Shown here: piece by piece, positions 1-64,000 of the stretch | Position numbering within the stretch: the stretch's first letter is position 1 | How the letters are laid out: the number at the start of each line of letters is the position of its first letter | Assembly (NCBI RefSeq): GCF_001742225.1 | Contig: NZ_CP017075.1 | Span: forward strand, 1,860,001-1,924,000 | Reading direction: 5' to 3' | Length of the DNA stretch: 64,000 nucleotides | From: Novosphingobium resinovorum | Lineage (GTDB): Bacteria; Pseudomonadota; Alphaproteobacteria; Sphingomonadales; Sphingomonadaceae | Position numbers and translations under genes: made by a program | The notes under the pieces: model-generated | What the model was told of the DNA's origin: nothing | Database searches by the model: none | Seen by the model: only the letters and a program-made list of their open reading frames with translations

Positions 1-87
1 GGCGCGCTGCGCCTGCACGGCAAGATGGCCGGACAGCGTCGTCTTGCCCGATCCGCCCTTCTGCGATGCCAAAGCCAAAACGCGCAA
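1..87 (-). CDS. ParA family ATPase, N-terminal fragment
   Basis: Only the first 29 codons lie in the window; the gene continues beyond base 1. Reading leftward from a TTG start at 87, the protein begins MRVLALASQ and runs straight into the deviant Walker A motif KGGSGKTT, the hallmark of ParA/MinD-type partitioning ATPases (both the signature lysine and the P-loop GKT are visible). A GGGGAA ribosome-binding sequence precedes the TTG. The likely role is ATP-dependent positioning of DNA or a protein cargo, but the fragment cannot distinguish chromosomal ParA from orphan ParA-like proteins. The TTG start is inferred, because no ATG lies in frame close to the P-loop. Confidence 0.75.
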   Translation of the reverse strand, partial: MRVLALASQKGGSGKTTLSGHLAVQAQRA

Positions 88-305
88 AACCGATTCCCCT
101 ATACGGCGGGCGCCGTGCCCTGCCGATGGGAGTGCCAGATCGTTCCTAATTTACGGTTAATTGCTTAGAGGGGCGAAACCGGGCGTTCACCGGCGCAAGT
201 GTGACGATTCAGAGTGCACCCCACGTTAACGCTTTTAGCTTACCACAATCCGTGGTTCATGGGGATCCTGGACCTTCTACGGGGCAGTAGCGGAACACCG
301 ACGAC

Positions 306-1373
306 GTGAGCAAGATTCTCCCGATACTCACCGCCGCCATGGTGGCGCTCGCCGTGCCCGCATGGAGCGCGGGACTCGCCGCCGACATGGCTGGAACCAG
401 TGTAAAGGACGGCGTCGATGCGTGGTCCAGCGGCAATTACGACGACGCCGTGCGCATCTGGCAGCCGCTCGCCAACCAGGGCGACCCCGACGCGCAGTTC
501 AACCTGGCGCAGGCCTACAAGCTGGGACGCGGCGAACCGCTCGACCTGACCCGCGCCGAGGATCTTTACGGCAAGGCCGCCGCCAAGGGCCATGTGCAGG
601 CCGCCGACGCCTACGGCCTCCTGCTGTTCCAGCGCGGCGAGCGCCAGCGCGCCCTGCCCTATATCCAGAACTCGGCCGCTCGCGGCGATCCGCGCGCGCA
701 ATACATTCTCGGCGTCGCGCACTTCAACGGCGACCTCGTGCCCAAGGACTGGGTGCGCGCCTATGCGCTGGCCAGTCTCGCGCAGGCCGCCGGGCTCCCG
801 CAGGCCAAGAGCGCGCTGGAGCAGATGGACCGCAACATCCCCCTGGCGGACCGTCAGAAGAGCGTCGTCCTCGCCCAGAAGATCGCGGCCGAAACGCAGG
901 CGAACCTCCAGCGCCAGAGCGCCTCGGCCGAACTCGGCACCCGCCTCGCCATGGCCGAGCCGGTCCGCGCGCCAGAGGTGACCGAGGCGAAGCGCGCCGT
1001 CACCGAAGCCGCCCGCGCCGCCGGAACGAGCGATACCCTGCCCCGCAGCGCCGCTCCTGCGCCAATCAAGCCCGCGCCGGTCAAGCCACTTGGGCCGCAA
1101 CCGGCACCTGCCCCCAAGCCCCCAGCACCAAAACCCGCAGCCTCCGGCCCGTGGCGCGTCCAGCTCGGCGCTTTCGGCGTGCCCGGCAATGCCGAGGCGC
1201 TGTGGGGCAAGATCAAGGGCCGCCCCGAACTTGCCGGTCATCCGCGCGCGCTGGTGCCCGCAGGACGGCTGACGAAGCTGCAGGCCACCGGCTTCGCCTC
1301 GAAGGCCGAGGCCGACGCTGCCTGTGCCCGCCTGACCGCCGGTGGCTTCGGGTGTCTGGCGAGCAGGGACTGA
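306..1373 (+). CDS. Exported Sel1-repeat protein with C-terminal SPOR domain
   Basis: The 355-residue protein starts at GTG 306 with a signal peptide (hydrophobic stretch about residues 5-22, then AGLAAD). Residues about 35-190 form Sel1/TPR-like repeats (AVRIWQPLANQGDPDAQFNL, AEDLYGKAAAKGHVQAADAY and similar). A Pro/Ala-rich linker (about 240-275) leads to a SPOR domain (PWRVQLGAFG to the end), which in other proteins binds denuded peptidoglycan at division sites. The protein is probably periplasmic and envelope-associated. It overlaps the next gene by 22 bases, implying co-transcription. The specific role is unknown; function rests on domain architecture alone. Confidence 0.85.
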   Translation: MSKILPILTAAMVALAVPAWSAGLAADMAGTSVKDGVDAWSSGNYDDAVRIWQPLANQGDPDAQFNLAQAYKLGRGEPLDLTRAEDLYGKAAAKGHVQAADAYGLLLFQRGERQRALPYIQNSAARGDPRAQYILGVAHFNGDLVPKDWVRAYALASLAQAAGLPQAKSALEQMDRNIPLADRQKSVVLAQKIAAETQANLQRQSASAELGTRLAMAEPVRAPEVTEAKRAVTEAARAAGTSDTLPRSAAPAPIKPAPVKPLGPQPAPAPKPPAPKPAASGPWRVQLGAFGVPGNAEALWGKIKGRPELAGHPRALVPAGRLTKLQATGFASKAEADAACARLTAGGFGCLASRD

Positions 1374-2647
1374 CCCTCTCCGACCTCGCCGAAGAGGATG
1401 CGCCCGCCGCTGCCCCGGCGCGGCTGGAAACGCTTGACCTGATCCGCGGCGTCGCCGTGCTCGGCATCCTGGCGATCAATATCGCCGGGTTCGCCGGGCC
1501 GATGATCGGCACGACGACGCCGACGCTCCTCCATCCCGTCAGCCCGCTGGACGAGGCCGCATGGGCGTTCAGCTTCCTGTTCTTCGAGGGCAAGATGCGG
1601 GCGCTGTTCACGCTGCTGTTCGGCGCCGGGCTGGTGCTGTTCCACGAACGCGCGGAGGCGGCTGGGCGCGACGGCGACCAGATCCAGCTGCGACGGCTCG
1701 GCTGGCTGCTGCTGCTGGGGATCGCGCATTACCTGCTGCTGTGGTGGGGCGACATCCTGTTCCTCTACGCCGCCTGCGGCATCGCGGCGCTGCTGATGCG
1801 CCCGCTCAGCGACCGGATGCTGCTGTGGATCGCCCTTGCTCTCTACTACGCCTGGCACATCTGGGGGATGTTCGACGCCGCCACCGCCATCGACGCCGAA
1901 CACGCCGTGCGCGACCACGTCGCCACGACGGAGCAACTGCGCCTGCTCGCGGCCCGACTGCAGCCGATGTACGACTGGGCAGCGCAGGAAGTGCACGAGG
2001 CCCGGCTTGGCTGGCTCGACCTCCTGCGGGTCAAGTTGATCGAACGCCCCTTCTGGCAGATCCAGATGATATCGGGCTCGTTCTCCGAAACGCTGCCGCT
2101 GATGCTGATCGGCATGGCGCTCTATCGGGCCGGCTTGTTCGATGGAACATTGCGCCGCAAGCGCCTGATCGAAGTCTCGCTCGCCTGCACGTTCGCGGGG
2201 ATGGCCCTGACCCTAATGTTCCTCGGCTGGGCCTGGCCGCGCCATTTCCCGGCCGTCGCCATGCAGGCCGCGCTCGTATGGGGGCTCGCCATGCCACACG
2301 TACTGGGCGGCGTCGGCTATGCCGGGCTGCTGGTGCTCGCCGCACCCCGAATCGCGCCGACGTGGCTCGGCCGCCGCCTGATCGCCGCCGGACGCATGGC
2401 GTTCAGCAACTACATCGCCACCAGCCTCCTCATGACTTTCGTGTTCTACGGCTGGGGCCTCGGGCTCTACGGTCAGGTCCCGCCCGCGCGGCAATGGCTG
2501 TTCGTGCTGGGCGGCTGGGCGCTGATGCTGGCGTGGAGCCCGGTCTGGCTGCGGCATTTCCGGCGCGGGCCGCTCGAATGGCTCTGGCGGTCGCTCGTGG
2601 AGCACCGCCTTTTGAACAATAAGCCGCTGAACAATCGTATGGCGTGA
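1352..2647 (+). CDS. DUF418 family polytopic membrane protein
   Basis: This 431-residue protein is read from GTG 1352, which lies inside the 3' end of the SPOR gene. The N-terminus LETLDLIRGVAVLGILAINI is typical of DUF418/heparan-alpha-glucosaminide acetyltransferase-like proteins, and the C-terminal half (GRMAFSNYIATSLLMTFVFY) matches the DUF418 domain. About eight to ten hydrophobic helices are apparent, so it is an inner-membrane protein. An open frame extends far upstream, but that part is only the shadow of the SPOR gene; the overlapping GTG gives the family's usual length. Biochemical function is unknown; an acyl-transfer role is sometimes suggested from distant similarity. Confidence 0.8.
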   Translation: MSGEQGLTLSDLAEEDAPAAAPARLETLDLIRGVAVLGILAINIAGFAGPMIGTTTPTLLHPVSPLDEAAWAFSFLFFEGKMRALFTLLFGAGLVLFHERAEAAGRDGDQIQLRRLGWLLLLGIAHYLLLWWGDILFLYAACGIAALLMRPLSDRMLLWIALALYYAWHIWGMFDAATAIDAEHAVRDHVATTEQLRLLAARLQPMYDWAAQEVHEARLGWLDLLRVKLIERPFWQIQMISGSFSETLPLMLIGMALYRAGLFDGTLRRKRLIEVSLACTFAGMALTLMFLGWAWPRHFPAVAMQAALVWGLAMPHVLGGVGYAGLLVLAAPRIAPTWLGRRLIAAGRMAFSNYIATSLLMTFVFYGWGLGLYGQVPPARQWLFVLGGWALMLAWSPVWLRHFRRGPLEWLWRSLVEHRLLNNKPLNNRMA

Positions 2648-2713
2648 TGCATTTTCGCTATTGCGATCCATTCGCACTCGCATATATTGAGCGAAGAACA
2701 CAAGGATTCGCTC

Positions 2714-2908
2714 ATGTACGTGTGCATCTGCAATGCCATCCGAGAGACCGAACTTCGCTGCGCAGCCCGCCGTGTGCGTGGCAATGCCGAAGCGATCTAC
2801 GGCTCGCTCGGCCGCACCCCGCAGTGCCGCCAGTGCCTGGACGAAGCCGAAGACATCATCGCCGACGAAGTTTCGTCCGCCGGAATGGGAATAGCTGCCG
2901 CCGCGTAA
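2714..2908 (+). CDS. bfd: Bacterioferritin-associated ferredoxin (Bfd-like)
   Basis: This 64-residue protein starts at ATG 2714, seven bases after an AAGGA ribosome-binding site; an upstream in-frame TTG at 2687 is less likely. It begins MYVCICNAI and carries the four Bfd cysteines as CxC near the N-terminus and CRQC near residue 44, which bind a [2Fe-2S] cluster in this family. Bfd docks on bacterioferritin and passes electrons through the haem so that stored Fe3+ is released as Fe2+. The bacterioferritin gene begins 72 bases downstream on the same strand, which supports this role. The alanine-rich tail (GIAAAA) is unremarkable. Confidence 0.92.
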   Translation: MYVCICNAIRETELRCAARRVRGNAEAIYGSLGRTPQCRQCLDEAEDIIADEVSSAGMGIAAAA

Positions 2909-2980
2909 TTCATGACCTGACTTGCCCGACTCGACATTGCCGGATATAGGCCGCGGCTCCAGAATAGGAGTTTCCGCGCG

Positions 2981-3469
2981 ATGAAGGGCGACCTCAAGGT
3001 TATCGAGTTTCTGAACAAGGCGCTGTTCAACGAGCTCACCGCAATCAACCAGTACTGGCTGCATTACCGCATGCTGCACAACTGGGGCATCAAGAAGCTC
3101 GCCGAGTACGAGCGCCACGAATCGATCGACGAAATGAAGCACGCCGACGTGCTAGCCGATCGCATCCTCTATCTCGACGGCCTCCCCAACTTCCAGAACC
3201 TGGGCAAGCTGCGCGTGGGCGAAACGGTCGAGGAAATCCTCAAGGCCGACCTCGCGCTCGAATACGACGCGATCCCGATGCTCAAGGAAGCCATCGCCCA
3301 CTGCGAGACCGTGCGCGACTTCGTCAGCCGCGAGATCTTCGCCCGCATCCTCGAAAGCGAGGAAGAGCACGTCGATTTCCTCGAAAAGCAGTTCGACATG
3401 ATCGCCCGCATGGGCATCCAGAACTACTGCCAGCTCCAGAGCAAGCCGGCCGGCGAATCGGAATCCTGA
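2981..3469 (+). CDS. bfr: Bacterioferritin
   Basis: The 162-residue protein aligns end to end with E. coli Bfr by eye. The ferroxidase ligands fall at the same positions: Glu18, Glu51, His54, Glu94, Glu127 and His130. Met52, the intersubunit haem ligand, is conserved within EMKHAD. It should assemble a 24-subunit cytoplasmic shell that oxidises and stores iron and carries haem at dimer interfaces. An AGGAG-type ribosome-binding site lies just before ATG 2981. It follows bfd and probably shares its transcript. The C-terminal tail is slightly longer than in E. coli and acidic. Confidence 0.97.
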   Translation: MKGDLKVIEFLNKALFNELTAINQYWLHYRMLHNWGIKKLAEYERHESIDEMKHADVLADRILYLDGLPNFQNLGKLRVGETVEEILKADLALEYDAIPMLKEAIAHCETVRDFVSREIFARILESEEEHVDFLEKQFDMIARMGIQNYCQLQSKPAGESES

Positions 3470-3478
3470 TTTGCTTGT

Positions 3479-3621
3479 GAGAATGCCCTGCGGGGCATTC
3501 TCATGCGGCACCGGCCCACGCCCCCACCCGACCTCCCATCTATGGTACGCTCGTGGGAGGTCGGGTGGGCCGGATGCTCGCATTTGGGGCCGGTACCGCA
3601 AAATCCGCCTGCGGCGGATTT
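3479..3621. repeat. Three-hairpin palindromic repeat element, copy 1
   Basis: Three perfect stems lie in series: 3479-3488 with 3493-3502, 3523-3538 with 3554-3569, and 3601-3609 with 3613-3621. The central part starts GCGGCACCGGCCCACGC and encloses a 15-base loop containing TATGGTACGC. The same order and much of the same sequence recurs at 31946-32077, defining a repeat family. Here the right arm of the central palindrome is interrupted by about 20 bases (3570-3588), so this copy looks decayed. Open frames crossing it are not credible genes. Confidence 0.8.
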
Positions 3622-3640
3622 ACCGACAGACCCTAACGGG

Positions 3641-3686
3641 AACCGCCGCCGCTGCCGTCGTTTATCGGATGGCAGCGGCGGTTTTG
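3641..3686 (+). terminator. Rho-independent terminator candidate
   Basis: A GC-rich stem (CCGCCGCTGCC near 3646-3656 with GGCAGCGGCGG at 3671-3681) is followed by TTTT. It lies between bfr and the AI-2E exporter gene and points rightward, so it probably ends the bfd-bfr transcript. Confidence 0.65.
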
Positions 3687-3703
3687 CGTTGTAAGGGGTG
3701 GTA

Positions 3704-4858
3704 ATGGGATCTGACGAAAAGCGTGGGTTACAGACCGAGGATGTCGGCTTCGCCGTCCTCGTAGTGCTTATTTCCTTGGCCGGGGCCTATCTGCTCGCCC
3801 CGTATTTCGGCGCTGTCTTGTGGGGCGTGGTCGCCGCGATCATGTTCCAGCCGATGACCGCGAAGCTCGCCGAACGGCTGAACGGGCGCAAGAACCTTGC
3901 CGCCTCGATCGTTCTGTTCGGCCTGATCGCACTGTTCGTGGTGCCGACGATCCTGCTTGGCATCAGCATCGTCAACGAGGCGACGGTCCTCTACCAGAAG
4001 ATCACCACCGGCCAGATCGACTTCGGCCGCATCGTCCAGCAGGTCCAGGGCGCTCTGCCGCACCGCGTGCGCAGCATGGTCGCCGAATTCGGCCTCAACG
4101 ATTTCGAGACGATCCGCCGCCAGTTCGGCTCCAGCATCACCAGCGGTTTGCAGACCGTCGCAGGCCGGGTGCTCTCGGTCGGTCAGGGTGCGCTGAGCTT
4201 CGTGGCGGCGCTGGGCGTGATGCTCTACCTCAGCTACTTCCTGCTGCGTGACGGCGACCGCTACGGCGAGATGGTGCGCACCAGCATGCCGCTCCACGCC
4301 GACACGCGCGATTCGCTGATCCAGAACTTCCTGCTCGTGGTGCGCGCGACGATGCGCGGCACCGTGGTCGTCGCGGTGGTGCAAGGGCTGCTCGGCGGTC
4401 TGCTGTTCTCGGTGCTGGGCATTGAGGGCGCGGTGATCTGGGGCGTGCTGATGGGGTTCTTTTCGCTGCTGCCGGCCGTCGGGACCGGCATCATCTGGGT
4501 GCCCGCCGCGATCTACCTCTTCGCTTCCGGCAACACTGTGCACGGCGGCATCGTGGTGTTCTGCGGCGTGTTCATCATCGGCATGGTCGATAACGTGCTG
4601 CGCCCGATCCTCGTCGGCCGCGACACCCGCCTGCCCGACTTCGTGGTGCTGATCGCGACGCTTTCGGGGCTGGAACTGTTCGGCCTCAACGGCTTCATCA
4701 TCGGCCCGGTCATCGCCGCCCTGTTCATCGCGGTGTGGAACCAGCATCGCGACCGGCGCGAAGCCAAAGCCGCTGTGGCGGAAGGCTCGCCGATCCCGGT
4801 GCAGACCGAAGCGGGTGCGGCCAAGGCGGTAGAGGAAGCGGTGGCGCATCCTTCATGA
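3704..4858 (+). CDS. AI-2E family transporter (PerM/UPF0118)
   Basis: The 384-residue protein is read from ATG 3704, preceded by AAGGGG; GTG 3698 overlaps that ribosome-binding site and is rejected. About eight hydrophobic segments are visible: two pairs in the first 100 residues, a soluble region about 100-165, then five further helices. Family-typical motifs include SYFLLRDGDR, the loop GVLMGFFSLLPAVGTGIIW and the late DNVLRPILVGR segment. Members are inner-membrane exporters or Na+/H+ antiporters; TqsA exports autoinducer-2. The actual substrate cannot be inferred. The gene stands alone between two terminators. Confidence 0.88.
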   Translation: MGSDEKRGLQTEDVGFAVLVVLISLAGAYLLAPYFGAVLWGVVAAIMFQPMTAKLAERLNGRKNLAASIVLFGLIALFVVPTILLGISIVNEATVLYQKITTGQIDFGRIVQQVQGALPHRVRSMVAEFGLNDFETIRRQFGSSITSGLQTVAGRVLSVGQGALSFVAALGVMLYLSYFLLRDGDRYGEMVRTSMPLHADTRDSLIQNFLLVVRATMRGTVVVAVVQGLLGGLLFSVLGIEGAVIWGVLMGFFSLLPAVGTGIIWVPAAIYLFASGNTVHGGIVVFCGVFIIGMVDNVLRPILVGRDTRLPDFVVLIATLSGLELFGLNGFIIGPVIAALFIAVWNQHRDRREAKAAVAEGSPIPVQTEAGAAKAVEEAVAHPS

Positions 4859-4862
4859 CGCC

Positions 4863-4980
4863 CCGTCGTCCCGGACTTGATCCGGGACCGCTGGCACATC
4901 TTGAGGCGATAGGCCGCAGGCGCACGCAGCGACGTGGGCCGCTCATGGCCAGCGGTCCCGGATCAAGTCCGGGACGACGG
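4863..4980. repeat. Intergenic inverted repeat, CCCGGACTTGATCCGGG family
   Basis: Two perfect 32-base inverted arms (4863-4894 and 4949-4980) are separated by 54 bases. Single arms of the same sequence recur at about 17396-17427 and, slightly altered, at 27527-27557. The family is extragenic and resembles REP/BIME-type repeats. It sits between convergent genes. Confidence 0.85.
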
Positions 4981-4987
4981 AAACGAC

Positions 4988-5013
4988 AAGGCCGGAGTTC
5001 ATACCCCGGCCTT
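4988..5013 (-). terminator. Terminator of der
   Basis: The stem AAGGCCGG (4988-4995) with CCGGCCTT (5006-5013) lies just beyond the der stop codon and could terminate it. Confidence 0.55.
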
Positions 5014-5017
5014 GCCC

Positions 5018-6397
5018 TCAGTCCTTCTTGAACGGGTTCTTCGCGCTGCGCAAGTTCAGGCGGATCGGCACCGATTCGAAGCCCAGTTCACGCCGCATCC
5101 CGTTGATGAGATAGCGCTTGTAGCTCTCCGGCAGCAGGTCGAGGCGCGTGCCGAAGACCACGAAGCCCGGCGGGCGGGTCTTCGCCTGGGTGATGTAGCG
5201 CAGCTTGATGCGCTTGCCGCCCGGCGCCGGCGGCGGGTTGGCGCCCAGCGCATCGTCGAACCAGCGGTTGAGCGCCGAAGTCGGCACGCGCTTGCTCCAC
5301 GCCTCGCGGATGGAGAAGGCCGCGGCGATCATCTCGTCCAGCCCCTTGCCGGTGCGCGCAGAGACCGCCAGCAGCGGCAGACCGCGAACCTGCGCCAGTC
5401 CATCATCCAGCGCGGCGCGAATGCCGTTGAACAGGCCCGAGGCATCCTCGGCCACGTCCCACTTGTTGATCGCGATCATCAGCGCGCGGCCCTCCTCCAG
5501 CACCTTGGAGGCGATCGTCAGGTCCTGGTGCTCCAGCCCGCGCGTGGCGTCGAGGAGCAACACGACGACTTCGGCGAAATCGATCGCATGGCGCGCGTCG
5601 GCCACGGCCATGCGCTCCAGCTTCTCGACCACGTTGGCGCGCTTGCGCATGCCGGCCGTGTCGATCAGGTGAACCTCACGCGTGTCCTGCGTCTTGGGGT
5701 CCGTCCAGTTCCAGTGGATGGTGATCGAATCGCGGGTGATCCCCGCCTCCGGCCCGGTGAGCAGGCGGTCTTCGCCCAGCAGCTTGTTGATGAGCGTGGA
5801 CTTGCCCGCGTTCGGACGGCCGACGATCGCCAGCTTGAGCGGCGCGAGCAGGCGCGCTTCCTCGTCCTCTTCCTCGGGGAATTCGTCTTCGGGCGGCTGC
5901 AGCGGATCGAGGTGCGGCAACAGCGCCTCGAACAGGTCCGCCATGCCTTCGCCGTGTTCGGCGGAGACACCGATCGGATCGCCGAGGCCCAGCGAATAGG
6001 CTTCCAGCAGCCCGCCCTCGCCCGCGCGGCCCTCGGCCTTGTTGGCAAGCAGGATCACCGGCACCGGCGAGGCGCGCAGCCAGTTGCCGATCTCCTCGTC
6101 GAGCGGGGTGAGCCCCGCGCGCGCATCGACCACGAACAGCGCGACATCCGCGGTCGCCAGCGCGGCCTCGGTCTGCTTGCGCATACGGCCCGGCAGCGTC
6201 TCGGCCTCGTCGTCCTCCCAGCCGGCGGTGTCGACGATCTGGAATTTCAGGCCGATAAGCTCGGCATCGCCGAAACGACGGTCGCGCGTGACGCCGGGCT
6301 GGTCGTCGACCAGCGCCAGCTTCTTGCCGACGAGTCGGTTGAACAGCGTGGACTTGCCGACGTTGGGTCGGCCTATGATGATAACTTGGGGAAGCAT
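5018..6397 (-). CDS. der: Ribosome biogenesis GTPase Der (EngA)
   Basis: The 459-residue protein starts at ATG 6397 (MLPQVIIIGRPNVGKST). It has the two tandem GTPase domains diagnostic of Der: first P-loop GRPNVGKS (about residues 8-15) with DTAGW, and a second P-loop GRPNAGKS with DTAGMRKRANV and NKWD. A C-terminal KH-like domain follows and ends in a basic tail (NPFKKD). Der binds the 50S precursor and is essential for large-subunit assembly. An acidic patch (PEDEFPEEEDEEAR) links the G domains. An open frame extends 43 codons upstream, but the P-loop position shows that 6397 is the start. Confidence 0.97.
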   Translation of the reverse strand: MLPQVIIIGRPNVGKSTLFNRLVGKKLALVDDQPGVTRDRRFGDAELIGLKFQIVDTAGWEDDEAETLPGRMRKQTEAALATADVALFVVDARAGLTPLDEEIGNWLRASPVPVILLANKAEGRAGEGGLLEAYSLGLGDPIGVSAEHGEGMADLFEALLPHLDPLQPPEDEFPEEEDEEARLLAPLKLAIVGRPNAGKSTLINKLLGEDRLLTGPEAGITRDSITIHWNWTDPKTQDTREVHLIDTAGMRKRANVVEKLERMAVADARHAIDFAEVVVLLLDATRGLEHQDLTIASKVLEEGRALMIAINKWDVAEDASGLFNGIRAALDDGLAQVRGLPLLAVSARTGKGLDEMIAAAFSIREAWSKRVPTSALNRWFDDALGANPPPAPGGKRIKLRYITQAKTRPPGFVVFGTRLDLLPESYKRYLINGMRRELGFESVPIRLNLRSAKNPFKKD

Positions 6398-6693
6398 GAT
6401 TCCCACCGCTTGGGGATTTCCGGCGAATTTAGCAAGCTTTGCGGTGATTCGCGCTGCCCTGCCAAGAGCAGGACGCGTCGGCGTCAGCCCCGGCCACTTC
6501 GCGAAAAGCCCGCCGATTGCCTGCATTTACAAAGGCATCAGGAAAAGGGCGAAAATCCGCGTTAACGTCGATGCAATCGATTGATGTTCAATGTTCGAGC
6601 CGATTTGAGCAACTCGACCGGAACCTTTCGGCCGCTCGTCGTTAACCAACCCCGGAAGACGCATGGCAATGTTCCGAGGGCAAAACGGCGTTC

Positions 6694-7347
6694 ATGAGGG
6701 CTTTTCGACACATCACCGTTGCAGCGCTGGCTCTGGCGAGCGTGCTTCCCGCAACCGCCATGGCCGCGACCGTCATCGACGCGGACGGCGCGCGCGACGG
6801 CGGCGCGGGCTCGGCCGTGAGCGTGCCCAATACCCCCGGCCACCTCGAATGCGTGCCTTATGCGCGCACCACTTCGGGCATCCAGCTCTATGGCGATGCG
6901 TGGACCTGGTGGGGTCAGGCCAAGGGCCGCTACGCCACCGGCGGATCGCCGCGCGTGGGCGCGGTAATGGCGATCAAGCCGTTCAACAATTCGAAGCTCG
7001 GCCACGTCGCCACCGTCAGCCGCATAGTCGATGCGCGCACAGTGCTGCTCAGCCACGCCAACTGGTCGGTGCCGGGCGAGATCGAGCGCAACGTCACCGC
7101 GCTCGACGTCTCGCCGAACAACGACTGGAGCGAGGTGCGCATCTGGTACGGCCCCTCGCGCAATCTGGGCAACACGCACTGGCCGGTCTCGGGATTCATC
7201 TACAACGCCAAGCCCGGCACGAAGTTCAGGGATGCAGAGCCCGATCGCGGCGAAGTTCGCCTTGCCTTTGCCCGCGATGGCAGTCCGGCAAAGAAAAAGG
7301 GCCGCCGCAGCGACCCCATCGGCGACATCATCGCCGGAAACTTCTAA
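6694..7347 (+). CDS. Secreted CHAP-domain protein (putative amidase/peptidase)
   Basis: The 217-residue protein has a cleavable signal peptide (residues 1-24, ATAMAA). The following region reads as a CHAP domain: catalytic Cys in HLECVPYAR (about residue 53), the conserved WTWWGQA segment, and the catalytic His in LGHVATVSRI (about residue 104). CHAP enzymes cleave peptidoglycan peptide bonds or amides, so the protein is probably periplasmic or secreted and acts on the cell wall. The C-terminal 40 residues are basic and low in complexity. It stands alone, with a terminator downstream. Confidence 0.85.
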   Translation: MRAFRHITVAALALASVLPATAMAATVIDADGARDGGAGSAVSVPNTPGHLECVPYARTTSGIQLYGDAWTWWGQAKGRYATGGSPRVGAVMAIKPFNNSKLGHVATVSRIVDARTVLLSHANWSVPGEIERNVTALDVSPNNDWSEVRIWYGPSRNLGNTHWPVSGFIYNAKPGTKFRDAEPDRGEVRLAFARDGSPAKKKGRRSDPIGDIIAGNF

Positions 7348-7366
7348 CCCTCTCATCCCCCCGGGA

Positions 7367-7402
7367 AAAGCGCGCCCTCGCCTCTGCGACGGCACGCTTT
7401 TT
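7367..7402 (+). terminator. Terminator downstream of the CHAP gene
   Basis: AAGCGCGCC (7368-7376) pairs with GGCACGCTT (7391-7399, one G-U pair) and is followed by TTT. It serves the rightward CHAP gene and lies just before the convergent DUF3297 gene. Confidence 0.6.
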
Positions 7403-7414
7403 CGTTACGGGATT

Positions 7415-7744
7415 TCAGTCCTTCTTGGCGATCGGCGGGTTCTCTCCGAGGTCTTCGTACCATGCCTCGACCGGCCCCATCAGCTTGACGGTAAGCGGAT
7501 TGCCCTTGCGGTCGAGCGTCTTGCCCGCCTGCACGCGTACCCAGCCTTCGGAAATGGAATATTCCTCGACATTGGTGCGCACGGTGCCCTTGAAGCGGAT
7601 GCCGACGCCGCGCTGCAGCTTGTCCTGATCGAAGAAGGGGCTGCGCGGATTGATCGCGAGGTGATCGGGCGGCACGTCGGAACCGGCATTGGGCGTACCG
7701 GAGGCGACGGGGGCGGATTCGGGCGTGGTGTTATCTTCAGTCAT
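7415..7744 (-). CDS. DUF3297 family protein
   Basis: The 109-residue acidic protein is read from ATG 7744 (MTEDNTTPESAP). The core PPDHLAINPRSPFFDQDKL and the later VRTNVEEYSISEGWVRV match the small, widespread proteobacterial DUF3297 family, normally about 85 residues. The extra N-terminus here is a Thr/Pro/Ser-rich linker. The open frame extends 12 codons further upstream, but that start would add an atypical sequence. No function is established; it is predicted to be soluble and cytoplasmic. It stands alone and converges on the CHAP gene. Confidence 0.85.
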   Translation of the reverse strand: MTEDNTTPESAPVASGTPNAGSDVPPDHLAINPRSPFFDQDKLQRGVGIRFKGTVRTNVEEYSISEGWVRVQAGKTLDRKGNPLTVKLMGPVEAWYEDLGENPPIAKKD

Positions 7745-7822
7745 GTCGCAGCGATTTATCTTGCATTCCCCGCTTGTCAATTCGATCCGGCCTGTCTAAA
7801 GGCGCGCTTCCGCTAACGGAGC

Positions 7823-7897
7823 GGGCGCGTAGCTCAGCGGTAGAGCACACCCTTCACACGGGTGGGGTCACAGGTTCAATCCCTGTCGCGCCCACCA
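7823..7897 (+). tRNA. tRNA-Val (anticodon CAC)
   Basis: A complete 75-base cloverleaf is visible: acceptor GGGCGCG/CGCGCCC, D-arm GCTC/GAGC, anticodon stem CACCC/GGGTG with loop TTCACAC, T-arm ACAGG/CCTGT with TTCAATC, and an encoded 3' CCA. Anticodon CAC reads GUG valine codons. It is not obviously interrupted or used as an attachment site. Confidence 0.97.
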
Positions 7898-7956
7898 TCC
7901 TTCTCCAAGGATGGTGACTTCGCCTCCGACGATCTTCCTGAAACTGATCTTGCGTC

Positions 7957-8133
7957 CTAGTCGGCCGGTGCCTTCTGCACGGCGCCCGGATCGGCACCGG
8001 GACGCTGCAGGACACCGATCGGGGTGGCGGCGATTCCCGCCGCGATCACGAACATCACGGCAAGCCCCGCCGCCATCCAGACGATCTTTCGCACGCCCTT
8101 GCGCGTGCCGGGCGAGGCGTGGCGTTCGTTCAT
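7957..8133 (-). CDS. Small single-pass membrane protein, hypothetical
   Basis: A 58-residue reading frame begins MNERHASPG, has a basic patch (RKGVRK), one transmembrane helix (about residues 17-42) and a Pro/Asp tail. It occupies the gap between tRNA-Val and serS. An upstream in-frame GTG at 8169 would add 12 acidic residues ([11 protein letters not shown]). Neither start has a strong ribosome-binding site. The charge-helix-tail layout resembles a real membrane protein rather than noise, but no family was recognised. Confidence 0.5.
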
Positions 8134-8337
8134 CGGATCGTTCGGGTCTTCTTCGAGCAATTCACGCACTCCGGGTCCGACAGCCCTGCGGCGGCTGTCA
8201 CCGGTGCAACGATCCCCTTGCCGCGTTGTTGCCGATTGCAATGTCGGGCCATAAGCACGTTTCAACGGCCGATCGGCGTCATAAACCGGCGCGGCGTCTT
8301 GCGGGCGCAACGCCCGCGCGGCATAGGCAGCGGCACT

Positions 8338-9618
8338 ATGCACGACATCCGCCAGATCCGCGAAAATCCCGAAGCCTTCGACGCCGGCCTCGCTCGCCGG
8401 GGCGTAGCGCCCGTTGCCGCCAGCCTCGTCGCCCTCGACGAGCAGCGCCGCGCCGTCGCGACACGCATGCAGGAGGGGCAGAACCGCCGCAACGAAGCCT
8501 CCAAGGCGATCGGCAAGGCCATGGGTTCGGGCGACACCGCCACGGCCGAGGCGCTCAAGGCCGAAGTCGCGACGCTCAAGGATACCCTCCCCGCGCTCGA
8601 AGCCGAGGAGAAGGCACTTTCCGCGCAGTTGCAGGACGCGCTGGCGGGCCTGCCCAACATTCCCGTCGCCGAAGTGCCGGACGGCGAGGACGAATCGCAG
8701 AACGTCGAAGTCTCGCGCTGGGGCACGCCGCGCGAATTCGCCTTCACGCCCAGGGAACATGCCGACCTCGGCCCCGCACTCGGCCTCGATTTCGAGACGG
8801 GCGCGAAGCTGTCGGGCGCGCGCTTCACCTTCCTCAAGGGCCAGATGGCGCGCCTGCACCGCGCGCTCGCGCAGTTCATGCTCGACACGCAGACGGCGAC
8901 CAACGGCTACATGGAATGCGCCGTGCCGCTGCTGGTCAAGGACGAGGCCGTCTACGGCACCGGACAGTTGCCCAAGTTCTCCGAGGATCTGTTCAGGACG
9001 ACGGACGGCCGCTGGCTGATCCCGACGGCCGAAGTCTCGCTGACCAACGCGGTCTCGGGCGAAATCCTGAATCCCGAGACACTGCCCCTGCGCATGACCG
9101 CCCTCACCCCCTGCTTCCGTTCGGAAGCGGGCGCGGCCGGGCGTGACACGCGCGGGTTCATCCGCCAGCACCAGTTCGAGAAGGTCGAACTCGTCACCAT
9201 CGCCAAGCCGGAAGAGAGCGAGGCGGAGCACGAGCGTATGGTCAAGGCCGCCGAGGGCATTCTCGAAGCACTCGGCCTGCCCTACCGCAAGGTACTGCTC
9301 TGCGCGGGCGACATGGGCGCCACCGCACGAAAGACCTTCGACCTCGAAGTCTGGCTGCCGGGTCAGGCCGCTTATCGCGAGATCAGTTCGATCTCGAACT
9401 GCGGCGACTATCAGGCCCGCCGCATGAACGCGCGCTACAAGCCGGAAGGCTCGAAGAAGACCGAGTTCGTGCACACGCTCAACGGCTCGGGCCTCGCGGT
9501 CGGCCGCACGCTGGTCGCGGTTCTGGAGAACTATCAGCAGGAGGACGGCTCGGTTCTGGTGCCCGAGGTGCTCAAGCCGTGGATGGGCGGGATCGAGAAG
9601 CTGGAAGCGCTGGTCTGA
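8338..9618 (+). CDS. serS: Seryl-tRNA synthetase
   Basis: The 426-residue protein starts at ATG 8338 ([14 protein letters not shown]). It has the N-terminal coiled-coil arm that grips the tRNA-Ser long variable arm (about residues 30-105), then the class II catalytic core. Motif 2 is visible as [18 protein letters not shown] and motif 3 as [20 protein letters not shown]. Length and ending (PWMGG) are normal for SerRS. It charges tRNA-Ser with serine in the cytoplasm. Upstream open frame is not coding. A tandem repeat and a dispersed inverted repeat follow the stop. Confidence 0.98.
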
Positions 9619-9622
9619 GCGA

Positions 9623-9682
9623 CCACCCTTCCTCGTCCCACCCTTCCTCGTCCCACCCTTCCTCGTCCCACCCTTCCTCGTC
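9623..9682. repeat. 15-bp tandem repeat, four units
   Basis: The unit CCACCCTTCCTCGTC is present four times without interruption directly after serS. The last unit runs into the CGTCATTGCGAGC dispersed repeat, so the array appears to have expanded from the edge of that element. Confidence 0.9.
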
Positions 9683-9761
9683 ATTGCGAGCATAGCGAAG
9701 CAATCCAGGGCAGCTCGATTCCGCCCTGGATCGCCACGGACCTGCGGCCCTCGCGATGACG
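9679..9761. repeat. Dispersed inverted repeat, CGTCATTGCGAGC family
   Basis: CGTCATTGCGAGC...GAAGCAATCCAGGGC and an imperfect inverted partner ending CTCGCGATGACG bound this copy. More perfect copies lie at 44911-44989 and 53789-53868. It is extragenic, between serS and surE. Confidence 0.85.
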
Positions 9762-9829
9762 AAAGAAAATACGGTGCCGCAACGGGTTCGCGTAGCCTCC
9801 CTTGCGCAACTATGGTTAAAGGCATGAAT

Positions 9830-10591
9830 ATGCGCATTCTCCTCACCAATGACGACGGCATCAACGCCCCCGGCCTCTATGTGCTGGAGAAGATCGCCGC
9901 GCAGCTTTCCGACGACATCTGGATCTGCGCGCCGAGCGAGGAACAGTCCGGCGCGGGGCACTCGCTGACGCTCACTCGCCCGGTGCGGATGCGCCAGCAC
10001 GCGGAAAAGCGCTTCTCGGTGACCGGCACGCCGACCGATTCGGTGACGATGGGCCTGCGCAAGGCGCTGCCCGGACCGCCCGACCTGATCCTCTCGGGCG
10101 TCAATCGCGGCGCCAACCTCGGCGATGACGTGACGTATTCGGGCACCGTCTCGGCCGCGCTGGAAGGCGCGCTGGCGGGCATCCGTTCGATCGCGCTCAG
10201 CCAGGTCCCCTCGCGCGAAGACATGGGCGACGGCGTGGACTTCGCCGCCGCCGAGGCATGGGGCGCCAAAGTGCTGCGCCCGCTGCTCGATCAGCCGTTC
10301 GCGCCGCGCACGCTGGTCAACGTCAACTTCCCGGCGCTGCCCGCCGATGCGATCAAGGGCATCCGCGTCGTGCGTCAGGGCTTCCACGACTACGCGCGCG
10401 GATCGGTCGTCGAGGGCCGCGATCCGCGTGGTTTCCCGTATTACTGGTTCGGCCTCCACGGCATCGAGCACACGCTGGGCCACAACACCGACCTCGAGGC
10501 GATCTCGGAGGGCTACATTGCGGTGACGCCGCTGCACCTCGACCTTACGCACGACGCCTCGATGCAGGCGCTGGCGGAGCGTTTCGCCTGA
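9830..10591 (+). CDS. surE: 5'/3'-nucleotidase SurE
   Basis: The 253-residue protein starts at ATG 9830 (MRILLTNDDG), chosen because AAAGG lies seven bases upstream; nearby ATGs at 9812 and 9824 are worse placed. Metal-binding NDDG at residues 7-10, the GAGHSLT loop and LSGVNRGANLGDDVTYSGTV are SurE signatures. The enzyme dephosphorylates nucleoside monophosphates in a divalent-metal-dependent manner. Its stop overlaps the ATG of the LysM/M23 gene by one base, the classic surE-nlpD type neighbourhood (the pcm gene usually found between them is absent). Confidence 0.96.
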   Translation: MRILLTNDDGINAPGLYVLEKIAAQLSDDIWICAPSEEQSGAGHSLTLTRPVRMRQHAEKRFSVTGTPTDSVTMGLRKALPGPPDLILSGVNRGANLGDDVTYSGTVSAALEGALAGIRSIALSQVPSREDMGDGVDFAAAEAWGAKVLRPLLDQPFAPRTLVNVNFPALPADAIKGIRVVRQGFHDYARGSVVEGRDPRGFPYYWFGLHGIEHTLGHNTDLEAISEGYIAVTPLHLDLTHDASMQALAERFA

Positions 10592-11673
10592 TGAAGCGCG
10601 CCCTCTTCCTCGCTGCCGCCCTTGCGAGCACGCCCGCTTATGCCGCCGCTCCCAAAGAGGAAGAGACGGTCCACGTCGTCGCGTCCGGCGAAACCCTGAA
10701 CGGCATCGCCAACCGCGCGGGCGTTTCGACCAGCGCCATCGTCAAGGCCAACGCGCTCAAGGAACCTTACGTGGTCCGCGTCGGCCAGAAGCTGGCAATC
10801 CCGCGTGACGGCAAAGCCGCGCAAGTAGCCCGCGCTGCCGACACCGCAGCGCCTGCCGCGAAGAAGGTCGCCACCGCCGCCCGCGTGATCGAGGCTCGCA
10901 CCCCGGCCGCCGCAGGTGCGCCCGAGTATGAGACCGAACACCTCGTCGCCACCGGCGAAACGCTCGGCGGTATCGCCGCGCGCGCCAAGGTGCCCCGCAT
11001 CCTCATCGCCGAAGCCAACGGCCTGCAGCCGCCCTATGACGTGCGCGTCGGCCAGAAGCTGCGGATTCCGCGCACCGGCCGCCATCTGGTCAAGGCGGGG
11101 GAAACCGGCTTCTCCATCTCGATGGACACCGCCGTTCCGTGGGAGCAGATCGCGCTCGCCAACAGCCTCGATCCGGCCGCACCGGTGAAGCCGGGCCAGA
11201 ACCTGCTGATCCCGACGCTGATCGAACCACCCAAGGGTGCCGCGAAGACCATCGTGCCCGCACCCAAGCCGGTGGTTGCGGCCCCGGCACCTCGCTCCGC
11301 GCGGTTCGCGTGGCCGCTGACCGGCACCGTGCGGCGCGGGTACACGACGGGCTCCGACTACCACGACGGCATCGACATTCCCGCCGCCAAGGGCACGATG
11401 GTCCGTGCGGCCGCTGCCGGAACCGTCAAGTTCGCGGGGGCAGAGAAGAACCAGTTCGGCAACCTCGTCGTGCTCGACCACGGCGGCGGCTGGTTCACCG
11501 CCTACGGCTTCCTCAGCCGCGTCACGGTGAAGGAAGGCGCGAAAGTCGCCGCCGGGGAACGCGTGGGCCTGGTCGGTGACACCGGGCGCGCCAAGGGCAG
11601 CGAACTGCACTTCGAAGTGCGCCAGGACGGCCAGCCCGTCGATCCGCTGGGCCAGTTGCCCAAGGCTCCGTGA
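10591..11673 (+). CDS. LysM-LysM-LysM-M23 factor, degenerate (NlpD/DipM-like)
   Basis: The 360-residue exported protein has a signal peptide (1-18), two clear LysM repeats (VVASGETLNGIANRAGVS; LVATGETLGGIAARAKVP), a weaker third (LVKAGETGFSISMDTAV), and a C-terminal M23/LytM domain (about residues 240-355). Zinc-ligand positions HDGID and the last His of the HxH motif are present, but the first His of HxH is Glu (SELHFEV). That His is catalytic in LytM, so the protein is probably not a peptidase but an activator of division amidases, like NlpD and DipM. It is translationally coupled to surE and to the channel gene. Confidence 0.88.
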   Translation: MKRALFLAAALASTPAYAAAPKEEETVHVVASGETLNGIANRAGVSTSAIVKANALKEPYVVRVGQKLAIPRDGKAAQVARAADTAAPAAKKVATAARVIEARTPAAAGAPEYETEHLVATGETLGGIAARAKVPRILIAEANGLQPPYDVRVGQKLRIPRTGRHLVKAGETGFSISMDTAVPWEQIALANSLDPAAPVKPGQNLLIPTLIEPPKGAAKTIVPAPKPVVAAPAPRSARFAWPLTGTVRRGYTTGSDYHDGIDIPAAKGTMVRAAAAGTVKFAGAEKNQFGNLVVLDHGGGWFTAYGFLSRVTVKEGAKVAAGERVGLVGDTGRAKGSELHFEVRQDGQPVDPLGQLPKAP

Positions 11674-12695
11674 AGAAGCCGAAACTGCCTCCCAAGCTGG
11701 CGAAACCGCTCAAGCGCGCGGTCGACCTGCCGGTATGGGCGGACCTTGGCCTCAGGCTGGGCGGCGCCTTCGCGCTGGTGATGCTTGTGGTGCTGCTCCA
11801 CTGGATCGACCGCGACGGCCTGAAGGACACGCACGACGGGACCGTCAGCTTCCTCGACGTGTTCTATTTCACCATGATCTCGATCACCACTACCGGTTTC
11901 GGCGACATCGCGCCGGTCAGCGACAAGTCGCGGTTGATCGAGGCGGTGATCGTCACGCCGATCCGCTTCGCGGTGATCTTCATCTTCGTGGGCACCGCCT
12001 ACAATTACTTCATCAAGCATAGCTGGGAGAGCTGGCGCATGAAGCGCATTCAGGAACGCCTGTCCGACCATGTCGTCGTGCTGGGCTTCGGCGTCAGCGG
12101 CTCGCAGGCGGTACAGGAACTGATCGCGCGCGGCACCGACCCGGCCTGCATCGTCGTCGTCGATCCGTCCGCGGGACGGCTACGCCATGCCGAGCAGCAG
12201 GGCTGCAACGTGCTCGAAGGCGATGCCACCCGCGACGAGACGCTGGCCGCCGTGAGGATCGACGCTGCGCGCACGATCCTCGTCTCGGCGGGGCGCGATG
12301 ACACCTCGATCCTGATCGTGCTGACCGCGCGCCACCTCGCCCCCGGCGTGCCGATCACCGTGGTGGTGCGCGCCGACGACAACGAACTGCTGGCGCGGCA
12401 GGCGGGTGCGGACAACGTCATCAATCCCGTGCGCTTCACCGGCCTGCTGCTGGCGGGCTCGGCGGAGGGGCAGCACATCGCCGAGTACATGTCCGACCTC
12501 GCGTCCGTGGACGGGCGGGTGCAGCTGGTCGAACGGCCTGTCCGGCCGGAGGAAGTGGGCAAGTCGCTCGATCAACTGGCCACCGGCAAGGGCGTGCGCA
12601 TCTATCGCGGCGAGCAGTGCATCGGCTTCTGGGAGCCCGGCGCGAAAGTGCTGGAACCGGGTGATGTGATCGTGGAGATCGCGGTCACGCCTTGA
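11670..12695 (+). CDS. Two-helix potassium channel with TrkA-N (RCK) domain
   Basis: The 341-residue protein starts at GTG 11670, overlapping the upstream stop by four bases. TM1 (about 28-46), a pore loop with filter TTTGFGD (residues 73-79) and TM2 (about 90-113) form a minimal K+ channel pore. An RCK/TrkA-N domain follows (VVVLGFGVSGSQAVQEL, a Rossmann GxGxxG nucleotide-binding motif), with a TrkA-C-like end. It should assemble as an inner-membrane tetramer with cytoplasmic gating ring. The basic N-terminus precedes TM1. The filter has Phe instead of the common Tyr, which is seen in other K+ channels. Confidence 0.9.
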   Translation: MKKPKLPPKLAKPLKRAVDLPVWADLGLRLGGAFALVMLVVLLHWIDRDGLKDTHDGTVSFLDVFYFTMISITTTGFGDIAPVSDKSRLIEAVIVTPIRFAVIFIFVGTAYNYFIKHSWESWRMKRIQERLSDHVVVLGFGVSGSQAVQELIARGTDPACIVVVDPSAGRLRHAEQQGCNVLEGDATRDETLAAVRIDAARTILVSAGRDDTSILIVLTARHLAPGVPITVVVRADDNELLARQAGADNVINPVRFTGLLLAGSAEGQHIAEYMSDLASVDGRVQLVERPVRPEEVGKSLDQLATGKGVRIYRGEQCIGFWEPGAKVLEPGDVIVEIAVTP

Positions 12696-12706
12696 GGGCC
12701 ATTCTC

Positions 12707-12820
12707 GTCATCCCAGCGCAGGCTGGGACCGCTAGCCGCAAAAAACCTGCGTAGCGTGAGGGCGCTTTGACGAGGGTTGGGCGCACAGCCGCCAGCGGTC
12801 CCAGCCTGCGCTGGGATGAC
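12707..12820. repeat. Intergenic inverted repeat, GTCATCCCAGCG family
   Basis: Perfect 27-base arms (12707-12733, 12794-12820) flank a 60-base spacer between convergent genes. Related pairs lie at about 47628-47745 and 49175-49293. Confidence 0.85.
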
Positions 12821-12839
12821 TACAGTGTTTGCAGCAACC

Positions 12840-13232
12840 TTACCCGAATACCCAGAACACCAGCCCCATCGCCAGGTAGGCGACCAGCCAGAACGCGCAG
12901 TCGATCACCCGCCGCGCCGGTTCGGTGCGGCTGCGTGAGTGCGTCAGCCACACCGCAGGCATCACGAAGGCGATCGCCAGTCCGCCGCTCTGCATGAAGT
13001 AGAGCCAAGGCTTCGCCGCCAGCGTCTCGGCGCCGATCCGGGCAAGCGCATGCCCCAGCATCGCCGCGCTGATGAGGAACACCACGGCCATGGTGATGTA
13101 ACCGCCCGCACGTTCGGAACTGCCGGGGACGATCTGGCGTCCGTCACGGAACAGCACGGTGTTCCACACGACGCCCGCCGCTACCGCGAGCGCTGCGGCC
13201 AGCACGACCGCCAGCCAGTTCACCGGACCCAT
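12840..13232 (-). CDS. DUF1761-like small membrane protein
   Basis: The 130-residue protein is read from ATG 13232, seven bases after AAGGA. Four hydrophobic helices are evident (NWLAVVLAAALAVAAGVVW, ITMAVVFLISAAMLG, GLAIAFVMPAVWL, and CAFWLVAYLAMGLVFWVF). The start GPVNWLAVVLAA followed by WNTVLF resembles DUF1761 proteins. An upstream extension exists in frame but crosses the divergent rimO promoter region. Function unknown. Confidence 0.75.
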   Translation of the reverse strand: MGPVNWLAVVLAAALAVAAGVVWNTVLFRDGRQIVPGSSERAGGYITMAVVFLISAAMLGHALARIGAETLAAKPWLYFMQSGGLAIAFVMPAVWLTHSRSRTEPARRVIDCAFWLVAYLAMGLVFWVFG

Positions 13233-13363
13233 TTCCAATCCTTCCCTAAGTGCGGCGCCCTGTCTTGCAGGCTCCGTGCACTTGTGCAAGTTTTGCGAAT
13301 CACCCGCAAAATTCGTTTTTCGTGACTCGGACGTCATTTGCGGGTATCGGGCGCGCCAATCCC

Positions 13364-14743
13364 ATGGCTATCGAACTCCCCTCCCCGCCGAAAGTCGGCA
13401 TGGTCAGCCTCGGCTGCCCGAAAGCGCTCGTCGATTCAGAGCGCATCCTCACCCGCCTGCGCGCGGACGGCTACGACATGAGCCCGGACTATTCCGGTGC
13501 CGACGTCGTGCTCGTCAACACCTGCGGCTTCCTCGACTCCGCCAAGGAAGAAAGCCTTGCCGCCATCGGCGAGGCGATCGCCGAGAACGGCCGCGTGATC
13601 GTGACCGGCTGCATGGGCAACGAGGCCGAGGCGATCCGCGCCAAGTTCCCGCAAGTCCTCGCGGTGACCGGCGCGCATCAGTACGAGGCGGTCGTCGAGG
13701 CGGTGCACGAGGCGGCCCCGCCCGAACTCTCGCCCTACCTCGACCTGATCCCGCAGGCCTACGACGACGCCGGCGTGAAGCTGACGCCGCGCCACTACGG
13801 CTACCTCAAGATCTCCGAGGGCTGCAACCACGCCTGCTCGTTCTGCATCATCCCCAGCTTGCGCGGCAAGCTGGCAAGCCGCCGCATCGACGCGGTGCTG
13901 CGCGAGGCGGAGAAGCTCGTGCAGGCCGGGACGCGCGAACTGCTCGTCATCAGCCAGGACACTTCGGCCTACGGCGTCGACGTTCGCCACGAGGAACGCA
14001 TGTGGAAGGACCACGCGGTCCGCACCCACATGACCGACCTTGCCCGCGAACTCGGCGGTCTGAAGGACGGACAGGGCCGCAAGCCGTGGGTGCGCCTGCA
14101 CTACGTCTACCCCTACCCGCACGTCGACAACGTCATCCCGCTGATGGCCGAAGGGCTGATCACGCCCTACCTCGACATCCCGTTCCAGCACGCGGCGCCG
14201 TCGGTGCTCAAGGCGATGAAGCGCCCGGCGAACGAGGCCAAGGTGCTCGACCGCATCCACAAGTGGCGCGAGATCTGCCCGGACATCGCGATCCGCTCCA
14301 GCTTTGTCGTCGGCTTCCCCGGCGAGACCGAGGCGGACTTCCAGTACCTGCTCGACTGGCTCGACGAAGCGCAGCTCGACCGCGTCGGCGCCTTCCGCTT
14401 CGAACCGGTCGAGGGTGCCTCGGCGAACCACCTGCCCGATCCGGTGCCGGAAGAGGTCAAGGAAGAGCGCTACCAGCGGATCATGGAAAAGACCGCCGCG
14501 ATCAGCGCCGCGAAGCTCGCCGCCAAGGTCGGCCGCGTGCTGCCCGTCATCATCGACGAAGTGGGCGAAGCGGACGAAGACGGTGACGTCGGTGCAACCG
14601 GCCGCTCGCAGGCGGACGCGCCAGAGATCGACGGAAACGTCTTCCTGCGCGACGCTGGTGGGCTGCAAGTCGGTGATATCGTTGAAGTTCTCGTCGAAGA
14701 TGCGGACGAGCACGACCTCTATGGGGCCGTTTTACAAAGTTGA
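13364..14743 (+). CDS. rimO: Ribosomal protein S12 methylthiotransferase RimO
   Basis: The 459-residue protein starts at ATG 13364 ([20 protein letters not shown]). Three N-terminal UPF0004 cysteines (18, 54, 83) and the radical-SAM triad Cys154/Cys158/Cys161 in CNHACSFC bind two [4Fe-4S] clusters. The SPSLRG-like segment after the triad and a C-terminal TRAM domain match RimO, which methylthiolates Asp88 of S12. MiaB is the close alternative, but [12 protein letters not shown] and [12 protein letters not shown] favour RimO. Confidence 0.95.
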
Positions 14744-14766
14744 CGCTCAGCGCACAGAGGGCGATC

Positions 14767-14783
14767 GTTGCAAGACATGCAAC
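14767..14783 (+). promoter_or_regulatory. Upstream palindrome of small-RNA unit 1
   Basis: GTTGCAAGACATGCAAC is an inverted repeat (GTTGCA...TGCAAC). An equivalent palindrome lies exactly the same distance (72 bases) upstream of the duplicated block in unit 2, so it probably belongs to the promoter or is an operator. Confidence 0.5.
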
Positions 14784-14794
14784 TTATGTAATGG

Positions 14795-14904
14795 TTTTCG
14801 CGTTTGCGGGAATCACCCTCCGAAAGCATATGGGGGGTGCCTTTCAGGCATCCTCTCCCAAAACTTCTACAGGGCTGGTCTTCGGACCGGCCCTTTCTTT
14901 TTGC
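14795..14904 (+). ncRNA. Putative small RNA, unit 1, with strong terminator
   Basis: The last 66 bases (14839-14904) are identical to 15813-15878 on the other side of tenA. They hold a single-stranded-looking CCTCTCCC stretch (14852-14859) and a terminator stem GGGCTGGTC-TTCG-GACCGGCCC followed by TTTCTTTTT. Upstream, TTTTCGCGTTTGC and a GANTC site are shared with unit 2. The conserved stretch lacks an open frame, so a noncoding RNA is favoured. The 5' end is not known; the start given is the beginning of the conserved block. A CU-rich loop plus terminator resembles alphaproteobacterial anti-Shine-Dalgarno sRNAs, which is an analogy only. Confidence 0.6.
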
Positions 14905-15033
14905 CTGCGTTCCGCGCCGCGAGGCATGGTCCCCCGGCACTTTCGTCATTGCGATCGCAGCGACGAAGATGGTCATTCGCAATTGATCCTGCTTTAAGCG
15001 CGCCCGACTTTCGCATCCGAGGGAACTTCGCGC

Positions 15034-15696
15034 ATGAGCTTTTGCCAAACGGTCTGGGAAGACGTCGCACCGCTGCGCCGGGCGATCCTCGATCACCCCT
15101 TCCTGAACGAACTGGCCGCCGGAACGCTCGCGCCCGAAAGTTTCCGGCATTACATCGTGCAGGACAGCCTCTACCTCGCCGAGTATTCCCGCGCCCTCGC
15201 TCTCGCCGCGGCGCGCGCACCGACCGCGAGCGGCCGCCTCGAATTCTCCGACGGAGCCAAAGTCGCCGTGCAGGTCGAGGAAGCGTTGCACCAGGCATTC
15301 TTCGCCCAGTTCGGCGTCACCGCCGAGATCGCGGCGGCCAGCGAGCCGACGCCCGCATGCCTCGGCTACACCAGCTACCTGTCCGCACTGGCCGCAACGC
15401 GCAGCTACGAGGAACTGATCGCGGGCATCCTCCCGTGCTTCTGGGTCTACTGGGAGGTCGGCTGCGACGTGAAGCCGCGCGCCGCCTCGCCCAATCCCTA
15501 TGCCGCCTGGATCGACACGTACGCCGCGCCCGCGTTCGGCGAAGCGACCGACCGGGTCCGCGCCCTTGTCGATGAAGCCGCTCAAAACGCCACGGCCGCG
15601 ACGCGCGCGGCCATGGTCACCGCGTTCCGCAATGCAACGCGCTTCGAATGGATGTTCTGGGATTCCGCCTATCATCGCGCAATCTGGCCGATCTGA
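15034..15696 (+). CDS. tenA: TenA family aminopyrimidine aminohydrolase (thiaminase II)
   Basis: The 220-residue protein is a helical TenA protein. Its key residues fall at the numbering of B. subtilis TenA: Asp44 (IVQDSLY), nucleophile Cys135 (GILPCFWVYW) and Glu205 (RFEWMFWD). The enzyme hydrolyses aminomethyl-pyrimidine breakdown products of thiamin so that the pyrimidine can be salvaged, or cleaves thiamin. No other thiamin genes are adjacent. It lies between the two duplicated small-RNA-like units, so the pair may have duplicated around it. Confidence 0.9.
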   Translation: MSFCQTVWEDVAPLRRAILDHPFLNELAAGTLAPESFRHYIVQDSLYLAEYSRALALAAARAPTASGRLEFSDGAKVAVQVEEALHQAFFAQFGVTAEIAAASEPTPACLGYTSYLSALAATRSYEELIAGILPCFWVYWEVGCDVKPRAASPNPYAAWIDTYAAPAFGEATDRVRALVDEAAQNATAATRAAMVTAFRNATRFEWMFWDSAYHRAIWPI

Positions 15697-15740
15697 CGTG
15701 CAACCGCACAAAACCACGGTTTCCCACGTACACGCTTCAA

Positions 15741-15757
15741 GTTGCATTCCTTGCAAC
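15741..15757 (+). promoter_or_regulatory. Upstream palindrome of small-RNA unit 2
   Basis: GTTGCATTCCTTGCAAC matches the palindrome of unit 1 in both arms and in spacing to the conserved block (72 bases), with a different centre. Confidence 0.5.
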
Positions 15758-15768
15758 TTTGCTCAATC

Positions 15769-15878
15769 TTTTCGCATTTGCAGCAAAGCGGGATTCCGAA
15801 CATAAGGAACTCGCCTTTCAGGCATCCTCTCCCAAAACTTCTACAGGGCTGGTCTTCGGACCGGCCCTTTCTTTTTGC
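15769..15878 (+). ncRNA. Putative small RNA, unit 2, with strong terminator
   Basis: Second copy of the unit at 14795-14904. The 66-base 3' part is identical, including CCTCTCCC at 15826-15833 and the TTCG-loop terminator. The 44 bases before it keep the same length as in unit 1 but have diverged, apart from TTTTCGCATTTGC, a GANTC site and TCCGAA. Conservation of the 3' half and promoter with drift between them fits a functional sRNA family. It lies between tenA and the CinA-type gene. Confidence 0.6.
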
Positions 15879-15940
15879 ACCCGCGAGCAGATTTGCGAGC
15901 CCCCTAGCCCCGCGCGCCCATTTGCCCTAGCGATACCGCC

Positions 15941-16702
15941 ATGGCTTCCCAGCAGCGAATCTTCACCGCCGCCCTCGTCGTCATCGGCGACGAAATCCTC
16001 TCGGGCCGCACGCACGACAAGAACATCGCCCAGGTCGCCACCTGGCTGCAGATCCAGGGTATCCGCCTGAAGGAAGTGCGCGTCGTCGCCGACGAGACGC
16101 CATCCATCGTCGAGGCGGTGAACACCCTGCGCGCGCGCAACGACTACTGCTTCACCACCGGCGGCATCGGCCCCACGCATGACGACATCACCGTGGACGC
16201 CATCGCCGAGGCGCTGGGCGTGCCGGTCATCGTCCATCCCGAAGCCCGCGCGATCCTGGAAGAATACTACACAACGCGCGGCGGCCTGACCGAGGCACGC
16301 CTACGGATGGCGCGCACGCCGGACGGTGCCAGCCTGATCCCCAATCGCTACACCGGCGCGCCGGGTATCCGCTGCGGCAACGTGTTCATCATGGCCGGCG
16401 TGCCCAGCATCACCGCAGGGATGCTCGACGCGCTCTCCGGCCAGCTTGAGGGCGGCGCGCCGTTGCTGTCCGAGACGGTCGGGTGCTGGGTGGGTGAAAG
16501 CGAAGTGGCCGAACTGCTGCGCGAAACCGAAAAGACGTTCGAGACCTGCCAGATCGGCTCCTACCCGTTCTGGGGCGAAGGGCGCACCGGCGCGAATTTC
16601 GTGATCCGTTCGGTCAGCGCCGAGGATCTCGCCGCCTGCACCCGCGCGCTCGTCGAAGGACTGGCGGCGATGGGCCGCCCGGCGGTGCCCGGTGGCATTT
16701 GA
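15941..16702 (+). CDS. CinA-type MoaB/Mog (molybdopterin-binding) domain protein
   Basis: The 253-residue protein begins with the molybdopterin-binding fold signature of CinA: VIGDEILSGRTHDKNIAQVA (residues about 11-30) and FTTGGIGPTHDDITVDAIAE (about 68-87). It lacks the C-terminal NMN deamidase domain of full-length CinA (about 420 residues), so it is the short, stand-alone form common in alphaproteobacteria. Full CinA hydrolyses pyridine-nucleotide derivatives; the role of this short form is not established. It overlaps the next reading frame by 11 bases. Confidence 0.88.
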   Translation: MASQQRIFTAALVVIGDEILSGRTHDKNIAQVATWLQIQGIRLKEVRVVADETPSIVEAVNTLRARNDYCFTTGGIGPTHDDITVDAIAEALGVPVIVHPEARAILEEYYTTRGGLTEARLRMARTPDGASLIPNRYTGAPGIRCGNVFIMAGVPSITAGMLDALSGQLEGGAPLLSETVGCWVGESEVAELLRETEKTFETCQIGSYPFWGEGRTGANFVIRSVSAEDLAACTRALVEGLAAMGRPAVPGGI

Positions 16703-17249
16703 GCTTGCGGCGCCTGCTGCGATCATGGCCGTGATGGCTTCCGCAACTTCGCCTGCAATGCCCGCCGCCACGCTGGAACAGTTCGAGACGGTCCTGCGCC
16801 GCCACGACAGCGCAACCCTGGCGCTGGAGGAATGGTGCGGCATGCGCGGCGTCACCGATCCGCGGATCACCGCGCAGACGCTGGCCACCGGCGGCGAGGC
16901 TCCTCCCGCAGCGATGCGCGAGCATCTCAGGCTTGCGGACGGCGAGACTTTCGCCTTGCGCAATGTGCGCCTGAGCTGCGGCGGCACGGTGCTTTCGGTC
17001 GCGTGGAACTGGTACGTCCCGGCACGGCTGACGCCCGCGATGAACGAGGCTCTGCGCGTGACGAATACGCCGTTCGGCAAAGTCGTCGCCCCGCTCGGGT
17101 TCAAGCGGCGTCCGCTCGCGACTGTGGCGGGACCGGCGGAGAATTGCCCGGCGGACACGATCTCGACGCATCAGGCAATGCTGGTCCTGCCCGACGGACG
17201 CCCGCTGGCTTACCTTGTCGAGTGCTACACGGCGGCCAACCTGCGCTGA
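16692..17249 (+). CDS. Chorismate lyase-like/UTRA-fold hypothetical protein
   Basis: Up to 185 residues from GTG 16692; ATG 16725 or 16734 are alternative starts and no ribosome-binding site decides between them. The body (HDSATLALEEWC, then VRLSCGGTVLSVAWNWYVPARLTPAMNEAL and TPFGKVV) resembles the chorismate lyase/UTRA fold in which an Arg- and Glu-lined pocket binds small acids. The Ala-rich N-terminus could be a weak export signal. It overlaps the CinA-type gene and is probably co-transcribed. No catalytic activity can be claimed. Confidence 0.65.
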   Translation: MAFELAAPAAIMAVMASATSPAMPAATLEQFETVLRRHDSATLALEEWCGMRGVTDPRITAQTLATGGEAPPAAMREHLRLADGETFALRNVRLSCGGTVLSVAWNWYVPARLTPAMNEALRVTNTPFGKVVAPLGFKRRPLATVAGPAENCPADTISTHQAMLVLPDGRPLAYLVECYTAANLR

Positions 17250-17257
17250 TCGTCGGC

Positions 17258-17427
17258 GGGGGCTTCGACAAGCTCAGCTGCGACCCTTCGACAAGCTCAG
17301 GGTGAGCGGAGTTAGTGTAATGCCCTATCAATCCCGCTCAGGCTGAGCTTGTCGAAGCCCCCGCATCCCACGCGGCTCTATGGAGCCGTTCACCGCCAGC
17401 GGTCCCGGATCAAGTCCGGGACGACGT
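17258..17427. repeat. Composite of two dispersed repeat families
   Basis: GGGGGCTTCGACAAGCTCAGC near 17258 pairs with GCTGAGCTTGTCGAAGCCCCC at about 17343-17363, with a second CTTCGACAAGCTCAGGGTGAGC in between. A CCCGGATCAAGTCCGGG element follows at about 17396-17427. It fills the gap between convergent genes. Confidence 0.8.
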
Positions 17428-17431
17428 AACG

Positions 17432-18280
17432 TTACGCCGCGACCGCCTCGGTCCCGGCAATCGAGGTGCGGTGCATCATGCGCCCGGTCGATTTGTCGTA
17501 GGGGATCGCCCGGTGCATCGCGCCGGTGTTGTCCCAGATCACGAAGTCGCCCTTGGTCCACTTGTGGCGCAGCGAGAACGCGGGCTGCGCCGCCCATTCC
17601 TGCAGGCGGATCAGCATGGCGCGGCCCGCCGGGACTTCCATGCCGACGATGTGGTCCGCCGTGGTGCCGATGACCATCGACTTGCGCCCCGACTCGTGCG
17701 TCCACACCAGCGGATGCTCCTTGATCAGGCCAATGCCGAGCACCTTCTCGCGGTGCTTTTCCGGGATGGCGTCGGCGATCGGCGAGAGGCTCGCGCGCAC
17801 CGAATGCACCGCTTTCAGCCCCTCGAGCGCCTGCTTCTCCTCTTCGGGAAGGCCCTCGTAAGCGGCATACGTGCTGGCGAACTCGGTCTCGCCGCCCTTG
17901 TCGGGCGCGATGCGGCAGGACAGCAGCGTCGCGAAGGGCGGCGGCATGTCCACGGTGATGCCGTCCATGTGCCAGAAGAAAGTGCCCAGCACGTATTCGG
18001 GCTGCGGATTGATCTTCTCGTCCAGCGTGACCTGGTAGACGTCCTGGTCGTTGTTCTGCACGTTGTTGCGCGCGGTCAGGCGGATCTTCTCGCCCATCGC
18101 CTCGGTGATGGCGAGTTGCTCCTGGTCGGTTAGGTTCGCCTGCGGGAACACCACAACGGTGCGCTCCTCCACCTTGGCGCGAATCGCTGCGGCTGCCTCG
18201 GGCGTGAACAAGTCGGCGCGGTCGTCCCAGAGCACGCGCGAACCGATGAATTCCTTGATGTCTTCGAAACGGATAGCCAT
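17432..18280 (-). CDS. TauD/TfdA family Fe(II)/2-oxoglutarate dioxygenase
   Basis: The 282-residue protein starts at ATG 18280, eight bases after GGGAGAG. The iron facial triad is visible: His104-x-Asp106 in FFWHMDG and His255 in GAMHRAIPY, with 2-oxoglutarate-binding Arg266 or Arg270 in STGRMMHRTSI. Length is normal for TauD/TfdA enzymes, which hydroxylate sulfonates, phenoxyacetates or other carboxylates and often release a cleaved product. The substrate cannot be predicted. It stands alone, with an imperfect palindrome upstream. The open frame continues further upstream without family resemblance. Confidence 0.88.
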   Translation of the reverse strand: MAIRFEDIKEFIGSRVLWDDRADLFTPEAAAAIRAKVEERTVVVFPQANLTDQEQLAITEAMGEKIRLTARNNVQNNDQDVYQVTLDEKINPQPEYVLGTFFWHMDGITVDMPPPFATLLSCRIAPDKGGETEFASTYAAYEGLPEEEKQALEGLKAVHSVRASLSPIADAIPEKHREKVLGIGLIKEHPLVWTHESGRKSMVIGTTADHIVGMEVPAGRAMLIRLQEWAAQPAFSLRHKWTKGDFVIWDNTGAMHRAIPYDKSTGRMMHRTSIAGTEAVAA

Positions 18281-18304
18281 CTGGCCGTCTCTCCCGGCGT
18301 TATG

Positions 18305-18320
18305 CTGAACATGTGTACAG
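18305..18320 (-). promoter_or_regulatory. Imperfect palindrome upstream of the TauD-like gene
   Basis: CTGAACATGTGTACAG has 7-base arms with one mismatch, 25 bases before the ATG at 18280. It could be a repressor operator for this monocistronic gene. Confidence 0.35.
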
Positions 18321-18375
18321 CACGCCAATACACCCGATCGCGGCGAGCGTAAACGGCACAGATATCGCACAAACG

Positions 18376-18407
18376 AAAAGGGCCGGGAGGTTTCCCTCCC
18401 GGCCCTT
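18376..18407 (-). terminator. Terminator of rplK-rplA
   Basis: Thirteen-base perfect stem (18378-18390 with 18395-18407, loop TTTC). Read leftward, it is followed by TTTTCG. It separates rplA from the TauD-like gene. Confidence 0.8.
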
Positions 18408-18433
18408 CAAGTCCGTTTACGTCAGCGCTGAAA

Positions 18434-19132
18434 TCAGGCGCCGGCGATCTCGGTGGTGTCGATCTTGAGGCCCGGGCCCATCGAGGACGAGAGCGAGATC
18501 TTGCGGACGTATTTGCCCTTGGCGCCCGAGGGCTTCGCCTTGACGATGGCGTCCACGAAAGCCGAGAAGTTGGTCTTCAGGTCGGCATCCGAGAACGACA
18601 TCTTGCCGATGCCGGCGTGGATGATGCCCTGCTTCTCGACGCGGAACTCGATCTGGCCGCCCTTGGCGTCCTTCACGGCCTGCGTCACGTTCGGGGTGAC
18701 GGTGCCCAGCTTCGGGTTCGGCATCAGGCCCTTGGGGCCCAGCAGCTTGCCGAGACGGCCGACGACGCCCATCATGTCCGGGGTGGCGATGACGCGGTCG
18801 TAGTCGAGGTTGCCGGCCTGCATGTCTTCCATGAGGTCTTCGGCGCCAACCTTGTCGGCACCGGCGGCGAGAGCCTCGGCAGCCTTGTCACCCTTGGCGA
18901 ACACGGCGACGCGAACGGTCTTGCCGGTGCCTGCGGGCAGCGAGACCATGCCGCGGACCATCTGGTCGGCGTGGCGGGGATCGACGCCCAGGTTCATCGC
19001 GACTTCGATGGTCTCGTCGAACTTGGTGGCCTTGACGTCACGCAGGGTCTGCAGCGCTTCGTCAACGCCGTAGAGCTTCATGTTGTCGCCGAGCTTGGCT
19101 GCGAGAGCCTTCTGGTTCTTGGTCTGCTTCAT
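18434..19132 (-). CDS. rplA: 50S ribosomal protein L1
   Basis: The 232-residue protein starts at ATG 19132 ([15 protein letters not shown]). Motifs such as [44 protein letters not shown] and the C-terminal [21 protein letters not shown] are characteristic of L1, which forms the L1 stalk on 23S rRNA and represses its own operon. It follows rplK by four bases. rplJL does not follow; a strong terminator and the TauD gene are there instead. Confidence 0.98.
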
Positions 19133-19136
19133 GGGC

Positions 19137-19568
19137 TCAGCCCTCCACCACTTCGAGGCCCATCGCGCGAGCGGAACCTTCGATGATCTTCGTTGCGGCC
19201 TCGATGTCGTTGGCATTGAGGTCGGCCATCTTGACCTGGGCGATCTCGGACAGCTTCGAACGCGCGATCTTACCGGCGGAAATCTTGCCCGGCTCCTTCG
19301 AGCCCGACTTCAGACCGGCGGCCTTCTTGATGAGGAAGGTGGCAGGCGGCGTCTTCGTGACGAAGGTGAAGCTGCGGTCGGCGTAAACGGTGATGATGGT
19401 CGGGATCGGCATGCCGTTCTCGAGTTCCTGCGTGGCGGCATTGAACGCCTTGCAGAATTCCATGATGTTCACGCCGCGCTGACCCAGAGCCGGACCGATC
19501 GGCGGCGACGGGTTGGCCTTGCCTGCAGGAACCTGCAGCTTGATGTAACCGGTAATCTTCTTGGCCAT
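19137..19568 (-). CDS. rplK: 50S ribosomal protein L11
   Basis: The 143-residue protein from ATG 19568 begins [20 protein letters not shown] and has the proline-rich N-domain helix ([20 protein letters not shown]) and the C-terminal 23S rRNA-binding domain. It forms the base of the GTPase stalk and is needed for RelA activation. The 169 bases upstream (19569-19737) contain a GC-rich leader with CCTCGGGAAACCGGGG (leftward reading), so rplKA probably have their own promoter and perhaps an L1 autoregulatory site. I could not confirm this site by eye. Confidence 0.98.
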
Positions 19569-19737
19569 GGGGCCGCTCCTTTTCACACTGTCGCCCCGGT
19601 TTCCCGAGGCTCATGTCTAGCGGTTTTGGCGGGGCGCCGTGTGATCAGCGCCCCTCCCGCAGGGAATCGGGCACGGCAAGGCCATGTCCGAAGGGGGCGC
19701 CCCTATAGGAAAAGCGCAGGAAAGGAAAGAGCCCGTT

Positions 19738-20802
19738 TCAGGCGGCAACCGCGCCTTGCGCCACAACTTTGCGGCGGCGCTGCCATAGCCCGCGAATCGC
19801 GCGGCGCGAAGGCACTTCGAGGCGGCGATAGGCCAAGTCGCCAAGCACCAGCACCACGGCTGCGAAGGCCAGCAGCATGGCGCTCGCCGTCAAGCCGCTG
19901 GTGGTGCTCTCGATCGTGGGGATGCAGACGAGAAGCAGCGGGAAGTGGACGAGGTAGATCGAATAGCTGCGATCCCCAAGCCACAGCAGCGGACGGCTCG
20001 CCAATGCCGGAATGCGCAGCGACAGGCACAGCGCGGCGGGCCATGCGAGCAGGCACAGCGGCAGTAAGGGCGAAAAGCGGCCCATTTCGAGCAGCAGGCC
20101 CGTCGCCATGAGCGCGACCAGCACAATAGCGGGAACGCACGCGATCCGCTCCCGGCAGCGCCACAGCACTTGCCCGAGGAAGAAGCCCAAGGGGCCGCGC
20201 GGAATGCAGTCGGCGATCCACGGGCCGCCTGCGCTGGCGAAGAATACGAGATAGCCGACCGGCACAAGGATCGCCGCCGCCGTTACCCAGCGCAGCGTCC
20301 GCTCGCCGCTGACCGCACCCAGCGCAAACAGGGTGTAGCAGGCCAGCTCGACCGAGATCGACCAGCTCGGCCCGTTGAAGGTGTGGCCCAGCGGCTCGAC
20401 GAAAGCCTGCATCATGAACAGGTGCGCGAAGAAGGCATACCAGGTGTTCTCCGGCGCGCCGAGGAACAGCACGACGCAGATCGCGAAAGTCAGCAGATGC
20501 AGCGGATAGAGCCGGGCGATGCGCGCGACCGCGAAGTCCGCAAGGCCCGCGCGGTCGAGCCGCCGCTCACGCAAATAGACATGGGCGAAGATGAAGCCCG
20601 AGATCAGGAAGAACAGATCGACGAAGCTCCAGCCCCAGTCGCGCAGCCAGACGATCGGCGCGGGCGCCTTGGCCATGACCGCCGGGTCCAGTTCCAGCAG
20701 CGGGTGGTAGAGGAACGCGACCCCGGCAGCGGCGATGCCCCGCAAGCCGTCGAGCGCCGTAAGCCGCGTGCCGGATTTCGCTGGGACGGGTTCCGTGGTC
20801 AT
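19738..20802 (-). CDS. Acyltransferase family 3 (OafA/NodX-like) membrane protein
   Basis: The 354-residue protein has about ten transmembrane helices and the Acyl_transf_3 signatures LTALDGLRGIAAAGVAFLYH near the N-terminus (the conserved H is visible), the VDLFFLISGFIFAHVY motif and RIARLYPLHLLT. These inner-membrane enzymes transfer acetyl or other acyl groups onto polysaccharides, lipids or Nod factors. It starts four bases downstream of another acyltransferase of the same family, so the pair is one transcript. The pair sits between nusG and rplK, an unusual place. Confidence 0.9.
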   Translation of the reverse strand: MTTEPVPAKSGTRLTALDGLRGIAAAGVAFLYHPLLELDPAVMAKAPAPIVWLRDWGWSFVDLFFLISGFIFAHVYLRERRLDRAGLADFAVARIARLYPLHLLTFAICVVLFLGAPENTWYAFFAHLFMMQAFVEPLGHTFNGPSWSISVELACYTLFALGAVSGERTLRWVTAAAILVPVGYLVFFASAGGPWIADCIPRGPLGFFLGQVLWRCRERIACVPAIVLVALMATGLLLEMGRFSPLLPLCLLAWPAALCLSLRIPALASRPLLWLGDRSYSIYLVHFPLLLVCIPTIESTTSGLTASAMLLAFAAVVLVLGDLAYRRLEVPSRRAIRGLWQRRRKVVAQGAVAA

Positions 20803-20806
20803 GTCT

Positions 20807-21736
20807 TCACGCAGCTTTCAGAACCGGTGCGCCGGTCGAGTGAGTGTGCATGCGCTCCATCACGATCATGACGAGCGCGCCGGCCGCAAGCCCGGCGGCA
20901 AGGCGCCATGGCCAGCCGAGGCCGAATGCCTGCAGCGTCAGAATCGCAGGGGCATGCGCAGCGTAGAGCGGGAACGAAAAGGCGCCTGCCACTTGCGCGA
21001 GGCGGCTACCCTGCCCGCGGCGCAGCCCTCCGGCGATCAACAGCGGGCAGATCAGCGCCATGAACGCCAGGTCTGCCCAGCCGCGCGTGGCCGGAAACAG
21101 GGTGGCGAGCGCAAGGGCGACGGGCATCGCCGCGAAAGTGAGCGAAGCACTGGGCGCGAAAGGCGGCTGGTCCCGCCACAGCCGATGGAGGACGATGCCC
21201 GCGATGTAGGGCACCAGTGCGCGCAGGCCGATCGCCCACCAGACCGCCCGGCCGGGCACGAAATCGAGGCCATGCCCCCAGGCGGTAACCACCAGTGCCG
21301 CGAACGACACCGTGCCGAGCAGCGCCAGCCGCGGCGTACCGAGCCGCGCTAGGCCGAGCGCGTGGACGAGGTTGGCGAAAAGCTCCGCGCCGATCGACCA
21401 CGCCGGGAAGTTGATGAGCAAGGGCAGCGCAAGGCAGACCAGCACGAAAGTCGCGCTCGTGTCCGGCTGGCTCAGCAGCCAGGGAAGCGCGAAAAGGCCG
21501 GACAGCAGGATCGTCGGACACAGGCGGCGAACGCGCGCCAGCATGAAGGCGCGCCCGCCGCCCGCCGCGAGCCGCTGCTCGTAGCTGCGCGCCATGACAT
21601 AGCCGCTGAGCATGAAGAAGAAATCGACCGCGAGATAGGCGCTGGTCGGGTATCCGGGAAAGACGTGCGAGAGGAACACGCACAGCGCGGCGATCCCGCG
21701 CAAGCCATCCAGTCCGTCGAGGCGCCCCCTGTGCAT
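20807..21736 (-). CDS. Acyltransferase family 3 membrane protein
   Basis: About 309 residues from ATG 21736 (MHRGRLDGLDGLRG); a GTG at 21751 would add five residues, and neither has a clear ribosome-binding site. The motifs RGIAALCVFLSHVFPG, VDFFFMLSGYVMARSYE and RVRRLCPTI mark it as an Acyl_transf_3 member like its neighbour, with about nine helices. It is shorter than its partner and diverged from it, so the two are paralogues rather than a recent duplication. O-acetylation of a cell-surface glycan is the likely role. Confidence 0.85.
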   Translation of the reverse strand: MHRGRLDGLDGLRGIAALCVFLSHVFPGYPTSAYLAVDFFFMLSGYVMARSYEQRLAAGGGRAFMLARVRRLCPTILLSGLFALPWLLSQPDTSATFVLVCLALPLLINFPAWSIGAELFANLVHALGLARLGTPRLALLGTVSFAALVVTAWGHGLDFVPGRAVWWAIGLRALVPYIAGIVLHRLWRDQPPFAPSASLTFAAMPVALALATLFPATRGWADLAFMALICPLLIAGGLRRGQGSRLAQVAGAFSFPLYAAHAPAILTLQAFGLGWPWRLAAGLAAGALVMIVMERMHTHSTGAPVLKAA

Positions 21737-21787
21737 GGGGCATCCATGCACCCGGAGTGGTTAATTCGCCGTTTCCCGAAACGCGAA

Positions 21788-21811
21788 ACGCCCCGCACTC
21801 GGGCGGGGCGT
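21788..21811 (-). terminator. Terminator downstream of nusG
   Basis: ACGCCCCGC (21788-21796) pairs perfectly with GCGGGGCGT (21803-21811); the leftward strand continues GTTTCGCG. It separates secE-nusG from the acyltransferases, showing that the latter are a separate unit. Confidence 0.65.
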
Positions 21812-21844
21812 CTGCGTTATCCTGCACCGGCCACCGAGGGCCAT

Positions 21845-21925
21845 GGTGCTTCGACACGCTCAGCATGAGCGGGACTGAGAGCGCCCCTTACCCCAACACC
21901 GCTCATCTGCGAGCGTGTCGAAGGA
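21845..21925. repeat. Dispersed CTTCGACACGCTCAG repeat
   Basis: GTGCTTCGACACGCTCAGCATGAGCG on the left and GCTCATCTGCGAGCGTGTCGAAGGAT on the right form an imperfect inverted pair of the CTTCGACAAGCTCAG family, next to the nusG stop. Confidence 0.7.
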
Positions 21926-21949
21926 TCCGGGGAGCCCCCCGCCCGCGCC

Positions 21950-22486
21950 TTACTTGCTGAGTTCGACGTGCTCGAATTCCAGCTCCACCGGGGTGGCGCG
22001 GCCGAAGATCGAGACCGCCACCTTGACGCGGCTCTTCTCGAAGTCGAGTTCCTCGACGATGCCGTTGAAGCTCGCGAACGGGCCGTCGAGCACCTTGACC
22101 GAATCGCCGATCTCGTAATCGATCGAGACGGTCTTGCGCGGCGCGGCGGCAGCGGCTTCGGCGGCGCCGAAGTAGCGCGAGGCCTCGCTCTCGCTGATCG
22201 CCTGCGGCTTGTTGTTGGCACCCAGGAAGCCGGTGACCTTCGGGGTGTTCTTGATGAGGTGGTAGACGTCGTCGTTCAGCGTCAGCTTGGCGAGGACGTA
22301 GCCGGGCATCGTCTTGCGCTCGGTCTGGACCTTCTTGCCGCGCTTCACTTCGGTGACGGTTTCCGAAGGAACCTGCACGTCCTCGACGAGCTGCGAAAGA
22401 CCGATGCGCTCGGCCTCGGTGATGATGGCTTCCTTAACCTTGCTCTCGAAGCCGGAGTAGGCGTGGATGATGTACCAGCGGGCCAT
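21950..22486 (-). CDS. nusG: Transcription termination/antitermination factor NusG
   Basis: The 178-residue protein has the NGN domain (MARWYIIHAYSGFESKVKEAI; RKTMPGYVLAKLTLND) and a C-terminal KOW domain (GDSVKVLDGPFASFNGIVEELD). An Ala-rich linker (AAEAAAAAPRK) joins them. NusG binds RNA polymerase, increases elongation and links it to Rho or the ribosome. It lies 28 bases downstream of secE, the usual arrangement, but rplK does not follow directly. Confidence 0.98.
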   Translation of the reverse strand: MARWYIIHAYSGFESKVKEAIITEAERIGLSQLVEDVQVPSETVTEVKRGKKVQTERKTMPGYVLAKLTLNDDVYHLIKNTPKVTGFLGANNKPQAISESEASRYFGAAEAAAAAPRKTVSIDYEIGDSVKVLDGPFASFNGIVEELDFEKSRVKVAVSIFGRATPVELEFEHVELSK

Positions 22487-22514
22487 GTGTTCTCTCAGTC
22501 CTGTATTCTGGCGA

Positions 22515-22709
22515 TCAAAGGGCGTTCAGCAGAGCGCTGACGACCCAGCCGAACAGCGCGTCGATGCCCAGGAAGAACACCGCCAGCAGCACCGTCATCA
22601 GGCCGACGAAGATCGCGGTCGTGACCGTCTCCTGGCGCGAAGGCCAGTGGATCTTGCGCGTTTCCGCCTGAACCTGGCGCATGAATTCGCCGGGGGTGAT
22701 CTTGGCCAT
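22515..22709 (-). CDS. secE: Preprotein translocase subunit SecE
   Basis: The 64-residue protein has the conserved amphipathic motif FMRQVQAETRKIHWPSRQE followed by one transmembrane helix (TAIFVGLMTVLLAVFFLGID). This is the short, single-span SecE of alphaproteobacteria, which clamps SecY in the SecYEG channel. It precedes nusG. Confidence 0.97.
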   Translation of the reverse strand: MAKITPGEFMRQVQAETRKIHWPSRQETVTTAIFVGLMTVLLAVFFLGIDALFGWVVSALLNAL

Positions 22710-22842
22710 CTTAACGTCGCTCTCTTAGCTATGCCGCTTTGGTCACGGAAAATTCTGCGATTCTTCCGCCTAGGGGCCATCGCCACCCCGGCCGAGGCCG
22801 GGAGGGGCTGATGAAGTCCGCCTGTCGGGAGGAAACGGGGAT

Positions 22843-24378
22843 TTAGCTTCCACTGTCCGGATTTGCAAGGTCCACCGAGTCCGGCAGGCGTGCAAGGAAC
22901 GAGTTGGGCGTCGCGAAGACGATCCGCGCCCCGTCCGGGATCGCCACCGGCGCCTTCGTGCCGATGTACCAGAGGTAGTCGGCATGGCGCGCGGGCTTGA
23001 ACTTGCGCAAGTCGATCCGCTGGCTGTCGCTGTAGAGAATACGCTGGGTCGGGTCGTTGAAACGGTAGCGCGTCTCTCGCATGGAAAGCATGTGGACGTC
23101 GGGCAACGCGAAGTTGGAATTCTCCATCGAACTGCGGCGAACCACGGCGTAACTGCCGAAGTGCTCGAACGGGCCGAAGAACCACTGGCGGCGCGGAATC
23201 GCGATCGCCGTCGCCACGCGCGAGCCTTCGGGAACGTAATCGAGCGCGGTGACGAGCTGGCGCGCGGTCTGCGCATCCTCATACCAGACCACCGTGGTGA
23301 CGGCGATGCGCGCGGTGAACAGCAGCCCCGCCAGCGCGAGGCCCCAGCGCGGCACCGGCCAGTCGATCGCGAGGCACGCGACCAGCAGCGCGGCGGTGCT
23401 CAGGCGATAGTCGGCATAGTCGCCGCCGAAGATCTGGCGCGGCACCACCAGCGTCAGGATCAGCAGGATCAACGCCGCCCAGCCGACGCGCCCGTCGAAG
23501 CGGCGGATCGCCAGCGCCGCCACGATCACCGCCACCACCACGCACAGGCTGGCGATGTCGAAGGTCATGTCGTAGCTGCGCATCGCGCGGTAGAGGATCT
23601 GCCACTTGTATTCGAGCACGCCGAAGCGCCCGTAGGACACCTTGGAGTTCGAACCCACGCCAAGCAGCATCGGCAGCAGCGGGAAGATCAGCGGCCAGGG
23701 CCTGAGGAACGGCCGCCAGTCGCGCCAGCTTGCACGCTTCGACCATTCATAGCCGAAGATCAGCACGCCCATCACGCCCCAGCCCGAGACGTGACACAGC
23801 CACACCACGAAGCTGGCCGGGATCATCACCGCCCAGCGCCAGCGCCAGTTCTCCAGCCGCACCCAGCCCGCCAGCACGAACAGCGCGAAGGCAATCGACA
23901 GCGAATAGTTGAGGAAGCCCATCAGGAACGAGGGCGACCAGATCATCGCGAAGGCCAGGATCGCGCCAACACCGATGCGCTTCCTGAGACTCCATTCCAC
24001 CGCCATGATCGCCATGCCGGTCAGGAACGGAATGGCCGCGACGATGAAGCGGCCCGCAGCTTCCAGCCCCATGATCTTCGTCAGCGGCACCATCAGCAGT
24101 TCGGCGCCGAGGTTGCCGGTCCATTCCCACTTGAACAGGAAATAGCGCGTCAGGAACGGGTCGTGCCCGTGATCGAGCATGACCTTGAACCCGGCGAGGT
24201 GCGAGGGATAGTCGGTCATCTGCGGCGCCCAGGCGACGATCGCGGGGAGCATCGCCAGCAGCGACAGGACGATGCCCATCCACAAGGCTTCGTGGCGCGT
24301 ACGCTTGTAAGTGTCGGTGCCGGAGTTGGAGGTGGCCGCTTCGGCCTCCACGGCGTCAGGATGCGCGCTGGCGTGCAT
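22843..24378 (-). CDS. Polytopic membrane protein, possible GT-C glycosyltransferase
   Basis: The 511-residue protein starts at ATG 24378 (MHASAHPDAVEAEA); the frame further upstream runs through a perfect inverted repeat and is not coding. About ten to twelve transmembrane helices fill residues 35-400, and a soluble domain (about 400-511) follows. The first large loop has PQMTDYPSHLAGFKVML, where the Asp and His recall the acidic loop-1 motif of GT-C enzymes such as ArnT/PMT. No close family was recognised; a role in adding sugars to a surface polymer is inferred. It separates tRNA-Trp from secE. Confidence 0.7.
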   Translation of the reverse strand: MHASAHPDAVEAEAATSNSGTDTYKRTRHEALWMGIVLSLLAMLPAIVAWAPQMTDYPSHLAGFKVMLDHGHDPFLTRYFLFKWEWTGNLGAELLMVPLTKIMGLEAAGRFIVAAIPFLTGMAIMAVEWSLRKRIGVGAILAFAMIWSPSFLMGFLNYSLSIAFALFVLAGWVRLENWRWRWAVMIPASFVVWLCHVSGWGVMGVLIFGYEWSKRASWRDWRPFLRPWPLIFPLLPMLLGVGSNSKVSYGRFGVLEYKWQILYRAMRSYDMTFDIASLCVVVAVIVAALAIRRFDGRVGWAALILLILTLVVPRQIFGGDYADYRLSTAALLVACLAIDWPVPRWGLALAGLLFTARIAVTTVVWYEDAQTARQLVTALDYVPEGSRVATAIAIPRRQWFFGPFEHFGSYAVVRRSSMENSNFALPDVHMLSMRETRYRFNDPTQRILYSDSQRIDLRKFKPARHADYLWYIGTKAPVAIPDGARIVFATPNSFLARLPDSVDLANPDSGS

Positions 24379-24466
24379 GTACGACTGTGTCTTCCCGCTA
24401 GTAGCCCGAATCGGCGAACGGGCTCTCGTAAAGCAACTTGGCCCGCAATTGAACGTCGTGACCCGA

Positions 24467-24554
24467 CGATGGTGCTTCGACAAGCTCAGCATGAGCGGAA
24501 TGAAGAAGCCGTCTTCCCGTTTCCGCTCATGCTGAGCTTGTCGAAGCACCATCG
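24467..24554. repeat. Perfect 34-bp inverted repeat
   Basis: Arms 24467-24500 and 24521-24554 are exact reverse complements with a 20-base spacer. They are of the CTTCGACAAGCTCAGCATGAGCGG family found also at 17258, 21845 and 27388. It lies between the GT-C-like gene and tRNA-Trp. Confidence 0.9.
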
Positions 24555-24626
24555 TGCAAGGCACACTTCGGCGCCCCGCATCCGGATCTCCCCGAAGGGA
24601 AGATTATCGCGATCTTGGGAAGATGC

Positions 24627-24702
24627 TGGCAGGAGTGGAGGGACTCGAACCCACGGCCCTCGGTTTTGGAGACCGATGCTCTACCAACTGAGCTACACTC
24701 CT
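24627..24702 (-). tRNA. tRNA-Trp (anticodon CCA)
   Basis: Reading leftward, a 76-base cloverleaf is complete: AGGAGTG acceptor, D-arm, anticodon loop CTCCAAA with CCA, T-arm and encoded 3' CCA. tRNA-Trp commonly precedes secE-nusG; here a membrane-protein gene lies between. Confidence 0.97.
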
Positions 24703-24815
24703 GCGGGCTCGGGGGCCTCTAATGAAGGACTTGCGCGATGGCAAGCGGCGATTGTGGACCGGCGGAGCGAATATGTCGATTCGCGCTCGTTATCCCCATC
24801 TGCTAGGACGCTTTC

Positions 24816-25625
24816 GTGCACGCGCCCCGCTCAAATCCGATCATCGAGCCCGAACTCCTGATGCTCGCCTATCGCAGCGGGATATTTCCCATGTCCGACG
24901 CGCGCGACGATCCGGAGATCTTCTGGATCGAGCCGCGCCTGCGCGCGATCCTGCCGCTCGATGGGCTTCGCGTATCCTCATCGCTCGCGCGCACCCTCAA
25001 GCGCGGGAAGTTCGAGGTCACCTGCAACCGCGCCTTCTCGCAAGTCATGGACGAATGCGCAGCGCCGAGACAGGCGCGCGACGGGGATGCCAATGATGAC
25101 GGGGGAGACAGCTGGATCAGCCACCGCATCCAGGCCAGCTACGAGAACCTGCATTTCCTCGGCCACGCACATTCGATCGAGGTCTGGCGCGATGGCGAAC
25201 TGGTCGGCGGGCTCTACGGCGTCGGCTTCGACCGTGTGTTCTGCGGCGAATCGATGTTCTCGCGCGTCAGCGATTCGTCGAAGGTAGCGCTGTGCTGGCT
25301 GGTGGCGGCGCTGCGACGGGGCGGCATCACCCTGCTCGACTGCCAGTTCATGACCTCGCACCTCGCCTCGCTGGGCGCGGTGGAGATGCCGCAGAAAAAA
25401 TATTTGTCGCTGCTGCAGGCAGCCCAGTCGGGCTATTGCTCGACAGCGGGTTCCTCGACCGGCTCGGGATCGGCCGCCGTCGGAGAAGCGCTCGGCGACG
25501 CGGCAGGGGCCGGAGTGCTCTCACTGCCCGAGGCGTTCGAAGCCCTGCTCGGCGACGCGTCGTCCTGCGGACTGGCTTCTTCGCCCGGGAAGCTCATCGC
25601 GCAGCTCTTGACCCAGACGTCGTAG
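24816..25625 (+). CDS. aat: Leucyl/phenylalanyl-tRNA-protein transferase
   Basis: The protein is read from GTG 24816. Residues 10-205 match Aat: ELLMLAYRSGIFPMSD, the WIEPRLRAILPLDG segment, ENLHFLGHAHSIEVW, LVGGLYGVGFDRVFCGESMFS and DCQFMTSHLASLGA. It adds Leu or Phe to proteins with N-terminal Arg/Lys, making N-degrons for ClpS/ClpAP. The family usually ends soon after residue 205; here about 60 extra residues of low complexity run to 25625, antisense to the tail of the DUF2155 gene (193-base overlap). The extension is probably incidental. Confidence 0.93.
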   Translation: MHAPRSNPIIEPELLMLAYRSGIFPMSDARDDPEIFWIEPRLRAILPLDGLRVSSSLARTLKRGKFEVTCNRAFSQVMDECAAPRQARDGDANDDGGDSWISHRIQASYENLHFLGHAHSIEVWRDGELVGGLYGVGFDRVFCGESMFSRVSDSSKVALCWLVAALRRGGITLLDCQFMTSHLASLGAVEMPQKKYLSLLQAAQSGYCSTAGSSTGSGSAAVGEALGDAAGAGVLSLPEAFEALLGDASSCGLASSPGKLIAQLLTQTS

Positions 25626-26074
25626 ACCGGGTGCTCGACCACGTTGGCGCCGGGGTTGTTCTTGAACAGCCAGCCGGAGAACACCTTGTTCCACGCCAGC
25701 TTTTCCTCGGTCGTGCGGCGCTGTTCGACGAAGACCTGGACGAAGGCGCCCTCTTCCTGCGGCTTTTCCCAGGGCAGCGTCTTCTCGCAGGTGGCGACCT
25801 TCACGACGAGATTGCCGAGGCGGCGCGATTCGCCCGGCTTCATCACCAGGTCCTGCGTCAGGTTGTTGCGCTTGTTGAGGACGCCCAGCGTGACCACGCG
25901 GTCCTTGTTGGGCGTGCCGATCTGCTGGCCTTTCGCGGCCTGTGCAGGCCCGGCCTGCATTCCGGCGATGGCATCCGGGACGCTGGTGTCCTGCGCCTCG
26001 GGCGCAGGCTCACCACCGCAGGCCGTCAGGACCGACAGCAACGAGAGTGCTGTCAAAGCCCTCCAGCGAATCAC
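25433..26074 (-). CDS. DUF2155 domain lipoprotein
   Basis: The 213-residue protein starts at GTG 26074, with a lipoprotein signal (LTALSLLSVLTAC, lipobox Cys near residue 16). The conserved DUF2155 core includes LGVLNKRNNLTQDLVMKPGES, CEKTLPWEKPQEEGAFVQVF and WLFKNNPGANVVEHPVYDVWVKSC; two Cys could form a disulfide. The tail is Ser/Ala/Pro/Glu low-complexity sequence overlapping aat. The NDUFA12-like gene just upstream and aat convergent is a known alphaproteobacterial neighbourhood. Function unknown. Confidence 0.85.
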   Translation of the reverse strand: MIRWRALTALSLLSVLTACGGEPAPEAQDTSVPDAIAGMQAGPAQAAKGQQIGTPNKDRVVTLGVLNKRNNLTQDLVMKPGESRRLGNLVVKVATCEKTLPWEKPQEEGAFVQVFVEQRRTTEEKLAWNKVFSGWLFKNNPGANVVEHPVYDVWVKSCAMSFPGEEASPQDDASPSRASNASGSESTPAPAASPSASPTAADPEPVEEPAVEQ

Positions 26075-26084
26075 GCGTGAGCCC

Positions 26085-26492
26085 TCAGGCTTCCGGCGAC
26101 CAGGCTTCGTAGTCGCCGGTGGCGGCAGCGCGGCGGCCGCCACGCTCCAGCGCGCCCTGCGGGCGATACGCGGTCGCGGTGCCGGTGGCGTTGGGGGTGT
26201 AGTCCACTTCCCAGATGCGCGGCGCGGGCAGATGGCTTTCGGGCACGCCATCGTACGAGTGGTGCAGCCAGCCGTGCCATTCGGCGGGGACGTTGCTGGC
26301 GTCGTTGGCGCCGGCGTAGATCACCCAGCGGCGATCCCAACCCTCGGTGGTCTTCACCTTCGCGTTCTTGGAACGATAGTACTTGTTCCCCTGCGCGTCG
26401 GTGCCGACATGCTCGCCATTGCGCGAGCTCCAGAGCGAGGTGCCGATGGTGGCGCCGTCCCACCAGGTGAAGATCTTGGACAGGATTCCCAT
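26085..26492 (-). CDS. NDUFA12-like complex I accessory subunit
   Basis: The 135-residue protein starts at ATG 26492 (MGILSKIFTWWDGATIGTSL). It has the B17.2/NDUFA12 motifs GTDAQGNKYYRSK, RRWVIYAGANDASNVPAEWHGWLHH and PRIWEVDYTPNATGT. It is an accessory subunit of NADH:ubiquinone oxidoreductase in alphaproteobacteria and mitochondria, placed away from the nuo operon as usual. The DUF2155 lipoprotein follows after 10 bases and is likely co-transcribed. Confidence 0.93.
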   Translation of the reverse strand: MGILSKIFTWWDGATIGTSLWSSRNGEHVGTDAQGNKYYRSKNAKVKTTEGWDRRWVIYAGANDASNVPAEWHGWLHHSYDGVPESHLPAPRIWEVDYTPNATGTATAYRPQGALERGGRRAAATGDYEAWSPEA

Positions 26493-26552
26493 GTGCCGCG
26501 CACTAGCCCCGAAGCGCCCCCCAACGCAAGCGCGAAGAGGCACCTTCGGGTG

Positions 26553-27299
26553 CTACAAATGCATCCCGCCGCTCGCCTCGATCACCTGACCCGTCACCCA
26601 TGCGCCGTCCGGGCCGCACAGGAAGCCGATCACCCGCGCGACGTCGCCCGGCTGCCCCACCCGCCCGAGCGCCGCGACCGAGGCGAGATAGTCCACCGTC
26701 GCCGGATCGTTGAACAGCGCGGGCGCGAAATCCGTGATCGTCGCGCCCGGCGCCACCGCGTTGACGGTGATACCGCGCGCGCCCAGCTCCTGCGCCAGCG
26801 AGCGGGTGAAATGCTCCACTGCCGCCTTGCTCATGGCATAGGCGACGCACGAGGCATAAGCCGCACGCGCCACCATGGACGAAAGGTTCACGATCCGCCC
26901 ACCGTCCCGCAGCCGGGACAGCGCCGCCTGCGTGACGAAGAACGGCCCCTTGGCGTTCACCCGCATCATCGCGTCGTAGAGCGCCTCGTCCGTCTCGGCG
27001 ATCGTCGCCATCTCGCCGATGCCCGCGTTGTTGACGAGGATGTCGAGGCCGTCCGCCTCTTTATCGAAGGCCGCGAACATCGCCGCGATGGCCTCGGCCG
27101 AACCGACGTCGGCCTGCAGGGCGAAGGCGTCGCCCCCGGCATCGCGGATCGCCGAGACGACCTCTTCGGCAGCGGCCGCATTGTTGTTGTAGTTGATGCA
27201 GACCCGCGCGCCGTCCGCCGCGAGCCTCAGCGCCACCTCCCGGCCGATCCCGCGCGAACCGCCGGTCACCAGCGCCGTCTTTCCCGTCAGCGAACCCAT
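26553..27299 (-). CDS. SDR family oxidoreductase (FabG-like)
   Basis: The 248-residue protein is a classical short-chain dehydrogenase/reductase. It has NAD(P)-binding TGGSRGIG (residues 12-19), NNAG (90-93), catalytic Ser140/141, Tyr154 and Lys158 (YAMSK) and the C-terminal GVGQPGDVARVI and ASGGMHL segments. Asn-rich NYNNN after strand 2 is compatible with NADP use. Substrate not predictable; family members range from acyl-ACP reductases to sterol and sugar dehydrogenases. It stands alone. Confidence 0.92.
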   Translation of the reverse strand: MGSLTGKTALVTGGSRGIGREVALRLAADGARVCINYNNNAAAAEEVVSAIRDAGGDAFALQADVGSAEAIAAMFAAFDKEADGLDILVNNAGIGEMATIAETDEALYDAMMRVNAKGPFFVTQAALSRLRDGGRIVNLSSMVARAAYASCVAYAMSKAAVEHFTRSLAQELGARGITVNAVAPGATITDFAPALFNDPATVDYLASVAALGRVGQPGDVARVIGFLCGPDGAWVTGQVIEASGGMHL

Positions 27300-27387
27300 C
27301 CGTCTCTCCCGTGTCGTTCGGGAGGGAAGCTAGGGCAGACGGGACGCGGGCGGCACCTCGCCTATTGGGCAGCACCCTGCCGTGGGG

Positions 27388-27557
27388 ACTTCGACAGGCT
27401 CAGTCTGAGCGGATTTGAAAGGCCAGTCTTAAAAGGCTGCTGTTCAACGATCGTTACACGAACCCCGCTCACCCTGAGCTTGTCGAAGGGTCACGCGCAG
27501 CCTCGCCGCGAAGAGGGCGGTTCACTGCCAGCGGTCCCGGAGCAAGTCCGGGATGAC
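27388..27557. repeat. Composite intergenic repeats
   Basis: CTTCGACAGGCTCAGTCTGAGCGG (27388-27411) faces CCGCTCACCCTGAGCTTGTCGAAG (27464-27487), and GCGGTCCCGGAGCAAGTCCGG follows at about 27530-27550. Families match those at 4863, 17258 and 24467. It lies between the SDR and DUF192 genes. Confidence 0.75.
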
Positions 27558-27578
27558 GCCCGCTTACCAGCTGACCCT

Positions 27579-28070
27579 TTACCAGCTGACCTTGTCGCCC
27601 GCCTTGATGCCGAGCTGCGCCGCGCGGCCGCCGTTCAGTTCCAGCACGCCCGCAGCGATGCCATCCGAAGGCAGCGGCGTCTCATCATAAGGCACCGCAT
27701 TCGCCGCGATGTTGAGGATGCGGTGGTCGGTGCCGATGAAGATGATGTCGAGCGGAATCACCGTATTGCGCATCCAGAAAGCGGAGCGGCGCGGCGGCTT
27801 GTTCGGGAAGATCATGCCCTCGTCCGCGCCCATCTCGGAGCGGAACATCAACCCGTGCTCCTGCTCCTTGAACGTCGAGGCGACCTCCACCCGGAACGCG
27901 TGGGTGCCGTTCGCCGACTTCACCTTGAGGTCCTTGACCGGCAGCCCGGAAATCGGATGCACCGCAGCTTGTGCCTGTGACGCCTTGGCCGTGGCCTCCT
28001 GCCCCCCTTGCGAGCACGCGGCGAAGGCCAGCAGCAGCGAAACGGCAAGCGTGGAGCGGGTAAGGCGCAT
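27579..28070 (-). CDS. DUF192 lipoprotein/exported protein
   Basis: The 163-residue protein has a signal peptide with a lipobox-like LLLAFAAC (Cys19). DUF192 motifs are FRVEVASTFKEQEHGLMFRSEM, GMIFPNKPPRRSAFWMRNTVIPLDIIFI and the C-terminal AAGVLELNGGRAAQLGIKAGD. Envelope location is likely; function is unproven. The last 15 bases including the stop are tandemly duplicated just downstream (27564-27578). It starts directly after the recX stop with no gap, so the two genes are co-transcribed. Confidence 0.9.
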   Translation of the reverse strand: MRLTRSTLAVSLLLAFAACSQGGQEATAKASQAQAAVHPISGLPVKDLKVKSANGTHAFRVEVASTFKEQEHGLMFRSEMGADEGMIFPNKPPRRSAFWMRNTVIPLDIIFIGTDHRILNIAANAVPYDETPLPSDGIAAGVLELNGGRAAQLGIKAGDKVSW

Positions 28071-28646
28071 TCAATAGTCTCCGAATTCCGACTCGCACCA
28101 TTCCTCGAGCGCGTCGGCGTCCTCGCTCTCGACGATCCGGCGCGCGATGTCGAGCGGGTGCCCGGCGCGCAGCATCGCGGCGAGTTGCCGATCTTGCACC
28201 TTGGGGTCTTCCGCAACCTGAACGGCGAAAGGACCGAATCGGCGCCGCCGCGCAAGCACCAGCGCCGCGCGGCGCTGCTCGGCAATGCCGGGCCGCGCCT
28301 CGGCGCGCAGGGTTTCGTCCACGCCTGCCTGCCCCAGCGCCTCGCCCACCCGGCGCGCGCCATAGCCACGCCGCAGCAGGCTGCCCGCCTTCATCCGCGC
28401 CCACGAGGCATCGTCGACGTAGCCCTTCTGTGCATAGCGCTCGACCAGCGCCTCCACATCGGGGCCCCCTCCTTCCGACTGGGCCTCTTCCGACCAGCCC
28501 CGCTCCCTCAGTTTGCGCTGCAGATAACCGCGCAACTTGGCTTGCGTCGTGGCGAAACGCGCGACATAGGCCAGCGCCAGTTCCTCCAGACGGGATGGGT
28601 CGAGTGGGTGTGGTCCACGCTGTGGATTGCGACGCTTGTCCGACAT
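28071..28646 (-). CDS. RecX family regulatory protein
   Basis: The 191-residue basic protein has the RecX three-helix repeats (LALAYVARFATTQAKLRGYLQRKLRERGW; VDDASWARMKAGSLLRRGYGARRVGEAL; AALVLARRRRFGPF). RecX binds and modulates RecA filaments. recA is not nearby, and the DUF192 gene follows without spacing. The 150 bases upstream are shared with the divergent acyl-AMP ligase gene. Confidence 0.85.
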   Translation of the reverse strand: MSDKRRNPQRGPHPLDPSRLEELALAYVARFATTQAKLRGYLQRKLRERGWSEEAQSEGGGPDVEALVERYAQKGYVDDASWARMKAGSLLRRGYGARRVGEALGQAGVDETLRAEARPGIAEQRRAALVLARRRRFGPFAVQVAEDPKVQDRQLAAMLRAGHPLDIARRIVESEDADALEEWCESEFGDY

Positions 28647-28796
28647 GCTGCCCTATTCGTGCCACAGTCGGCTTGGATTGGGGAGAGTGCGTGAGACCGT
28701 ACTGGGACGCAACACAGCTACCTCCGGTTCAGATTGGACCGGATAGAAGCGCCGGTCTCGCGAGAGTAACGGTATAACTACAACGGGTTAGATCAT

Positions 28797-30557
28797 ATGG
28801 CCGACACCATCGAACTGGTGCCGAATACGGGGCAGGCACTTATCTCCACCCCCAACGAGGATGCGCTGCCGCGCATTTTCGCCGATTTCGCCACCTTCGG
28901 CGACGCCCTGGACTATGCCGCCACAGGCAAACGCGGGTTCAATTTCCACGATCCGCGCGGCACGCTCACGCGCGTCTACCCCTTCTCGGAGCTGCGTGAA
29001 GACGCGCTCAAGGTCGCTTATGCGCTGATCGCGCGCGGCGTGAAGAAGGACGATCGCATCGCCCTCATCGCCGAAACCGGCGTGGACTTCGCGGCGCTGT
29101 TCTGCGGCGCGGTCTACGCGGGCGCCTGGCCGGTGCCGCTGCCGCTGCCCACCAGCTTCGGCGGCAAGGACAACTACATCGACCAGCTGGCCGTGCAGCT
29201 CTCCAGCTCCGACCCGATCCTGCTGATCGGTCCGGACGAGATCGCCACGATGACCGCCGCTGCGGCCGAGCGTCAGGGCTGTGCCCATGCCACCTGGGCC
29301 GATTTCGCTGCGAAAGATGCGCCCGAAGTCGCGCTGCCCAAGGCCGATCCGGACGATATCTGCTACCTGCAGTATTCCTCGGGCTCCACCCGCTTCCCGC
29401 ACGGCGTCGCGGTGACTCACCGCTCGCTGTTGTCGAACCTTGCCAGCCACGCGCACGGCATGCAGTTCCAGGACAGCGACCGCTGCATCTCGTGGCTGCC
29501 GTGGTATCACGACATGGGCCTCGTCGGCTGCTTCCTGTCGCTGATCGCCAACCAGGTCTCCGCCGATTACCTCAAGACCGAGGATTTCGCGCGTCGCCCG
29601 CTGGCATGGCTGGACCTCATCACCCGCAACAAGGGCACTTCGGCGTCCTATTCGCCGACGTTCGGCTACGACATCTGCGCACGTCGCATCTCCAGCCAGA
29701 GCCCGGTCAGCGATCGCTTCGACCTGTCGCGCTGGCGCATCGCCGGTAACGGCGCGGACATGATCCGCCCAGACGTGATGCAGAGCTTCGTCAACGCCTT
29801 CGCCGATGCGGGCTTCAAGGCATCCGCGTTCCTGCCCAGCTACGGCCTGGCCGAAGCGACGCTGGCGGTCACCGTCATGCCGCCGGGCGAAGGCATCCGC
29901 GTCGAACTGGTCGAGGAGGAGCGCCTCTCGGGCGCGCCGCGCGATCTCAACCGCCCGGCCCGCTACCGCGCCATCGTCAACTGCGGCAAGGCCGTGCGCG
30001 ACATGGAAGTGGTGATCCGCGGCGAAAACGGCGACACGCTGGGCGACCACAAGATCGGCAAGGTCTGGTGCCGCGGCACGTCGGTGATGCATTCCTACTT
30101 CCGCGACCCCGAGGCGACCGCCGCGTGCCTCGTCGACGGATGGCTGGACACCGGCGACATGGGCTACATGACGGACGGCTACCTGTTCATCGTCGGCCGC
30201 GCCAAGGACATGATCATCATCAACGGCAAGAACCACTGGCCGCAGGACATCGAGTGGGCCGTGGAGCAGCTTCCCGGCTTCAACCACGGCGACATCGCGG
30301 CGTTCTCTGTGGAGACGGACAACGGCGAGGAAGCCCCCGCCGTGCTCGTCCACTGCCGCGTCTCCGATCCGGTCAAGCGCGTCGAACTGCGCGACCTGAT
30401 CCGTGACAAGGTGCGCTCGATCACCGGCATGAACTGCGTGGTCGAACTGGTGCCGCCCAAGAGCCTGCCGCGCACCAGCTCGGGCAAGCTCAGCCGCGCA
30501 AAGGCCAAGAAGCTGTACCTTTCGGGCGAGATCGAGCCGTTCAAGCTGGCGGCCTGA
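28797..30557 (+). CDS. Fatty-acyl-AMP ligase (FAAL/FadD-like)
   Basis: The 586-residue adenylate-forming enzyme has AMP-binding motifs LQYSSGSTRFPHGVAVTHRS (A3), SYGLAEATLAV (A5), DTGDMGYMTDGYLFI (A7) and IINGKNHWPQDIEWAVE, with lysine-containing LPRTSSGKLSRAKAK (A10) at the end. WLPWYHDMGLVGCFLS is typical of FAALs, which form acyl-AMP and pass the chain to an acyl-carrier or PKS/NRPS protein instead of CoA. No PKS or ACP gene is adjacent. CoA-ligase activity remains possible. Confidence 0.88.
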   Translation: MADTIELVPNTGQALISTPNEDALPRIFADFATFGDALDYAATGKRGFNFHDPRGTLTRVYPFSELREDALKVAYALIARGVKKDDRIALIAETGVDFAALFCGAVYAGAWPVPLPLPTSFGGKDNYIDQLAVQLSSSDPILLIGPDEIATMTAAAAERQGCAHATWADFAAKDAPEVALPKADPDDICYLQYSSGSTRFPHGVAVTHRSLLSNLASHAHGMQFQDSDRCISWLPWYHDMGLVGCFLSLIANQVSADYLKTEDFARRPLAWLDLITRNKGTSASYSPTFGYDICARRISSQSPVSDRFDLSRWRIAGNGADMIRPDVMQSFVNAFADAGFKASAFLPSYGLAEATLAVTVMPPGEGIRVELVEEERLSGAPRDLNRPARYRAIVNCGKAVRDMEVVIRGENGDTLGDHKIGKVWCRGTSVMHSYFRDPEATAACLVDGWLDTGDMGYMTDGYLFIVGRAKDMIIINGKNHWPQDIEWAVEQLPGFNHGDIAAFSVETDNGEEAPAVLVHCRVSDPVKRVELRDLIRDKVRSITGMNCVVELVPPKSLPRTSSGKLSRAKAKKLYLSGEIEPFKLAA

Positions 30558-30583
30558 TCGTTCCGGTACAATGGAACAGAAGG

Positions 30584-30612
30584 CGGGGCGTCGGAAGGCG
30601 CCCCGTTTTTTT
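30584..30612 (+). terminator. Terminator of the acyl-AMP ligase gene
   Basis: CGGGGCG (30584-30590) pairs with CGCCCCG (30599-30605), followed by seven T. The T-run abuts the convergent MFS gene stop at 30611. Confidence 0.85.
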
Positions 30613-31864
30613 ATTGTCTGCGTTCAGGGGAGGACTCAGCCTCTGCCTGATCCCATTTCGGCATCGGCGGCAGCGCCAGCAGCAGCGCGCCGCCCAGTAC
30701 GCAGCCGACCGCACCCGCCCAGAGGAACGGCTCGTACCCGCCCGAGGTATCGTAGACCTTCCCTGCGATCCACGGGCCAAGCCCGGAAGCCAGCGCCACC
30801 AGCGCCGACATGACGCCGTAGATCATCCCGAAATTGCGCATCCCCGCATATCCGGCGGTCAGGAACGCGGTGATCTGCGTCTTGGAGCCCGCCGCATAGC
30901 CGTTGATGACGAGCGCCGCGATCAGCGCGGGCATCGAATCGAGGAAGCGGATCAGCACCACGAACGTCACCGCCGTCACCCCCATCGTCAGGCTGCCGGT
31001 CCAGTTCGGCCTGAACCGGTCGAGCAGCGCCCCGGTCACCAGCTTGCCGACGATCCCGGCGATGCCGCCCAGCGACAGCAGCCACGCCGCCTCGCTGCGC
31101 GCAACGCCCGCTTCGGTGAGGATCGGAAAAAGGTGGATGCCCAGCCCGATGGTCATCGCCATCACCACGAAGGACGACACCGCCACCTGAAGCAAGGCCC
31201 GGCTTCGCAGTGCCTCACGCTTGTGCAGGCCCGGCAGCACGGCGCGCGCGGCCCCGTCCGCTTTCGGCCGCCGATCGTGGGCATCGCGTAGGAACAGCCA
31301 GCATACCAGCAGCGTCACCCCGCCCCAGCCGAGCCCGAACCACACATAGGCGGCGCGCCAGCCGAAACTCTCGATCAGGAAGTTGCCGAGCGGCGGCACC
31401 AGCGTCTGCGCGATGGCCGGGCCGGTCACGGCAAGGCCGAGCGCAAGGCCCCTGCCCTTGTCGAACGTTCCTGCTACCGCCGTCGTCCAGATCGTCGACT
31501 TGATGGACGTCAGGATCAGCCCGAAGGCGATCCACATCACCACCCACTGCAGCTTCGATCCGCTCGCGAAGGCGAACATGCAGGTTCCCGCCATCGTCAC
31601 GACGACCCCCGGCAGTCCCAGCCGCCGCGAGCCGAAGCGGTCGATCAGTGCACCGTAGAACGGCGACAGGAGCGCCGTCACTGCGGTCGCGATCGCCGGT
31701 CCCATCGACAGCGTCGCTCGGTCCCACCCGAAAGCCCGTTCCAGCGGCTCGATGAACAGCCCGGTCGCCGAGATCAGCACCGAGAAGAACGAGAACCCCG
31801 CCATCGCCGCGGCGACCACCGGCCAGCCGCGCTTCCATTCCTGTAGTGCCCTGCCGTCGCCCAT
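30611..31864 (-). CDS. MFS transporter (monocarboxylate/oxalate-formate antiporter type)
   Basis: The 417-residue protein starts at ATG 31864 after GGGAGAGAC. Twelve transmembrane helices can be counted, with a loop-2 motif DRFGSRRLGLPG and its repeat LLDRFRPNWTG between the two halves. Order and motifs (GPAIATAVTALLSPFYGALIDRFG; AYVWFGLGWGG) resemble the MCT/OFA branch, which takes up organic acids in sphingomonads. Substrate unknown. The frame extends 31 codons upstream, but the ribosome-binding site supports 31864. Confidence 0.85.
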   Translation of the reverse strand: MGDGRALQEWKRGWPVVAAAMAGFSFFSVLISATGLFIEPLERAFGWDRATLSMGPAIATAVTALLSPFYGALIDRFGSRRLGLPGVVVTMAGTCMFAFASGSKLQWVVMWIAFGLILTSIKSTIWTTAVAGTFDKGRGLALGLAVTGPAIAQTLVPPLGNFLIESFGWRAAYVWFGLGWGGVTLLVCWLFLRDAHDRRPKADGAARAVLPGLHKREALRSRALLQVAVSSFVVMAMTIGLGIHLFPILTEAGVARSEAAWLLSLGGIAGIVGKLVTGALLDRFRPNWTGSLTMGVTAVTFVVLIRFLDSMPALIAALVINGYAAGSKTQITAFLTAGYAGMRNFGMIYGVMSALVALASGLGPWIAGKVYDTSGGYEPFLWAGAVGCVLGGALLLALPPMPKWDQAEAESSPERRQ

Positions 31865-31933
31865 GATTGTCTCTCCCGCCGGAGAGACTAGGGCAAAGCG
31901 CGTGAACTCCAATCGCGGCGGCGATAGCGTTTC

Positions 31934-32090
31934 AGAGTCTGTTTGGAAAATGCCCAAGAGGGCATTTTCTTAGCGGCACCGGCCCACGCCTCCAACCGGC
32001 CTCCCATCAAGTATACTTCCGTGGGAGGCCGGTTGGAGGCGTGGGCCGGTGCCGCGAAATTCGCCTGCGGCGAATTTCCAAACGGATTCT
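31934..32090. mobile_element. MITE-like palindromic element, copy 2 of three-hairpin repeat family
   Basis: The centre is a perfect 34-base palindrome (31973-32006 with 32022-32055) whose 15-base loop contains the self-complementary AAGTATACTT. A perfect 10-base hairpin (31946-31955/31960-31969) precedes it and a 9-base one (32057-32065/32069-32077) follows. The outer ends are inverted repeats: AGAGTCTGTTTGGAAA on the left and the complement of AGAATCCGTTTGGAAA on the right (14 of 16 match). No coding capacity. The left half and core match the copy at 3479-3621. The ends suggest mobilisation by a transposase elsewhere. Confidence 0.7.
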
Positions 32091-32114
32091 CAGCTCGACT
32101 TTGTACGTTTTTGG

Positions 32115-32399
32115 TCAGGTCCAGGTCCAGAAGATGCTGTTTTCAGCAACGTGGTCGAGTGCTTGATCGAGGGGCAAGACGCATCCGCCCATATCATCGA
32201 TATTTTCCCATTTTCGCTGGTGTGACCAGTAGCCGAGCCTGACTTCGTCACGCGTGCCGACAGGCTTGAGGCGGGCGATCGGTGCCTCGGTTGCCAGCAG
32301 ATAGAGATGGTAAGCGCCTTTGTTCTCATACCATCCGACGCCGCCGCCGTTGGCCGCGTCGAACGTTTCGATGCGCAGAATGATTTCCTCGTCTTTCAT
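32115..32399 (-). CDS. IS passenger protein, unknown function
   Basis: The 94-residue acidic protein (MKDEEIILRIETFDAANGGG to ENSIFWTWT) lies inside the IS, divergent from the transposase. Predicted mixed beta/alpha, soluble, no signal peptide. Its stop (32115-32117) falls in the extended left terminal repeat TCAGGT, mirroring the transposase stop at the right end, so the gene belongs to the element rather than the chromosome. No family recognised; a regulatory or host-interaction role is possible but unproven. Confidence 0.7.
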   Translation of the reverse strand: MKDEEIILRIETFDAANGGGVGWYENKGAYHLYLLATEAPIARLKPVGTRDEVRLGYWSHQRKWENIDDMGGCVLPLDQALDHVAENSIFWTWT

Positions 32400-32504
32400 G
32401 GTGCATCCATTGCCGCCGTCAGGTCACAGCATATCCGAGTCACCTCACCGCATGGCAACAGCCTAAGCGTTGCAACGTGCTTCAGTCAGGACTCGAAGCA
32501 TGGG

Positions 32505-33881
32505 ATGTTGGACCAGAACAAGGCCGTGATCGGCGATCCCGTCCCCCAGATCCTGCGCCAATGGCTGCAGGCATGGCGTCCCTGCTTTACGGCTCCCAGT
32601 TGGGAGCATGTACTTGTTCTTGTGATGGGGGGCGTGCTGGCCACGGGCAAACGGACCGTCACGTCTTGCCTGCGCGTGACCGGCCGGGGCGATGCTGCCA
32701 ACTTTGCAACCTATCACCAGATCCTCAACCGCGCCCGCTGGAGCTCCCGTGCCGTTGCCAGGCGTTTACTGGGCATTGTGGTCGAACGGCTCGTGCCCGA
32801 TGGTCCTGTGGTCATCGGTATGGACGACACCATTGAGCGGCGATGGGGGCGCCGGATCACCGCACGGGGTATCTACCGCGACCCGGTCCGCTCCAGTCAC
32901 GGCCATTTCGTCAAAGCTAGCGGACTGCGCTGGCTCAGTTTTATGGTGCTCACCCCGGTGTCATGGACCCGCCTGATCAAAGCGCTGCCAGTCTTGACGT
33001 TGCTCGCTCCTTCGGAACGATCGAACCGTCAACGCGGCTGTCGTCATAAATTGCTGACGGACTGGGCGCGGCAGGGCGCGCTACAGCTGTCTCGCTGGCT
33101 GCCGGGTCGGCGGATCATCTTCATTGGCGACAGCAGCTTTGCTGTCCACGAACTGGCACATGCAATTGTCCGCCGGGCCACACTCATCAGCCGACTGCGG
33201 CTCGATGCCAACTTGTTTGCACAGCCTGCGGGGCGAACGGCACGCACGATGGGGCGCCCCGCACAGAAAGGGCGAGCATTACCAAAACTCAAGACCCTGC
33301 TCGCCAACCCGGCGACACGCTGGACCAGCATTCTCGTCTCTGCCTGGTATGGCCATGCGGGCGGCAAGACGCTCGAGATCACATCTGACATCGCCCTATG
33401 GTACAGGCCCGGCACCCCGGTCTTGCCGGTCCGCTGGGTCCTGGTTCGCGATCCTGACGGAAAGCGCGACCCGCAGGCCTTCTTCAGTACCGACATCACC
33501 CTCGAGCCCGCCGAGATGATCGCCCTCTACGTCCGCCGATGGCAGATCGAGGTCACCTTTGCAGAAACCCGCGCTCACCTTGGTGTCGAAACACAGCGCC
33601 AGTGGACCGACAAAGCCATAGCGCGAACCACGCCGGCGCTGCTGGGTCTCTACAGCCTAATATCGCTATGGGCCTGCGATCTGTTGACCATTAAAAGCAC
33701 CCCTTATTCCGCCGCCTGGTATCGAAAAACCAACCTGACATTCAGTGACGCCATCGGAGCTGTCCGTCTCCAACTCTGGGTCGGCGACATTAATCAACAC
33801 TCCCCGCCGCACCCAGAACCGAACTATATTCCCACAACCCGCCTAAAACGTATGGCTCAGGCACTATGCTTCGCTACCTGA
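32505..33881 (+). CDS. DDE transposase (DDE_5/IS701-like)
   Basis: The 458-residue protein starts at ATG 32505 (MLDQNKAVIGDPVPQILRQW). Candidate acidic catalytic residues are Asp in VIGMDDTIERRWG, Asp in IFIGDSSFAVHEL and Glu in RWQIEVTFAETRAHLG. Segments RGIYRDPVRSSHGHFVKASG and GRPAQKGRALPKL are typical of this DDE endonuclease group. The stop codon is one base from the right terminal repeat. The frame is intact. An open frame extends upstream through the passenger gene but is a shadow. Confidence 0.9.
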   Translation: MLDQNKAVIGDPVPQILRQWLQAWRPCFTAPSWEHVLVLVMGGVLATGKRTVTSCLRVTGRGDAANFATYHQILNRARWSSRAVARRLLGIVVERLVPDGPVVIGMDDTIERRWGRRITARGIYRDPVRSSHGHFVKASGLRWLSFMVLTPVSWTRLIKALPVLTLLAPSERSNRQRGCRHKLLTDWARQGALQLSRWLPGRRIIFIGDSSFAVHELAHAIVRRATLISRLRLDANLFAQPAGRTARTMGRPAQKGRALPKLKTLLANPATRWTSILVSAWYGHAGGKTLEITSDIALWYRPGTPVLPVRWVLVRDPDGKRDPQAFFSTDITLEPAEMIALYVRRWQIEVTFAETRAHLGVETQRQWTDKAIARTTPALLGLYSLISLWACDLLTIKSTPYSAAWYRKTNLTFSDAIGAVRLQLWVGDINQHSPPHPEPNYIPTTRLKRMAQALCFAT

Positions 33882-33897
33882 TCGTACAAAGTCGAGC

Positions 33898-34350
33898 TCA
33901 GATGTGGCGATGAAGTTCCAGATAGTCGCTGGGAATGCGCAGCGCGTCGGCCGCCACCTGCGTTTCGCGCAGGAAAAGCACGAGCGCGACGAGCAGCAGC
34001 ACGATCGCCGCAAGGAAGGTCACCGCCGCCGCCGCATGCCAGTCCATCCCGCCAAGGCCGGACAGGAACAGCACCGCCACCGTCACGCCGATCGCCAGCG
34101 CCGAGAGCACCATGAAGCGCACCGCCTGGGTGATCAGCGTCATGCGCCGGTTCACCAGCCGCAATTCGCTGACGACGATGTCGTGCTCCATGCCCTGCGT
34201 GGTGCCGTGCCGCTCCTGCAGGAGCCGCGCGCGATCGACCACGCGCCCGAGCCGCGTCGAGAGGATGTTGAGGATATTGCCGATGGCCACGAGCACGAAC
34301 ACCGGCGTCAGTGCCAACTGGATGGTCTGGACGATCATGTTCCCCTTCAT
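33898..34350 (-). CDS. DUF2721 family membrane protein
   Basis: The 150-residue protein has an N-terminal helix (QLALTPVFVLVAIGNILNILS), a basic amphipathic middle (RVVDRARLLQERHG) and two C-terminal helices (MVLSALAIGVTVAVLFLSGL; AVTFLAAIVLLLVALVLFL). This is the DUF2721 layout; function unknown. The adjacent IS inserted exactly at its stop: the duplicated CTCAG contains the TGA, so the reading frame is unchanged. Confidence 0.88.
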   Translation of the reverse strand: MKGNMIVQTIQLALTPVFVLVAIGNILNILSTRLGRVVDRARLLQERHGTTQGMEHDIVVSELRLVNRRMTLITQAVRFMVLSALAIGVTVAVLFLSGLGGMDWHAAAAVTFLAAIVLLLVALVLFLRETQVAADALRIPSDYLELHRHI

Positions 34351-34356
34351 GCACCG

Positions 34357-35193
34357 TCAGGACGCGATTTTACAGGGCCTCGTCAGCAGGCAAACGCCGT
34401 TTTCCGCAAATCGCACGTCGGCGAGGCTCATCGCCAGCGCACAGCTGCCGGGCGCGATGGACTCGCCGGCGACTTCGACCGCGCCCTCGCGCGGGATCAC
34501 CAGCAGTGCATCGGGATAGCGCATTGCGATCTCCTGCGACGGCACGCCCGCGACCTGGTCCAGCACGAAGAGCGGGCCATCGACCAGCACCTGCGAACCG
34601 TCCAGCGGCACGTGCTTGAACCATTGTTCACGCGAGTACGGCTCGCCGTGCGATACCGCCATCCCGTCCTCCAGATGCAGCTCGCGCGGGCGGCCGTAGT
34701 CGTAGAGGCGATAGGTAATGTCGCTGTTCTGCTGCACCTCGATCAGGCTGACGCCCGCGCCGATGGCATGGACGGTGTTGGCCGGGATATAGAAGAAATC
34801 GCCCGGCGCGACCTCGTGCCAGGTCATCAGGTGTTCGATCGACCCGTCGAGCGCGGCGGCGCGCATCGCGTCCTCGCCGATCTCCCGGTCGAAGCCGATG
34901 CCCAGCTTGCCGCCCGGCTCGGCAGCGACGATCAGCCAGCATTCCTCCTTGCCCTGCCGCCCGATGCCCTTGGCCAGCGTCTGCGCGTCCGAAGGGTGGA
35001 CCTGCACCGACAGCGCCTCGCTGGCGAAGATGTACTTGACCAGAAGCTCGGGCAGAGCGGCGGGCGGCTCGAACCAGATTTCGCCGATGCGCTGGCCCTC
35101 GGGCGCCTCGAACGGCGCAGGCAGGACGTCCAGGCCCCAGGGCTTCTCGACCTGTCGGATCGGCAGCGAGGAGGAAGCGCGGGCGTTGGTCAT
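34357..35193 (-). CDS. Mannose-6-phosphate isomerase, class I
   Basis: The 278-residue protein from ATG 35193 has the cupin zinc-ligand motifs of type I PMI: VQVHPSD, GKEECWLIV and the HAIGAGVSLIEVQQNSD block. It interconverts fructose-6-P and mannose-6-P to supply GDP-mannose for polysaccharides. It is shorter than E. coli ManA, as in many alphaproteobacteria. The mannose-1-P guanylyltransferase gene lies 10 bases upstream, so the two form an operon. DUF2721 follows after six bases. Confidence 0.9.
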   Translation of the reverse strand: MTNARASSSLPIRQVEKPWGLDVLPAPFEAPEGQRIGEIWFEPPAALPELLVKYIFASEALSVQVHPSDAQTLAKGIGRQGKEECWLIVAAEPGGKLGIGFDREIGEDAMRAAALDGSIEHLMTWHEVAPGDFFYIPANTVHAIGAGVSLIEVQQNSDITYRLYDYGRPRELHLEDGMAVSHGEPYSREQWFKHVPLDGSQVLVDGPLFVLDQVAGVPSQEIAMRYPDALLVIPREGAVEVAGESIAPGSCALAMSLADVRFAENGVCLLTRPCKIAS

Positions 35194-35203
35194 CGGCGAA
35201 TAC

Positions 35204-36250
35204 TCACTGATTCCTGGCGCCGGAAAGATTGCCCACCTTCTGCACGCCGGCAACCGTAGTGATCATGATGTCATCGCCATCGACGACGACGATCACGTCC
35301 TCCAGCCCGATCACAGAGACGCGCGGGCCGTCGCTGTCGACCAGCACGCCGCGGCAGTCGACCATCTCGACCGTGCCCGAACCGCGCACCGAATTGCCGT
35401 GCTCATCGCTTTCCAGCGCCTCGTGCAGCGCCTGCCAGTTGCCGATGTCCGACCAGTCCATGTCGGCGGGCACCATCGCCGCGCGGGTGGTGTTCTCCAT
35501 CACCGCGTAGTCGACCGAGACGCTGGGCACTTCGGCAAAGGTCGCCGCATCGGGATGGAAGCGCTGGCCGTCCTCGGCGCCCTTCGCCACCGCATCCGCG
35601 ACGCTGGTGGCGACGTCCGGGCGGTGCGCGGTCAGTTCGGCGAGGAAGTCCTTCACCCGGAACGCGAAGATTCCGCCGTTCCAGGCGTAGATCCCTTCGG
35701 CAAGGAACGCCTTGGCGCGCTCCAGATCCGGCTTCTCGACGAACTGCGCGGTGCGGAAACCGCCGTGCTCGGGAATTGCCTCGCCGCGCTTGAGGTAGCC
35801 GAAGCCGGTTTCGGGCGCCGTCGCCTCGATGCCGAAGGACACCAGCCAGCCCTGCTGCGCCAACCCCGCCGCAGCGGCTGCGGCGACCGCGAAAGCCTCG
35901 GTATTGCCGATGTGGTGATCGCTCGGACAGACCAGCATCACCGCGTCCTCGGGCAGGCGGCAGGCGGCGAGCGCAATGGCGGCGGCGGTGTTGCGCGCCG
36001 AAGGCTCGACGATGACCTGCGCCCCCTCGACCACGCCGAGTTGCGCCTCGACGTGGGCGAGGTGCTTGTGGCCGGTCACCACGACCGGGGCCGCGAAGCC
36101 TCCCGAGCCGGGACAACGGGCCAGCGCCGCTTCGAACAGGGTGCTGTCGCCGACCAGCGGCAGGAACGGCTTGGGCATCGCGGCCCGGCTGCGCGGCCAC
36201 AGGCGCGTGCCGCTGCCTCCGCAGAGAATGACGGGAACAAGGATCGACAT
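35204..36250 (-). CDS. Mannose-1-phosphate guanylyltransferase
   Basis: The 348-residue protein starts at ATG 36250 (MSILVPVILCGGSGTRLWPRS). The pyrophosphorylase signature GGSGTRLWP, the FVEKPD segment, NGGIFAF and DMDWSDIGNW are typical of GDP-mannose pyrophosphorylases. It lacks the fused C-terminal PMI domain of AlgA/ManC, and the isomerase is encoded separately just downstream. It makes GDP-mannose for exopolysaccharide or lipopolysaccharide. Confidence 0.94.
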   Translation of the reverse strand: MSILVPVILCGGSGTRLWPRSRAAMPKPFLPLVGDSTLFEAALARCPGSGGFAAPVVVTGHKHLAHVEAQLGVVEGAQVIVEPSARNTAAAIALAACRLPEDAVMLVCPSDHHIGNTEAFAVAAAAAAGLAQQGWLVSFGIEATAPETGFGYLKRGEAIPEHGGFRTAQFVEKPDLERAKAFLAEGIYAWNGGIFAFRVKDFLAELTAHRPDVATSVADAVAKGAEDGQRFHPDAATFAEVPSVSVDYAVMENTTRAAMVPADMDWSDIGNWQALHEALESDEHGNSVRGSGTVEMVDCRGVLVDSDGPRVSVIGLEDVIVVVDGDDIMITTVAGVQKVGNLSGARNQ

Positions 36251-36341
36251 AGGGTAAAGTTTCGCTCGTCCGCTGACGGATACCAGTTCGATGGTCATAG
36301 CCGCCCAATGCTGCAATGCAACGTCGCGCGTGTATATTACG

Positions 36342-37070
36342 TCAATAAAACCAGCGCTGACGCCAGCGATAAATCGCTTCTACTGTTTTTCCGCCAGTAT
36401 CTTTTGCCGGGCGAAAGCGAAAACGGCGCATCGCGAGGTCGCAGGTAATGCGGTCCGCCTCCGGGTCCGGGCTGGGCTGCACGATCCGGCAGGCGGCGAC
36501 GCGGCCATCGGTTCCTACCCTGAGGTCGATGGTCACCGATGCCCCGACCCGCAAGTCCCGGGTGGCGCGGGGGTAGTCCTTCGCCGAATTGATGTCTCCC
36601 GCCACCTTCACCGTCGGCGATGCGCCGCCGCCGCCGGTGCCATCCCCGCCTGCGCCCGCGCCGGTGCCCGAACCGAAGCCCGACGCCCCCGTGCCCTCGC
36701 CCTGCGCGGTGGCTCCGGCAGCGTTTTCCGCGCCTTTGCCCGCCACCGGAGGAGCTTGCGCGGGGCGGACGACCACGGGCGTCCTGGGCGCCGGGACCGG
36801 GCGCGGGTCCGCTTTGCGACCCGCAGCCGCGGCTGCGCCCTCTTCGCGCGGGGCTGCGCTGCTCGGTGCGGAAGAGGGGACAGGCGCGGGCGGCGGCGGA
36901 GGTTCGGCCGCAATCGTGAAGGCCCGCGTCACCGATCGCGCCACTTGCGCGGCGAGGTCCGGGGTGAACGCCCGCACCAGCCCGGCAATCACGACGACGT
37001 GGATCAGCAGCACGACCGCCGCGATCTTCCAGCGCGGTTTGTGCTCCTGCCGATATCCGCTGCGCATCAT
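36342..37070 (-). CDS. TonB-like energy transducer protein
   Basis: The 242-residue protein starts at ATG 37070 or 37067. A basic N-terminus precedes one transmembrane helix (AAVVLLIHVVVIAGLVRAF), then a Pro-rich and Gly-rich spacer crosses the periplasm, and a C-terminal TonB-like domain ends with EAIYRWRQRWFY. TonB couples the proton gradient, with ExbBD, to outer-membrane receptors; ExbBD genes are not adjacent. It lies upstream of mannose genes and divergent from the catabolic region with a TonB-dependent receptor 1.2 kb away. Confidence 0.85.
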   Translation of the reverse strand: MMRSGYRQEHKPRWKIAAVVLLIHVVVIAGLVRAFTPDLAAQVARSVTRAFTIAAEPPPPPAPVPSSAPSSAAPREEGAAAAAGRKADPRPVPAPRTPVVVRPAQAPPVAGKGAENAAGATAQGEGTGASGFGSGTGAGAGGDGTGGGGASPTVKVAGDINSAKDYPRATRDLRVGASVTIDLRVGTDGRVAACRIVQPSPDPEADRITCDLAMRRFRFRPAKDTGGKTVEAIYRWRQRWFY

Positions 37071-37168
37071 CGCCCGGTGATCGCACGGGCGTGCAAGCCG
37101 GCGCAACCTTTGACAAGGTCCGGCTTTGACAAGGCCCGGGCCACCGATCATTCCTTTCTGCGACACAT

Positions 37169-37187
37169 CATTCACATATGCGATAAT
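37169..37187. promoter_or_regulatory. Putative regulon operator, site 1
   Basis: CATTCACATATGCGATAAT lies 12 bases before the DLH-like gene and matches CATTCACTAATGCGATAAT at 45042 in 17 of 19 positions. The core ATTCnnnnnTGCGA recurs in other catabolic promoters of the window (42069, 45063) and, less exactly, at 37987. Confidence 0.5.
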
Positions 37188-37198
37188 GAGGAGCAGCC

Positions 37199-37924
37199 AT
37201 GGCGATGGACGACAGATTCGAACCGGTTGCCTGCAACCACGAAGGGATCGCACTGGAAGGTTTCGTGGCCCGGCCGCAAAGCGACGGCCCCCATGCGGCG
37301 GTGCTGATGATCCCGGGAGCCACTGGCCCTGGCCTCAGCTTCGAAGCGGCGGTGCAGGCGGTTGCCAAGGCCGGCTACGTCGCGGTCGCTGCCAGCATGT
37401 ACGCGCGCGGCGCCGACATCTCGACTCCGCAGGCGGCGGGCCGGCACTTCGCAGACCTGATGGAACGGCCCGAAGTCCTGCGCGCACGCGTCGTCGCCTG
37501 GTTCGAGGCGGTGTGCGCCCTGCCCGGCGTCGATCCCGAGCGGGTCGCAGCGGTGGGCTATTGCTTCGGCGGCAAGTGCGTCCTCGAACTCGCCCGCAGC
37601 GGCGCACCGGTCCGGGCGGTTTCGAGCTTTCATGGCCTCCTCGCCACGCATGCACCGGCTGCGCCCGGCACTGTCACGCCGCACATAGCCATCTGGACCG
37701 GCGGCCGCGACCCTTACGTGCCGCGCGCCGACTTCGATGCGGTGCGCGCAGAACTCGATCTGGCCGGTGCGAACTACTCCGCGACCGAGTTCGCACGCGC
37801 CCGCCACGCCTTCACCGACCCCGATCACGACGGTATCGCCGAGGGGATAGAATATGACGCGGCGGCACATCGAATTGCCTGGAGCGGCACTCTCGCCCTG
37901 CTCGAAGTGATCCTTTCGGCATGA
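37199..37924 (+). CDS. Dienelactone hydrolase family protein
   Basis: The 241-residue alpha/beta hydrolase has the DLH triad Cys122 (GYCFGGK), Asp171 (GGRDPY) and His203 (ARHAFTDP). DLH enzymes open lactone intermediates in aromatic degradation, though many relatives act on other esters. A Shine-Dalgarno GAGGAG lies nine bases before ATG 37199. It is the first gene of the rightward accessory region, next to the putative operator; it is divergent from the TonB-like gene. Confidence 0.9.
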   Translation: MAMDDRFEPVACNHEGIALEGFVARPQSDGPHAAVLMIPGATGPGLSFEAAVQAVAKAGYVAVAASMYARGADISTPQAAGRHFADLMERPEVLRARVVAWFEAVCALPGVDPERVAAVGYCFGGKCVLELARSGAPVRAVSSFHGLLATHAPAAPGTVTPHIAIWTGGRDPYVPRADFDAVRAELDLAGANYSATEFARARHAFTDPDHDGIAEGIEYDAAAHRIAWSGTLALLEVILSA

Positions 37925-38261
37925 TTTGCTGAACAGGTGTTACAATTGCGCCACGCTCTCGGATTAATTCGTATTTTCGATGTATAATTCCCAATTGTGA
38001 ACTGAATGTCTCACAGTTATCCTTGCAAACAGACGAGGGATTCGTAATGTTTCCCTCAAGCAAGAAGGTCTGCCGGGCATCGGCACCAGGGAGAGAGAAC
38101 AGGCGCTGACGGGGGCGTCGATCGCTGGCCGGCCATGCCGGATCCGGACGCTTCCCCATTTCGATTATCCCCAAACTCCCGCGCGGACCGGCAACAGCCG
38201 GCCGTCCCGCAGAACCGTCTGCCGATAACGAGAACAATGTTTCCGGAGGAGAGGAGAAATC
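37925..38261 (+). promoter_or_regulatory. Promoter region of the TonB-dependent receptor gene
   Basis: This 337-base gap has no credible gene. ATTCCCAATTGTGAA at 37987-38001 matches the site-4 motif in 12 of 15 positions. GAGAACAATGTTTC at 38230-38243 resembles the TetR palindrome at 54613. A GGAGGAGAGG ribosome-binding stretch lies just before ATG 38262. The start of transcription cannot be fixed by eye. Confidence 0.5.
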
Positions 38262-40826
38262 ATGAGTGCAAGGAATTTCAGGAGCCGGCTCACCAGCAGC
38301 GTTGCGGTCCCGGCAATCGCCTTTGCGGGGCTGACGGCGACGCCGCTAATGGCGCAGGGCATCAACCCGGACGAGATCATCGTCACCGCCCGTCGTACCG
38401 AAGAACGCCTGCAGGACGTGCCGATCTCGATCACCGTGTTCAGCGGCGACCAGATCCAGAAGCGCAACATCGCGGTCGCCTCCGACCTTGCGGTCTTCAC
38501 CCCTTCGCTCTCGGTCAACACGCGTTACGGGCCTGAGAAATCGACGTTCTCCATCCGCGGCTTCAACCAGGACGCCTCGACCGCGCCGACCGTGGGCGTA
38601 TACTTCGCCGACGTCGTGGGCGTGCGCGCGCAGGGTGGCACGGCAGGCGGCAACACCGTGGGCGCGGGCGCTTTCACCGACCTCCAGAACGTGCAGGTGC
38701 TGAAAGGCCCGCAAGGCACCCTGCAGGGCCGCAACACCACCGGCGGCGCCGTGCTGCTGGTGCCGGCCAAGCCCACCGACCTGCTCGAAGCCTCGATCGA
38801 GGGGACTTACGGCAACTACGACCAGAAGCGCGTCCAGGCGATGTTCAACGCACCGCTGGCCGATACCTTCAAGGTCCGCGTCGCGATCGACCGCAACGAG
38901 CGCGACGGCTATATGAAAAACCATTCCGGCGTCGGCCCGAAGGACTTCAACGACGTCAATTACTTCTACGGCCGTCTCAGCGTCGTTGCGGACCTGACCC
39001 CGAACCTCGAGAACTACACGATCTTCCACTACAGCCGTTCGGACACCAACGGCTATGCTTCGCACTACGAGTTCTGCGATTCCAACCCCGGCGATCCGCG
39101 TCAGATCAACCCGGCGACGATCTCCCCCATCAACCCGAACGGCAGCAAGTACAGCATCAGCCGCTACTACACCTCGCTGGCCGCCTGCGACCAGATCGCC
39201 CGTCAGACCGCGCGCGGCGACGGCCCTCTCGACGTCGATGTGAGCGATCCCGACCCGCGCATGTTCCTGCGCACCTGGCAGGCGATCAACACGACGACCT
39301 GGCAAGCCAGCGACACGATCACGATCAAGAACATCGTCAGTTACGGCGAATACCGCGAGCAGAGCCAGTTCCAGCTCTACAGCGACAACTTCACGGTGCC
39401 GGACACGGCGATCACCCGTTATTACGCGGCGCGCAGAGGCCCGCAGATCGGCCAGCCGTTCGACTACATCCAGCTCGGCACCCAGCCCGGCCACGATGCG
39501 GCCGCAGAATCCACCACCACCGAGGAACTGCAGATCCAGGGGCGCTCGGCCGACGGCAAGTTCAACTTCGTGGTCGGCGGCTATCTCGAATTCAGCCGGC
39601 CGCTCGGCTACAACCAGCAACGTACCGGAATCTACGGCAACTGCGTTGATCCGGGGGTCCTGAACTGCTCGGGCGGCCTGCCACTGTCCGACAGCGCCCC
39701 GATCCCGGGCACCATCATCTCGGAATCGCGCACGCAACTGGCGTTCGACAACCACGGCGTCTTCGCGCAAGGCACCTATCGCTTCACGGACCAGCTGGCA
39801 CTGACCCTTGGCGGGCGCTGGACGTTCGACAAGATCGCGGGCTATTCCGAAAGCAATCGCCGCGTGTTCGCCAGCGTGCCCAGTGTCGGCTACGTGCTTT
39901 CGAACTGGGTGTGCAACGACAACCTGAACCATGCGACCGTCAATCTGATCGCCAACGGCGGCGACCTGACGGCATGCGGCACGCGGATCACCGTCAAGTC
40001 GAACAAGCCGACGTGGCTGATCGACCTCGACTTCAAGCCGACGCCCGATACCCTGATCTATGCCAAGTACGCGCGCGGCTATCGCCAGGGTACGGTGAAC
40101 TTCACCAATCCGGGGCTGGAGACCGCCCTTCCCGAGAAAGTCGATGCCTACGAGGTCGGCGCCAAGCTGACATTCCGCGGAGCCCTGCCCGGCTATCTCA
40201 ACGTCGCCGGGTTCTGGAACGATTTCTCGAACCAGCAGGTATTCGGCGCGCTCATTCCCAAGCCCGAAAGCGGATTGGTCGGCGGCTCGGCGATCATCAA
40301 CGCGGGTAAATCCGTCATCAGAGGCGTCGAGGTGGATGCAGGCGTGACCCCGTTCCAGGGGCTGCGGCTCTCGGCGGGATATGCCTATCTCGACACCAAG
40401 CTCAAGGACCTCATCACGCCCACGCTCTCGGCGGACAGCCCCTTCCTGCAGATCATCCCGCGCGGGCGGATCGGAGGTCCGCTGACCTACTCGCCCAAGC
40501 ACAAGCTGACGCTCTCGGGCGATTACTCGGTTCCGCTGGGCGACAACGTCGGTGAGCTGAACTTCGGGGCGGTCTTCACGTATACGGCCAAGCAGTTCGT
40601 CGATGGGAACCTGCAGATCCCCGGCTACAGCCTGCTGAACCTCAATGCCGGCATCACCGACGTGGGCGGCTCGGGCTTCGACGTGGTCGTCTTCGCGCAG
40701 AATGTGACGAACAAGCACTATCGCACCACGTCGGGCGGCGGCTACGATTCTTCGGGTATCGGCGACTTCATGTACGGCCCGCCGCGCATGTACGGGGTGC
40801 GCCTCAAGTACGCCTTCGGGCGCTGA
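38262..40826 (+). CDS. TonB-dependent outer-membrane receptor
   Basis: The 854-residue protein has a signal peptide (to about residue 31, LMAQG), the TonB box DEIIVTARRTEERL (about 36-49), a plug domain (about 50-170, with RGFNQDASTAPTVGVYFADV and LKGPQGTLQGRNTTGGAV), and a 22-strand barrel ending in the Phe-rich tail VRLKYAFGR. It belongs to the FecA/BtuB-like sphingomonad receptors used for uptake of large or hydrophobic substrates as well as siderophores. Location among P450 and CoA genes favours import of an organic compound. The substrate is unknown. Confidence 0.93.
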   Translation: MSARNFRSRLTSSVAVPAIAFAGLTATPLMAQGINPDEIIVTARRTEERLQDVPISITVFSGDQIQKRNIAVASDLAVFTPSLSVNTRYGPEKSTFSIRGFNQDASTAPTVGVYFADVVGVRAQGGTAGGNTVGAGAFTDLQNVQVLKGPQGTLQGRNTTGGAVLLVPAKPTDLLEASIEGTYGNYDQKRVQAMFNAPLADTFKVRVAIDRNERDGYMKNHSGVGPKDFNDVNYFYGRLSVVADLTPNLENYTIFHYSRSDTNGYASHYEFCDSNPGDPRQINPATISPINPNGSKYSISRYYTSLAACDQIARQTARGDGPLDVDVSDPDPRMFLRTWQAINTTTWQASDTITIKNIVSYGEYREQSQFQLYSDNFTVPDTAITRYYAARRGPQIGQPFDYIQLGTQPGHDAAAESTTTEELQIQGRSADGKFNFVVGGYLEFSRPLGYNQQRTGIYGNCVDPGVLNCSGGLPLSDSAPIPGTIISESRTQLAFDNHGVFAQGTYRFTDQLALTLGGRWTFDKIAGYSESNRRVFASVPSVGYVLSNWVCNDNLNHATVNLIANGGDLTACGTRITVKSNKPTWLIDLDFKPTPDTLIYAKYARGYRQGTVNFTNPGLETALPEKVDAYEVGAKLTFRGALPGYLNVAGFWNDFSNQQVFGALIPKPESGLVGGSAIINAGKSVIRGVEVDAGVTPFQGLRLSAGYAYLDTKLKDLITPTLSADSPFLQIIPRGRIGGPLTYSPKHKLTLSGDYSVPLGDNVGELNFGAVFTYTAKQFVDGNLQIPGYSLLNLNAGITDVGGSGFDVVVFAQNVTNKHYRTTSGGGYDSSGIGDFMYGPPRMYGVRLKYAFGR

Positions 40827-40841
40827 TCTTGCACGACACGA

Positions 40842-40870
40842 ACCCCGCGCCGCCGAGTGCGCGGGGTTTC
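40842..40870 (+). terminator. Terminator of the receptor gene
   Basis: AACCCCGCGC (40842-40851) with GCGCGGGGTT (40860-40869), then T. It follows the receptor stop by 15 bases. Confidence 0.7.
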
Positions 40871-40896
40871 GTTACGGCCCTCGCGGCCGGACCTTG

Positions 40897-40926
40897 GGCC
40901 ACGCCGTCACCGGCGTGGCCCTTTTC
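40897..40926 (+). terminator. Second terminator between convergent genes
   Basis: GGGCCACGCC (40897-40906) with GGCGTGGCCC (40913-40922) followed by TTTT. It lies between the receptor gene and the convergent phosphotransferase gene. Confidence 0.75.
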
Positions 40927-40934
40927 ATGGGAAG

Positions 40935-42005
40935 CTAGGCGGCGCCCAGCAGCCCGAAGCTGTCGTGCCGCATCACCGCCTTGCCGAGCCGATCGACGAA
41001 CTGGACAATGATCGGCGGATCGACGCGGCGGGTGATCGACCATAGGTAATAGCCGTAGGTCACGCCTTCGCGGTACTGCATCCAGGCGTCCGCTTCGGAC
41101 GGCATGTCCATCCCGTGCCCGCGCATCATCGAGAGGTACTCGCCCAGCAGGCGGCGCTCCTCGACCTCGGCCACTTCGGTCGGCAGCACCGCGTTCAGGT
41201 GATAGGCCACGTCGAGCGCCCAGCCCCCGCGCTGGAGCAGTTGCCAGTCGATCACGCCCATGCCCTCGGGCGTACGGAAGACGTTGCCCGCATGGGCGTC
41301 GCCATGGATCATGAACTGCGGCCGCCCGCCGTCGCGCGCGGCGAGTTCCCTGATCGCCGCCGCAAGATTGGCGGCGCTGCGCACGCGGGGCGATAGGTTG
41401 TCGCCGCGCGGTCCGTCGAGCAGGTCCTGCAGGGCCTCCGGCGTGACATAGCTCATCTTCGCCAGTTCCGCGGCGCGCGGCCGAATCCAGTCGGCGCCAT
41501 CGAGGAAATCGCTTCGCGCATGGAGCAACGACAACTGCCGCAGGCTCTCTAGCGCATCGTCCGCCGTGAACGGATCGAGCGCCGAGCAGAACCGCGCGCC
41601 ATCGGCGATGAGGTCGCGCATGATCGTCACGGCCTGATGCGCCTCGCGGTCGATCACGGTGGCGACGCAATCGGGCACGCGCACGGCGATCACGGGCGCG
41701 ACCTTGTTGTAGAAGTCCGATTCGAGCACGCAGGTCGGCCCGCCGCGCGCGGTCATCGCGTCCACGTCGAGCAGGCCCTTGAGGCAGAAGCCCAGCCGCT
41801 GACCGTCTTCGAAGGTCACCGCGAAGCGCACTTTGGTGGCGACGGTGCGGATCACCTCCACCTCTTCGACCTGCGCGATGGCGCGCCCGGCCGCGATTTT
41901 GCCCAGCGCTCCCGCCAGCCACTGCGGATCGAGCGCCTGTTCCAGCGTCGCCGGAACCGTGACTTGCGGCTGCGCCGGGCGCGGCCTTTCGAGGACTTGA
42001 GACAT
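40935..42005 (-). CDS. APH-like phosphotransferase family protein
   Basis: The 356-residue protein has the aminoglycoside/choline-kinase fold motifs: catalytic loop MIHGDAHAGNVF and the metal-binding VIDWQLLQRGG. Relatives near CoA ligases and dehydrogenases act in fatty-acid or steroid catabolism (ACAD10/11-type) and phosphorylate hydroxyacyl compounds rather than antibiotics. An antibiotic-resistance role is therefore unlikely. It is divergent from the CoA-transferase gene and shares its regulatory gap. Confidence 0.82.
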   Translation of the reverse strand: MSQVLERPRPAQPQVTVPATLEQALDPQWLAGALGKIAAGRAIAQVEEVEVIRTVATKVRFAVTFEDGQRLGFCLKGLLDVDAMTARGGPTCVLESDFYNKVAPVIAVRVPDCVATVIDREAHQAVTIMRDLIADGARFCSALDPFTADDALESLRQLSLLHARSDFLDGADWIRPRAAELAKMSYVTPEALQDLLDGPRGDNLSPRVRSAANLAAAIRELAARDGGRPQFMIHGDAHAGNVFRTPEGMGVIDWQLLQRGGWALDVAYHLNAVLPTEVAEVEERRLLGEYLSMMRGHGMDMPSEADAWMQYREGVTYGYYLWSITRRVDPPIIVQFVDRLGKAVMRHDSFGLLGAA

Positions 42006-42068
42006 GCCTTTTCCCTTTCCCGATATATGTCCGTTCGGCTTGACCTAATTCGCCATTTCGGTCCATCC

Positions 42069-42083
42069 TTCGCAATATAGAAT
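42069..42083. promoter_or_regulatory. Putative regulon operator, site 4
   Basis: TTCGCAATATAGAAT lies in the divergent phosphotransferase/CoA-transferase gap and matches the site at 45064-45078 in 14 of 15 positions. Its partial inverted partner ATTCGCCATTTCGG lies just upstream. Confidence 0.5.
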
Positions 42084-42122
42084 TTCATCGGTCAAGCGAT
42101 GGTAACAGAACGGGAGAGGCCG

Positions 42123-43331
42123 ATGGGCAAGCCGCTGGAAGGCATCAAGGTCGTGGAAGTCGCGATGTGGGCCTTCGTGCCGGCTTGCGGCGGGATGCTG
42201 GCGGACCTTGGCGCCGACGTGATCAAGATCGAGCCGCCGACCGGCGATCCGCTGCGGGGGCTTTCGATCGGCGGTCTTGGCGGCGGGAAAATCGACTATT
42301 CGTGGGAGAGCTACAACCGGGGCAAGCGCTCGGTGACGCTCGATCTCAAGCAGGAGGCCGGGCGCGCGGTGCTGGATCGGTTGCTGAAGGACGCCGACGT
42401 GTTCCTCACCAATCTGCTGCCTCCGGCGCGGCGGGCGATGCGGATCGACGAGGAGACGATCCGGGCGGAGTATCCCGGCCTTATATACGCCAGCGGCAGC
42501 GCGCTCGGCCCCAATGGCCCCGACCATGAGAAAGGCGGCTACGATGCCATCACCTTCTGGGCGCGCGGGGGCATCTCGTCCTCGCTGACCGAGCCCGAGG
42601 CGCCGCATCCGGTAGGTCCGCCGGGACCGGCATTCGGCGATACGATATCGGGCGCGATGCTCTCGGGCGCGATCTGCGCCGCCATCGCCAAGCGGGCGCT
42701 GACCGGCGAGGCTTCGGCTGTGGACGTCTCGCTGCTGGGCACCGCCCTGTGGTCGATGCAGCGCTACGTCTGCCAGGCGACGGCGGACGGGGTGCAGAAG
42801 TTCCCCAAGCCGCCCGCCGACAAGCCCAACAACGTGCTCGTCAGCAACTACCGCACGGCCGATGGGCGTTTCCTCGCGCTCTGCATGCTGCAGGCGGACA
42901 AGTACTGGGCGCCCTTCTGCGAAGCCGCCGGACGGCCCGACCTCGCCGCCGACCCCCGCTTCGCCGACGCCGCCGCACGCAAGGCGAACATCGATGCCTG
43001 CTATGCCGAAGTGAAGGCGCTGTTCGCCGGCAAGACGCTCGCCGAATGGAAGGTGATCCTCTCGCGCCAGTCGGGCCAGTGGGACGTCGTGCAGGACGTC
43101 GGCGAAATGAAGGACGATCCGCAGGCGCAGGCTAACGGCTACCTCAAGCGCGTGGACTACAGCGACGGCACGCAGATCCCGATGATCGGCCTGCCGATGG
43201 TCTTCGACGGCATGCCGCTGTCCTCCACCCGCTCGCCCGACCTCGGTGCCGACAGCGACGCGGTGCTTGAGAGCCTGGGCTACTCCGAGGACGAGATCAT
43301 CGACCTCAAGGTGCAGGGTGTGGTGTTCTGA
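42123..43331 (+). CDS. CaiB/BaiF type III CoA-transferase
   Basis: The 402-residue protein is read from ATG 42123, three bases after GGGAGAGG; an ATG at 42099 is in frame but lacks a site. GIKVVEVAMWAFVPACGGMLADLGADVIKIEPP and the catalytic-Asp context GGYDAITFWARGG match the CaiB/Frc fold. Such enzymes move CoA between acids and drive catabolism of steroids, aromatics or carnitine. Next gene starts at the base after the stop overlap. Confidence 0.93.
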   Translation: MGKPLEGIKVVEVAMWAFVPACGGMLADLGADVIKIEPPTGDPLRGLSIGGLGGGKIDYSWESYNRGKRSVTLDLKQEAGRAVLDRLLKDADVFLTNLLPPARRAMRIDEETIRAEYPGLIYASGSALGPNGPDHEKGGYDAITFWARGGISSSLTEPEAPHPVGPPGPAFGDTISGAMLSGAICAAIAKRALTGEASAVDVSLLGTALWSMQRYVCQATADGVQKFPKPPADKPNNVLVSNYRTADGRFLALCMLQADKYWAPFCEAAGRPDLAADPRFADAAARKANIDACYAEVKALFAGKTLAEWKVILSRQSGQWDVVQDVGEMKDDPQAQANGYLKRVDYSDGTQIPMIGLPMVFDGMPLSSTRSPDLGADSDAVLESLGYSEDEIIDLKVQGVVF

Positions 43332-43720
43332 TGCGCAAGCTGCCGAAGCTGGAGCCGGAAACCGCCTTCTACTGGACTTGCGGAGCGGACGGGCGCTTGC
43401 GCATCCAGCGCTGCGGACAATGCGGAACCTACCAGCACCCGCCCTTCCCGCGCTGCTCGGGTTGCGGCAGCGAGGCCGTCGCCCCCGCGCCGGTTTCCGG
43501 CAAGGGCCGCCTCGCCAGCTACACGGTGAACCATGAGGCGTGGGTGCCGGGGCTGGACGTGCCCTTCGTGTTCGGCGTCGTCGAGCTGGCGGAGCAGGCA
43601 CAGCTTTACGTCTTCACCAATGTCCTTGGGAAAGAGGTGCGCATCGGCATGCCGCTGACGGTCGAGTTCGAGCACCACGACGATGTCTGGCTGCCAATGT
43701 TCCGGGAGGACAGGGAATGA
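43331..43720 (+). CDS. DUF35 OB-fold Zn-ribbon protein
   Basis: The 129-residue protein has a rubredoxin-like zinc ribbon with Cys28/31 and Cys42/45 (CGQC, CSGC), then a DUF35 OB fold (GKGRLASYTVNHEAWVPGL). DUF35 partners of thiolase-like proteins (such as ChsH2 with Ltp2) form aldolases for steroid side-chain cleavage. The thiolase gene follows immediately with ATGA overlap, and this gene overlaps the CoA-transferase stop. Confidence 0.92.
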   Translation: MRKLPKLEPETAFYWTCGADGRLRIQRCGQCGTYQHPPFPRCSGCGSEAVAPAPVSGKGRLASYTVNHEAWVPGLDVPFVFGVVELAEQAQLYVFTNVLGKEVRIGMPLTVEFEHHDDVWLPMFREDRE

Positions 43721-44901
43721 CCCTTCTCCCCGAAAAGCAGGTGTGCATCACCGGCGCCGCGCAGTCCGAGGTCGGCCGTCCCTCCCCCCGCACCGCGCTG
43801 CAGCTGACCGCCGACTCCTGCCTCGCCGCCATTGCCGACGCGGGGCTCTCTCCCTCGGACATCGACGGCATCGCCACATATCCCGGCAAGAGCAGCGAAG
43901 GCGGGGGGATCGCGCCCGTCAGCCCCTCCGAAGCGGCCGCCGTGCTCGGCATCGAGCCACGCTGGATTCTCGCCTCCGCCGAGGGGTTCAGCCACATGGC
44001 GCCGATCTTCAACGCGGTGACCGCGATCGCCTGCGGCCTCGCCCGTCATGTCGTGGTGTTCCGCAGCGTCGCGCAGGCGCAGGCACGGCTGGTGTCGCGC
44101 GCATCCACGCTGATGTCCGGCGCGCGTGACAGGGTGGACGGCAACAACGCCTGGACCGTGCCCTACAACGCGCTTTCGCCGATCAACACTTTCGCGCTCT
44201 ATGCGCAGGCCTATTTCGACAAGTACGGCGCCGACGAGGCGCAACTGGGCGCCATCGCCGTCAACAACCGCGCCAACGCCGCGCACAATCCCAATGCGAT
44301 CTACCGCAAGCCGCTCACCCTCGACGATTATCTTGCGGCGCGGGTGATCTCCTCGCCGCTGAGGCTGTTCGACTGCGACAGCCATATCGACGGCTCGACC
44401 GCGATCGTCCTGTCGCACCGGGATGCGGCGAAGGACTTGCGCAATCCGCCGCTCCATATCGAGGCAATGGGCATGGCGGTGGGCGGGCTGTGGGTTGGCC
44501 GCCACGAGGGCGACTTCACCGAACTACCCGCCGCCCACCGCGCCGGAGCGATGCTGTGGGAGCGCACCGACCTCACGCCCGCCGATATGGACTGCGCGCA
44601 GATCTACGACGGGTTCTCGATCCACGTGTGGATGTGGCTGGAGGCGCTCGGCCTCGTGCCGAAGGGAGAGGCCTGCCGCTTTACCGAGGGCGGGCAGCGG
44701 ATCGCGCTGGACGGCGAACTGCCGCTCAACACCGGCGGCGGCCAGCTCTCCGCCGGGAGGTTCCACGGCTACGGCCACATCCATGAGGCTACCGTCCAGC
44801 TCTGGGGCCGCGGCGGCGGACGGCAGGTGCGGGACGCGCGGACCTGCATCGTCTCCAACGGCGGCTATGGCTACGGCGCGATGATCCTGCGGCGGGATTG
44901 A
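43717..44901 (+). CDS. Thiolase-like protein lacking nucleophilic Cys (Ltp2-like)
   Basis: The 394-residue protein starts at ATG 43717. It has the thiolase fold and late motifs AQIYDGFSIHVWMWLEALG and SNGGYGYGAMIL, but where thiolases have the nucleophilic Cys this reads ASAEGFSHMA. That loss, with a DUF35 partner adjacent, matches aldolase subunits of the SCP-x/Ltp2 kind, which do retro-aldol cleavage of beta-hydroxyacyl-CoA. This function is inferred from the pair, not seen directly. Confidence 0.88.
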   Translation: MTLLPEKQVCITGAAQSEVGRPSPRTALQLTADSCLAAIADAGLSPSDIDGIATYPGKSSEGGGIAPVSPSEAAAVLGIEPRWILASAEGFSHMAPIFNAVTAIACGLARHVVVFRSVAQAQARLVSRASTLMSGARDRVDGNNAWTVPYNALSPINTFALYAQAYFDKYGADEAQLGAIAVNNRANAAHNPNAIYRKPLTLDDYLAARVISSPLRLFDCDSHIDGSTAIVLSHRDAAKDLRNPPLHIEAMGMAVGGLWVGRHEGDFTELPAAHRAGAMLWERTDLTPADMDCAQIYDGFSIHVWMWLEALGLVPKGEACRFTEGGQRIALDGELPLNTGGGQLSAGRFHGYGHIHEATVQLWGRGGGRQVRDARTCIVSNGGYGYGAMILRRD

Positions 44902-44910
44902 CCCACCTTA

Positions 44911-44989
44911 TCGTCATTGCGAGCGCAGCGAAGCAATCCAGGGCGGGGTGATGTTGCGCTGGATTGCTTCGCTGCGCTCGCAATGACGA
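44911..44989. repeat. Dispersed inverted repeat, CGTCATTGCGAGC family
   Basis: Perfect 31-base arms (44911-44941, 44959-44989) with a 17-base spacer, after the thiolase-like gene. Same family as 9679 and 53789. Confidence 0.9.
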
Positions 44990-45041
44990 AGCAAGGGAGC
45001 ATACGCCCGGGCGGTGGCGTCTGCTCTCTGCTTGACCGACT

Positions 45042-45081
45042 CATTCACTAATGCGATAATCAATTCGCAATTTAGAATAAT
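45042..45081. promoter_or_regulatory. Paired regulon operators, sites 2 and 3
   Basis: CATTCACTAATGCGATAAT (45042-45060) and the oppositely oriented ATTCGCAATTTAGAAT (45063-45078) lie side by side 28 bases before ATG 45106. Each matches a motif in another catabolic promoter (37169, 42069). The two half-sites form an imperfect inverted repeat. Confidence 0.55.
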
Positions 45082-45105
45082 AGATCGGGACGAGAGGAAC
45101 CGGAC

Positions 45106-46305
45106 ATGAGCGAAGCAGATCCCGCGATCCGCACGAATGCGGCCACCGATTGGCAGTACGGCCCGATCTTCGACGCCGACGCGCACATCGATCCGCCGCA
45201 CGACATGTGGAAGGACTACCTCCCCGCCCACCTCAAGGACCGCGCGCCCTTCATCGAGCACGCCGAGGACGGGGACTACATCTGCTTCGAGGGCAATCGC
45301 CGCCCCTTCATGATGATCAACAACCAGGCCGGTCGCGAGGGCAAGAACTTCAAGATGAAGGGCCGCCTTGCAGACCAGCGCACGGTATGGGAGCCCGCCA
45401 CCCGCCTCGCCGACATGGACGCCGATGGCATGGATGCCGCGCTGCTGTTCGGCGGCGGGCCGCTGGGCTCGTTCGACAACGAACTCTACGTCGCCAGCTA
45501 CGAGGCGTACCAGAACTGGGTGATGGACTTCGCCTCGGTGGCGCCTGACCGGCTATATCCCGTCGGTTACGTGCCGATGCGCGACATCGACGAGACTTGC
45601 GCGCACGTCACCCGGCTCGCGAAGAAGGGCTTTCGCGCCATCAACCTGCCCGCCTTCCCGCAGAACCCCGACGCCTGGAAGACCTCGTCCGGCATCGCCG
45701 CGATGAAGGATGGCCAGGTCTCGGCGCTGACCGGCGACAGCAAGGGCGCGCTGCAATATTCCGACCCGGCGTTCGACGCGCTGTGGAAGACCGTGTGCGA
45801 CCACGGCCTCGTCATCACCTTCCACCTCGGCGCGCGGGTGCCGCGCTTCGGGCAGAAGGAGTTCTTCCTGCCCGACATGCCGATGAGCAAGATGGCGATG
45901 GCCGAACCGATCGGCATCTTCATCTTCAACTGCATCTTCGACCGCTTCCCGGACTTGCGCATCGGCAGCATGGAGAGCGGCGTGGGCTGGTTCGCGTGGT
46001 ACACCGAATACATCACCCGCACCTGGGAACGGCAGCGCTTCTGGACCGAGAGCCAGCTCAAGCATCCCCCCAGCTACTACATGGACCGCAACGTCTACGG
46101 CTCGTTCATCCAGGACCGCACCGGCATCCTCAACCGCGACCTCCCGGGCGCGCGCAACATCATGTGGTCCTCGGACTATCCGCACTCGGAGACGACCTTC
46201 CCCAAATCGCGCGAGGTCATCCTGCGCGACTTCGAAGGCGTGCCCGAGGCGGACGTGCGCGCGATCATCCACGACAACGCCTGCAAGCTGCTGGGGATCG
46301 CCTGA
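45106..46305 (+). CDS. Amidohydrolase family protein (ACMSD-like)
   Basis: The 399-residue protein has a metal-binding DADAHIDPPHDMW (Asp/His near residues 23-27), later His in FHLG (about 242) and the SSDYPHSET Asp near the C-terminus. This set matches the amidohydrolase_2 family that includes decarboxylases and hydrolases of aromatic or terpenoid degradation. It overlaps the P450 gene by one base (TGATG). Substrate unknown. Confidence 0.88.
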   Translation: MSEADPAIRTNAATDWQYGPIFDADAHIDPPHDMWKDYLPAHLKDRAPFIEHAEDGDYICFEGNRRPFMMINNQAGREGKNFKMKGRLADQRTVWEPATRLADMDADGMDAALLFGGGPLGSFDNELYVASYEAYQNWVMDFASVAPDRLYPVGYVPMRDIDETCAHVTRLAKKGFRAINLPAFPQNPDAWKTSSGIAAMKDGQVSALTGDSKGALQYSDPAFDALWKTVCDHGLVITFHLGARVPRFGQKEFFLPDMPMSKMAMAEPIGIFIFNCIFDRFPDLRIGSMESGVGWFAWYTEYITRTWERQRFWTESQLKHPPSYYMDRNVYGSFIQDRTGILNRDLPGARNIMWSSDYPHSETTFPKSREVILRDFEGVPEADVRAIIHDNACKLLGIA

Positions 46306-47621
46306 TGCTGGACACCCCCACCGCGCCCGAGAACGACGATGTCCTCACCGCCGACGACCCGCTCTACGAGGAACTCTACGACGTGCGCCGCGAGGCAGAG
46401 GCGATCGGCAACCTTGTGGAAGTGGCGGAAATCATGCCGCGCATTCACGCGCTGCGCGATGAAGGCCCGGTGCTGAAAGGTCGCCTGCGCGAACTGCTCG
46501 GCCTGCCGCTGCACGAGCGCCATGCGCGGGCGGCCGGACGTCCGCACTGGACGGTGCTGTCGTTCGAGGCGGTGGAAGCCGCGCTGCGCAATGCCGCGGT
46601 GTTCTCCAACTCGGTGCAAGGCCACGACAACCCGGCGGGCGAGAAGACGATGGGCATCCTCGAAATGGACCCGCCGGTCCACCGCGCCTATCGCCGCACC
46701 ATCCAGCCGCGCTTCAACATGCCCGAGGCGATGGGCTGGTGGCGCGAGCACACCATCGACACCATCATCGAACGCCTGATCGCCCGCATGGGCCGGGGTG
46801 ATCGCGCCGACCTCAACCTCGACTACTGCGCGCGGATCCCGGTCTACACGATCACCACCGCCATCGGCCTCGACGGCGACGAGGCGCTGCGTTTCCGTCA
46901 CGCCTACCTCAACTCCACCAGTTCGAGCCGGACGGTGACGATGGAGCAGCGGCAGGCCAACGCGAAGATCGTCGAGAGCACCGTGCTGGGCCTGATCGCG
47001 CGCCGCCGTCAGGAGCCGAAGGACGATCTCGTCAGCTTCCTCATCACGATGAAGCTGCTGATGCCGGGCGAGGAACCGCGTGCCCTCACCGACCGCGAGA
47101 TCATGGCGCACGTCAAGCTGGTGATGGTCGCGGGCGGCGGCACCTCGTGGCGGCAGATGGGCATCGCGCTCTACGCCCTGCTCACCCATCCCGAGCAACT
47201 GGCGGCGGTCCGCGCCGACCGCTCGCTGGTGGACGATGCGGTGGAGGAAAGCCTGCGCTGGTATCCGACCGCGCCTTACTTCTACCGCATGGTGATGGAG
47301 GATACCGAGCTTTACGGCCACGCGATCCCCAAGGGCGCAGTGCTGGAACTCGGCCTCGGCCCGGCCAACCGCGATCCTGCGCGCTGGGAGCGGCCCGACG
47401 AATACGACCTGTTCCGGCCGAAGAAGACCAACCTTGCCTTCGGGTTCGGTACGCACCGATGCCTCGGCATGAACGTGGCGCGGGTGGAGATCAATCGCGG
47501 CATCAACGCGCTGCTCGACCACTTCCCGAACCTGCGGCTCGATCCCGAAGCGCGCGCGCCGTTCATGACTGGCGGGCTGGAGCAACAGGGCGTGTCCGGG
47601 CTGCCGGTGTTGCTGCGGTAA
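46305..47621 (+). CDS. Cytochrome P450 with atypical I-helix
   Basis: The 438-residue protein has ExxR (Glu315-Ser-Leu-Arg318) and heme-binding FGFGTHRCLG with Cys386. The I-helix reads AGGGTS (276-281) where P450s normally have AGx[D/E]T; the acid that helps oxygen protonation is Gly279. Soluble, bacterial type. It is translationally coupled to the amidohydrolase gene. A ferredoxin gene (54652) is the nearest redox partner. The substrate is not predictable. Confidence 0.92.
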   Translation: MLDTPTAPENDDVLTADDPLYEELYDVRREAEAIGNLVEVAEIMPRIHALRDEGPVLKGRLRELLGLPLHERHARAAGRPHWTVLSFEAVEAALRNAAVFSNSVQGHDNPAGEKTMGILEMDPPVHRAYRRTIQPRFNMPEAMGWWREHTIDTIIERLIARMGRGDRADLNLDYCARIPVYTITTAIGLDGDEALRFRHAYLNSTSSSRTVTMEQRQANAKIVESTVLGLIARRRQEPKDDLVSFLITMKLLMPGEEPRALTDREIMAHVKLVMVAGGGTSWRQMGIALYALLTHPEQLAAVRADRSLVDDAVEESLRWYPTAPYFYRMVMEDTELYGHAIPKGAVLELGLGPANRDPARWERPDEYDLFRPKKTNLAFGFGTHRCLGMNVARVEINRGINALLDHFPNLRLDPEARAPFMTGGLEQQGVSGLPVLLR

Positions 47622-47626
47622 CCTTA

Positions 47627-47746
47627 CCCCGTCATCCCAGCGAAGGCTGGGAGCGCTGGCCGCGTAAAGCCCACCCCTCGGCAGGGCGTTTGAACGATAG
47701 TTGGCCGTAACAGGCCAGCGGTCCCAGCTTTCGCTGGGATGACGGG
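47627..47746. repeat. Intergenic inverted repeat, GTCATCCCAGCG family
   Basis: CCCGTCATCCCAGCGAAGGC faces GCTTTCGCTGGGATGACGGG across about 50 bases; the same type as 12707 and 49175. It lies between the convergent P450 and regulator genes. Confidence 0.8.
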
Positions 47747-47754
47747 AAAAGGTT

Positions 47755-49152
47755 TCAACTCTCCGCGAACGTATAGGGCTGCGCGGCACGGCGGTAGTCG
47801 TCCGCCAGCACGTCGCGCCCGATCGGCGGGACGGAGCGGGCGGTGCATTCCGCACGCTGACACAGACGGCAGGTGACGCCGATCGGCGTCGTCGGCGCGC
47901 TCGTCGGGTCCGTACCGCCCGCATAGACCAGCCGCCCCGCCTGCTCCGCCGCGCAGGCGAGCGCCACCGCGCGCACGACCCGCGCACCGCCGTAACCTGC
48001 CGCCCCGCCAGTCACCGTGCGCGCGATCGAGAAGAAGCGCTCCCCGCCCGGCAGCTCGAGCCATTGCGGCACGATCTCGCCCGGACGGCGAAACACCTGA
48101 TGCACGCTCCACAAGGGGCACCCGCCGCCGTGCGCGGCGAAGGGGAAGCCCGCGCCGTCGAGCCGCTTGGAGACATTGCCCGCCTCGTCCACGCGGATGA
48201 AGAAGAAGCCGACGCGCTCCTCCCCCGGCCTCTGCAGCGTGGTGAGACGGTGGGCCACCTGCTCGAAACTGGCGCCGAACAGAGCGCACAGGGCATCGAT
48301 GTCATAGCGCCGCTGGTCCGCCGCGCGGGCGAAGCGGCCATAAGGCATGACGATTGCCGCCGCCGCATAGCCCGCCAGCGCGCGCAGCAGCAGCGTCGCG
48401 GTGGTGCGGCTGGAGAAGCTGTCGGCCCGGATCGTCTGCTTGATCTCGGATCGCAGCGCGGTGTGGGCGATGTGCGTGGCGACCTGGAACGCGCGGCTGG
48501 CATGGTCGAGCGTGTCGGCGATCAGCAATTGCTGGTTGTGCCGGTCGAAGCGGCGCAGCGAATCCATGAGCACGTCAGGCGGCAGGAAACGCACGCGCAC
48601 GGCCTTGGCGGCGAGCCACTCGGTCGCCCCGCCCGCTTTTTCGATCTCGCCCGCCAGTTCCTCGGCGCGGGTGTCGAGCGCGTGGAAGTAGTTGCGGTTG
48701 GCGGCGAGGAAGCGCTGCGCTTCGCGCACGGGCTCGTTCTCGTCCGCCATCGGCCCGGCGGCGCGCTGCTCGGCCAGCGCCTGCGCCTCGCGGGTGTAGG
48801 CCTGATGTAGCCGGAGCAGCGCTTCGGAGACGCCGGGAAAGCTGGTGGCAAGGTCGGCGACTTCCAGCTTGGGCAGGTCGATGTCGGCAAAGATCGGGTC
48901 GCGCAGCACATCGGTCAGGCGGCGCGCGTAGTCCTCCCCGTCGTCGCCGGCGATGTCGGCGATGTCGAGGCGGTACGTCTTCGCGAGGCGCAGCAGCATA
49001 TCAGCGGTAACCGGCCGCTGGTTGCGCTCCAGCAGGGCGACGTAGCTGGGCGAGATCTCCAGATCATCGGCCATCGCCAGCTGCGTCAGGCCGAGTTCAC
49101 GGCGCAGACGGCGCAGGCGCGGGCCGAGGTACAGGGGACGATTCTCTGCCAT
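47755..49152 (-). CDS. ScfR/RamB family XRE regulator
   Basis: The 465-residue protein starts at ATG 49152 (MAENRPLYLGPRLRRLRREL). An N-terminal XRE helix-turn-helix (about 10-65; LGLTQLAMADDLEISPSYVALLE) precedes a DUF955/DUF2083 region and a Cys-bearing tail TCRLCQRAECTARS. This arrangement is that of ScfR/RamB regulators of short-chain fatty-acid and acetate metabolism. It is divergent from isocitrate lyase across a 295-base gap with two inverted repeats, so it very likely controls aceA, though not shown. Confidence 0.87.
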   Translation of the reverse strand: MAENRPLYLGPRLRRLRRELGLTQLAMADDLEISPSYVALLERNQRPVTADMLLRLAKTYRLDIADIAGDDGEDYARRLTDVLRDPIFADIDLPKLEVADLATSFPGVSEALLRLHQAYTREAQALAEQRAAGPMADENEPVREAQRFLAANRNYFHALDTRAEELAGEIEKAGGATEWLAAKAVRVRFLPPDVLMDSLRRFDRHNQQLLIADTLDHASRAFQVATHIAHTALRSEIKQTIRADSFSSRTTATLLLRALAGYAAAAIVMPYGRFARAADQRRYDIDALCALFGASFEQVAHRLTTLQRPGEERVGFFFIRVDEAGNVSKRLDGAGFPFAAHGGGCPLWSVHQVFRRPGEIVPQWLELPGGERFFSIARTVTGGAAGYGGARVVRAVALACAAEQAGRLVYAGGTDPTSAPTTPIGVTCRLCQRAECTARSVPPIGRDVLADDYRRAAQPYTFAES

Positions 49153-49174
49153 TGCACTCCCTATCCAACACGCG

Positions 49175-49293
49175 CCCGTCATCCCAGCGAAGGCTGGGAC
49201 CGCTGGCCGCGCAAAGCCCAACCCTCGGAAGAGCGCCCGGACGATAGTTGGTCGTAACAGGCCAGCGGTCCCAGCCTTCGCTGGGATGACGGG
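49175..49293. repeat. Perfect 33-bp inverted repeat
   Basis: Arms 49175-49207 and 49261-49293 are exact complements (GTCATCCCAGCG family). They lie inside the divergent regulator/aceA gap, between the regulator start and the aceA operators. Confidence 0.9.
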
Positions 49294-49299
49294 TGGCCT

Positions 49300-49350
49300 T
49301 TACAACCGTTTTGTAACTACCACACAACTTTACAAGGAACATCTGTAAAG
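49300..49350 (+). promoter_or_regulatory. Two inverted repeats upstream of aceA
   Basis: TTACAA-N5-TTGTAA (49300-49316) and CTTTACA-N9-TGTAAAG (49328-49350) lie 98-148 bases before the aceA start. They share TTTACA half-sites and are candidate binding sites for the divergent ScfR/RamB-like regulator. Confidence 0.5.
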
Positions 49351-49447
49351 TTTGACAACAGCACCTCGCAAGGCATTCCGCCGCGCCGTCATCGCGACTA
49401 CCTCGGCTCCATCGAAAGCAATCGCATCCGCGAAGAGGAACTGAAGC

Positions 49448-51034
49448 GTGACCTACCAGAGCAAGATCATCGAAGCCGGTAATACGATCGGCACCGAGAC
49501 CCACTGGAACGGGATCGAGGCCGAATCGGTCGCCCGCATGCGCCTGCAGAACCGCTTCCAGACCGGCCTCGACATCGCCCGCTACACCGCGCGCATCATG
49601 CGCGAGGACATGGCGGCCTACGATCTCGACCCCGCCAACTACACGCAGTCGCTGGGCTGCTGGCACGGGTTCATCGGCCAGCAGAAGATGATCTCCATCA
49701 AGAAGCACTTCGGCACCACCAAGGGGCGCTACCTGTACCTCTCGGGCTGGATGGTCGCGGCGCTGCGCAGCGAGTTCGGCCCGCTGCCCGACCAGTCGAT
49801 GCACGAGAAGACGTCGGTTCCGGCGCTGATCGAGGAACTGTACACCTTCCTGCGCCAGGCTGACGCGCGTGAGCTGGGCGGCCTGTTCCGCGATCTCGAC
49901 AAGGCCCGCGAGGGCGGCGACGAAGTCGAGGCCAAGCGCATCGAGCACGCCATCGACGCCTACGAAACGCACGTTGTGCCGATCGTCGCCGACATCGACG
50001 CGGGCTTCGGCAACGCGGAGGCGACTTACCTCCTCGCCAAGAAGTTCATCGAGGCGGGCGCCTGCTGCATCCAGATCGAGAACCAGGTCTCGGACGAAAA
50101 GCAGTGCGGCCACCAGGACGGCAAGGTCACCGTCCCGCACGAGGACTTCATCGCGAAGATCCGCGCGGTCCGCTACGCCTTCATGGAACTGGGCGTCGAT
50201 GAGGGCCTGATCGTGGCGCGCACCGACTCGCTCGGCGCCGGCCTCACCAAGCAGATCGCCTTCACCCGTGAAGCGGGCGACATCGGCGACCAGTACAACG
50301 CCTTCCTCGATTGCGAGGAAGTCGAGACGGTGGGCCACGGCGACGTCCTGATCAGCCGTGACGGCAAGCTGCTTCGCCCCAAGCGCCTGCCCAGCAACCT
50401 CTACCAGTTCCGTTCGGGAACCGGCGAGGACCGCTGCGTGCTCGACAGCATCCACGCCCTGCAGAACGGCGCGGACCTGCTGTGGATCGAGACCGAGAAG
50501 CCGCACATCGGCCAGATCGGCGGAATGGTCAGCCGCATCCGCGAGGTGATCCCAAACGCCAAGCTGGTCTACAACAACTCGCCCAGCTTCAATTGGACGC
50601 TCAACTTCCGCCAGCAGGTCTTCGATGCCTGGCAGGCGGCGGGCAAGGACGTCTCGGCCTTCGACCGGGCGCGCCTGATGAGCATCGACTACGACGCCAC
50701 CGAGCTGGCGGCAGAGGCCGACGAGCGCATCCGCACCTTCCAGAAGGACGCGGCGCGCGAGGCGGGCATCTTCCACCACCTCATCACCCTGCCGACGTAC
50801 CACACCGCCGCGCTGTCGACCGACAATCTGGCGAAGGAATACTTCGGTGATGCCGGGATGCTCGGCTACGTGAAGGGCGTGCAGCGCGAGGAGATCCGCC
50901 AGGGTATCGCCTGCGTGAAGCACCAAAACATGGCCGGCTCCGACCTCGGCGACGACCACAAGGAATACTTCGCGGGTGAAGCCGCCCTGAAGGCCGGCGG
51001 CGCGCACAACACGATGAACCAGTTCGCGGCCTGA
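49448..51034 (+). CDS. aceA: Isocitrate lyase
   Basis: The 528-residue protein starts at GTG 49448 (MTYQSKIIEAGNTIG) after GAGGAA. The catalytic loop KQCGH (residues 218-222, Cys220) and DIDAGFGN are visible. It belongs to the long form of ICL found in Pseudomonas-type bacteria, not the 430-residue E. coli type. It splits isocitrate into glyoxylate and succinate for growth on acetyl-CoA. No malate synthase gene is adjacent; a 56-residue protein follows. Confidence 0.97.
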   Translation: MTYQSKIIEAGNTIGTETHWNGIEAESVARMRLQNRFQTGLDIARYTARIMREDMAAYDLDPANYTQSLGCWHGFIGQQKMISIKKHFGTTKGRYLYLSGWMVAALRSEFGPLPDQSMHEKTSVPALIEELYTFLRQADARELGGLFRDLDKAREGGDEVEAKRIEHAIDAYETHVVPIVADIDAGFGNAEATYLLAKKFIEAGACCIQIENQVSDEKQCGHQDGKVTVPHEDFIAKIRAVRYAFMELGVDEGLIVARTDSLGAGLTKQIAFTREAGDIGDQYNAFLDCEEVETVGHGDVLISRDGKLLRPKRLPSNLYQFRSGTGEDRCVLDSIHALQNGADLLWIETEKPHIGQIGGMVSRIREVIPNAKLVYNNSPSFNWTLNFRQQVFDAWQAAGKDVSAFDRARLMSIDYDATELAAEADERIRTFQKDAAREAGIFHHLITLPTYHTAALSTDNLAKEYFGDAGMLGYVKGVQREEIRQGIACVKHQNMAGSDLGDDHKEYFAGEAALKAGGAHNTMNQFAA

Positions 51035-51121
51035 GCCGCACCACACTTGGAGGAAGCCGGGGGACGGTCCCCCGGCAACTTGGGGAAGCAACCCGATAAG
51101 CAAGCAAGGAAAGGACATAGC

Positions 51122-51292
51122 ATGACCACCATGACCGCAGAACCGACCCGCGCTCGCGCGGTGCTCTCGAACGAGGACTTCAAGCTTCTTCAGGAAGCCG
51201 TCGTCTTCTATCTCAAGGCACACGAGGACGATCCGATCTCGTCCAAGTACTCCAACCTCTATCACCGTCTCGGCAGCGCGATCCGCCGCTGA
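51122..51292 (+). CDS. Small conserved-looking protein
   Basis: The 56-residue protein starts at ATG 51122 after AAGGAAAGGA. It reads MTTMTAEPTRARAVLSNEDFKLLQEAV... and ends LYHRLGSAIRR, mostly helical and soluble with no signal. It follows aceA by 87 bases, possibly in the same transcript, and a hairpin terminator lies beyond. A longer frame upstream begins in the gap and is not favoured. Function not recognised. Confidence 0.7.
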   Translation: MTTMTAEPTRARAVLSNEDFKLLQEAVVFYLKAHEDDPISSKYSNLYHRLGSAIRR

Positions 51293-51326
51293 GGCAGCTC
51301 AAGAGTTTTCCTGGGGAGGAAAGCTT

Positions 51327-51354
51327 GGCCCGTCGCACCCGTGTGCGGCGGGCC
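51327..51354 (+). terminator. Terminator of the aceA transcript
   Basis: GGCCCGTCGCAC (51327-51338) pairs with GTGCGGCGGGCC (51343-51354, one G-U pair) across a CCGT loop; the following ATTTGC is only weakly U-rich. Confidence 0.55.
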
Positions 51355-51577
51355 ATTTGCATTGGAGCGAAGAGGGGGGACATGAACGGCCGTCTTCGCG
51401 CAACTGCGAAGGCGCCCGGTCAGCTTGCGTCAATCATATCGGCCTAACCTGCGCCTTGCGACGTCACCGGAATCAAGGATGCAACGAAGTGCGAAGGTTC
51501 GCTTCCAGCGTTAGCCGACTGCCCGAATTCCGGGCGATCGGCGCCCCGCGGTTACCAAAAGTTCATGCTCCAGACCC

Positions 51578-53758
51578 TTGAAATTGCGCGCCCCGCTTCG
51601 TCATACCTTTGTCGCCATAGGGCAGAAAATTAACCACCTGCCTCATAGCCTGCTCCAAACCAGATGGGGATCTGCGTTGTATTTGGGGCTTAAACAGGAC
51701 GTAACCGGCGAGGAACTCGCGCTCGCCATCGCGGAGCGCGGAGACCTGCCTTCGCTCGACACCGCGCTTCAGGCGGCCTCGCTCGCCGAGACGCGGCTGC
51801 GCGAGGTGATCGAGGCAATTCCGCAAGGCATCGTCTTCCTTGACGAGGAGGATCGCTACATCCTCTGGAACGAGCAGTACGCCCAGATCTACGAGAAGTC
51901 GGCCGACCTGCTGGTGCCCGGCGCCAAGCTGGGCGACGCGCTGCGCATCGGCATCGCGCGGGGCGACTACCCCGAAGCGGCCGGGCGCGAGGAGGAATGG
52001 CTCGCCAGCCGCCTCGCACTGCTGCGCCAGCCTTCGCACCGCCACGAGCAGTGGCTGTCGAACGGCCGCTGCATCATGATCGAGGAACGCCGCCTCGAAA
52101 GCGGCGGCTCGATCGGCGTGCGCGTGGACATCACCGACCTCAAGCAGAAGGAAGACGCCTTCCGCCTGCTGTTCGAACGCAATCCGCTGGCGATGTTCGT
52201 CTACGACCCCGAAAGCGGCTGCATCCGCACCGCCAACGAGGCCGCCTGCGCCCTGTTCGGCTACACCCCGCGCGAAATGGCGGACCTCCCGGCCGGTGAT
52301 CTGTTCCCCGAGACTTCGCGCGCCCACGCTGCGGAATTGCTCGTCACCGACCGCGCCGATACCGGCGACAGCTGGAAGATGCTGCGGCGCGACGGCACCG
52401 CGATCGAGACCGTGATCGCCACGCGCGTCTCCGACCTCGAGGGCTTTTCCGGCACCATCGTCTCGATCTTCGACGTCACCGAACGACGCCGCATCGAGCA
52501 GCGCATGGCGCACATGGCACGCCACGACGAACTGACCGGCCTCGCCAACCGCGCCCATTGCCGCGCCCAGCTCAACGACTTGCTGACGAACGCCGGCCCG
52601 CAGGAAACGGCAACGCTGGCGATGATCGACCTCGATCATTTCAAGCCGGTCAACGACACCTACGGCCACCACTTCGGCGACATCGTCCTGACCGAAGCGG
52701 CGCGGCGCATGCGCGAGCTGATCCCGCCCGAGGCCCTGCTGTGCCGCATCGGCGGCGACGAATTCGCGCTGATCTTCCGCCGCTCGAGTCTGACGCAGGC
52801 GGAACTGGTGGCCAAGTCGATCATCACCACCCTGTCCGAGCCCTTCTTCGTGCAGGGCCACATGATCCACATCGGCGCAACGATCGGCTTCGCCTCCGCG
52901 CCTTACGATACCCGCGATCCCGAGACGCTGCTGCGCTACGCCGACCTTGCGCTCTACGCTGCCAAGGGCGAGCGGCGCGGAACCTGCCGCAGCTTCGAAG
53001 CCGGGATGGACGCCGCCGCGCAGGAGAAGAACCGCCTCGAGATCGACTTGCGCGCCGCCGTGCGCGAGGGCGGGCTGGCAGTGCACTACCAGCCGATCGT
53101 CGATCTCCAGAGCGGGCAGGTCGAATGCTACGAAGCGCTGCTGCGCTGGAACCATCCCGAGCGCGGCGCGGTGCCGCCCGACGTCTTCGTGCCGCTCGCC
53201 GAGGAGATCGGCCTGATCGACCAGATCGGCCGCTTCGTGCTCGGCAGCGCCTGCAGCGCAGCGATGCAATGGCCAGACCACGTCAAGGTCGCGGTCAACG
53301 TCTCGCCGCTGCAGTTCCGCAACGGCAACCTGCTGAGCACGGTGATCAACGCTCTCTCCACCTCCGGCCTCGCCGCCGAGCGTCTGGAACTGGAGATCAC
53401 CGAGGCGGTGCTGATGGAGAAAGGCCCGCGTCCTTCAGCGATCATCCGCAACTTGCGCGCCTTCGGCATCGGCATCTCGCTCGACGATTTCGGAACCGGC
53501 TACTCTTCGCTGAGCTACCTGCTCAACTACCCCTTCACCAAGATCAAGATCGACAAGTCGTTCATCCTGAACCTGCACCATGAAGCCAATTCACGCGCTG
53601 TCATCCGCGCCGTGATCGGGCTCGGCCGCAGTCTCGGCCTGATCGTCACCGCCGAGGGGATCGAGAGCGACATGGAGCGCGAATACCTGCGCGACGAAGG
53701 CTGCACGCAGGGACAGGGCTATCTGTTCGGCAAGGCGATGCCGGCGATGACCAATTAA
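51578..53758 (+). CDS. PAS-PAS-GGDEF-EAL cyclic-di-GMP protein
   Basis: The 726-residue frame begins at TTG 51578, for which no strong site exists; a later start is possible. Two PAS-like sensor domains (about 75-190, 195-305), GGDEF (residues 392-396) and EAL (519-521) follow; EAL partners DDFGTGYSSLSYL and KIDKSF are present. Both enzyme motifs look intact, so synthesis and hydrolysis of c-di-GMP are possible. The RxxD inhibitory site is not seen before GGDEF. No transmembrane helix is clear, so it is probably cytoplasmic. Confidence 0.88.
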   Translation: MKLRAPLRHTFVAIGQKINHLPHSLLQTRWGSALYLGLKQDVTGEELALAIAERGDLPSLDTALQAASLAETRLREVIEAIPQGIVFLDEEDRYILWNEQYAQIYEKSADLLVPGAKLGDALRIGIARGDYPEAAGREEEWLASRLALLRQPSHRHEQWLSNGRCIMIEERRLESGGSIGVRVDITDLKQKEDAFRLLFERNPLAMFVYDPESGCIRTANEAACALFGYTPREMADLPAGDLFPETSRAHAAELLVTDRADTGDSWKMLRRDGTAIETVIATRVSDLEGFSGTIVSIFDVTERRRIEQRMAHMARHDELTGLANRAHCRAQLNDLLTNAGPQETATLAMIDLDHFKPVNDTYGHHFGDIVLTEAARRMRELIPPEALLCRIGGDEFALIFRRSSLTQAELVAKSIITTLSEPFFVQGHMIHIGATIGFASAPYDTRDPETLLRYADLALYAAKGERRGTCRSFEAGMDAAAQEKNRLEIDLRAAVREGGLAVHYQPIVDLQSGQVECYEALLRWNHPERGAVPPDVFVPLAEEIGLIDQIGRFVLGSACSAAMQWPDHVKVAVNVSPLQFRNGNLLSTVINALSTSGLAAERLELEITEAVLMEKGPRPSAIIRNLRAFGIGISLDDFGTGYSSLSYLLNYPFTKIKIDKSFILNLHHEANSRAVIRAVIGLGRSLGLIVTAEGIESDMEREYLRDEGCTQGQGYLFGKAMPAMTN

Positions 53759-53788
53759 GGTAATCCCGCCGCCCTTCGTCTCCCACAT

Positions 53789-53868
53789 TTCGTCATTGCG
53801 AGCGTAGCGAAGCAATCCAGGGCAGTTGAACGCCGCCCTGGATTGCTTCGCTACGCTCGCAATGACGA
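53789..53868. repeat. Dispersed inverted repeat, CGTCATTGCGAGC family
   Basis: Perfect 35-base arms (53789-53823, 53834-53868) with a 10-base spacer, between convergent genes. Related copies at 9679 and 44911. Confidence 0.9.
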
Positions 53869-53882
53869 AGGTTGGGTGAACC

Positions 53883-54527
53883 TCACGCCGCCAAGGCCCG
53901 GCGGCAGAACTGCCACAATTCGCCAGCCAGTTCCTCGCGCCCGGTGCGGTCGGGAATACCCTCCTCCTCCGCCAGCAGCACCGTATGCACGGTGGTCGAT
54001 ACGAGGTTGTAGACCAGCCGTGCCTGCAGTTGCGGATCGGCCCGCCGGAAGGCCCCGACGGCGATGCCGTCCGCGACATGCCCGGCGATCAGGTCGAGCA
54101 GCGGCTCCAGCGCCGAGTTCAATTCCCCCTGCCGCGTCTGGGCGAGCCGCAAGTGCTCGCGGCTGAGCGCCGCCCCGCGCCGGTTCGCGCCCAACCGGTC
54201 CTGCCCGAGCTGGCCGACCACGATTCCCGTCACGATCGCCCGCAGCGCCTCCACCGGCCCCTCGCAGCGCGCAGTAATGTCTCGGAACTGCAGTGCCGCC
54301 GTCCGCAGCGAGCTGTCGAACACCGCCAGCACGAGGTCGTCCTTGCCCTGGAACCGTTCATAGAACGCCCGCCGCGCCAACCCTGCCCGCGCCAGCACCG
54401 CGCGGATCGTCAGGCCCTCCAGCCCCGATTCGTCGAGCAGGTCGTAGGCGGCACGGATGAGCAGCAACGCGCGGTCGCCCTCGGGTGCTTCGGGCGCGGT
54501 GAACAGCGGCGGATAGGCGGTCGTCAT
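53883..54527 (-). CDS. TetR family transcriptional regulator
   Basis: The 214-residue protein starts at ATG 54527 (MTTAYPPLFTAPEA). An N-terminal TetR HTH is visible (LLDESGLEGLTIRAVLARAGLARRAFYERFQGKDDLVLAVF), followed by a ligand-binding domain of the TetR type. It is divergent from the ferredoxin gene, and a perfect palindrome (54613-54629) lies between them. It probably represses itself and the ferredoxin-P450 unit. Confidence 0.88.
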   Translation of the reverse strand: MTTAYPPLFTAPEAPEGDRALLLIRAAYDLLDESGLEGLTIRAVLARAGLARRAFYERFQGKDDLVLAVFDSSLRTAALQFRDITARCEGPVEALRAIVTGIVVGQLGQDRLGANRRGAALSREHLRLAQTRQGELNSALEPLLDLIAGHVADGIAVGAFRRADPQLQARLVYNLVSTTVHTVLLAEEEGIPDRTGREELAGELWQFCRRALAA

Positions 54528-54612
54528 CCTTGAAGCGCTACGCCCGCGTGGGGCCCCGGTCCAGTCCTGCGTCGATGCGATTGACTTGGCCGCCCTCAAG
54601 CGCGTACAAGAA

Positions 54613-54629
54613 TGAGAACAATGTTCTCA
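54613..54629. promoter_or_regulatory. TetR-type palindromic operator
   Basis: TGAGAACAATGTTCTCA has perfect 8-base arms around a central base, in the gap between the tetR and ferredoxin genes. A related half-palindrome, GAGAACAATGTTTC, lies at 38230 before the receptor gene. Confidence 0.65.
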
Positions 54630-54651
54630 CAGGACAACGAGAGAGGAAACC

Positions 54652-54978
54652 ATGCCGCAGATCACTTACGTCGATCACGACGGACACCAGACGCGCGTTG
54701 ACATACCGCTTGGCGAGAATGTCATGCGCGGGGCGCTGTACAACGGCATCGAGGGCATCGTCGGCGAATGCGGCGGCGGCCTCTCGTGCGCGACCTGCCA
54801 TTGCTACGTGGACGAGGACTGGGTCGATACGGTGGGCGGTCCCTCGTCCGACACCGAGGCCGAACTGCTCGAAGCGGTAGCCACCGAACTGCGACCGGCC
54901 AGCCGCCTCTCATGCCAGATCGAGATCACCTCCGCGCTGGACGGGCTGATCATCCATCTGCCCGAAACGCAGTTCTGA
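54652..54978 (+). CDS. Plant/adrenodoxin-type [2Fe-2S] ferredoxin
   Basis: The 108-residue protein has the cluster ligands of an adrenodoxin/putidaredoxin type ferredoxin: C-x5-C-x2-C in GECGGGLSCATCHCYV, and the fourth Cys in SRLSCQIEI. It should donate electrons to a P450, and the P450 gene starts 14 bases downstream. No ferredoxin reductase is encoded in the window. It may also serve the P450 at 46305. Confidence 0.92.
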   Translation: MPQITYVDHDGHQTRVDIPLGENVMRGALYNGIEGIVGECGGGLSCATCHCYVDEDWVDTVGGPSSDTEAELLEAVATELRPASRLSCQIEITSALDGLIIHLPETQF

Positions 54979-54992
54979 AGGGAGAGGACGAC

Positions 54993-56252
54993 ATGCCTAT
55001 CGACGCCGCCAATCCCGTGCCCCCCAGCTTCCCGCGCAATGTCGGGATGGACCAGGTGCCCGCCCACGTTCCGCCCGAACTGATCCGCCAGTCGGGCCTC
55101 ACCGTCGGGCCGGACTTCCTTGCGAACCCGCACGACTTCATGGCCGCGCTGCATGAAAAGCAGCCGCCCATCTACTACGACGTCAGCCCGATGGGGAACA
55201 TGTGGCACCTCATCAAGCATGAGGACGCGCTGTTCGGCCTGCGCCACCCGGACATCTTCTCGAACGAGGGCGCCACGCCCTTCCCGCGCGATCCGGACGA
55301 CTATTTCTACTTCATCCCGATCGAGATCGACCCGCCGCATCACCGCAAGTACCGCAACATCGTCGATCCGGTGTTCAGCCCGCAGGGCGTGCTCAAGCTG
55401 GAGGAACAGATCCGCCAGCGCGCCAACGGGTTGATCGACGAGATCGAGGCGAAAGTCGCCGCCGGAGGGACTTGCGAGTTCACCGAGGACTACGGCCGCC
55501 CGCTGCCGGTCACGGTGTTCCTCGACATCATGGGCCTGCCACAGGACATGCGCGACGAGTTCGTGGACTGGGCGATGAAACTCCTCCATTCGAACGACCG
55601 CGCGGTGATGGGCGAGACGATGGGCAAGATCACCGCCTATCTGCGCCAGGCGATCGAGGACAAGAAGGCGAATCCCGACGACGGCGTCGTCAGCCGCATC
55701 GCCCACTCCGCGCCGGACGGCGTGCCGCTCTCGGACAAGGAGATCTTCGGCTTCGCCTGCTTCCTGTTCATCGCCGGGCTCGACACCGTGTTCGCGACGC
55801 TGAACAATATCTGGCTCTACCTTGCCGAGAATCCGGACAAGCTCGCGGAAATCCACAGCCGCCCGCAGGACATCGACAAGATCGTCGAAGAACTGCTGCG
55901 CCGCTGGTCGGTGACGTTCTCGGGTCGGGTCCTCGACAAGGACTACGAGATGCGCGGCGTGCAGATGAAGAAGGGGGACCGCGTCACCTTTGTCCTGCCC
56001 GCCTGCAACTTCGACCCCGAAGTGTTCCCGAACCCCAAGGAGGTGGACTTCGACCGCCCGCGCAAGACGATCCTGGCCTTCACCGTAGGCGTCCACAGTT
56101 GCATGGGCGCACACCTCGCCCGGCTGGAAGTGAAGATCGCGCTGCAGGAATGGCTGAAGCGCATCCCGGCATTCTCGGTGAAGCCGGGCACGCGGATCGA
56201 GTACCGCCCCGGCGGCGTCATCGGGCCGGAGCACCTGCCGCTGGTCTGGTAG
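54993..56252 (+). CDS. Cytochrome P450 (CYP101-like)
   Basis: The 419-residue protein is read from ATG 54993, five bases after GGGAGAGG. It has the full I-helix motif AGLDT (261-265), ExxR (Glu300-Leu-Leu-Arg303), and heme-binding FTVGVHSCMG (Cys370). Sequence character (putidaredoxin-type partner, N-terminal PPSFPRNVGMDQVPAHVP) recalls terpene or camphor hydroxylases, which is only a suggestion. It follows the ferredoxin gene closely. Confidence 0.93.
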   Translation: MPIDAANPVPPSFPRNVGMDQVPAHVPPELIRQSGLTVGPDFLANPHDFMAALHEKQPPIYYDVSPMGNMWHLIKHEDALFGLRHPDIFSNEGATPFPRDPDDYFYFIPIEIDPPHHRKYRNIVDPVFSPQGVLKLEEQIRQRANGLIDEIEAKVAAGGTCEFTEDYGRPLPVTVFLDIMGLPQDMRDEFVDWAMKLLHSNDRAVMGETMGKITAYLRQAIEDKKANPDDGVVSRIAHSAPDGVPLSDKEIFGFACFLFIAGLDTVFATLNNIWLYLAENPDKLAEIHSRPQDIDKIVEELLRRWSVTFSGRVLDKDYEMRGVQMKKGDRVTFVLPACNFDPEVFPNPKEVDFDRPRKTILAFTVGVHSCMGAHLARLEVKIALQEWLKRIPAFSVKPGTRIEYRPGGVIGPEHLPLVW

Positions 56253-56256
56253 CCCG

Positions 56257-57141
56257 TCAGCCCACCTTGCGAGGCGGCCTTGCGAGAATATCCAGCAAGG
56301 CCGCCTCGAACGCTTGGGGGCGCTCGTACATCGCCCAGTGCCCGGCGTCCTCGACGACGCGGAACTCGGCGTCGGGCTGGACGGTACGCAGCGCCGCCTC
56401 CTGCGTGGCCGGGTCGGGATGCGGCAGGTCGAACGCGCCCCAGATCGCGTCTACAGCGACGCGGACCTCCGGAAGCACTTTGACCAGTCTGTCGGGAAGC
56501 ACCAGCGGCGGTGCATGAAGCCGCGCAGCCTTGGCAGTCGGCAGCAGCATGTGAATCGCAAGGTCGTCGGCGCTCTCGGGGTGATGGAGCATCAGCCCGA
56601 GCAGATTGGCCTTGAGAGCGGCGCGGCGCTCCTCCCCAACCAGACCGCTGATCCGGCCGAGGCGCGGGTGACCCATCGGCGTTCCCAGCCCGCCGCAGCC
56701 GACGATCACCAGCCTGCGCGCCGTGCCCGGATGCAGCGCCGCCAGATGCGCCAGCGCGACGCCGCCGAACGAGAAGCCGCACAAATCGGCAGGCATCTTT
56801 TCCGCGCCGAGGATCGCAGACAATCCCCGGGCAAGCGCGGCCGAGATGCCTGCATGGTCGTTGCTCGCGGGCATGGCCGAATCCCCGTGGCCCGGCAGGT
56901 CGGGCACGATCAGCCGCCGGTGGCGAGACAGTCGCTCTATGTTGCGGACCCAGTGCGTCCAGGACCCTTGCGCGCCATGTGCAAGGACAATCGGCGCCCC
57001 TTCGCCCCAGATTCGCCATGCCATCGTCCCGTCGCCGCACGGAGTTTGGACCCGCCTCGCCTGCGACTCGAGCGAATCAAGATAGATGGCCGGGCCGGTA
57101 CTCTGCTCGAATTTGCCGGTGTCGGTGCCCATTCGGGTCAT
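56257..57141 (-). CDS. Alpha/beta-fold hydrolase
   Basis: The 294-residue protein starts at ATG 57141 after GGAGAGAGG. The triad is visible: nucleophile Ser124 in GFSFGG, Asp238 near GAFDLPHP and His268 in DAGHWAMYERP. It resembles the MhpC/BphD-like hydrolases but the substrate is unknown. It is convergent with the P450 gene (stop codons five bases apart), with its promoter in the long gap towards the MATE gene. Confidence 0.88.
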   Translation of the reverse strand: MTRMGTDTGKFEQSTGPAIYLDSLESQARRVQTPCGDGTMAWRIWGEGAPIVLAHGAQGSWTHWVRNIERLSRHRRLIVPDLPGHGDSAMPASNDHAGISAALARGLSAILGAEKMPADLCGFSFGGVALAHLAALHPGTARRLVIVGCGGLGTPMGHPRLGRISGLVGEERRAALKANLLGLMLHHPESADDLAIHMLLPTAKAARLHAPPLVLPDRLVKVLPEVRVAVDAIWGAFDLPHPDPATQEAALRTVQPDAEFRVVEDAGHWAMYERPQAFEAALLDILARPPRKVG

Positions 57142-57678
57142 GCCTCTCTCCTTCGATCCCCATCGGATCATCGCAGGAGACGATGCGCAACAGGCACCCC
57201 GCAATCATCGCCGGGATGACAGCGCAGGACATGCAACACCGCAGAAACGCGCGGGAAATGGGCGAAGGAAAAATTGCATGCTGCGCAGCATGAAATGCAT
57301 TTCCCGCTTTGCCAAAGCCGGATTCTTGTGCAATGTGGTCGGTGAAAGGTTCATGTAACCTTACCGGTGTTGGGAGAGAGCGCGCCGGGGATGAGAAATC
57401 ACTCCGGCGCGCCGATTTCTTCGCATATGCAGCAGAAGCTGCCTGATCCACCAACTTTCAACAATCTCCCTGATTTACGCGGGTTTGGCAAGCCCTCATT
57501 GCGTGCGCTTTCCTTGTACCTTCAGCCGGGTATCGCACTGCAACATGCCGTGTCCTTAGGAAAACCGCCGATCCTGCTCCTCGAGTGATTCGCGAAGGTG
57601 GGACAATATGTCCTGATCGCAGCGGCGATTCTTCGGTTCGTTTGCCCCTGCGGGTGCGCTTGGCTAGATCCTGGTTCC
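57142..57678. other. Long intergenic region
   Basis: These 537 bases hold the promoter of the hydrolase gene, the structured stretch at 57275-57420 and the upstream region of the MATE gene. No reading frame here looks like a gene. Confidence 0.5.
57275..57420 (+). ncRNA. Candidate structured RNA with terminator
   Basis: CATGCTGCGCAGCATG (57277-57292) is a perfect palindrome, AAGGTT/AACCTT form a second stem near 57346-57362, and GCGCGCCGG (57380-57388) pairs with CCGGCGCGC (57404-57412) before ATTTCTT. The part TTTCCCGCTTTGCCAAAG-CCGGATTC resembles the promoter end of the sRNA units near 15769. No frame is credible. Confidence 0.3.
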
Positions 57679-59004
57679 GTGACCGTCTCCCCGCCCTCTC
57701 CCGCCCGCCAGCTCTGGGCCATCGCCCTGCCCGCAATGCTGACCAACGTGGCCACCGCTCTGTTCGGCCTTGCCGACATGTGGGCGATAGGACGGCTCGG
57801 CGACGCCCCCGCGCAAGGCGCGGTCGAACTGGGGGCCAAGTTCATGCTGGGCCTGCTCAACGTCTTCAATTTCCTGCGCACCAGCACCGTCGCGCTGACC
57901 GCGCAAAGTAGCGGACGCGGTGACGGCGACGCGGGCGAGACGCTGGCACGCGCGATGGCGGTGGCGCTCGGCATCGGCGCGGTGCTGCTCACGGCCATGC
58001 CGCTCGCGATCCCGCTGGGCCTCGACGTGCTGGGCGCCGAGGGGCCGGTGCGCGAGGCGGCCCGCAGCTACGTCGCGGTGCGCTACTGGGCGGGGCCGGT
58101 GTGGCTGGCGAACTGCGTGCTGGTGGGCTGGCTGATCGGACAACGCAAGGTTCGCCATGTCCTGGTGGTCGAGATCATCGCGAACCTCGTCCACATCGCC
58201 CTCGACCTGCTGCTGGTGCTCGTCGTGCGCTGGGGCGTGGCCGGGGTAGCGACGGCGACGGTGAGTTCCGAAGCCCTCAAATTCCTCCTGCTGGCCGCGA
58301 TCGTCGTGCGCGAGGGCGCGGCGCGCGATGCGCTGGCGGCCCTCGGCCGCAAGGGGACGTGGGCACGGAGCGAACTCGCGCGGCTCTTCGCGCTCAACCG
58401 CGACCTGTTCGTGCGCACCCTGCTGCTGACCGGCTCGATCCTGCTGTTCGCCCGCGTCGGTGCGCGCGCCGGGCCAGTCACGCTGGCTGCCAACGGCGTG
58501 CTGTTCCAGATCTTCATGCTAGCGACACTCCTACTCGACGGGTTCGAGAGCGGCGCGCAAGTGCTCTGCGGCGAGGCGCTCGGCGCACAGTCGCGAGCGC
58601 GTTTCACCGCCGCCGTGCGCTCCGCTCTGGTATGGGGCGGCGTGACCGGGCTTGCCGTCGCGGCGCTTTACGCGCTGGCGGGCGCCCGGCTCGCGGCGGC
58701 GTTCAGCACCGACCCTGCCGTAGTTGCCGCGACCGCGCAGTATGCGCCTTGGCTGGCACTATTGCCGGTGCTAGGCGTGTCGTCCTTCGTGTTCGACGGG
58801 GTGTTCGTCGGCGCCGGTTGGACCCGGGCGATGCTGGGAACGATGGCGGCGGCGATGGCGGCCTACCTCGTCCTGCTATGGACGCTCCAGCCGCTCGGCA
58901 ATCATGGGCTCTGGGCGGCTTTCGCAGTGTTGTTCGGCGGCCGCGCGGTGGGCCAGGCGCTGGTCCTGCCGCGCCTGATCCGGCGCAGTTTCAGCGCTTC
59001 CTGA
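57679..59004 (+). CDS. MATE family efflux transporter (DinF-like)
   Basis: The 441-residue protein is read from GTG 57679 (VTVSPPSPARQLWAIALPAML); a GTG at 57598 would add a sequence unlike the family. Twelve helices and the MATE motifs (FGLADMWAIGRLG; AALYALAGARLAAAFSTDP) are visible. It exports cations or drugs by Na+/H+ exchange. Its 3' end overlaps the convergent DUF938 gene by 14 bases. Confidence 0.87.
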   Translation: MTVSPPSPARQLWAIALPAMLTNVATALFGLADMWAIGRLGDAPAQGAVELGAKFMLGLLNVFNFLRTSTVALTAQSSGRGDGDAGETLARAMAVALGIGAVLLTAMPLAIPLGLDVLGAEGPVREAARSYVAVRYWAGPVWLANCVLVGWLIGQRKVRHVLVVEIIANLVHIALDLLLVLVVRWGVAGVATATVSSEALKFLLLAAIVVREGAARDALAALGRKGTWARSELARLFALNRDLFVRTLLLTGSILLFARVGARAGPVTLAANGVLFQIFMLATLLLDGFESGAQVLCGEALGAQSRARFTAAVRSALVWGGVTGLAVAALYALAGARLAAAFSTDPAVVAATAQYAPWLALLPVLGVSSFVFDGVFVGAGWTRAMLGTMAAAMAAYLVLLWTLQPLGNHGLWAAFAVLFGGRAVGQALVLPRLIRRSFSAS

Positions 59005-59596
59005 AGACCAGCATCAGGTTGTTGGCGGGCATCTCGACGACACTGTCGAACGCCAGGCCATTGTCCAGAGCGCAGGCGCGCACGGTTTCCACGCTGCGCA
59101 GGCCCCATTCCGGATTGCGCCGTTTGAGGTCCTCGTCGAAGGCCGCATTGCTGGGCTCGAGCGTCAGCCCCTCTCGCCGATAGGGGCCGTACAGCACCAG
59201 CGGGTAGCCCGATTCCAGCACCCGCGCGGCGCCGGCCATGAGGCCCTCGGTCGCGGTCCAGGGGCTGATGTGGATCATGTTGATGCAGACGACCGCCTGT
59301 GCCTCCGTGATCGGCCATTCATGCGAGGCCGCGTCCAGTTCCAGCGGCGCGCGCAAGTTTGCGAGCTCCGCCTGCTCCCCCCACGCCGCGATCGAGGCGC
59401 GGGCGTTGTCGTCGGGATCGGTCGGCTGCCAGACGAGGTCGGGCAAGGCGGCGGCGAAGTGGATGGCATGCTCGCCGGTGCCGCTGGCGATCTCCAGCAC
59501 ATGGCCGGATACCGGCAGCACGTCGCGCAGGACCGACAGGATCGGGTCACGGTTGCGGGCAGTGGCGGGAGCCTCTCGGCGGGCGTCGTTTTCCAT
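58991..59596 (-). CDS. DUF938 SAM-dependent methyltransferase-like protein
   Basis: The 201-residue protein has the SAM-binding motif LEIASGTGEHAIHFA (about 34-48), a post-motif WQPTDPD and INMIHISPW, typical of DUF938. The substrate is not known. It ends inside the MATE gene on the other strand. Confidence 0.87.
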   Translation of the reverse strand: MENDARREAPATARNRDPILSVLRDVLPVSGHVLEIASGTGEHAIHFAAALPDLVWQPTDPDDNARASIAAWGEQAELANLRAPLELDAASHEWPITEAQAVVCINMIHISPWTATEGLMAGAARVLESGYPLVLYGPYRREGLTLEPSNAAFDEDLKRRNPEWGLRSVETVRACALDNGLAFDSVVEMPANNLMLVFRKR

Positions 59597-59763
59597 TGCC
59601 TTGCAATGGGATCGCCGCCCCGGTTCGGCAAGAGCGACCTGCGCCCGAAGGGTGCGTCGGCCGGACGGAAAGCGGGGGGACTGGGGGGCTGTCTGTGCTT
59701 TCGGTCCGGCCGACGCGCCGGTGCCGCCTGTTTCGGGGGCGGCGACACCGGCTGTCTGGTAAC

Positions 59764-61314
59764 TCAGTGCCCTGCGGCGGGCTTCACGTTCTTGGGCGGG
59801 CGCGGAGCCAGCCAGATGGTCATCGCGGCAAGGAACAGGGCGATGGCGCTGATCACGAACAGCTCACCCGTGGCCACCGCGGTGCCCTGATTCTCGACCA
59901 TCTGCGCGATCGCCACGCGCGCCTGCTCGGCACTGAAGCCCTGCTGCTGGAGCGCCTGCGAGGTCGCGTCCGCCCCGTTGAGCACGCCCGACAGGTCGGC
60001 ACTGCGCGAGCGCGACATGTCGCTCCACACGGTGGTGATGATCGCCGTCGCCACCGCGCCTGCCAGGGTTCGCCCGAAGTTGGCGATACCGGCGGCCGAG
60101 GCGGTCTCGTGCGGCTGCACCGAACTGAGGCTGATGGTGGTGAGCGGCACGATCATCAGCGAGACGCCGACACCCTGCAGCAGCTGCGGGATGGCAATCG
60201 TCCAGAACGTGATGTCGGTAGACCATGTCATGCGCATCAGCGCGCAGACACCGATCCACGAGACGCCGATAAACACCAGCAGGCGCGGGTCGAACCGCTT
60301 CATCAGCGCTGGCACGAAGGGCGATGCGACCACCGCCAATACGCCCGAGAAGGCCATCGCCCGCCCCGCCTCCGTGGCGGTATAACCCATCGAGGTCTGA
60401 AGCCACTGCGGGATGACCACGATCGAGGCGAAGTACGTACCGAAAGCAATCGTCAGCGAGGCCGTGGACGCAGAGAACCCTCGATAGCGGAACACGCTGA
60501 GGTTCACGATCGGGTGTTCCTCGGTCAGCTCCCATATCAGGAAGGCGATGAAGAACACGCCCGCGATGCACGCCAGCGCGACGATCTTGGTGGACGAGAA
60601 CCAGTCCTCGTCCCGCCCGAGGTCGAGCATCATCTGGAACGCGCCGATGAAGATCACCATCAGCGCCAGCCCGATCTTGTCGATCGGCAGCTTCTGGGTC
60701 GGCGTTTCCTGTCCACGCAGCAGCACCGCCACGCCGAAGAAGATCAGCGCCACGATCGGCACGTTGATGAAGAAGATCCACTCCCACGACCAGTTGTCGG
60801 AGATGTATCCGCCCAGGATCGGACCGGCGATCGGCGCGGTCACGACCGTCATCGCCCACATCGCCATCGCCTTGGGCTGCATCTCCTTGGGGAAGATCTT
60901 CAGCATCAGCGTCTGCGTCAGCGGCATCAGCGGCCCGCCGCAGAAGCCCTGCCCGAGACGGAAGATGACCAGTGCCGAAAGCGTCCCCGAAAGCCCGCAC
61001 AGCGTCGAGAATATCCCGAAGCCGACCAGCGAGAACATGAACACCCGCAAGGCGCCGAAGCGGTTGGCGAGCCAGCCCGTCAACGGCACGCAGATCGCCT
61101 CGGCGACCGCGTAGGACGTGATGACCCAGGTGCCGCTCGACACCGAGACGGCAAGGCCGCCCGCGATGTGCGGCACCGAAACGTTGGCGATCGTGGTGTC
61201 GAGCACGACGATGAAGTTGGCCATGGCGAGCACGAAGCCCGCCAGGATCAGCTTGGCGCCGGTCAGCGGTGGTCCGCCTTCCTGCGCCGCTGCAGCCGGA
61301 GCGCCGCCGGCCAT
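59764..61314 (-). CDS. DHA2 family MFS drug exporter (EmrB-like)
   Basis: The 516-residue protein has 14 helices and DHA2 motifs LDTTIANVSVPHIAG (motif D1), GWLANRFGALRVFMFS and PIAGPILGGYISDNWSWEWIFFINVP (motif C region). It is the pump of a tripartite system; its start overlaps the EmrA gene stop by one base. Confidence 0.94.
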   Translation of the reverse strand: MAGGAPAAAAQEGGPPLTGAKLILAGFVLAMANFIVVLDTTIANVSVPHIAGGLAVSVSSGTWVITSYAVAEAICVPLTGWLANRFGALRVFMFSLVGFGIFSTLCGLSGTLSALVIFRLGQGFCGGPLMPLTQTLMLKIFPKEMQPKAMAMWAMTVVTAPIAGPILGGYISDNWSWEWIFFINVPIVALIFFGVAVLLRGQETPTQKLPIDKIGLALMVIFIGAFQMMLDLGRDEDWFSSTKIVALACIAGVFFIAFLIWELTEEHPIVNLSVFRYRGFSASTASLTIAFGTYFASIVVIPQWLQTSMGYTATEAGRAMAFSGVLAVVASPFVPALMKRFDPRLLVFIGVSWIGVCALMRMTWSTDITFWTIAIPQLLQGVGVSLMIVPLTTISLSSVQPHETASAAGIANFGRTLAGAVATAIITTVWSDMSRSRSADLSGVLNGADATSQALQQQGFSAEQARVAIAQMVENQGTAVATGELFVISAIALFLAAMTIWLAPRPPKNVKPAAGH

Positions 61315-62453
61315 CAGTCGTTGTCCGTCAGGTCGATCTCGGCTTCCATCGACAGGCCGATGCGCAGCGGATGCTCCTTCAGCTCCTTGGGATCGAGCTG
61401 GATGCGCACCGGCAGGCGCTGCACCACCTTGATCCAGTTGCCGGTCGCGTTCTGCGCCGGGATCAGCGAGAACGCCGCGCCGGTGCCGCCCGAGAAGCCG
61501 ACGACCTTGCCGTGGTATTCGACCTTGCCGCCGTAGAAGTCGGAAGTCAGCGTAGCCTTCTGGCCCGAGCGGACCTTGCCGAGCTGGTCTTCCTTGAAGT
61601 TCGCGTCGACGTAGAGTTCACCCACCGGCACGACGGTCATCGCCGCCTGCCCGCTCTGGATGCGCTGGCCGACCTGGATGCTGCGCCGGGACACGACGCC
61701 GTCGATCGGCGCGCGCACGATGGTGCGTTCGAGGTCGAGCTTCGCCTGCTCCAGCTGGGCCTGCGCCTGCAGGATCTCCGGCGCGGTCTGCAGGGTCGTG
61801 CCCTTGGTGAGCGCGACGGCGGCCTCTTCCTGGCGGCGGGCGCTGCGGGCGTTTTCCTGCGCCTGCGCGACGGCCGCCTGGGCCTGCTGGTAGGATGCCT
61901 TTGCCGAGTCCAGCGCCTGGCGCGCGGTCGTCAGTTCCTCATTGGACACCGCGCCGGTGCCCGAAAGGGCCGCACGGCGCTTGTAGTCTTCCTGGGTCTT
62001 GGTCAGCGTCGCCTGCGCGGAGGCGAGCCCGGCGCGCGCGGTGTTGATCTGCGCGTCGCTCGCCCCGGCGGCGGCGCCCAGCGCCGCGTTGTTGGCGATC
62101 GACTGGCCGTAGCGGCGCTGCATCATCGCAAGGTTGGCTTCGGCCTGCTGGACCGCGATCTTCTGGTCGGAGTCCTCGATGCGGAACAGCAGCTGGCCCT
62201 TGCGCACCGGCTGGGTGTCGGTGACGAGCACCTCGACCACGCGGCCCGAAGTCAGCGGGGTGACCTGCGCGTTCTCACCGGCGACATAGGCATTGTCGGT
62301 CGAGACCGTGCGGCTGCCGATGAACTCCGCGTAGAGGAACCAAAGCCCGCCGATCACGACGACTGCGCCGCCAAGGCCGAGCAGAAGGTTCTTGCGCTTG
62401 CTCTTGTCCACGACGGTGCTCGAACCGGCGTCGTTGGGGGTTTCGTCACTCAT
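61314..62453 (-). CDS. EmrA-type membrane fusion protein (HlyD family)
   Basis: The 379-residue protein starts at ATG 62453. One N-terminal transmembrane helix (about 22-44), the lipoyl/barrel half-motif VTPLTSGRVVEVLVTDTQPV, a long coiled-coil (about 100-230) and VRAPIDGVVSRRSIQVGQRI. It bridges EmrB to the outer-membrane channel and is overlapped by both neighbours. Confidence 0.94.
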   Translation of the reverse strand: MSDETPNDAGSSTVVDKSKRKNLLLGLGGAVVVIGGLWFLYAEFIGSRTVSTDNAYVAGENAQVTPLTSGRVVEVLVTDTQPVRKGQLLFRIEDSDQKIAVQQAEANLAMMQRRYGQSIANNAALGAAAGASDAQINTARAGLASAQATLTKTQEDYKRRAALSGTGAVSNEELTTARQALDSAKASYQQAQAAVAQAQENARSARRQEEAAVALTKGTTLQTAPEILQAQAQLEQAKLDLERTIVRAPIDGVVSRRSIQVGQRIQSGQAAMTVVPVGELYVDANFKEDQLGKVRSGQKATLTSDFYGGKVEYHGKVVGFSGGTGAAFSLIPAQNATGNWIKVVQRLPVRIQLDPKELKEHPLRIGLSMEAEIDLTDND

Positions 62454-63900
62454 CGGGGGTGGCCTTCTTGGCTGAAGCGTCTGCATAACCGCCGCCCAGG
62501 GCGCGCTTGAGCGCGACTTCGCTGGCGAGCGTGGCGAAATGGGCGTCGACCGCGCCGAGGCGGGTGTCGAGCGCGGTGGTTTCGGCGCTGAGCACGTCGA
62601 TATACGTGCTCAGACCGCCCTTGTAGCGCTGGAGCGCGAGGCCATAGGCGGCGTTCGCCTCGGTCCGGGCTTCGAGCGCGTGGCGCTCCTGCTCACCGGC
62701 CGAAGTGCGGGTGGAAAGCGCGTCGGCGACTTCCTGCAGCGCACCGATCACCGACTTGTTGTAGCTGGCGACCATCGTGTCGTAGCCGCCGCGTGCCAGG
62801 CGATAGCGACCCGAAAGCGCGCCGCCCTGGAAGATCGGCAGGCTCACCGCCGCACCCGCGCTGCCATAGTCCGAACCGCCGTCGAACAAGTGCGAGATGC
62901 CCAGCGAGCTGAGGCCGATGAGGCCGCTCAGCGAGATGTCGGGAAGGAACGACTTCTTCGCATACTCGACGCCCTTGTCGGCCGCTTGCACCAGCTTGCG
63001 CGACATGACGATGTCGGGGCGACGACCGGCGAGCGCGATGCCCGCATCGGCCGGCACCGGCGTCGCGGCGATGGTCGCGATGGACGGGGGGGTGAGCGTC
63101 AGGGTGCGATCGGGACCGGCGCCGAGCAGCGCGGCGAGCGCGTGGCGGCGCTTCTCGATCTGCTCGCGGTTGGCGGCGACGTCGATGCGCGCGCGGGCGG
63201 CTTCGGCGTTGGACTGGCGCAGCGGGCTCTGGTTGTCGAGGCCCTGCGTCACGCGCTGGCCGACCAGCTTGGCCGAACCTTCGCGCGCGGCCAGCGTCTC
63301 GTCGAGCACCTTCTGGCGTTCGAGCAGGCGGCCGAGGTCGAAGTAGGACGACACGACTTCCGAGGCGAGCACCAGTTCGGCCTGCCGCTCGTCGGCGACG
63401 GCGGCCTCGGCAGCCGAAGTCGCGGCCGCAAGCAGTGCGCGGTTCTTGCCCCAGATGTCTAGGTTGAGGTTGGCGGACAGGGCAAGCATGCCATAGTCCT
63501 TCCAGCCCTTGGGCAGCGCGGCGACCGGAGTGCCGTTGTTGTAGCTCTGCTTCTCGACCGAGGCCGAGCCCTGCCCGCCGATGCTGGGCAGCAGCGCGGC
63601 ACGCGAGGATTCTAGCGCGCCCTGCGCCTGGCGGATGCGGGCCAGCGCGGTGGCGACGTCGGGCGAACCCTTGATCGCCTCATCCACCAGACCGTCGAGC
63701 TGGGGATCGCCGTAAGCGGTCCACCAGCGCTCCTGCGGCCATTCGGCAGCGGTGCCCTGGATCGAGGCGGCGCTGTCGAGGGTCGACGGCGGGCGCAGCT
63801 CGGGACGTGGCCCAAGGTCGGGCGCACCGCACCCGGCGAGCGAACTGGAGGCGATCAGCAGCGCGGCCGTCGCGACTCGGGGGGAGAATTTTGTACTCAT
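62446..63900 (-). CDS. NodT/OprM family outer-membrane efflux lipoprotein
   Basis: The 484-residue protein starts at ATG 63900. It has a lipoprotein signal ending LAGC (Cys24), then two OEP repeats with long helices (RIRQAQGALESSRAALLPSIGG; SVIGALQEVADALSTRTSAGEQE). The trimer forms the outer-membrane tunnel. It overlaps the EmrA gene by 8 bases and is the first gene of the operon, next to the operator. Confidence 0.93.
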   Translation of the reverse strand: MSTKFSPRVATAALLIASSSLAGCGAPDLGPRPELRPPSTLDSAASIQGTAAEWPQERWWTAYGDPQLDGLVDEAIKGSPDVATALARIRQAQGALESSRAALLPSIGGQGSASVEKQSYNNGTPVAALPKGWKDYGMLALSANLNLDIWGKNRALLAAATSAAEAAVADERQAELVLASEVVSSYFDLGRLLERQKVLDETLAAREGSAKLVGQRVTQGLDNQSPLRQSNAEAARARIDVAANREQIEKRRHALAALLGAGPDRTLTLTPPSIATIAATPVPADAGIALAGRRPDIVMSRKLVQAADKGVEYAKKSFLPDISLSGLIGLSSLGISHLFDGGSDYGSAGAAVSLPIFQGGALSGRYRLARGGYDTMVASYNKSVIGALQEVADALSTRTSAGEQERHALEARTEANAAYGLALQRYKGGLSTYIDVLSAETTALDTRLGAVDAHFATLASEVALKRALGGGYADASAKKATPDE

Positions 63901-63933
63901 CGGTACGGTCCAAATCGTTTGCCGGCTTGTTTC

Positions 63934-63963
63934 TGTCAATAAAAAACTGTACTAGAGAGTACA
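63934..63963. promoter_or_regulatory. Efflux-operon promoter and palindromic operator
   Basis: A leftward TTGACA (63934-63939) is a good -35 box for the efflux operon. The palindrome TGTACT-AGAG-AGTACA (63948-63963) lies upstream of it and three bases before the divergent gene, as expected for a regulator that controls both. Confidence 0.55.
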
Positions 63964-63965
63964 CC

Positions 63966-64000
63966 ATGATGGAAAAGACCGGAATTTCAAAGCGCGAGGC
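63966..64000 (+). CDS. N-terminal fragment, probably the efflux regulator
   Basis: Only 11 residues (MMEKTGISKRE) are present before the window ends; ATG 63969 is an alternative start. Location divergent from the efflux operon next to a palindrome favours a TetR or MarR type repressor, but the sequence itself does not show it. Confidence 0.4.
   Translation, partial: MMEKTGISKRE

Follow-up and report, generated by a model that had tools for sequence, protein, structure and literature searches.

What are two blocks of DNA, identical base for base, doing on either side of a tenA gene in Novosphingobium resinovorum, and what controls them? A reading of the sequence alone had proposed that the blocks, at 14839-14904 and 15813-15878 on the forward strand of the window (the whole stretch of DNA that was analysed, 64,000 nucleotides), are two paralogous small RNA (sRNA) genes with a conserved promoter. 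The two are indeed identical (66 of 66 nucleotides), and the Rfam covariance search that the same reading had suggested matched both to RF00519 (suhB/MmgR/alpha-r8), with 54.5 bits over 14832-14908 for copy 1 and 49.1 bits over 15806-15882 for copy 2; the gathering cut-off of the family is 41 bits. Because the covariance score is the curated family test, we file the twins under RF00519; the sRNA itself is already known. The predicted fold of both copies agrees with the TTCG-capped stem, T-run and CU-rich stretch described earlier: a short 5' hairpin is followed by an unpaired CU-rich AUCCUCUCCCAAAACUUCUACA and a strong UUCG-capped terminator, which is the RF00519 architecture of a weak 5' hairpin, an unpaired CU-rich seed and a rho-independent terminator. 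The seed of copy 1, CAUCCUCUCCC, occupies 14849-14859, and its terminator stem starts at 14871 and runs into the T-run; the predicted fold z-scores are -5.27 for 14839-14902 and, in 67-nucleotide versions, -5.40 for copy 1 and -5.00 for copy 2. Excerpts of PMC12559287 state the 10-mer UUUCCUCCCU for SisA-D of Caulobacter and call it family-wide; the exact 10-mer is absent from the twins, which carry AUCCUCUCCC in its place and CAUCCUCUCCC as the seed, so that under this stricter wording they are, judged by sequence, a sphingomonad variant.

The palindrome GTTGCA-N5-TGCAAC, reported to lie exactly 72 bases from each block, was found where expected: the box of copy 1 (GTTGCAAGACATGCAAC, 14767-14783, forward strand, centre 14775, about -64) and that of copy 2 (GTTGCATTCCTTGCAAC, 15741-15757, forward strand, centre 15749) each begin exactly 72 nucleotides ahead of their own block. 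This 17-bp palindrome is beyond chance, since it occurs three times in 6.9 Mb, two of these at the twins, compared to none for a backwards control. The TTTTCGCrTTTGC element is likewise present upstream of both copies, as TTTTCGCGTTTGC (14795-14807) and TTTTCGCATTTGC (15769-15781), and opens the predicted forward-strand core promoters, namely, 14795-14832 for copy 1 (-35 TTGCGG at 14804-14809, N17, -10 CATATG at 14827-14832) and 15769-15806 for copy 2 (-35 TTGCAG at 15778-15783, N17, -10 CATAAG at 15801-15806). Each twin is predicted to have its own sigma70-like promoter, and since the hexamers place the start near the first base of the block, the predicted RNA is about 62-66 nucleotides long; SuhB of Sphingopyxis granuli is, in excerpts of PMC6563040, a 61-nucleotide expressed RNA that works with Hfq. 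The GANTC site that had been counted among the shared elements is out of register at the twins (GAATC at 14810-14814, or -29, vs GATTC at 15792-15796, or -21). The box itself, at -71 to -57 from the predicted RNA start, is a 4-5-4 dyad with T-N11-A centred near -64. LysR-type recognition sites usually have this form and this position, and the palindrome is probably a site of this type. A CRP/FNR-type site is disfavoured by the odd-numbered centre of the box, which speaks against sites of that class.

The box is common across the genus. RF00519 is detectable at E 1e-4 in all 41 sampled Novosphingobium genomes (143 matches in total), and 131 distinct units with a core were compiled from 30 best-match loci, pattern loci and 80 stretches, leaving out those that were unfetched, lacked a searched core, had less than 140 nucleotides upstream or were duplicates. 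In 109 of these units, 8 or more of the 10 box bases lie exactly at -71 from the first GCC of the RNA; in 91 units it is 9 or more, and in 45 all 10 (copy 1 has all 10 at this genus-typical offset). At other offsets, the mean is 0.45 units with at least 8 box bases, with a maximum of 12, at -41, and mononucleotide shuffles attain 8 box bases in 0.15% of cases. The signal at -41 probably reflects TCGCA, which is half a box located 30 bp downstream of the box, over the -35 element, and could plausibly be where a LysR tetramer makes an additional contact. In 114/131 units, no TTGC other than that at -35 from the RNA start occurs between -50 and -26. GANTC, by contrast, is found within the last 40 nucleotides ahead of the RNA in only 35/131 units at scattered positions (the commonest, -29, occurs 11 times), and we therefore rejected GANTC/CcrM control as a conserved feature.

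Beyond the genus, the same arrangement is also seen in the family, although exact full boxes are infrequent there. The exact full box, GTTGCA-N5-TGCAAC-N15..23-TTTGC, yields 16 hits in 8/41 genomes of the genus (control, 0) and 9 hits in 7/249 genomes of the family (control, 1), and the looser fixed-spacing pattern, box-N20-WTTGC matched exactly, yields 35 family hits in 24/149 genomes (reversed control, 1). When named genomes were scanned for the box together with the RNA, at least 120 stretches came up; among the matches listed are Sphingomonas, Sphingobium, Novosphingobium, Zymomonas, Erythrobacter-like genera and others, titled genera that we take to be Sphingomonadales, as well as four unassigned alphaproteobacterial MAGs and one record titled Microvirga. 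The latter (L272, Microvirga sp. SRT01) has a sphingomonad box and RNA, and is possibly a mislabelled assembly. In a class-wide sample, RF00519 was found at E 1e-6 in 40/86 genomes, and at least 8 box bases at the matching place were seen in none of the 29 alphaproteobacterial alpha-r8 loci outside the family; anywhere in 170 nucleotides, 4/29 loci have at least 8 (5.6% in shuffles), and one reaches 9.

The genome of N. resinovorum (6.9 Mb, 5 contigs) encodes five RF00519 copies: the twins, C1:3180767, C2:936187 and C3:894268. Four of the five exceed the cut-off, and the remaining one scores 39.9 bits; the perfect box belongs to the twins only, the other three scoring 6, 3 and 6 of 10. The third occurrence of the 17-bp palindrome, at C1:2479321, has the same 19-nucleotide spacing to TTTGC and is followed by an open reading frame (ORF) of 26 amino acids. 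This hydrophobic ORF (MTLVHRTFGFAAALG..., with homologs; L011/L056, also L043 and L053) adjoins a gene that we presume to be guaA. More generally, TTGCA-N5-TGCAA occurs 8 times in this genome vs once in the reversed control, and 4 of the 8 sites have the fixed spacing to WTTGC, the fourth of these preceding a 90-aa ORF with a signal-peptide-like start. Among the 30 distinct readable fixed-spacing sites in loci L071-L100, an alpha-r8 core follows at 13 and is missing at 17. Downstream of the box, there are ORFs of 24-27 aa in other family genomes (L065, L069, L073, L076, L077) and proteins of 90-107 aa with signal-peptide-like starts (L063 and L070 on the reverse strand, L078, L079, L088). Five full-length small box-linked proteins gave no Pfam match, so their identification as UrcA was dropped for want of Pfam support in these five. 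Box-bearing promoters are also located ahead of two further genes (L066, reverse strand, and L092), presumably a 3-oxoacid CoA-transferase subunit and an alternative oxidase, respectively.

A candidate regulator emerges from the relatives. In G064, a Zymomonas to judge from its protein, which is 100% identical to that of L327, one of the 10 genes with LysR-type helix-turn-helix matches is divergent from the alpha-r8 gene, with the box in between. Among the matches listed, an orthologous LysR-type gene occupies this divergent position, with the box between it and the sRNA gene, in 29/120 stretches, its start lying 94-204 nucleotides from the RNA core, and the remaining 91/120 box-bearing stretches are without an adjacent LysR gene; at least 400 nucleotides upstream are visible in 112/120. 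By genus, again among the matches listed, the linked gene is found in 13/27 stretches of Sphingomonas, 2/27 of Sphingobium, 2/2 of Zymomonas, 2/2 of Rhizorhabdus and 0/29 of Novosphingobium. All regulator hits above 80 bits in the at least 120 listed stretches are at the divergent position, and none elsewhere. The ortholog matches once, at E 1e-40 or better, in 40/41 genomes of the genus, two of these matches being partial, and in 31/31 good genomes; in N. resinovorum, it is encoded at C1:3531944-3532807, behind ORFs that we take to be ybeY and corC, and is only about 48% identical to the Zymomonas protein. No Rfam match was found at the regulator locus in 30 Novosphingobium loci, that of N. 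resinovorum included (about 1.5 kb on each side where the contig allows), so the link between regulator and box rests on relatives.

In a maximum-likelihood tree, 28 sRNA-linked and 30 Novosphingobium proteins comprise one clade (support 100/99), separate from 28 homologs of the class and 9 other LysR proteins of Zymomonas, and within it the Novosphingobium group is placed beside four linked proteins, one of them from Parasphingorhabdus (99/97), in a tree whose bootstrap had not settled and whose outsiders include long branches. The helix motif ALSRR is common to the linked and the Novosphingobium consensus sequences and differs in the other class homologs. Since the Novosphingobium proteins nest beside linked ones in one clade, the linkage looks ancestral, and the sequences are most simply read as an ancestral gene pair that came apart in Novosphingobium. 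A class sample of 115 genomes contains 42 with a match at E 1e-20; outside the family, identity peaks at 35%, with none above this value at full length. In two genomes (L348 of G031 and L353 of G006), a box-like 15-mer with 9/10 bases is present about 62 nucleotides ahead of the regulator gene match, possibly a case of autoregulation. At L083 (G139), the convergent neighbour of a fixed-spacing box encodes a 34% identical LysR protein that falls just outside the main clade.

We consider it probable that the twins are LysR-activated, anti-RBS alpha-r8 sRNAs with their own promoters. This explanation builds on the RNA family, the promoter layout, the fixed-spacing box and the LysR gene, with its clade and the linkage seen in relatives, from which we infer binding, activation, effector, targets, Hfq dependence and conversion. 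The twins would be two trans-acting, probably Hfq-dependent alpha-r8 genes, each transcribed from its own sigma70 promoter. The LysR-type protein encoded at C1:3531944-3532807 would bind the TGCA-N5-TGCA box, whose centre is near -64, would probably touch the TCGCA half-repeat 30 bp downstream, over the -35 element, as well, and on some signal would recruit RNA polymerase and so activate the sRNA promoters. The unpaired CAUCCUCUCCC would then base-pair around ribosome-binding sites and start codons that resemble GGGAGAGGAUG, repressing translation; the two copies would raise the dose or split promoter control, and their perfect identity would stem from recent gene conversion. A target scan of the 64-kb window found 10 places with at least 9 matching bases. 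Two of them correspond to the opposite strand of the sRNA genes, and a single one coincides with a ribosome-binding site, too few for any target to be claimed. A 9-nucleotide complement of the seed, GGGAGAGGA at 54980-54995, is located just ahead of an ORF that starts at 54993, which we take to encode a cytochrome P450 and which is a possible target by sequence.

The alternatives that have to be weighed differ in how much of this they accept. According to the one that grants the reality of the sRNAs and the box, another regulator, e.g. of the Lrp/AsnC type, binds the box, and the LysR neighbour is a bystander. Sites of the Lrp/AsnC type are about 15 bp long with an A/T-rich centre, the centre of the box is A/T-rich in many relatives (by reading), 15-bp dyads can be used by other regulator families too, and the LysR gene is unlinked in the 30 Novosphingobium loci read. 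Against it stand the repeatedly divergent position of one orthologous gene (in 29/120 among the matches listed), the dyad with T-N11-A near -64, the identity of at most 35% at full length of all matches outside the family in the class sample, and the absence of the box at the matching place in 29/29 alpha-r8 loci outside the family; we regard this alternative as unlikely.

Less likely still, the LysR protein represses the twins, or toggles both ways depending on its effector. A centre near -64, ahead of the -35 element, is the position of an activator site, which argues against repression, as does the case of Sinorhizobium meliloti, where LsrB drives abcR1 and loss of a predicted upstream motif costs more than 22-fold (PMC8844928, in part); however, the sign of regulation is unreadable from sequence, and LysR proteins can do both (PMC7486931, in part). 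Finally, each block ends in a terminator directly behind a gene, as would be the case if the blocks were dispersed terminator repeats, or the 3' ends of rimO and tenA, without a function of their own. This possibility, in the form of a terminator repeat lacking a conserved promoter, had been raised at the outset as the one that would undo the sRNA reading; it is now very improbable given that both blocks match RF00519 and that the distance between box and RNA is fixed in 109/131 genus units, and the reading of the blocks as paralogous sRNA genes, two in number and with a conserved promoter, is supported.

By Rfam score, the twins belong together with MmgR of S. meliloti, SisA-D of Caulobacter and SuhB of Sphingopyxis granuli TFA, with which they share the 5' hairpin, the unpaired CU-rich anti-SD seed, the terminator and the presence of several siblings per genome. 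SisA represses its targets through its seed (PMC12559287, in part) and SuhB, with Hfq, represses thnR (PMC6563040, in part); unlike the siblings described here, which share an upstream box, SisA-D are reported in the excerpts of PMC12559287 to have no common upstream motif. As to PhaR, its sites are TGC-N3-GCA (PMC12542648 and PMC6201568, both in part), and because the -64 box is TGC-N7-GCA, we rejected the idea that it belongs to PhaR/AniA. PhaR binds the mmgR promoter of S. meliloti (PMC12542648, in part), and a PhaR-like TGCRNYGCR is found near the start in 17/29 alpha-r8 loci outside the family (0.6% in shuffles), in 35/126 units from box-selected stretches (33 of them at -19; among the matches listed), in only 12/131 genus units and in neither twin. 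Because of the binding of PhaR at mmgR and the sites in relatives, PHB sensing is perhaps an older input, which may have been largely dropped by Novosphingobium.

The closest regulatory parallels are two. In enterobacteria, the LysR-type GcvA adjoins and controls GcvB, a broad mRNA-pairing sRNA; likewise, the regulator described here is, by sequence, of the GcvA type, although the Zymomonas protein scores 145.5 bits, below the GcvA model cut-off of 288, and in relatives it lies next to an sRNA of the mRNA-pairing type, although GcvB is a longer RNA unrelated to alpha-r8. In Rhizobiales, the LsrB gene lies beside trxB; no LysR gene was seen among the ORFs around the best trxB match of N. resinovorum (by reading), and this candidate was discarded. 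The LsrB/VtlR-AbcR system of Rhizobiales also combines a LysR-type gene with adjoining anti-SD sRNAs (PMC8844928, in part), and VtlR activates three small-protein genes in Brucella abortus (PMC7486931, in part), just as the box described here precedes ORFs of 24-27 and 90-107 aa. Nevertheless, AbcR (alpha-r15) is a different sRNA family from RF00519, and the VtlR box GCAT-N3-TG-N3-T (PMC7486931, in part) is unmatched by either twin box, by eye on both strands. None of the 28 class homologs in the tree falls inside the regulator clade, and excerpts of PMC11975290 contain neither an LsrB consensus or binding motif nor AbcR.

In the open-access literature, we found no report of a LysR regulator of alpha-r8 RNAs in sphingomonads, so, within this literature, the regulator link appears new and the RNA family known. 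On balance, we favour the broader view that the Sphingomonadales possess a dedicated LysR protein of their own, which acts as master switch for the alpha-r8 sRNAs and also for a small regulon of tiny proteins that are secreted or lie in the membrane. Such a system, often with promoters that also have PhaR-like sites, would be a counterpart to GcvA-GcvB and LsrB-AbcR that was assembled independently. In Sphingopyxis, aromatic degradation is restrained by SuhB, whose level tracks the growth rate, and the excerpts of PMC6563040 name no transcription factor for it; if the broader view is correct, the LysR switch is a candidate for the as yet missing connection of carbon status to catabolite repression of the SuhB type. 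With a candidate regulator, a site and one promoter layout in hand, the control of SuhB becomes directly testable in organisms of bioremediation and ethanol production. The parallel also points to a circuit, made up of a LysR-type gene next to an anti-SD sRNA, that recurs across separate lineages.

The history of the twins can be traced through their neighbours, all on the forward strand: a gene at 13250-14743 (Pfam Radical_SAM, UPF0004, TRAM_2), which we take to be rimO from its domains and recall, tenA at 15034-15696 between the twins (Pfam TENA_THI-4, 2.9e-43) and a CinA/MoCF-domain gene at 15941-16702 (Pfam MoCF_biosynth, 3.3e-26). In the Novosphingobium tandem loci read, the alpha-r8 pair comes after a rimO homolog, and a cinA-like gene often comes next after the tandem genes; neighbouring copies are mostly 173-976 bp apart, one pair 2,930. 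That the units flank tenA, as the sequence-only reading put it, is accurate here, but tenA itself is incidental because, among the tandem loci read, it lies between the copies only in this genome and in N. resinovorum VKM B-1172 (G029), whose locus is nearly identical to the one described here; no recognisable tenA was found in the 805 bp between the copies at L045 of G025 (best hit E 0.069 over 11 residues). The two RNA copies are 100% identical in the same two genomes only, compared to 82-91% within 7 other tandem genomes, which lends no support to concerted evolution of tandem copies in general, and the identity between the promoters of the two copies is 51-67% within nine tandem genomes. 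For these reasons, recent conversion over the RNA appears to be the cause of the identity, and the twins are probably, to judge from their sequences, old duplicates homogenised recently over the RNA, with strong selection as a possible alternative cause. In some Novosphingobium (L047, L150, L277), three alpha-r8 copies are lined up behind rimO.
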